Positions 1 through 20,012 of a stretch of DNA of 20,012 nucleotides are shown here, in pieces (position 1 is the stretch's first letter; every line of letters begins with the position of its first letter). The DNA is taken from the IMG/VR virus record IMGVR_UViG_3300024273_000191, positions 1-20,012 of that record. One strand, given 5' to 3'. The notes under the pieces were generated by a model. The model ran no database searches and was not told the DNA's origin. It saw only the letters and a program-made list of their open reading frames with translations. Position numbers and translations under genes: made by a program. This stretch comes from a virus.

Positions 1-536
1 TTCAATTTGAAATTAAGGGAACGAACAACAGAGCCGCACCGATTACATTCTTCGATAAGTCAGTTAAACGTGTGGGCGGTAAGATTGAGATTTTAGAAGA
101 TATCACCAAGGTTTATATCAAAAATCTGAAAGTACCAGAAGGTAACGTTAAGCAGTTAATGCAGAGTATGAATTTACCTATGACGTTTGTCGGTATTATG
201 GACTTCTACCAATCTCGTGATCCTAAAATCGGGCTTGCTGGAGATAAAGGCGTGATCAAGTCCGGCAATCTACCTAAAGAGTTCGTGACAAGTTCTCCCA
301 CGATACTAACTGCGATGAGAAACATCATTCTAGACCACTTCGGACACGGCGGTGACGATTATTTCGTTGTACACAATCGGGCCACAGATGATTTTGAAAT
401 GTATTTCGTCGGCGGCGGCACAGCAGAAAATGTTTTGAAGGCGCCGTTACTGCCAAAATTCAAAGGCTTCTCACTAGCAACATACGGCGGCGCAAGTGGC
501 GGTGCAACTCGTGTTGGTTTAAAGATCAAATTGTAA
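1..536 (+). CDS. Partial PD-(D/E)XK nuclease-like phage protein (C-terminal part)
   Basis: The frame is open from the left edge (first full codon at base 3) to TAA at 534-536, so the start lies outside the window. The GTG at 72 is an internal codon, not a good start. The first visible residues read Q-F-E-I-K-G, which fits the E-x-K half of a PD-(D/E)XK active site. The rest alternates short beta-like segments and ends in a Gly-rich stretch (GGASGGATRVGLKIKL). The layout (E-I-K core, then a distal half with an aromatic 'MYFVGGG' strand and a final 'R-V-G-L-K' strand) mirrors the next gene, suggesting tandem paralogues. Similar proteins occur in T4-like marine phages as conserved hypotheticals. 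The substrate is unknown. The frame is certain; the nuclease assignment is an inference because the first half of the motif is not visible. Confidence 0.7.
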   Translation, partial: QFEIKGTNNRAAPITFFDKSVKRVGGKIEILEDITKVYIKNLKVPEGNVKQLMQSMNLPMTFVGIMDFYQSRDPKIGLAGDKGVIKSGNLPKEFVTSSPTILTAMRNIILDHFGHGGDDYFVVHNRATDDFEMYFVGGGTAENVLKAPLLPKFKGFSLATYGGASGGATRVGLKIKL

Positions 537-553
537 GAAAACATTTGCTACTG

Positions 554-561
554 TATAAATA
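554..561 (+). promoter_or_regulatory. T4-type late promoter (TATAAATA)
   Basis: An exact match to the T4 late promoter octamer, in the short gap between the first two genes. Transcription would start about 6 bases downstream, near 567, giving a leader of about 26 bases that keeps the AAGGA ribosome site (579-583) before the next start codon. T4 late promoters are read by a gp55-type sigma factor with the sliding clamp. That this phage encodes such a factor is inferred. Confidence 0.7.
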
Positions 562-592
562 CATACAACACGCCGTATAAGGAATTTCTAAG

Positions 593-1399
593 ATGATGAG
601 TTTTAAACAACATAGCCTACAAGAAACGGTAGGCGATAGAGGCTTGGTATACGAAAAGAAAGTTTTCGATGCTATGAAGTCTGCGGGCGTTGAAGGTCTA
701 GACGTAGGAGAAAAGCCAGGTGCTGGATTCTCGAATCAAGGTGCTGGCGATATCGAAGCAACATACAACGGCAAAGAGTTTAATATCGAAATCAAGCTAG
801 ATAAGAACGCCCAAATGGGAGGCACTTCTATTCGCATCGATACGATAAACAAGACACATACATTAGTCAAACCAGATGCCGTGGACGATGACGCAATTCC
901 TTTCTTTATTGAAGCAGCTAAGAAGCAAGATGAGGCTTTAAAGGACTGGGTTAACTTCGTTCGGAAACAAGAACCACTGTCATTACATGCGAAGATTCCG
1001 TATTCAATTCCCTTTGGATCGGTGACAAAAGAGGCTTGGTCAGCGGCACAAGCTGCCGGGTATCTTGGTAAGATGAACGCCATACAGTCTTTCGATTCAG
1101 CGAAAACTATCGCCAAAGCGTACAACAGAAAGAAGGTCTACTACATTCAGATAGGCAAAGCAGGTCTGTTTTATCTTGGCAGTAATCCACTCGACCTAGA
1201 CATACCGGAGTACAAAGGTTCTGTGAATATCGAATTCAGGCTTGGTCCATCGGGAAGTACACCGAGAAAAATCGAAGGCGAAAACTATCGGGTTGTCGGC
1301 GCTGGCTATCGTTGTCAAGGCAGATTGAAGACGGATATCAAGTCTAAATATAGCCTAGATAATCCAGAAGACGTAAAGAAATTATTCGGAGCTAAGTGA
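593..1399 (+). CDS. PD-(D/E)XK nuclease-like phage protein
   Basis: A 268-residue conserved T4-like phage protein. Residues 50-68 contain G-A-G-D53 followed by I-E66-I-K68 on predicted adjacent strands, the D...E-x-K signature of PD-(D/E)XK nucleases. An N-terminal helix carries a conserved-type Glu (GLVYEKKVF, about 17-25). A Q-M-G-G-T-S segment follows the E-I-K strand. The distal half (about 185-268) has a 'YYIQIGKAGLFYLG' strand and an 'R-C-Q-G-R-L-K' strand that may contact substrate. ATG codons occur at 593 and 596; AAGGA at 579-583 favours 593. The N-terminus (MSFKQHSLQE) resembles a T4 capsid-targeting peptide ending at an L-x-E prohead protease site, so it may be packaged. The TGA overlaps the next ATG by one base. 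Nuclease activity and DNA target are not shown by the sequence. Confidence 0.75.
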   Translation: MMSFKQHSLQETVGDRGLVYEKKVFDAMKSAGVEGLDVGEKPGAGFSNQGAGDIEATYNGKEFNIEIKLDKNAQMGGTSIRIDTINKTHTLVKPDAVDDDAIPFFIEAAKKQDEALKDWVNFVRKQEPLSLHAKIPYSIPFGSVTKEAWSAAQAAGYLGKMNAIQSFDSAKTIAKAYNRKKVYYIQIGKAGLFYLGSNPLDLDIPEYKGSVNIEFRLGPSGSTPRKIEGENYRVVGAGYRCQGRLKTDIKSKYSLDNPEDVKKLFGAK

Positions 1400-2628
1400 T
1401 GAAGTTTATCCAGTATCTCGCAGAATCCAAGAATACCCACATGGAACACCTTGAGGATAATATCCTTAATGCTGGTGTAGATGGTGCTAGGCAGTCTATC
1501 GACTATCTTCGTAATCTGCGTGATATGCTTGCGGGCAAGTCTGCCGGTAAAGTGAACGTCACTGTGAAATGGGACGGTGCGCCAGCCGTATTCGCCGGAA
1601 CTGATCCTTCGGATGGCAAGTTCTTTGTGGCGAAGAAAGGCATTTTTAATAAGAATGCTAAAGTATATAAGAGCAATGCAGATATTGATGCCGACATTGC
1701 TTCTGGTGATTTGAACAATAAAATGAAATTGGCACTTGCTGAGTTGCCAAAACTTGGAATTAAAGGAGTGGTACAAGGTGATTTCCTCTATTCGAAAGAA
1801 GATATCAAGACGGTTGACATTGACGGTGAACCGCATATTACTTTCCACCCTAATACGATTGTTTACGCTATACCAAAGAAAAGCAAACTTGCTAAACAAA
1901 TACTTGCCTCCAGAATCGGTGTGGTCTGGCACACAACATACCGAGGAGACAGCTTTGAATCAATGTCTGCGAGTTTTGGAAAGGAGATTGCTTCAAGTCT
2001 CGAAAAAACAAGTTCGGTCTGGTCAGTAGATGCGATGTATCGTGACTTGTCAGGAACTGCCACGTTCACTGCCGATGAGACAAAGGTTGTAACTAGTATT
2101 CTGTCGTCAGCGGGATCGAAATTCAATACGATCAATAAAGCTACTTTCCAAGGCATCACAGACAACGATGATCTTTTGGTGTTGACGAAAACGTATATCA
2201 ATACCTATGTCAGAGCAGGACAGAAGATCAAGAACACTTCCGCATTCGTAGATGGTTTGATCGGCTATATCGACGCTAAATATAAAAAAGACGAAGACAA
2301 ACTAAAGACTGAGAAGGGCAAACAAGGCGTTCAAATCAAGAAAAAGAACGTCATGAGTTACTTCGCAAACACACCTAAAGCACAGGTCGTTGCACTGTTT
2401 GATCTATACAATCTTATTGTAGATGCAAAGTTAATGATCATTCGCAAGTTAGACAAAGCAAAATCAATTGGCACATTTCTGAGAACTGCCGACGGATACA
2501 AAGTTACAGAGCAAGAGGGCTTCGTTGCTATTGATCATACTGGTAAGAATGCAATTAAACTTGTAGATCGTCTCCAGTTCTCGAATGCGAACTTCTCTCC
2601 TGATATTATAAAAGGATGGCAGAAATAA
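1399..2628 (+). CDS. Ligase-type nucleotidyltransferase homologue, conserved T4-like phage protein
   Basis: A 409-residue protein of a family widespread in cyanophage-like T4 relatives, which I believe is catalogued as DUF6267. It carries motifs in the order of covalent nucleotidyltransferases (DNA/RNA ligases, capping enzymes): K57-W-D-G60 (motif I, lysine nucleotidylation), G-D-F-L-Y near 127-131 (motif III-like), E-G-F-V-A near 373-377 (motif IV-like) and A-I-K387-L-V (motif V-like). The 240 residues between motifs III and IV are longer than usual, so a helical insertion is likely. The GTG at 1396 is also in frame, but the ATG at 1399 has GGAG at 1388-1391 with 7-base spacing and a TGATG overlap. 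The N-terminus MKFIQYLAE resembles a capsid-targeting peptide with an L-x-E cut site. Being next to a nuclease-like gene suggests a DNA or RNA end-processing pair. Ligase activity is inferred only from motifs. Confidence 0.75.
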   Translation: MKFIQYLAESKNTHMEHLEDNILNAGVDGARQSIDYLRNLRDMLAGKSAGKVNVTVKWDGAPAVFAGTDPSDGKFFVAKKGIFNKNAKVYKSNADIDADIASGDLNNKMKLALAELPKLGIKGVVQGDFLYSKEDIKTVDIDGEPHITFHPNTIVYAIPKKSKLAKQILASRIGVVWHTTYRGDSFESMSASFGKEIASSLEKTSSVWSVDAMYRDLSGTATFTADETKVVTSILSSAGSKFNTINKATFQGITDNDDLLVLTKTYINTYVRAGQKIKNTSAFVDGLIGYIDAKYKKDEDKLKTEKGKQGVQIKKKNVMSYFANTPKAQVVALFDLYNLIVDAKLMIIRKLDKAKSIGTFLRTADGYKVTEQEGFVAIDHTGKNAIKLVDRLQFSNANFSPDIIKGWQK

Positions 2629-5315
2629 TGACAAATCTACGTGACTTCTTTTCTCTTGTAGCCGAAGAAGAGAAAAAGAAAAAAATCGAACTTGAGAATA
2701 AGTTACAAAAGGCTTTGGCCGAACAAGAGGTGATTGGCACTCTTAGTAAACTTATGTCTCAATTATCCGAGAATAAGCCAGAGATTCCTCGTGACGAAAT
2801 TCTTGATGCCGAAATTGTCGGTGAACAAGTCGTCGTTTCGACCGAACAAGTCGCTAGTAAGAACTTAGTAGAAATAGTCGAAGCTAATCTTGGTCTTATT
2901 GGCGGCACTACAACAACAAAAACGTCCGATCCTCTTACACCACTCGACCAGAAATTCGTAACATTTGACGATCTTCAAAATCATTACAAAACATACATTG
3001 CAAGAATTCAACAGCAGATGTCAACAATGGGCGGTGGCGGCGAAACGAAACTGCGTTACCTAGATGATATTGATAGACCCACTATCGATAACGGCATGTA
3101 TTTACAATATAATGCAGAAACTACGAAATTCCAATTTGCGCAGGCGGCAGTGGCAGAGCTTTCTGTTGCCCGTAGCACGGACGCATTTAATCCAAATATC
3201 GTTGAAGCCGGTTTGACATCTGTAATTACTGATATGACGTTATTTCCAGGAACTGGTAGATATCTGGTAACGTACAGCAGCGAATACACGGTCGATAAGC
3301 TGCAAAGCGTAACGCAAGTTGCGGCAGATGATTTATTAGCTCTGTATAACACGCTTATGGCGCTGACACCGACTGTTACTAATCATGCTCCCACATTCGG
3401 CAACGAAACTTTAGCACCTGGAATATACACAATAGCCGGGGCGATGAATATTGTCAACACATTGACGCTTGACGCAGGCGGCAACCCTAAGGCATTATTC
3501 GTATTTCGTTGTACGGGCGCATTCACTACCGGCGCATCCTCTGTTGTTCGAATGATAAACGGCGGCACTACTACTAATGTCTGGTGGGTGTCAGAGGGCG
3601 CAGCATCTACGGGCGCACAAACTGCGATGATAGGCAGTATGCTTACAAATCAAGCGGCAGTTAGCACAGGAGCGAATACTAATATTAATGGACGTTTGCT
3701 CGCAATCAATGGTGCAGTCACTCTTGGTGATACAACTACTATGACGCAGCCAACTGGCGTCAGCAGAATTGATATTCCTGTTAACACGATTGCTTTATTT
3801 TCGTTATTTGCGGCCGTTGGAGCGATATCAAATACTGGGCCAAGTAGAATTCCACTTAGTATCGGAACTAATGCAGGTTCGATCACAGGATTTGAACCGG
3901 CTACGGTGCTTGCTCCAATATATCCAGCGGGAGTTGATGCGCTTGGCGCAATCTCTTTTGGAATTTATGTAGATGGCGAATTGATTGACGATTCTTATAG
4001 AACCTCTACTAACGAGGTTCTTGTCGCTGGGCGCACAGTATCACTACAAGCAATGATAGATGTGATTGGAGGACAAGAGGTAGATATTAGAACTACTGTG
4101 CCAATTGGAGAATATACAGTCGGACCAAGTATGTCGATGGTTCTTCTACTGACTCAAGATTCAGGCGGCTTTATCGGTGGATATGGCGGAACTAATCCAG
4201 ACGCATTTTTCAAAGACTTGGACGATGTTAATATCGGAACAATGACTCCTAGTAATGACAATTGGGTTTTGGAATACGACGCAGAGACAGAAACAGTTCA
4301 ATTCACCGAAGATGTTGGTGAAATAAGGACCATAAAATTAAATACCGCTGGTACTATCATTGCTCCTATTCCTGGAATGCTATCGTGGAACCCGCTTGAA
4401 GATTGTTTAGATATTACACAATCCGATGGTTCTACTCTACAGACCGGATTAGAATCATACGTCAGAGTACACAATGCAAGTGGCTTTGATATGCAGAATG
4501 GTGATGTTGTTAGATTTGGCGGCATACTTACTGACATTGACGGAACCCCCCTATGCGAATTGATGACCGCCGATGAGAATCAACAGCCTCTATTCTTAAT
4601 GGGGCTTCTTACTAACGATTTGCCGAATGGCGCAACTGGTAGAGCAACTGTTCTTGGAAATATTAGGTCGCTTGATACGACAGGCGCCCATGTTGGAGAA
4701 GTGTGGGAGTCTGGCGATATATTATGGGTACACCCTTCTATCTCCGGCGAAATGACAAAATATAAGCCGACGGCACCTGATCTTGCAATTTCTGTTGCGG
4801 TCGTAATGATCGTTGATTTGACATTTGGTAAATTGTTAGTTAAGCCTAATTTTGCGCCAAGACAAAGTTACGGAACGTTTCTAAACACCGGAGACCACGT
4901 AGCCGCTGACATAAACACTCCAACAAATATTCCTATTGATCTCGTAGTCAAATCTCGTGGCTTTACTTTAACTGGAACAGAAGATAGTAGAATAACAGCT
5001 ACAGTCTCTGGTCTATATAACTTTACAGTATCATATCAAATAACTTCTACCAATGCAGCGTCTAAAGATATTTACTTCTGGATGCGACGTGATGGTATAG
5101 ATTTGCCGTTCACTACTAGAAAAAAGTCTATTGTCGGCAATGGCGTATTTGATACGTTTGCATGTACTTGGTCAGTTAGTTTGCTTGCCGGACAATACGC
5201 ACAATTAATGTGGGCAGTGAGTAGCGTAAATGTAATCTTGGAAGCGGTGCCGACCTTGGCATTCGCACCATCTTCGCCAGCAGTCATTTTGACTATCACT
5301 GAGGCTGCACTCTAA
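2628..5315 (+). CDS. Modular virion fibre-like protein with inserted DUF3494 (ice-binding-like) domain
   Basis: About 895 residues. Order: a charged coiled-coil N-terminus (about 1-60) opening with MTNLRDFFSLVAE, like a capsid-targeting peptide; a short 'LDDI...YLQYNAET..FQF' linker (about 144-174); the first strands of a C1q/TNF-like jelly roll ('FPGTGRYLVTYSSEYT', about 205-222); a DUF3494 domain (about 226-376, with LAPGIYT, LTLDAGGNP, VWWVSEGAASTG, INGR and NGAVTL); the remaining jelly-roll strands ('FGIYVDGELIDDSYR' to 'GPSMSMVLL', about 377-509); a second LDDV/YDAET linker (about 530-562); a phage fibre module (about 580-745, 'YVRVHNASGF..QNGDVV'); and a C-terminal jelly roll (about 746-895). 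An alternative ATG at 2616 lacks a well-spaced ribosome site; the ATG at 2628 forms a TAATG overlap with AAAGGA 11 bases upstream. It probably binds a receptor or glycan. DUF3494 also occurs in adhesins, so ice binding is not implied. Confidence 0.75.
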   Translation: MTNLRDFFSLVAEEEKKKKIELENKLQKALAEQEVIGTLSKLMSQLSENKPEIPRDEILDAEIVGEQVVVSTEQVASKNLVEIVEANLGLIGGTTTTKTSDPLTPLDQKFVTFDDLQNHYKTYIARIQQQMSTMGGGGETKLRYLDDIDRPTIDNGMYLQYNAETTKFQFAQAAVAELSVARSTDAFNPNIVEAGLTSVITDMTLFPGTGRYLVTYSSEYTVDKLQSVTQVAADDLLALYNTLMALTPTVTNHAPTFGNETLAPGIYTIAGAMNIVNTLTLDAGGNPKALFVFRCTGAFTTGASSVVRMINGGTTTNVWWVSEGAASTGAQTAMIGSMLTNQAAVSTGANTNINGRLLAINGAVTLGDTTTMTQPTGVSRIDIPVNTIALFSLFAAVGAISNTGPSRIPLSIGTNAGSITGFEPATVLAPIYPAGVDALGAISFGIYVDGELIDDSYRTSTNEVLVAGRTVSLQAMIDVIGGQEVDIRTTVPIGEYTVGPSMSMVLLLTQDSGGFIGGYGGTNPDAFFKDLDDVNIGTMTPSNDNWVLEYDAETETVQFTEDVGEIRTIKLNTAGTIIAPIPGMLSWNPLEDCLDITQSDGSTLQTGLESYVRVHNASGFDMQNGDVVRFGGILTDIDGTPLCELMTADENQQPLFLMGLLTNDLPNGATGRATVLGNIRSLDTTGAHVGEVWESGDILWVHPSISGEMTKYKPTAPDLAISVAVVMIVDLTFGKLLVKPNFAPRQSYGTFLNTGDHVAADINTPTNIPIDLVVKSRGFTLTGTEDSRITATVSGLYNFTVSYQITSTNAASKDIYFWMRRDGIDLPFTTRKKSIVGNGVFDTFACTWSVSLLAGQYAQLMWAVSSVNVILEAVPTLAFAPSSPAVILTITEAAL

Positions 5316-5344
5316 CGCATAGCGACCTTGCAATAATGACAATA

Positions 5345-5411
5345 CTCCTTGTGTGTTTTTCGTGTTATAGTGATATAAATAAAAACGAAATCACACGACA
5401 CACACAAGGAG
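5345..5411 (+). promoter_or_regulatory. RBS-sequestering hairpin around a late promoter
   Basis: Bases 5345-5356 (CTCCTTGTGTGT) are perfectly complementary to 5400-5411 (ACACACAAGGAG), and 5360-5365 (TCGTGT) to 5393-5398 (ACACGA). This gives 18 pairs with a small internal loop. The 3' arm contains the AAGGAG ribosome site of the gene at 5418. Read-through RNA from upstream would mask the ribosome site. RNA started at the promoter in the loop would lack the 5' arm and leave it open. The pairing is seen; the switch is inferred by analogy with T4 gene e. Confidence 0.75.
5374..5381 (+). promoter_or_regulatory. T4-type late promoter (TATAAATA)
   Basis: An exact late octamer located in the loop of the hairpin spanning 5345-5411. 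The predicted start near 5387 gives a short leader ending in AAGGAG, 6 bases before the ATG at 5418. It serves the DUF1127 gene pair, which ends at the terminator at 5891. Confidence 0.75.
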
Positions 5412-5417
5412 ACTACC

Positions 5418-5660
5418 ATGTCTACACTCGCACTCGAAACTTCAAGATTTTTCTATCTTGCTATCAACAAGGCTTTGGACCTTCTACCATCATTGAAGGT
5501 TCTTGTAGCCAATATTTCAGCTAAAATCGAAGAGAACCGTATCGTCAATAGAACAATCAAAGAGCTATCCTGTCTTTCTAATAGAGAACTTGCAGACCTT
5601 GGAATTCACCGTGGTCAGATTCCATCTATCGCTCGTGAGACTGTTAAGGGAGATAATTGA
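5418..5660 (+). CDS. DUF1127 (YjiS-like) small protein
   Basis: An 80-residue protein whose C-terminal half (about 44-74) matches the DUF1127 pattern: a basic helix, then E-L-S-C-L-S-N-R-E-L-A-D-L-G-I-H-R-G-Q-I-P. The N-terminal 40 residues form a hydrophobic/amphipathic helical region (FFYLAINKALDLLPSLKVLV) that is longer than in most DUF1127 proteins and could associate with membrane. DUF1127 proteins are numerous in alphaproteobacteria, where some act as small regulators. Carriage by a T4-like phage suggests interference with a host regulator, which is inference. ATG at 5418 with AAGGAG at 5406-5411. Expression is likely late and gated by the overlapping hairpin. The next small gene starts one base after its stop. 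Confidence 0.85.
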   Translation: MSTLALETSRFFYLAINKALDLLPSLKVLVANISAKIEENRIVNRTIKELSCLSNRELADLGIHRGQIPSIARETVKGDN

Positions 5661-5661
5661 T

Positions 5662-5823
5662 ATGTGGAAACGATTCTTAGCAAAGATGGAGATAATCGGT
5701 AACGCACGGGCAACCGCAGAATTGAGACGTTTGGGCTATGATCTAAATAAAATTAGAGAGCTTGCCAAACAAACCGAAGAACGCCAGCGCAGAATTGACT
5801 CTCTTAGTCTACAATCTAAATAA
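5662..5823 (+). CDS. Small basic DUF1127-like protein
   Basis: A 53-residue protein starting MWKRFLAKMEIIG and continuing R-A-T-A-E-L-R-R-L-G-Y-D-L-N-K-I-R-E-L-A. This has the same layout as short DUF1127 proteins (basic helix, E-L-x-R-L, L-x-x-I) but lacks the R-x-L-x-D-I-G core, so it is a divergent relative at best. The ATG at 5662 has AAGGGAG at 5646-5652 and follows the upstream stop by one base, so the two are translated as a pair. An in-frame ATG at 5590 lies inside the upstream gene and has no good ribosome site. Its last ~27 codons include the first copy of a 47-base direct repeat, and its present TAA stop lies in the second copy, in another frame. The C-terminus may therefore be recent. 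Confidence 0.7.
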   Translation: MWKRFLAKMEIIGNARATAELRRLGYDLNKIRELAKQTEERQRRIDSLSLQSK

Positions 5824-5860
5824 AATTAGAGACCTTGCCAAACAAAATGAATAACGCCAG
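5741..5860 (+). repeat. 47-base imperfect direct repeat, 73-base offset
   Basis: Bases 5741-5787 and 5814-5860 both read ATCTAAATAAAATTAGAGA...CTTGCCAAACAAA...GAA.AACGCCAG. By eye, 43 of 47 positions match. The 73-base offset is not a multiple of three. In the second copy the reading used by the first copy (LNKIR-LAKQ) ends at a TAA after N-E, while the actual gene frame stops at the TAA inside 'ATCTAAATAA'. It looks like a tandem duplication, or the remnant of a duplicated gene, at the end of the small basic gene. Confidence 0.85.
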
Positions 5861-5890
5861 GTCTAATAAATAGATCAAGGACGCTAATTA

Positions 5891-5912
5891 GGACGCTTCG
5901 GCGTCCTTTTTT
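5891..5912 (+). terminator. Rho-independent terminator with UUCG tetraloop
   Basis: GGACGC (5891-5896), TTCG loop, GCGTCC (5901-5906), then six T (5907-5912). This is a classic intrinsic terminator closing the DUF1127 pair transcription unit. Confidence 0.92.
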
Positions 5913-5948
5913 GTTTTTGTAGACCATCGATTATAAGATTGACAGGAA

Positions 5949-5956
5949 CATAAATA
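5949..5956 (+). promoter_or_regulatory. Probable late promoter, one mismatch (CATAAATA)
   Basis: CATAAATA differs from TATAAATA at the first base. It lies between the terminator at 5891-5912 and the gene at 6009, which needs its own promoter. The gap also holds a TTGACA (5939-5944), but no convincing -10 at normal spacing. Confidence 0.45.
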
Positions 5957-6008
5957 ACAATTAGATGTAGTATAGACTTTGGTAAACCTACAACAGCATG
6001 AGGTTAAA

Positions 6009-8297
6009 ATGGAAAAAGATAATAAGAAGCCCGTAAAGGCAACTGAGAAGCAAAAAGAGTTCGTAAAAAACACCGTCGAACTAAACCCCAAACTAAACGA
6101 AGCGACAGGAAAGACAGTCGTATTCGGTTGGGGTAGAATGAACCCGATAACTATCGGTCATGAAAAACTATCAGACAAGATTAAAGATGTGGCTCGTAAG
6201 AATAGAGCAACTCCAATGATGTATCTTACGCACTCGCAAGATGCAAAGAAGAACCCCCTATCATATGATGATAAGGTAATGCTTGCTAAAAAAGCATTTG
6301 GCAATATGATTCAGAAGTCCAACGCAAAGACTATCATCGAAGTTATGAAGTCTCTTGACGGTAAGTTCGACACAGCTATTTTGGTTGTCGGATCAGACAG
6401 AGTTTCTGAGTTCACAACTCTCCTAAACAAATATAACGGCAAAGAATACACGTTTGATACTATCAGCGTTGTGTCTGCCGGCGAACGTGATCCCGACGCA
6501 GAAGGCGTTGAAGGAATGTCAGCATCTAAAATGCGTTCATTGGCTTCGCAGGGCGATTACGAAACATTCAAAAAAGGTTTGCCAAGAGGGCTACAGTCGT
6601 ATTCACAGGAAGTGTATGACTTGGTTCGTGGTGGCATGAAAATCGCAGAAGAATTAGAACTAGACGAAGCAGTTCTAAACATTGCCCAGCGCCGCAAGCG
6701 TGGTCTTATCATGCGTAAATACAAAACAAAAATCGCAGCCGCACGTAACAGAGCCAAGCGCAAAATGGCAAGCACTGATGCGTTGACTACTCGTGCCAGA
6801 AAAGCTGCGATCAAAGCTGTTCGCACTAAGATTGCTGGTACGAAGGGTTCGAATTATGCAAACCTTTCGCCTTCTGAAAAGATGATGATCGACAAAAGAG
6901 TTGCCACCCGTCAAAAGTCTATTGAGCGTATCGCTCGTAAACTTATGCCGAAAGTAAGACAAGCTGAAAGAGATAGACTTAGAAGTGCCAACAGCACCAA
7001 GAAAGAAGAATTCGAAGTGATGTCCGAAAGCACGAATAACCCAGCCACAAAGAAATTCCACGAATTATTCTATAAGGATAATACGGTGAAAATCGATAAG
7101 CGTTTCAAGATGTATAAGTCGAAGAACGAAGATTTAGAATTAATTAACATGATCGAGTCTCTTTCAGACGAAATCTACAGGAGTATCGATATGGCCGAAA
7201 ATAAGATCAAGAACGCACTGTTCGAAAAGTCCGAGAATAGCAACATACCTCTTAGCGAAATCACAGAAGCATATACATCTGGTGTAGACTTATGGAACGA
7301 ATCATCATCTTTTGATACTCCATCACAGCAAGGCTTTGCTAACGTGAGTTGTTTAATTGCAGAGAATAAACCTGGCTTGTGGGATAATATTCGTAAAAGA
7401 CGCAATAAAGGTTTACCGCCTAAGAAACCAGGTGAAGATGGTTATCCGAAGACATTAGATGTCGGAGAAGAAGCGATGTCCGAAGTAAAGAAGCCTGGTC
7501 TATGGGACAATATCAATGCCAAGCAGAAGCGCATTAAGTCCGGATCAGGCGAGAAGATGCGCAAGCCAGGTAGCGAAGGCGCACCTACAAACCAAGACTT
7601 TAAGGACGCCTCGGAAGCAACTTCACCTGAAGATAGAATGTATGCCGCTGCCGCAAAAGTTCTAAAGTCGGTATTGGATCGTAAAGATAAAGAAGTCACG
7701 GGACAGAAAGATGCTAGAAAGTTTCCTAAAGGACCATCACATTCTACCGGATACTACGCAGCACAAGTTGCTAGAAGTTATCCCAATATGGATGCCGGAA
7801 GACTCGAAGACATGTTGGAAGATTGTGGCTGCGGCGCTGGCGAAGAAGGCACGTCTAAACTGGCAAAGAAGTACAAGAAAGACACTCCCGGCGCAAGCGT
7901 CAATGAAGCATTCGAGGCGCTTATGGAATCCGAATGCCAGCTTATCGGCATGAAGCAGATCAAGGAATTCGAGAAAGTAGTCGATAATCTTTTCAAGAAA
8001 TATGACATTGACTTCAACTTCACACGTCACTTCGGTGACCGTATGAGTGATGAAAGAAATACTCCTTGCATTACACTGAAAGAGTTGGCAGAATTCATTA
8101 AGAAGATTTACGCAAAGCAAGGCAAGTCACTCAAAGGCGTAGCAGGCGCAGAAGCGGTCATCAAAGATATGCAAACTGACCTTAATATTCCTGTAGCTGT
8201 GACATACGACTCAAAAAATGATGAGTTTGATGTAGTCATGAAGACGATTATGCGTAAGAAGAACTTCAAGACGCCCGACAAAATTATTACATATTAA
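6009..8297 (+). CDS. Large multidomain phage protein with cytidylyltransferase-like N-terminus
   Basis: 762 residues from ATG 6009 (GAGG at 6000-6003; the in-frame TTG at 5979 has no ribosome site). Residues 35-205 resemble a nucleotidyltransferase/cytidylyltransferase fold: V-V-F-G-W-G-R-M-N-P-I-T-I-G-H51 (HxGH-type motif), V-V-G-S-D129-R and S-A-S-K-M-R (171-176, the ISSTxxR-type motif). Residues 225-330 are strongly basic and helical (nucleic-acid binding likely). Two related segments follow, each with K-P-G-L-W-D-N-I (453-484 and 494-532). A 'GYYAAQVARSYPNMD' segment near 581-595 and a C-terminal conserved domain (about 655-762, H-F-G-D-R-M-S-D) complete it. Interdomain L-N-E/A, L-D-E/A, I-T-E/A and V-N-E/A look like prohead protease sites, so it may be a packaged polyprotein. 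The nucleotide substrate is unknown. Confidence 0.75.
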   Translation: MEKDNKKPVKATEKQKEFVKNTVELNPKLNEATGKTVVFGWGRMNPITIGHEKLSDKIKDVARKNRATPMMYLTHSQDAKKNPLSYDDKVMLAKKAFGNMIQKSNAKTIIEVMKSLDGKFDTAILVVGSDRVSEFTTLLNKYNGKEYTFDTISVVSAGERDPDAEGVEGMSASKMRSLASQGDYETFKKGLPRGLQSYSQEVYDLVRGGMKIAEELELDEAVLNIAQRRKRGLIMRKYKTKIAAARNRAKRKMASTDALTTRARKAAIKAVRTKIAGTKGSNYANLSPSEKMMIDKRVATRQKSIERIARKLMPKVRQAERDRLRSANSTKKEEFEVMSESTNNPATKKFHELFYKDNTVKIDKRFKMYKSKNEDLELINMIESLSDEIYRSIDMAENKIKNALFEKSENSNIPLSEITEAYTSGVDLWNESSSFDTPSQQGFANVSCLIAENKPGLWDNIRKRRNKGLPPKKPGEDGYPKTLDVGEEAMSEVKKPGLWDNINAKQKRIKSGSGEKMRKPGSEGAPTNQDFKDASEATSPEDRMYAAAAKVLKSVLDRKDKEVTGQKDARKFPKGPSHSTGYYAAQVARSYPNMDAGRLEDMLEDCGCGAGEEGTSKLAKKYKKDTPGASVNEAFEALMESECQLIGMKQIKEFEKVVDNLFKKYDIDFNFTRHFGDRMSDERNTPCITLKELAEFIKKIYAKQGKSLKGVAGAEAVIKDMQTDLNIPVAVTYDSKNDEFDVVMKTIMRKKNFKTPDKIITY

Positions 8298-8313
8298 TAC
8301 TGAGGAAAATAAA

Positions 8314-9216
8314 ATGAGTTTTGAATTTAAAGAAGAACACCTAGCGGCAATGATCCCGACTAACAAGAATGTAAAGTCTTGGCATGAAGCTATGTTGGCT
8401 ATTTTTCCGAAGTACGGCATCGACAATCAAGAACGTATTGCGGCATTCGTCTCGCAATGCGCCCACGAGTCAAACAACTTCAATAGTCTTGAAGAGAACT
8501 TAAACTATTCCGAAGACGCACTGAAAAGAGTATTCGGTCGTTACTTTGGTGCCGGATCGAAGCGCAATGCTAAAGAGTATGCACGTAATCCTGAGAAGAT
8601 TGCCAACTATGTTTATATGGATGTCTATAGATCAAAATCAGGCGCACTTGGCAACGTAAAAGATGGCGACGGATGGAAGTTTCGTGGTCGTGGTCTAAAG
8701 CAATTGACTGGTCGCAGTAACTACAACGAATTCGGTAAGTCTATCGGTATGACTGCCGACGAAGCTGCCGTGTATGTTGCCACAGAAAAGGGTGCTATTG
8801 AGTCCGCTTGCTGGTTCTGGGGAACGAGAAAACTTAATGAAGTAGCAGATAGCGGCGATGTCGTTAAAATGACTAAGATCATTAATGGCGGCAACATCGG
8901 ACTTGATGATCGTAAGAAGCGCTATAATGAAGCGATTAAAATTCTCGGTAGCAAAGCGACGGCAACAGCCTCGAAGCCAGCAACAGTCTCGAAGCCAGCA
9001 CCTATTTTAGAATCGACCAGCGATGCAGCATACAAACTTGGTTCAAATGGCGAAGGCGTTAAAGAGATTCAACGACTACTGAAACTTTTTGTAGACGGCG
9101 ACTTCGGTAGAGGCACACAAGGCGCAGTCAAGACATTTCAAAGAAACTACGGACTAACTGACGATGGTGTTGTTGGACCGCAAACGCTATCAAAGATGAG
9201 AGGTAAGCTAAAATGA
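8314..9216 (+). CDS. Endolysin: GH19 chitinase-like muramidase plus peptidoglycan-binding domain
   Basis: 300 residues. Residues 10-212 match the glycoside hydrolase 19 endolysin pattern: Q-C-A-H-E52-S-N-N-F with the likely catalytic Glu, E-E61-N-L-N-Y-S with the likely second acid, and F-R-G-R-G-L-K-Q-L-T-G-R-x-N-Y (123-137). A Lys/Pro/Ser linker with a duplicated S-K-P-A follows (about 215-232). Residues 239-300 are a PG_binding_1 domain (LGSNGEGVKEIQRLL, DGDFGRGTQGAVKTFQ, DGVVGPQT). It degrades host peptidoglycan for lysis. No signal peptide is seen, so it needs a holin to reach the wall. ATG at 8314 with GAGG at 8302-8305. Its TGA overlaps the next ATG (ATGA). The possible holin partner, at 12275, is not adjacent. 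Confidence 0.92.
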   Translation: MSFEFKEEHLAAMIPTNKNVKSWHEAMLAIFPKYGIDNQERIAAFVSQCAHESNNFNSLEENLNYSEDALKRVFGRYFGAGSKRNAKEYARNPEKIANYVYMDVYRSKSGALGNVKDGDGWKFRGRGLKQLTGRSNYNEFGKSIGMTADEAAVYVATEKGAIESACWFWGTRKLNEVADSGDVVKMTKIINGGNIGLDDRKKRYNEAIKILGSKATATASKPATVSKPAPILESTSDAAYKLGSNGEGVKEIQRLLKLFVDGDFGRGTQGAVKTFQRNYGLTDDGVVGPQTLSKMRGKLK

Positions 9217-9488
9217 AAAAGTTCAACGAATTCGTTAAAGAAGACTACGATGAATATGGTATGCCCGACATGGACATGGACGACTATGATCAAGACGCAG
9301 GCGAGTATGACTACGAAGGCGCTATGGCGGTTGTTCAACTTCGCACCATTATCCGCAATGCTGAGACTATGTTGACTTTGATGGAGGATGATACAAATCT
9401 TCCTGAGTGGATTCAATCTAAACTCACCATCGCAGAAGACCACATCATGTCGTCTGCAAACTACCTACAGAGTAGAATGGAAGAATGA
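9213..9488 (+). CDS. Small acidic phage protein, likely virion/prohead-associated
   Basis: 91 residues. N-terminus MKKFNEFVKE resembles the T4 capsid-targeting peptide. A very acidic Asp/Tyr/Met-rich stretch follows (about 11-34), then a helical domain (about 36-91) with a 'LPEWIQSKLTIAEDHIMSSANYL' segment spanning about 62-87. That helical segment recurs in many T4-like marine phage proteins. The start overlaps the endolysin stop as ATGA, with GAGAGG at 9198-9203. The next gene again overlaps by ATGA, so these three are translationally coupled. Function is unknown; a head-internal or scaffold-associated role is inferred from the leader peptide. Confidence 0.75.
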   Translation: MKKFNEFVKEDYDEYGMPDMDMDDYDQDAGEYDYEGAMAVVQLRTIIRNAETMLTLMEDDTNLPEWIQSKLTIAEDHIMSSANYLQSRMEE

Positions 9489-9844
9489 AATCTTTCAAGT
9501 CATTTCTAGAGCATACCAAATGCGGAACACCAGATTGCTGTATGCAGTGCGACGAAGCACATATCGTGGAAGAGTCGGAACACGAGGGCCGTAAGGTAAC
9601 ACTTAACGACCCGTTTCGACTTCCCAGCGGTTCTACAAAGAAGTTTGGAGTATATGTCAAAAACGATAAGGGTAATGTTGTTAAAGTTACCTTTGGCGAT
9701 CCAAACATGGAAATCAAAAGAGACGACCCTGCACGTAGAGCGTCTTTTAGAGCAAGACACGGATGTGATAATCCTGGTCCCAAATGGAAAGCCAAGTATT
9801 GGTCGTGTCATCAATGGCGTGCAGGCGCTAAAGTAGACAACTGA
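9485..9844 (+). CDS. Conserved Cys-containing phage protein, likely virion-associated
   Basis: 119 residues. N-terminus MKSFKSFLE is capsid-targeting-like. Cysteines at 13, 18, 19 and 22 (C-G-T-P-D-C-C-M-Q-C) and two more near 94 and 108 could bind metal. The core (about 38-82, 'VTLNDPFRLPSG', 'KFGVYVKNDKGNVVKVTFGD') is beta-rich, and the C-terminus is basic and aromatic (RARHGCDNPGPKWKAKYWSC). The core is highly conserved in cyanophage-type T4 relatives as a hypothetical protein. The start is coupled to the upstream stop (ATGA), with only a weak GGAAG ribosome site. The late promoter for the next gene overlaps its stop codon. Biochemical function is unknown. Confidence 0.75.
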   Translation: MKSFKSFLEHTKCGTPDCCMQCDEAHIVEESEHEGRKVTLNDPFRLPSGSTKKFGVYVKNDKGNVVKVTFGDPNMEIKRDDPARRASFRARHGCDNPGPKWKAKYWSCHQWRAGAKVDN

Positions 9845-9850
9845 TAAATA
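9843..9850 (+). promoter_or_regulatory. Probable late promoter, one mismatch (GATAAATA)
   Basis: GATAAATA overlaps the stop codon of the preceding gene and lies 37 bases before the next ATG. The predicted leader keeps the GGAG at 9877-9880. It differs from the T4 late octamer only at the first base. Confidence 0.5.
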
Positions 9851-9886
9851 CAATAATAACAGTGTACCTCAATTTCGGAGATAATA

Positions 9887-10840
9887 ATGAACAAGAGAAC
9901 AAACAATTCTTTGTCAGAAAGCCTAACATCGGCAATCACAAAGTCTATCGATAAGATTCAACTAGCCGAAAAACTTGACGCAAATGTCGTGCGTGGCGAT
10001 AACTACAATAGTATCCCTGACGGCATCGTTGCACAAGCAAAAGAAAAAGTCAAGAAAATGAAGTTGACCAAAGGCAGCGAATACGAGCCGGCGATGACTA
10101 AAGTTCTTTCTGACATGGGCTACGAAATGAATAGAAGCGGCAAATACGTCAAAGAAGCTGCACTTGATCCTGTTGATCCCGTAGCACTCAAAAAGAAGTT
10201 CGCTGACCGTAAAGACAAAGACATCGATAATGATGGCGATTCTGATAGTTCAGATGAATATCTACACAAGCGCCGCAAAGCAGTCTCTAAGGCAATTGCA
10301 AAAGAAGAGACGGAACTTGACGAAGCTACCGTATCTATTTACAAGGACATGACAAAAGAGCCTGGCAAGATGGTTTCCAATAGAGTACAAGTAAAGTCAT
10401 TCAAAGATGCAAATGCGATGGGTGCGTTCCTCGGTAACCAAAACGACGACTCTTGGAAAGAGACTGGCGTTGCTGGTCTAAAGTCAGGCAGATACAAAAT
10501 TGATATGTCATCTAAGGGCGGAAAACCATCAAAGAGCTTCATTAAGGTGAATGAAGAAATCGAAGGTTTTGATGAAGCAAAAAACGATTACACAGTCAAT
10601 CACAAAACATTTTCTTCCGCAGTTCAGCACGCCACGTCGCAAGTTGAAAAGCGTGGATATACAGTAGACGAAGAAGATTACGACCGCAAGGTTGCAATGG
10701 GACCACGTAAGCCTACAACTGGTAAGACAAACACATACACGATTGATCTTATGAAGGACGGCAAAGAAACAAAGCGTAAACTTCAAATGCAAGTATACTA
10801 CGATCAAGGTCGTTACGAACTTAACATGTACATTTCATAA
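9887..10840 (+). CDS. Multidomain phage virion-type protein with EF-hand-like motif
   Basis: 317 residues, ATG at 9887 with GGAG at 9877-9880. Residues 1-11 (MNKRTNNSLSE) end in an L-x-E site. Residues 29-90 are a small helical domain. Residues 112-123 (D-I-D-N-D-G-D-S-D-S-S-D) form an EF-hand or dockerin-like calcium loop followed by a Lys/Arg helix; this motif recurs in T4-like phage proteins. Residues 146-221 are a separate domain. The C-terminal domain (about 233-317, from N-D-Y-T-V to E-L-N-M-Y-I-S) is a common cyanophage-type module. L-D-E/A (144-147) and F-D-E/A (228-231) sit at domain borders, so prohead protease could release separate pieces. A packaged internal or core protein is the best inference; no enzyme activity is recognised. 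Confidence 0.72.
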   Translation: MNKRTNNSLSESLTSAITKSIDKIQLAEKLDANVVRGDNYNSIPDGIVAQAKEKVKKMKLTKGSEYEPAMTKVLSDMGYEMNRSGKYVKEAALDPVDPVALKKKFADRKDKDIDNDGDSDSSDEYLHKRRKAVSKAIAKEETELDEATVSIYKDMTKEPGKMVSNRVQVKSFKDANAMGAFLGNQNDDSWKETGVAGLKSGRYKIDMSSKGGKPSKSFIKVNEEIEGFDEAKNDYTVNHKTFSSAVQHATSQVEKRGYTVDEEDYDRKVAMGPRKPTTGKTNTYTIDLMKDGKETKRKLQMQVYYDQGRYELNMYIS

Positions 10841-10863
10841 CCCACAAAAAGGAGAGACCAAAA

Positions 10864-11313
10864 ATGGCACTATGGGGAAATAAAGACACCAAGTCTGTAA
10901 CTGGCACGATCACGACAGTCCAAAATGATACCGCTATCGTTGGCGCTGGTACTGCTTTCACTACAGAACTTAAAGTAGGACAAACACTTGTCATTGACAC
11001 AGTTCCGTATACAATTGCGTCAATTCAAAGCGACACTGCACTTGAACTACAAGTTGCTTATGCCGCTGTTGGCGCAGCTTTGCTTACAGTAACAGCAAAC
11101 GAATCACCTGCTTATGTAGCACATGCCGACAAAGAAGTCGTTTTTGGTGTTGACACAACAGAAGCTGGTGTAACTCCCGGCGTTGTTCACTCTGGCTGGG
11201 TTCAAGTTACAGTCGGAACAGGTGGTCGTTCAGGTCGCACGACATACGAAACACTTGTCGCAACTGGTTCGATCCAGGCCGATGCAGAAGATACAGTATT
11301 CCCAGACGCATAA
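10864..11313 (+). CDS. Conserved T4-like virion structural protein
   Basis: 149 residues, starting MALWGNKD with AAGGAG at 10849-10854. Beta-rich, with a 'GTAFTTELKVGQTL' turn pattern (about 29-42), a 'VFGVDTTEA' segment near 92-100, and a Gly-rich 'GRSGRTTYETLVA' end, then D-T-V-F-P-D-A. Proteins with this W-G-N-K-D start and T-V-F-P-D end are conserved in cyanophage-like myoviruses, where they are annotated as structural. The pattern suggests a small beta-barrel or sandwich head or tail decoration protein; the exact virion location cannot be read here. It lies in the late region, with a late promoter immediately after its stop, so the next genes are expressed separately. Confidence 0.72.
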   Translation: MALWGNKDTKSVTGTITTVQNDTAIVGAGTAFTTELKVGQTLVIDTVPYTIASIQSDTALELQVAYAAVGAALLTVTANESPAYVAHADKEVVFGVDTTEAGVTPGVVHSGWVQVTVGTGGRSGRTTYETLVATGSIQADAEDTVFPDA

Positions 11314-11319
11314 TACGAC

Positions 11320-11327
11320 TATAAATA
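11320..11327 (+). promoter_or_regulatory. T4-type late promoter (TATAAATA)
   Basis: An exact late octamer 7 bases after the preceding stop codon. The predicted start (about 11333) falls inside the 5' arm of the hairpin at 11331-11356, so the late transcript would begin with a stem-loop. It serves the three-gene group 11385-12724. Confidence 0.75.
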
Positions 11328-11330
11328 GAA

Positions 11331-11356
11331 TTGGAGAGGGTGCGAGTCCTCTCCAA
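11331..11356 (+). other. 9-bp stem-loop at the late transcript 5' end
   Basis: TTGGAGAGG (11331-11339) pairs perfectly with CCTCTCCAA (11348-11356) around an 8-base loop. There is no T tract after it, so it is a poor intrinsic terminator. It lies at the predicted start of RNA from the late promoter, suggesting a 5'-terminal stabilising hairpin. It could also limit read-through into the downstream genes. Confidence 0.7.
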
Positions 11357-11384
11357 TCGCTTGAAATAACATATGGAATATAAC

Positions 11385-11759
11385 ATGTTACTTGATGAAC
11401 AGTCTTTTTTGATATATGCTGCCAGATATTATGACATGCGTAAGTCTTCAGGCGTCGAAGAGTTTTACGATGATCTAAAAAAGTTCCAGTATTTAAAAAG
11501 ACTATTCAAAAGATACGAAGAAGAAGGTGAATTAAAAGTCAGATTGATCTTAAACCACTTGATCGTTTTATACAATTGCTTTGGACCGTATGCCACGCAT
11601 ATGCTGTTCTTCAAGCTAAAAGAGCATCACTCTTGCTTGAAACCATTTGTCATGTTTCTAAATTATATGCCTGACTATATAGAGTATGAAGATAAAAAGA
11701 TATATAATTCGGAGATACCTCTGGATACACAAATAGTAAAAGAGTTGAGACAATTATGA
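11385..11759 (+). CDS. Conserved T4-like phage protein, likely virion assembly
   Basis: 124 residues from ATG 11385 (M-L-L-D-E-Q-S-F). An in-frame ATG at 11373 has no ribosome site; TGGA seven bases before 11385, and my recollection that relatives start M-L-L, favour the internal one. Helical and strongly conserved in T4-like marine phages: 'GVEEFYDDLKKFQYLKRLF', 'LKVRLILNHLIVLYN' and a 'F-M-P-D-Y'-type segment near the end. No catalytic motif is seen. Its stop overlaps the next ATG (ATGA), indicating coupled translation with the 168-residue neighbour, with which it usually pairs in related phages as I recall. Function unknown. Confidence 0.75.
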   Translation: MLLDEQSFLIYAARYYDMRKSSGVEEFYDDLKKFQYLKRLFKRYEEEGELKVRLILNHLIVLYNCFGPYATHMLFFKLKEHHSCLKPFVMFLNYMPDYIEYEDKKIYNSEIPLDTQIVKELRQL

Positions 11760-12262
11760 TAGACCTATTTTTTCTATACGTGTTCATCAAAAAACTCGTT
11801 ACGCCATTCGATAAGTGGAAGGCGTATGAGGAAGGTATCATCGATGACAAAGGCAACATTATAAAATCAGCAGACGAACGCAGTCGCACCATAAAAGGTC
11901 GTGAAGCGTTTACAAAGTTTGATCTTATGGTACTCAAACTCAAAAAGCTATTGGCAAAGGTACCTGGCGGGCAGACACGCATCGCAACGTATGCTGCCGC
12001 ATTGTGGTTAATCAAAGAACATAAAGACACTGATTCTTCTATGCTAAACGAAGAAGCTGCTATGGTATCTATAAACTCATATATCGATTATATCAGAGAA
12101 AACACAGATGTCAATACAAAATTTGAAGAATTCTTCGCAGAAGATGGAACGATGTCTGCCGGTGGCGGTCTTGTTGCGGGCATCGGCGTCGGACCAAAAG
12201 GAGAGCCAGGGTTTACTCCTGCGCAAATGAAGCGCTATAAGCGAAAGAATATACAAAAGTAA
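11756..12262 (+). CDS. Conserved T4-like phage protein with Gly-rich tail
   Basis: 168 residues beginning M-I-D-L-F-F-L-Y-V-F-I-K-K-L-V, a hydrophobic N-terminal helix that could be a membrane or packing segment. Conserved-type motifs follow: T-P-F-D-K-W-K-A-Y-E-E-G-I-I-D-D-K-G (16-33), a basic helix (K-L-K-K-L-L-A-K-V-P-G-G, 60-72) and A-T-Y-A-A-A-L-W-L-I-K-E (77-88). The C-terminus is low complexity (SAGGGLVAGIGVGPKGEPG) and ends basic. This family accompanies the preceding gene in cyanophage-type genomes; its role is unknown. ATG 11756 overlaps the upstream TGA by ATGA. An EFFAED segment near 123-128 resembles a capsid-protease site but is unproven. Confidence 0.75.
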   Translation: MIDLFFLYVFIKKLVTPFDKWKAYEEGIIDDKGNIIKSADERSRTIKGREAFTKFDLMVLKLKKLLAKVPGGQTRIATYAAALWLIKEHKDTDSSMLNEEAAMVSINSYIDYIRENTDVNTKFEEFFAEDGTMSAGGGLVAGIGVGPKGEPGFTPAQMKRYKRKNIQK

Positions 12263-12274
12263 GGGAGAATAATA

Positions 12275-12724
12275 ATGGCTGACCCTGACTTAAAGACAGA
12301 TGTCGAACTACTAAAAAGAGACGTATCGAATATACAACTTACGTTGAGCAAATTGGATACTGCTATCGATAAAATTGCAGACGTGTCTAACGGCATTTCT
12401 AAGATACTTGCTGTACATGACGAGTCTATACTATTTCTAAAAATGTCCGTTGAAGAGCGCAAAAGACTTTCCGAGAAAGAAATTGAGCTACTGCATAAAC
12501 GTATGTCGGAAATGAAAGATGAGAACATACAAGATCGCAAGACGAATCAGGAAGAGCTACTTAGAGCTATCAAAGAACTTGATGCCAACAGCAACGACAA
12601 AATCGTAGCGATGTCGGATAGAGTGGCCATGCTTGAAAAGTGGAAGTGGGCTGTTGTGGTCGGCGCTTCGGTCGCAGGCTTCTTTTTGTCAAAAATGGAC
12701 CCGTTCACGGCATTTTTTGGTTGA
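12275..12724 (+). CDS. Coiled-coil protein with C-terminal membrane anchor (holin/XhlA-like candidate)
   Basis: 149 residues. Residues 1-120 are a long charged heptad-type helix (T-D-V-E-L-L-K-R-D-V-S-N-I-Q, later E-R-K-R-L-S-E-K-E-I). Residues 122-141 (W-K-W-A-V-V-V-G-A-S-V-A-G-F-F-L-S) form one transmembrane segment after the typical 'LEKWKW' border. This architecture (coiled coil then membrane helix) resembles XhlA-type proteins and cyanophage proteins sometimes proposed as holins. It may partner the endolysin at 8314, but a tail or injection role is equally open. GGGAG at 12263-12267 precedes ATG 12275. Its TGA lies within the -35 box of the next promoter, marking the end of the late block. 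Confidence 0.7.
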   Translation: MADPDLKTDVELLKRDVSNIQLTLSKLDTAIDKIADVSNGISKILAVHDESILFLKMSVEERKRLSEKEIELLHKRMSEMKDENIQDRKTNQEELLRAIKELDANSNDKIVAMSDRVAMLEKWKWAVVVGASVAGFFLSKMDPFTAFFG

Positions 12725-12748
12725 CAAGCTCCCTCCATCGTGTATAAT
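12721..12748 (+). promoter_or_regulatory. Sigma70-type promoter for the primase gene
   Basis: TTGACA at 12721-12726 and TATAAT at 12743-12748, 16-base spacer, both hexamers perfect. The -35 overlaps the upstream stop codon. Host RNA polymerase would start near 12755, 28 bases before the ATG at 12783. It marks the change from late to early/middle genes. Confidence 0.9.
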
Positions 12749-12782
12749 CATATTAATGTGATTCAAATACTATGGAGTGATT

Positions 12783-13808
12783 ATGAACTATATTGACTTA
12801 AAGTATACAAATCTGCTATCCAACCGCCTTGAGAGGTTCTCCGTCAAGGCAACCAATCCCTATCGTGTCAACTTCCGTTGTCCTATCTGTGGTGACTCTA
12901 GCAAGTCTAAAGTCAAGACAAGAGGTTGGATTCTAGAGAAGAACAACTCCGCCATCATGTACTGCCACAACTGTGGTGCATCTATGGGTCTGCGAAGGTT
13001 CCTAGAGAAGATTGATCCTATTCTCTACAATGATTATATCATCGATACTCGCCTCGACAAAGATATCCTAAAGAAGCAAATAGAAGAAATCAAATCTCCC
13101 ATTGATACGCTGATTCATAAGGTGCCTGTATTTAAAAAGTCAGGATCGCCCCTTCTGAGTATTAAGAAGATTAGTCAATTGCGACCTGATCATCCAGCGA
13201 AAGCATATATACAGAAGAGACAGATACCCACATCAAAACACTACAAATTGTATTACGCACCTAAGTTCAATTCTTGGGTGAACAGTATCATTCCTGGCAA
13301 GCTGCCTGACAATGGCAGGGATGCACCACGACTGATTCTGCCCTTCATCGATAAAGCTGGTGTGCTGTTCGGCTTTCAAGGCAGAGCGTTTGATAAAACT
13401 TCTCTACGTTATATCACTATCATGCTTGACGAAGAACGAGCAAAAATCTTTGGCATGGACACTGCCGACTTTGATAAAAAGTATCAAATCGTTGAAGGTC
13501 CAATCGACAGCCTGTTTCTTGATAATACCATCGCTATGGCTGGTGCTGACGTTACTGTTCCTAATGAAGAGAACTCTGTTACAATATTCGACAACGAGCC
13601 TCGAAATAAAGAGATATGCGACCGTATGCATAAGGCACTTGATCGTGGATTGAAAGTCTGTATCTGGCCATCAGGTATCGTAGACAAAGATATTAACGAC
13701 ATGGTTCTATCTGGCGTTGACCCTATTAATGTTCAGATGATTATCGACAACAACACATTCTCTGGGCTGCAAGGTAAGCTGCAACTCAGTGCTTGGAGAA
13801 AATGCTAG
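12783..13808 (+). CDS. 61: DNA primase, T4 gp61 type
   Basis: 341 residues, against 342 for T4 gp61. A zinc-binding domain at the N-terminus has C33-x2-C36 and C61-x2-C64 (C-P-I-C-G-D-S and Y-C-H-N-C-G). A TOPRIM-type catalytic core follows: V-E238-G-P-I-D-S, F-D270-N-E-P and D-K-D-I-N-D (301-306) supply the acidic metal-binding residues. It makes RNA primers for lagging-strand synthesis together with the gp41-type helicase, which is not in this window. ATG 12783 has GGAG five bases upstream; the in-frame GTG at 12777 overlaps that site and is rejected. It is the first gene behind a strong sigma70-type promoter, consistent with early expression. Confidence 0.92.
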   Translation: MNYIDLKYTNLLSNRLERFSVKATNPYRVNFRCPICGDSSKSKVKTRGWILEKNNSAIMYCHNCGASMGLRRFLEKIDPILYNDYIIDTRLDKDILKKQIEEIKSPIDTLIHKVPVFKKSGSPLLSIKKISQLRPDHPAKAYIQKRQIPTSKHYKLYYAPKFNSWVNSIIPGKLPDNGRDAPRLILPFIDKAGVLFGFQGRAFDKTSLRYITIMLDEERAKIFGMDTADFDKKYQIVEGPIDSLFLDNTIAMAGADVTVPNEENSVTIFDNEPRNKEICDRMHKALDRGLKVCIWPSGIVDKDINDMVLSGVDPINVQMIIDNNTFSGLQGKLQLSAWRKC

Positions 13809-13830
13809 ACCACATTGAGAAAAATAGCAC

Positions 13831-13859
13831 TTGACATCGCCTTTGATGCGTGTTAATGT
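13831..13859 (+). promoter_or_regulatory. Probable early promoter for the DHFR-TS genes
   Basis: TTGACA at 13831-13836, then 17 bases, then TAATGT at 13854-13859 preceded by TG (13851-13852) as an extended -10. It lies just after the primase stop and 45 bases before the frd start. Confidence 0.6.
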
Positions 13860-13903
13860 GGTACATGAGACTGTAATCAACTGACTTTATTGGAGAACCG
13901 TTA

Positions 13904-14389
13904 ATGATTCGAGCTATCTTTGCCTGCGACTCTACTGGCGGCATCGGTCGTCATGGCACTATTCCATGGCCTAAGAACACAGCAGACTTGAAGTGGTTTA
14001 AAGAGACTACTACAGGTGAGATTGTTATGATGGGCAGAAAAACTTGGGATGACCCTATGATGCCGAAGCCCCTTCCTAACAGATATAACATCGTCGTATC
14101 AGACCGTGAAGTTATTCATGGACCTAACATGATCGTGAAGCGAGCCGATGTAGAAAAATATCTAAAGATGTTTCGAGATATCAATAAAGATGTGTGGATC
14201 ATCGGTGGTGGGCTCCTTCTATCTGCTACAGTGTCTATGTGTGATGAGATTTGGATCAGCCGTATCTCAGGCGATTATGACTGCGATACACGTATTACGA
14301 TACCCGATTCGTTCACACTGTATGATGCACGAGTAAGCGAAGCGCTTGGCCTTCAACTAGAGAAGTATAAAAATGCAACAGTATCATGA
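13904..14389 (+). CDS. frd: Dihydrofolate reductase
   Basis: 161 residues, the usual DHFR size. Visible motifs: I-F-A-C-D-S-T-G-G-I-G (substrate/cofactor loop), I-P-W-P (21-24), D-L-K-W-F-K (28-33), M-M-G-R-K-T-W (NADPH-binding loop, about 42-48), S-D-R and W-I-I-G-G-G (about 99-104). It reduces dihydrofolate to tetrahydrofolate with NADPH, replenishing the methylene-tetrahydrofolate oxidised by the thymidylate synthase encoded next. ATG 13904 has GGAG at 13892-13895. The gene overlaps td by 17 bases, so translation is coupled. Gene order frd-td is the same as in T4. The acid in T-T-G-E near 39, or the aspartate at 28, is the catalytic candidate. Phage DHFRs may also be baseplate parts in T4; nothing here shows that. 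Confidence 0.95.
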   Translation: MIRAIFACDSTGGIGRHGTIPWPKNTADLKWFKETTTGEIVMMGRKTWDDPMMPKPLPNRYNIVVSDREVIHGPNMIVKRADVEKYLKMFRDINKDVWIIGGGLLLSATVSMCDEIWISRISGDYDCDTRITIPDSFTLYDARVSEALGLQLEKYKNATVS

Positions 14390-15269
14390 TGCACTACAGC
14401 ATGTTCTTGACAACGGCGAAGAGTGTTCAGATAGAACGGGCGTAGGAACCCGGTCTATTTTTGGTCATCAGATGCGATTTGACTTGACAAAGGGCTTCCC
14501 TGCTGTTACAACTAAGAAGTTAGCTTGGCGTGCAGTCGTGGGTGAACTACTCTGGTTCCTCGAAGGAAGCACAGACGAACGCAGACTTGCAGAAATCACA
14601 TTCGAAAAAGACCGAACAGAACTTGTCGGCAAAAACACCATCTGGACAGCCAATGCTGATGCGCAAGGTAAAGGACTAGGCTACACAAACACTCTGTTCA
14701 AAAAGGAGTTAGGACCAGTATACGGATATCAGTGGCGCAACTTTGCTGGCTCATCGTGGCAACCTGAATTCTACGGTCAAGTCAAACACGGCTTCGATCA
14801 AATCGAATGGCTTATCAACGAAATTAAAACCAACCCAGATTCACGAAGACTCATTCTATCGGCGTGGTCAGCGGGACAGATACATCTTATGGCATTACCG
14901 CCTTGCCATACGATGTCTCAGTTTCGTGTCATAAATGGTAAATTAAGCTGTCATCTGTATCAGCGTAGTGCCGATATGTTTCTAGGCGTGCCATTTAATA
15001 TTGCCTCATATGCCCTTTTGACGCACATGATTGCTGCTATTTGTGATCTAGAAGTAGCAGATTTTGTGTGGAGTGGCGGCGATGTTCATATATATAGTAA
15101 TCATGGTGACCAAGTAAGACTTCAACTAGAACGGTCACCACGAAATCTTCCCACACTAGAGTTGCCTAAAATAGAAAATCTTCTTGATGTGCTAAATTCA
15201 AGCACTTCTGATTACATTCTGCGCAACTACGATCCTATGGACAATATAAAAGCGCCAATGGCGGTATAA
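14373..15269 (+). CDS. td: Thymidylate synthase (ThyA type)
   Basis: 298 residues. R21-T-G-V-G-T binds the dUMP phosphate. W-F-L-E-G-S-T and Y-G-Y-Q-W-R-N-F (117-124) are ThyA signatures. L-P-P-C178-H-T carries the catalytic Cys, followed by C-H-L-Y-Q-R-S-A-D-M-F-L-G-V-P-F-N-I-A-S-Y (193-213) and G-D-V-H-I-Y-S-N-H (236-244). It methylates dUMP to dTMP using methylene-tetrahydrofolate, with dihydrofolate recycled by the adjacent DHFR. The C-terminus K-A-P-M-A-V fits the closing tail of the family. Uninterrupted: no intron, unlike T4 td. The start ATG lies inside frd. It is probably cotranscribed with nrdB, 18 bases downstream, up to the terminator at 16268. Confidence 0.96.
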   Translation: MQQYHDALQHVLDNGEECSDRTGVGTRSIFGHQMRFDLTKGFPAVTTKKLAWRAVVGELLWFLEGSTDERRLAEITFEKDRTELVGKNTIWTANADAQGKGLGYTNTLFKKELGPVYGYQWRNFAGSSWQPEFYGQVKHGFDQIEWLINEIKTNPDSRRLILSAWSAGQIHLMALPPCHTMSQFRVINGKLSCHLYQRSADMFLGVPFNIASYALLTHMIAAICDLEVADFVWSGGDVHIYSNHGDQVRLQLERSPRNLPTLELPKIENLLDVLNSSTSDYILRNYDPMDNIKAPMAV

Positions 15270-15287
15270 AAATAAAGAGGTTACTAC

Positions 15288-16259
15288 ATGCTATTCGAAG
15301 AACAAATTTCCCGTAAGCCCGACCAATACCCATGGACTAAACAATTCATCGATGCCATCTGGCAGGGATTTTGGACACCAGACGAATTCAACTTTAGATC
15401 AGACTACTCTCAGTTCAAAAGCGATTTGTCCGAAGAAGAGCAACAAGTCGTTGTACGCACTCTGTCTGCCATTGGTCAGATTGAAGTCGCAGTAAAAACA
15501 TTCTGGGCAGACATCGGTCGCCATATGCCGCACTCATCGATTCGTGATCTTGGTTATGCTATGGCAAACTCCGAAGTCATTCACAACCTAGCATATGAAA
15601 AACTGCTTGATGTTCTACATCTGAGCCACGTATTCGAAGAGAACTTGAAAGAAGAAGTGATCAAAGGTCGTGTCAACTATCTTCGTAAGTACAACAAGAA
15701 AGTATACAAAGACGCAAAGCAACAGTACATCTATTCGATCATCCTGTTCACCTTGTTCGTAGAGAACGTGTCTCTGTTCAGCCAGTTCTATATCATCATG
15801 CACTTCAATCGTAATCGTGCCGTACTGAAAGATTGTGCGCAGCAAGTGCAATATACTCGCAACGAAGAAATGCTTCACGCACAAGTTGGTGTCAAGTTGA
15901 TTCAAACTCTTCGTGAAGAATATCCGCAGTATTTTGACGAAGAAATGCATTCTCGTATTCAGCAAGAGTGTGCCGATTCTCTGTTGGCAGAAGGCAAAGT
16001 TATCGATTGGATCATGGGTGACTATTCTATTCCAGGTCTGAGCGCAGACATTCTAAAGAGTTTCATCGCAAAGAGAATGAAAGATTCGCTTGGTATGATT
16101 GGCTTTGATAACAGCACAGTCGAGTACAACCAGCACCACATCGACCAGACATACTGGTTTGATGAAGAACTACTTGGCGCTAACATGACAGACTTTTTCC
16201 AAAAGCGACCAGTCGAATATGCCAAAGGCAAAGGTATCACCGCAGACGATTTGTTTTAA
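15288..16259 (+). CDS. nrdB: Class I ribonucleotide reductase small (beta) subunit
   Basis: 323 residues. The dinuclear metal ligands and radical tyrosine are in place: D75 (F-W-A-D), E96-x-x-H99 with Y103 four residues later (S-E-V-I-H-N-L-A-Y), E159 (F-V-E-N-V-S), and E194-x-x-H197 (N-E-E-M-L-H). The acidic tail ending D-D-L-F fits the peptide that docks on the large subunit. It generates the tyrosyl radical used by NrdA to reduce ribonucleoside diphosphates. AGAGG about 8-10 bases before ATG 15288. It follows td closely but is separated from nrdA by a strong terminator, so the two subunits are not simply one operon. The order nrdB-nrdA is reversed relative to T4. Confidence 0.96.
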   Translation: MLFEEQISRKPDQYPWTKQFIDAIWQGFWTPDEFNFRSDYSQFKSDLSEEEQQVVVRTLSAIGQIEVAVKTFWADIGRHMPHSSIRDLGYAMANSEVIHNLAYEKLLDVLHLSHVFEENLKEEVIKGRVNYLRKYNKKVYKDAKQQYIYSIILFTLFVENVSLFSQFYIIMHFNRNRAVLKDCAQQVQYTRNEEMLHAQVGVKLIQTLREEYPQYFDEEMHSRIQQECADSLLAEGKVIDWIMGDYSIPGLSADILKSFIAKRMKDSLGMIGFDNSTVEYNQHHIDQTYWFDEELLGANMTDFFQKRPVEYAKGKGITADDLF

Positions 16260-16267
16260 TTAAGTAT

Positions 16268-16307
16268 AACACCAGTGGAATATTATTGTTCCACTGGTGT
16301 TTCTTTT
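16268..16307 (+). terminator. Rho-independent terminator after nrdB
   Basis: AACACCAGTGGAA (16268-16280) and TTCCACTGGTGTT (16289-16301) form a perfect 13-base stem with an 8-base loop, followed by a T-rich tail (TTTCTTTT). It separates the frd-td-nrdB unit from nrdA. Confidence 0.92.
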
Positions 16308-16337
16308 GACATCACAAAAATAATAGAACCGTATAAA
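16306..16337 (+). promoter_or_regulatory. Possible promoter for nrdA
   Basis: TTGACA (16306-16311) emerges from the terminator T tract, with TATAAA at 16332-16337. The 20-base spacer is long for sigma70. A promoter is expected here because a strong terminator precedes nrdA, but the exact elements are uncertain. Confidence 0.4.
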
Positions 16338-16356
16338 ATAATTAGAGGACATAATA

Positions 16357-18015
16357 ATGATCGACACAACTAAGAATTGGTGGTGGGCTAACGAAGGATC
16401 AAGAACATTCCTATCAAGGGGTTACATTGATGGTAATATGACTGCGGAAGAACGGGTAAGAGAAATTGCTAAAACGGCTGAGCGTATCTTAGACATCGAA
16501 GGATTTGCAGACAAGTTCTACCACTACATGAGTCGTGGTTACTATTCGCTATCGTCTCCCGTGTGGAGCAACTTCGGAACAAACAAAGGTCTTCCTATCT
16601 CGTGTAATGGCGTGTTCATCGATGACTCCGTTGAGTCTATCTTGAACAAAGTTGGCGAAGTCGGTATGCAGACTAAGATGGGCGCAGGCACTTCCGCATA
16701 CATTGGCGCTATTCGTTCTCGTGGTTCCGATATTAAGACTGGCGGCAAAGCAGACGGTCCAGTTCACTACGCCAACATGTTCGAAACTACAGTTGACATC
16801 ATCAGTCAAGGCAACGTCCGTCGTGGCTCAATGGCTGTTTATATCGATATCGAATCACCAGATATCATGGAGTTTCTTGAATGTCGTGAAGAAGGTTCTT
16901 CAATCAAGAACCTAAGTCTGGGCGTATGTATCTCTGATAAGTTCATGGCCGAAATGATTGAAGGTGATTCTGAAAAGCGGGACGTGTGGGCAAGAATTCT
17001 GCGTAAGCGTCGTGAGTCCGGTTATCCTTATCTGTTCTTCTCTGATACGGTAAACAACAACAAGCCACAAGTTCTCAAAGACAAAGAACGCCGAATCTGG
17101 GCATCGAATTTGTGTTCAGAAATTGCACTGCCTTCTGCCGTGGATGAGTCATTCGTATGCAACCTAGCATCTATGAACGCCGTTACGTTTGATGAGTGGC
17201 AGCATACAGATGCAGTCGAAACTATGATTTACTTCCTAGATGCAGTCATGGAAGAGTATATCGGCAAAGTGAAAGATATTCCTTTCATGCAATCGTCTTA
17301 CAACTTTGCTGTTCGTTGGAGAGCATTGGGCTTAGGCATTCTCGGATGGCATTCGTATCTACAGTCGAAGATGATCCCATTCGAATCTTTCCAAGCTCAC
17401 ATGGAAAACATCAAAATTGCAAAGTTTATTGATGATCGTTCTTTGATCGCAACCAAGGAACTAGCTATTGAGTATGGCGAGCCAGAAGGAATGCTCGGTT
17501 ACGGCCAACGAAATCTTACACGTTGCGCTATCGCACCTACTACCTCCTCTAGTTTCATTCTTGGTCAAGTTTCTCCGAGCATTGAGCCGTTAGCGTCGAA
17601 CTACTTCACCAAAGACCTTGCAAAAGGAAAGTTCACGTTTAAGAACCCAGCACTCGCAGAAGTTCTCAAAGCACATGACAAAGATACGTTCGAAGTTTGG
17701 GAATCTATCTTGAAGCGTGGCGGATCGGTTCAACACCTTGAATTCCTGACACAGAACGAGAGAGACGTGTTTAAGACGTTCTCGGAGATTACGCCAATAT
17801 CAATCGTGCAGCAAGCGGGTGCTAGACAGAAGTATGTCGATCAAGCCCAGTCGCTGAACCTTCTAATTCATCCAGATGTATCAGCAAAAGATGTGAATGC
17901 TCTGATTATCGAAGGCTGGAAGCTGGGTGTGAAAACTTTCTACTACCAACGTTCTGCTAACCCAGCACAAGAACTAGTACGTGATATCATGAATTGTTCG
18001 GCGTGTGAAGCGTAA
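16357..18015 (+). CDS. nrdA: Class I ribonucleotide reductase large (alpha) subunit, short form
   Basis: 552 residues, about 200 shorter than T4 or E. coli NrdA. It begins directly with the catalytic-barrel region (N-W-W-W-A-N-E-G-S-R), so the N-terminal ATP-cone overall-activity domain is absent. Active-site residues are present: C83 (I-S-C-N-G) and C268 (V-C-N-L-A-S-M-N) as the redox pair; N251-L-C253-S-E255 with the thiyl radical Cys; Y529-Y530 (T-F-Y-Y-Q-R) for radical transfer; and C547/C550 in the C-terminal shuttle. I-A-P-T-T-S-S-S-F-I (392-401) is the conserved phosphate-binding loop. It reduces ribonucleotides to deoxyribonucleotides with NrdB. GAGGAC before ATG 16357. Loss of the ATP cone suggests that dATP feedback inhibition is missing, which would suit a phage. 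The gene ends at a strong terminator. Confidence 0.96.
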   Translation: MIDTTKNWWWANEGSRTFLSRGYIDGNMTAEERVREIAKTAERILDIEGFADKFYHYMSRGYYSLSSPVWSNFGTNKGLPISCNGVFIDDSVESILNKVGEVGMQTKMGAGTSAYIGAIRSRGSDIKTGGKADGPVHYANMFETTVDIISQGNVRRGSMAVYIDIESPDIMEFLECREEGSSIKNLSLGVCISDKFMAEMIEGDSEKRDVWARILRKRRESGYPYLFFSDTVNNNKPQVLKDKERRIWASNLCSEIALPSAVDESFVCNLASMNAVTFDEWQHTDAVETMIYFLDAVMEEYIGKVKDIPFMQSSYNFAVRWRALGLGILGWHSYLQSKMIPFESFQAHMENIKIAKFIDDRSLIATKELAIEYGEPEGMLGYGQRNLTRCAIAPTTSSSFILGQVSPSIEPLASNYFTKDLAKGKFTFKNPALAEVLKAHDKDTFEVWESILKRGGSVQHLEFLTQNERDVFKTFSEITPISIVQQAGARQKYVDQAQSLNLLIHPDVSAKDVNALIIEGWKLGVKTFYYQRSANPAQELVRDIMNCSACEA

Positions 18016-18035
18016 TTCTTAGATAACTAGCAATA

Positions 18036-18082
18036 ACGACCGTGATAAAGGGGGGACAAATCGTCTCCCCTTTAGTCGTTTT
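18036..18082 (+). terminator. Rho-independent terminator after nrdA
   Basis: AAAGGGGGGAC (18047-18057) pairs with GTCTCCCCTTT (18063-18073) through one G-T wobble around a 5-base loop. The flanking ACGAC (18036-18040) and GTCGT (18075-18079) can extend the stem. A short T run (18079-18082) follows. The 90 bases after it (18083-18172) hold only a leader, with no promoter that I can define. Confidence 0.85.
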
Positions 18083-18172
18083 ACAGACTGACTCCAGGGA
18101 CGATGCTAAATACTCAAATGGAGCTATAGAGTTCCCCGAGAAAAGTAACATGTAACGTGGAGATAATCAAAC

Positions 18173-18334
18173 ATGGAAAGATTCGAACATATTTGTGGAG
18201 TATGTGACACTGAGTTTGCGGTAGAGCTATTCGAAGAGAAGGTAGCTTTTTGCCCTTGCTGCGGCGAGCATTTGGCCATCCCAGAAGATGAGACTTGGGA
18301 AGATGATAACGATAGCGACGAAGACGACGAATGA
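18173..18334 (+). CDS. Small zinc-ribbon protein
   Basis: 53 residues, MERFEHICGVCDTEF... Two C-x2-C knuckles (C8/C11 in I-C-G-V-C, and C28/C31 in F-C-P-C-C-G; C30 gives an alternative pairing) predict one zinc ribbon, followed by a highly acidic tail (D-D-N-D-S-D-E-D-D-E). GGAG at 18159-18162 precedes the ATG at 18173. The TGA overlaps the ATG of the GIY-YIG-like gene as ATGA, so the two are translationally coupled and may act together. Zinc-ribbon mini-proteins of this kind are common in T4-like early regions. Targets are unknown; the acidic tail suggests protein binding or a DNA-mimic character rather than DNA binding. Confidence 0.75.
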   Translation: MERFEHICGVCDTEFAVELFEEKVAFCPCCGEHLAIPEDETWEDDNDSDEDDE

Positions 18335-18780
18335 TCTGGACTTTAAACGACGTAGAGTTCACCAGTGAAATGATTGAAAGCTACGTCGGGTTCATCTATT
18401 GTATCACCGACCTTAGAAATAACAAAAAATACTTAGGTAAGAAGCTGTTCGTCTCGACCAGAAGACTTGCTCCTCTCAAAGGCAAGACACGTAAGCGTGT
18501 TGTCAAGAAAGAGTCAGACTGGAAAGACTACTTCGGTTCATCGGAAGAAGTCAAACTTCTGGTAGAGGAACTTGGTCGTGACAACTTTAAGAGAGAGATA
18601 CTACATCTTTGTAACGCAAAGGGTGAAATGGGTTATCTTGAACTGTATGAACAGATGAAGCGACATGCGCTACTGTCGGACGAATATTACAACGGCATCG
18701 TACAGGCGAAGATTCACCGCACCCACGTCAAGAACCTCAAGTGGCTCATGGCCGAAGACTGGGATGCTCCTGTAAAATAG
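18331..18780 (+). CDS. GIY-YIG-like nuclease family protein
   Basis: 149 residues. G-F-I-Y-C-I-T-D (20-27) and K-Y-L-G-K-K (33-38) correspond to the GIY and YIG strands. Basic residues lie between about 44 and 61 (R-R-L-A-P-L-K-G-K-T-R-K-R). D-W-K-D-Y-F-G-S-S (63-71), F-K-R-E-I-L (88-93) and a Glu in G-Y-L-E-L-Y-E (101-107) fit the rest of the fold and its catalytic Glu. Such single-domain proteins recur in T4-like phages; some GIY-YIG proteins are homing or repair nucleases. No separate DNA-recognition domain is visible, so a homing enzyme in the Seg/I-TevI sense is not established. The start overlaps the zinc-ribbon gene by 4 bases. A repeated-type promoter starts 4 bases after its stop. 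Confidence 0.75.
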   Translation: MIWTLNDVEFTSEMIESYVGFIYCITDLRNNKKYLGKKLFVSTRRLAPLKGKTRKRVVKKESDWKDYFGSSEEVKLLVEELGRDNFKREILHLCNAKGEMGYLELYEQMKRHALLSDEYYNGIVQAKIHRTHVKNLKWLMAEDWDAPVK

Positions 18781-18783
18781 CTC

Positions 18784-18812
18784 TTGACATCAACATCGAA
18801 TCATAGTATGAT
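18784..18812 (+). promoter_or_regulatory. Early promoter cassette copy 1
   Basis: TTGACA (18784-18789), 17-base spacer, TATGAT (18807-18812). The spacer contains a CGAATCA segment shared with the copies at 19388 and 19822. It serves the 50-residue membrane protein gene. Confidence 0.85.
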
Positions 18813-18845
18813 CATATTGTAGTATAAGAGAATATGGAGATAAAG

Positions 18846-18998
18846 ATGCCTAAGATGTTTATAGTATGGATGGTGTTCTGCGCCTTTGCTGGCATTGCTT
18901 CGCTGTTCTTCGTCGTCAGCAAGTGTGGTGCCAAAGGACTGTTTTACGGCAACGGTGCGGTCTTTGTGGCAGCGTCGGGAGTATGTGACGAAAAGTAA
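18846..18998 (+). CDS. Small single-pass membrane protein
   Basis: 50 residues, MPKMFIVWMVFCAFAG..., with one hydrophobic helix at about 4-25 and a short hydrophilic/Gly-rich tail containing Cys at 27 and 47. GGAG at 18836-18839 stands six bases before the ATG, and a good promoter lies 34 bases upstream, so it is likely a real early gene despite its size. The two distal Cys could form a disulfide if the C-terminus is periplasmic. It might be an inner-membrane host-takeover or superinfection-type protein, but nothing identifies a function. Confidence 0.68.
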   Translation: MPKMFIVWMVFCAFAGIASLFFVVSKCGAKGLFYGNGAVFVAASGVCDEK

Positions 18999-19001
18999 CT
19001 C

Positions 19002-19033
19002 TCGACAACCCCCACAAATCAGGATGATATAAT
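19002..19033 (+). promoter_or_regulatory. Early promoter cassette copy 2 (degenerate)
   Basis: TCGACA at 19002-19007 aligns with the -35 of its siblings, and AATCAG falls at the same distance. The aligned -10 position is TGATAT, with a better TATAAT three bases further on (19028-19033). It lies 4 bases after the upstream stop. Confidence 0.5.
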
Positions 19034-19378
19034 ATGTCAATGCACATAGTTGCACCATACATGACCACGACAAAATATAATAGCAAAGACAAAAAGACAA
19101 AGAACAAACGTCTGCTTGCAGCACAGGAACGCCACGAGAAGTGGATGAACGATAAGGGCTACAACAAGAAAGCCACTGCTATCGTCAACGAGATTCCGAA
19201 CTACTCTTCTAATAAACCAGCAGTGCCTCTCAGTAACAATATCTGTAGCAGCGGCACAGCAAAAGAGCGTACTGAGTACACTGGCACCTTGATCAAAGGC
19301 ATCGCCACGATGCACAAAAGCAACGCTGTTCCCATCACGAATAAAGAGCAAGCGATACAAATAAGTCGAATGACCTAA
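19034..19378 (+). CDS. Conserved basic phage protein
   Basis: 114 residues, strongly basic (N-S-K-D-K-K-T-K-N-K-R near 16-26). N-terminus with H-I-V-A-P-Y-M-T-T-T-K-Y and C-terminus K-G-I-A-T-M-H-K-S-N-A-V-P-I (88-101). The 'GIATMHKSNAVP' motif is highly conserved in short proteins of T4-like and other phages; its function is unknown. The basic N-terminal half suggests nucleic-acid or acidic-surface binding. ATGs at 19034 and 19040 are both possible: AGGA (19021-19024) fits 19034, but the TATAAT immediately before it would put the RNA start near 19040, so initiation could be near-leaderless. Confidence 0.8.
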   Translation: MSMHIVAPYMTTTKYNSKDKKTKNKRLLAAQERHEKWMNDKGYNKKATAIVNEIPNYSSNKPAVPLSNNICSSGTAKERTEYTGTLIKGIATMHKSNAVPITNKEQAIQISRMT

Positions 19379-19387
19379 AAATAGCGC

Positions 19388-19416
19388 TTGACAACGACAA
19401 CGAATCAGTCTATGTT
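19388..19416 (+). promoter_or_regulatory. Early promoter cassette copy 3
   Basis: TTGACA (19388-19393), 17-base spacer, TATGTT (19411-19416). From the -35 through CGAATCAGT it is identical to the copy at 19822. It lies 32 bases before the next ATG. Confidence 0.85.
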
Positions 19417-19447
19417 ATAAGAGTGAGATAGACAAGAGGTACACGAC

Positions 19448-19825
19448 ATGAGTTACGATTTTGATTACTACAGGGGCAACGGGCTGTCATACCCAGAAAT
19501 GCCAACCAAGCCTTTTCTGTCGCCCAATCACAAAAGTCCCGAAGCTCTTGCGTATGCCGATGCGTTGGTAGATTACGAGCATGAAATAGAGGACTACAAA
19601 GAATTGCTTTCTGTATACAACACTTCAAAGTATACACGCTTGACTGAGTTCTGCAATTTGTTGCGTGATGACCATGATATTAGCCAAGCTCAGTTCAATA
19701 TTATCTGGCAGACGGTGAACAAGTCAAACGACCTCGGCGGCAATAATATGGTCTCGCAGGCAGCAGTTGATCGATTTGTCTTGTTCTACGACATGGCGTC
19801 AGAATTTGCTGCGCTAGAGGGTTGA
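19448..19825 (+). CDS. Hypothetical phage protein
   Basis: 125 residues, acidic, no recognised catalytic motif. An N-terminal Tyr/Pro segment (F-D-Y-Y-R-G-N-G-L-S-Y-P-E-M-P-T-K-P-F-L) is followed by two helices: A-L-A-Y-A-D-A-L-V-D-Y-E-H-E-I-E-D-Y at about 33-50 and a region near 62-95. GAGG at 19436-19439 precedes ATG 19448, and an early promoter cassette lies immediately upstream. The TGA overlaps the next cassette's -35 box. Small early phage proteins of this kind often act on host targets, but no target can be named. Confidence 0.78.
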   Translation: MSYDFDYYRGNGLSYPEMPTKPFLSPNHKSPEALAYADALVDYEHEIEDYKELLSVYNTSKYTRLTEFCNLLRDDHDISQAQFNIIWQTVNKSNDLGGNNMVSQAAVDRFVLFYDMASEFAALEG

Positions 19826-19850
19826 CAACGACAACGAATCAGTATATGAT
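19822..19850 (+). promoter_or_regulatory. Early promoter cassette copy 4
   Basis: TTGACA (19822-19827), 17-base spacer, TATGAT (19845-19850). The -35 overlaps the TGA of the preceding gene. It drives the gene cut by the right edge. Confidence 0.87.
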
Positions 19851-19881
19851 GAACTTGTAACAGATGATAGGAACTAGACAG

Positions 19882-20012
19882 ATGGAACTTAAAGTAGGCA
19901 AAAAGTATGTCGATGGGTACGGTGATATCGTAACTATCACTGAGGATAACCCTGACACTTACGGCTATAGGTTTAAAGGAGTTCATCCTGGTGGTTCTTG
20001 GAACAAGTACAC
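19882..20012 (+). CDS. Small phage protein, cut by the right edge
   Basis: 43 codons visible, MELKVGKKYVDGYGDIVTI..., no stop before the edge. The pattern 'L-K-V-G-K-K-Y-x-D-G-x-G-D-I-V-T-I' with later aromatic strand residues (Y-G-Y-R-F-K-G) suggests a small SH3-like beta-barrel fold, seen in many short phage proteins of unknown role. AGGA about 9 bases before the ATG, and a strong promoter cassette at 19822-19850, support it. The C-terminus lies outside the window. Confidence 0.7.
   Translation, partial: MELKVGKKYVDGYGDIVTITEDNPDTYGYRFKGVHPGGSWNKY

Follow-up and report, generated by a model that had tools for sequence, protein, structure and literature searches.

Why should a phage place a late promoter within an RNA hairpin, directly before a gene for a small protein of the DUF1127 family? 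The question arises from a 20,012-base record of a T4-like myophage (hereafter the window, meaning the whole stretch of DNA analyzed), whose genes include those for thymidylate synthase, DHFR, primase, NrdA and endolysin. A sequence-only reading of the window had described an interrupted stem that masks the Shine-Dalgarno sequence, with the promoter in its loop, and had likened the arrangement to T4 lysozyme gene e. Our analysis points to a late-only translation lock of the gene e type acting on DUF1127, a reading to which we assign a probability of about 0.85. The mechanism itself is T4's and already known; what is new is the conserved DUF1127 client.

A late promoter in the loop of a masking hairpin

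The RNA from 5335 to 5430 folds with −27.1 kcal/mol, compared with −14.3 ± 2.9 kcal/mol for dinucleotide shuffles (z −4.44), and none of 200 shuffles was as good. Its main stem pairs 5345-5356 with 5400-5411 through 12 pairs, all Watson-Crick, and a second segment adds six pairs between 5360-5365 and 5393-5398. The "18-pair interrupted stem" of the sequence-only reading is thus accurate by both fold and inverted repeat, as are all other details of that observation. An inverted-repeat search of 5300-6000 reported this repeat as the only ungapped one. The AAGGAG at 5406-5411 lies wholly within the 3′ arm, and further out 5338-5341 and 5419-5422 pair more weakly, taking in the UG of the DUF1127 AUG. 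The exact late promoter box, TATAAATA, sits in the apical loop (5372-5384), as had been claimed; it occurs three times in the window against 0.88 expected. The core NATAAATA, reported to act as the late promoter in T4-like cyanophages (PMC2984593), is present in six copies, all on the gene strand; in four cases an ATG with a Shine-Dalgarno sequence follows at a distance of 39-60 nt. Neither the window nor six related loci contained an Rfam covariance-model match at the gathering score.

Table 1. Features of the DUF1127 locus in window coordinates.
Feature	Position	Strand	Basis
DUF6267 gene, used as query for relatives	1396-2628		
Upstream fibre-like gene with ice-binding-like domain, source of would-be read-through RNA	2616-5315	+	profile searches
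Hairpin 5′ arm (anti-Shine-Dalgarno CTCCTT plus extension)	5345-5365	+	fold, 5′-end series, inverted repeat
T4-type late promoter box	5374-5381	+	exact match, spacing
Likely (inferred) late-RNA start zone	5387-5392	+	about one helical turn past the box; box placement from PMC2988020
Hairpin 3′ arm, ending in the Shine-Dalgarno sequence	5393-5411	+	fold, opening cost
DUF1127 gene, 80 aa (ATG at 5418)	5418-5660	+	PF06568, E 2.8e-9; phrog_26566
53-aa ORF just past the DUF1127 stop, probably co-transcribed, possibly coupled	5662-5823	+	sequence
Intrinsic-terminator-like hairpin that could close the DUF1127 transcript	5890-5907	+	terminator scan

Profile searches bear out both neighbouring gene identities that had been proposed. 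The upstream ORF is fibre-like, and the DUF1127 product matches PF06568 with 37 bits against a curated cut-off of 23.3, although the match covers residues 44-68 only. The 53-aa ORF that follows has no Pfam match; at its end lies a 73-nt tandem duplication (5710-5855, 81% identical), the second copy of which overruns the stop. Elsewhere in the window, a SegE-like GIY-YIG homing endonuclease (18331-18780) adjoins the NrdA gene. A DNA search among annotated phages returned no close relative.

An energetic switch between read-through and late RNA

To quantify the switch, we calculated how much free energy is needed to open the Shine-Dalgarno sequence in long and late RNAs. In read-through RNA from 5300, where the Shine-Dalgarno sequence lies in a helix, this cost is 13.0 kcal/mol. 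In RNA begun at the late promoter, the Shine-Dalgarno sequence is accessible at 3.8 kcal/mol wherever the 5′ end falls between 5370 and 5392, so the exact late start site is immaterial. The identical calculation on T4 gene e gives 12.7 kcal/mol for the long RNA and 3.4 kcal/mol for the late RNA, and the proposed gene e logic therefore fits quantitatively. A comparison of the two folded leaders, suggested by the sequence-only reading, agrees: the long RNA is stable, whereas late RNA (5387-5440) has no more structure than shuffles.

These values are consistent with the following sequence of events. RNA reading through from upstream early in infection would fold the hairpin and bury the entire Shine-Dalgarno sequence and part of the AUG, such that DUF1127 would hardly be translated in the cell. 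The phage late sigma factor would then start RNA from the box in the loop; given the position of the box, we infer that this RNA lacks the 5′ arm, leaving the Shine-Dalgarno sequence open. DUF1127 would consequently be made only once late transcription begins. Because the upstream block also contains a late box (at 554), part of the read-through RNA may be late as well, and the lock may also curb the dosage that long late RNAs supply.

The parallel with T4 gene e extends beyond energetics. There, a long-RNA hairpin likewise buries the Shine-Dalgarno sequence, TATAAATA lies in the hairpin region, and the 5′ strand is missing from late RNA (PMC3014915). The client there is a lysis enzyme rather than DUF1127, and the T4 lock is experimentally shown whereas that of the window is predicted. 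T4 itself hides the Shine-Dalgarno sequences of several clients (e, soc, 49 and I-TevI; PMC3014915), so the lock is not peculiar to lysozyme. Across T4 49, soc, I-TevI/II/III, segB and Aeh1 mobE, the Shine-Dalgarno sequence is hidden in upstream-initiated RNA, and several of these have the late promoter inside, as in the window, but the proteins they encode are nucleases or a capsid protein (PMC3014915, PMC2988022). A blind scan of 56 kb of T4 recovered I-TevII, e and 49 and missed soc. A host precedent for leader control of DUF1127 is Sinorhizobium meliloti duf1127_1, which is regulated post-transcriptionally; that host gene differs in having no phage late promoter and in relying on transcription attenuation via an upstream ORF (PMC12218461).

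Recurrence before DUF1127 genes and selection on pairing

The arrangement is found throughout the family, with a strong enrichment before DUF1127 genes. We pooled DUF6267-gene relatives in IMG/VR, relatives of a DUF1127 alignment and annotated phages, yielding 78-81 distinct phage DUF1127 genes, 36 with an upstream NATAAATA box; duplicates were removed at 85%, and the sequences, which come from fragments, still share ancestry and are non-independent. We counted a switch where the Shine-Dalgarno sequence became more accessible by 3 kcal/mol or more in late RNA. By this measure, 25 of these 36 genes switch, compared with 8 of 120 other late-box genes on the same contigs (Mann-Whitney p 4e-10); with further contigs added, the controls reach 17 of 176 (Fisher p 3e-13). 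Eleven of the 36 fall below the threshold, a count in which the L036 entry is to be disregarded (its start codon was wrongly placed in a leader hairpin loop) and the L035 start is doubtful. Five of the eleven form one sub-lineage that has no lock despite its late box (L115, L117, L130, L168 and L182). Where a DUF1127 gene has no late box, it often comes immediately after the preceding gene, and such an arrangement is mostly absent. Sinorhizobium phage phiM12 and Methylophilales phage Melnitz encode DUF1127 with no NATAAATA box in the 140 nt upstream, which implies that they have no lock of the T4 e type. A gp55-type late sigma gene (phrog_234) is present in 10 of 15 related records; the window itself is a 20-kb fragment.

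By a structural criterion that admits TAAATA variants, there are 34 locks, whose proteins form 23 clusters at 60% identity (3 at 50%). Some are very stable relative to shuffles, including L047 (z −6.6), L063 (z −5.4) and L013 (z −6.7), the last counted among the controls because its gene has no Pfam match. An AT-rich predicted lock with late box GATAAATA precedes gene phiOC_p398 of the cultured Ochrobactrum phage vB_OspM_OC (L105); its opening cost falls from 6.4 to 0.2 kcal/mol, although its overall stability is no greater than that of shuffles (z −0.5). For 33 of the 34 locks, a gap of 29-109 nt separates the box from the end of the closest ORF upstream, and ribosomes translating that ORF would thus rarely interfere with the 5′ arm. 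A fixed-letter probe of viral contigs (TCCTNATAAATA...TNAGGAG) matched 120 stretches, but a late-box DUF1127 gene occurred in none of them; the probe was not useful because the arm letters vary.

The arm sequences change together from phage to phage. Arms from the same leader pair with a mean of −9.9 kcal/mol, compared with −7.4 kcal/mol when swapped between phages (20,000 permutations, p 5e-5, z −6.7); by the same test, own arms had a weak advantage in other late genes (z −2.1). In clade A (L017, L026, L033, L067, L077, L086, L119, L139 and L136), 92% of outer-stem cells are paired, compared with 47-66% in slid controls, and 4 of 10 pairs have changed on both sides. For 13 leaders of clade B, differing loop lengths kept a MAFFT alignment from yielding a consensus fold, and the alignment-free arm-swap test was used instead. 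The compensation among relatives that the sequence-only reading had made a check of its proposal is therefore mostly found, the exception being the five-member sub-lineage, which lacks the pairing.

Several further structures were seen in the related contigs. A second conserved hairpin, AAAAGG-stem-CGGATCA, lies at L017:6645-6700 in one clade's late leader and recurs in L026, L033, L036, L067, L077, L086, L119, L136 and L139, and partly in L164 and L181; 6 of its 7 stem pairs have changed on both sides, it has no Rfam match, and it would be within the late RNA itself. In L050:9421-9759 and L047:8630, behind a very stable lock, DUF1127 is followed in one protein by a DUF3563-like stretch (below cut-off). 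A strong non-DUF1127 lock precedes an HNH/NUMOD3 homing endonuclease (L044:3637). In another strong case, an Rz-like spanin (L001:596-949, minus strand) has a late box inside a Shine-Dalgarno-masking hairpin, apparently a lysis gene locked outside T4; both are client kinds known from T4. In a small-gene family (L120:3438, L159:4131 and L183:3402), the Shine-Dalgarno sequence lies in a terminator-like hairpin that starts inside a AATAAATA box and could double as upstream terminator and lock.

Alternative readings and the DUF1127 client

Could the repeat act as DNA? A dimeric repressor, or the DUF1127 product, might bind both arms around the late promoter, as I-TevI represses its own late promoter via an overlapping operator (PMC2988022). 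The arms are indeed symmetric about the promoter, and the all-Watson-Crick stem of the window cannot alone tell RNA from DNA selection. Between phages, however, pairing is conserved and arm sequence is not, arm spacing varies widely, and the 3′ arm sits on the Shine-Dalgarno sequence. Moreover, G-T opposites occupy 11 of 31 non-Watson-Crick positions, above chance (p 0.009, in inverted repeats found without favouring G-T), which argues for selection of an RNA rather than a DNA palindrome and leaves a DNA operator improbable. An RNA operator is scarcely better placed: the hairpin might be bound by DUF1127 or another RNA-binding protein for autoregulation or RNA turnover rather than serve as a passive timing lock, and DUF1127 proteins such as CcaF1 do bind RNA (PMC10253847). 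Yet the locks share no common loop or stem sequence, and the full structure is impossible in late RNA, the main expected message, so we regard this reading, too, as unlikely, if marginally less so.

The hairpin could alternatively be a processing site or terminator of the upstream fibre mRNA that hides the Shine-Dalgarno sequence incidentally. A long RNA stem could attract RNase III, and terminator-like hairpins lie directly upstream in L105 and L111; in the latter (L111:2370-2452) the hairpin is strong and its U-tract apparently serves as the anti-Shine-Dalgarno arm of the DUF1127 gene. In the window, however, the stem lacks a trailing U-run, and the terminator scan called nothing at the hairpin or between it and the fibre-like ORF. 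Among relatives, the position of the 3′ arm follows that of the Shine-Dalgarno sequence, and we consider this explanation very improbable. The least probable reading is chance or composition, by which T-rich DNA before late promoters would pair with purine-rich Shine-Dalgarno sequences. Complements of the Shine-Dalgarno sequence are short, and control late genes do have a weak own-arm effect, but the controls (17 of 176 against 25 of 36), the failure of all 200 shuffles and 12 consecutive perfect pairs strongly disfavour it.

If the late-only translation lock holds, the choice of client calls for an explanation. In bacteria, the sensor kinase PhoR is a binding partner of DUF1127 proteins; cells lacking these proteins lose control of phosphate import, and shutting this import down is the role proposed for the proteins (PMC12501420). 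These ties to PhoR and phosphate uptake, and the RNA binding of CcaF1, are recent, and the papers found under both DUF1127 and phage make, in their titles and abstracts, no apparent link of DUF1127 to phage gene control. Speculatively, early DUF1127 could be costly because the phage needs phosphate while copying its DNA; the reason for keeping it off early is thus perhaps PhoR/phosphate control, or RNA turnover. A broader reading, which we offer tentatively and as less than probable, is that DUF1127 is the commonest late-lock client in a broad T4-like group because phage copies of a host regulator would, if made early, stop PhoR-dependent phosphate import (or change RNA turnover) and are therefore released late, with the late-leader hairpin of one clade as a second layer of control.

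In this context, the lock serves as a mark of genes that the phage cannot afford to express early. That it occurs repeatedly before DUF1127 genes suggests that these small proteins, which resemble host regulators, act during infection and that their timing is critical, and the predicted lock in the cultured phage vB_OspM_OC makes this idea testable.
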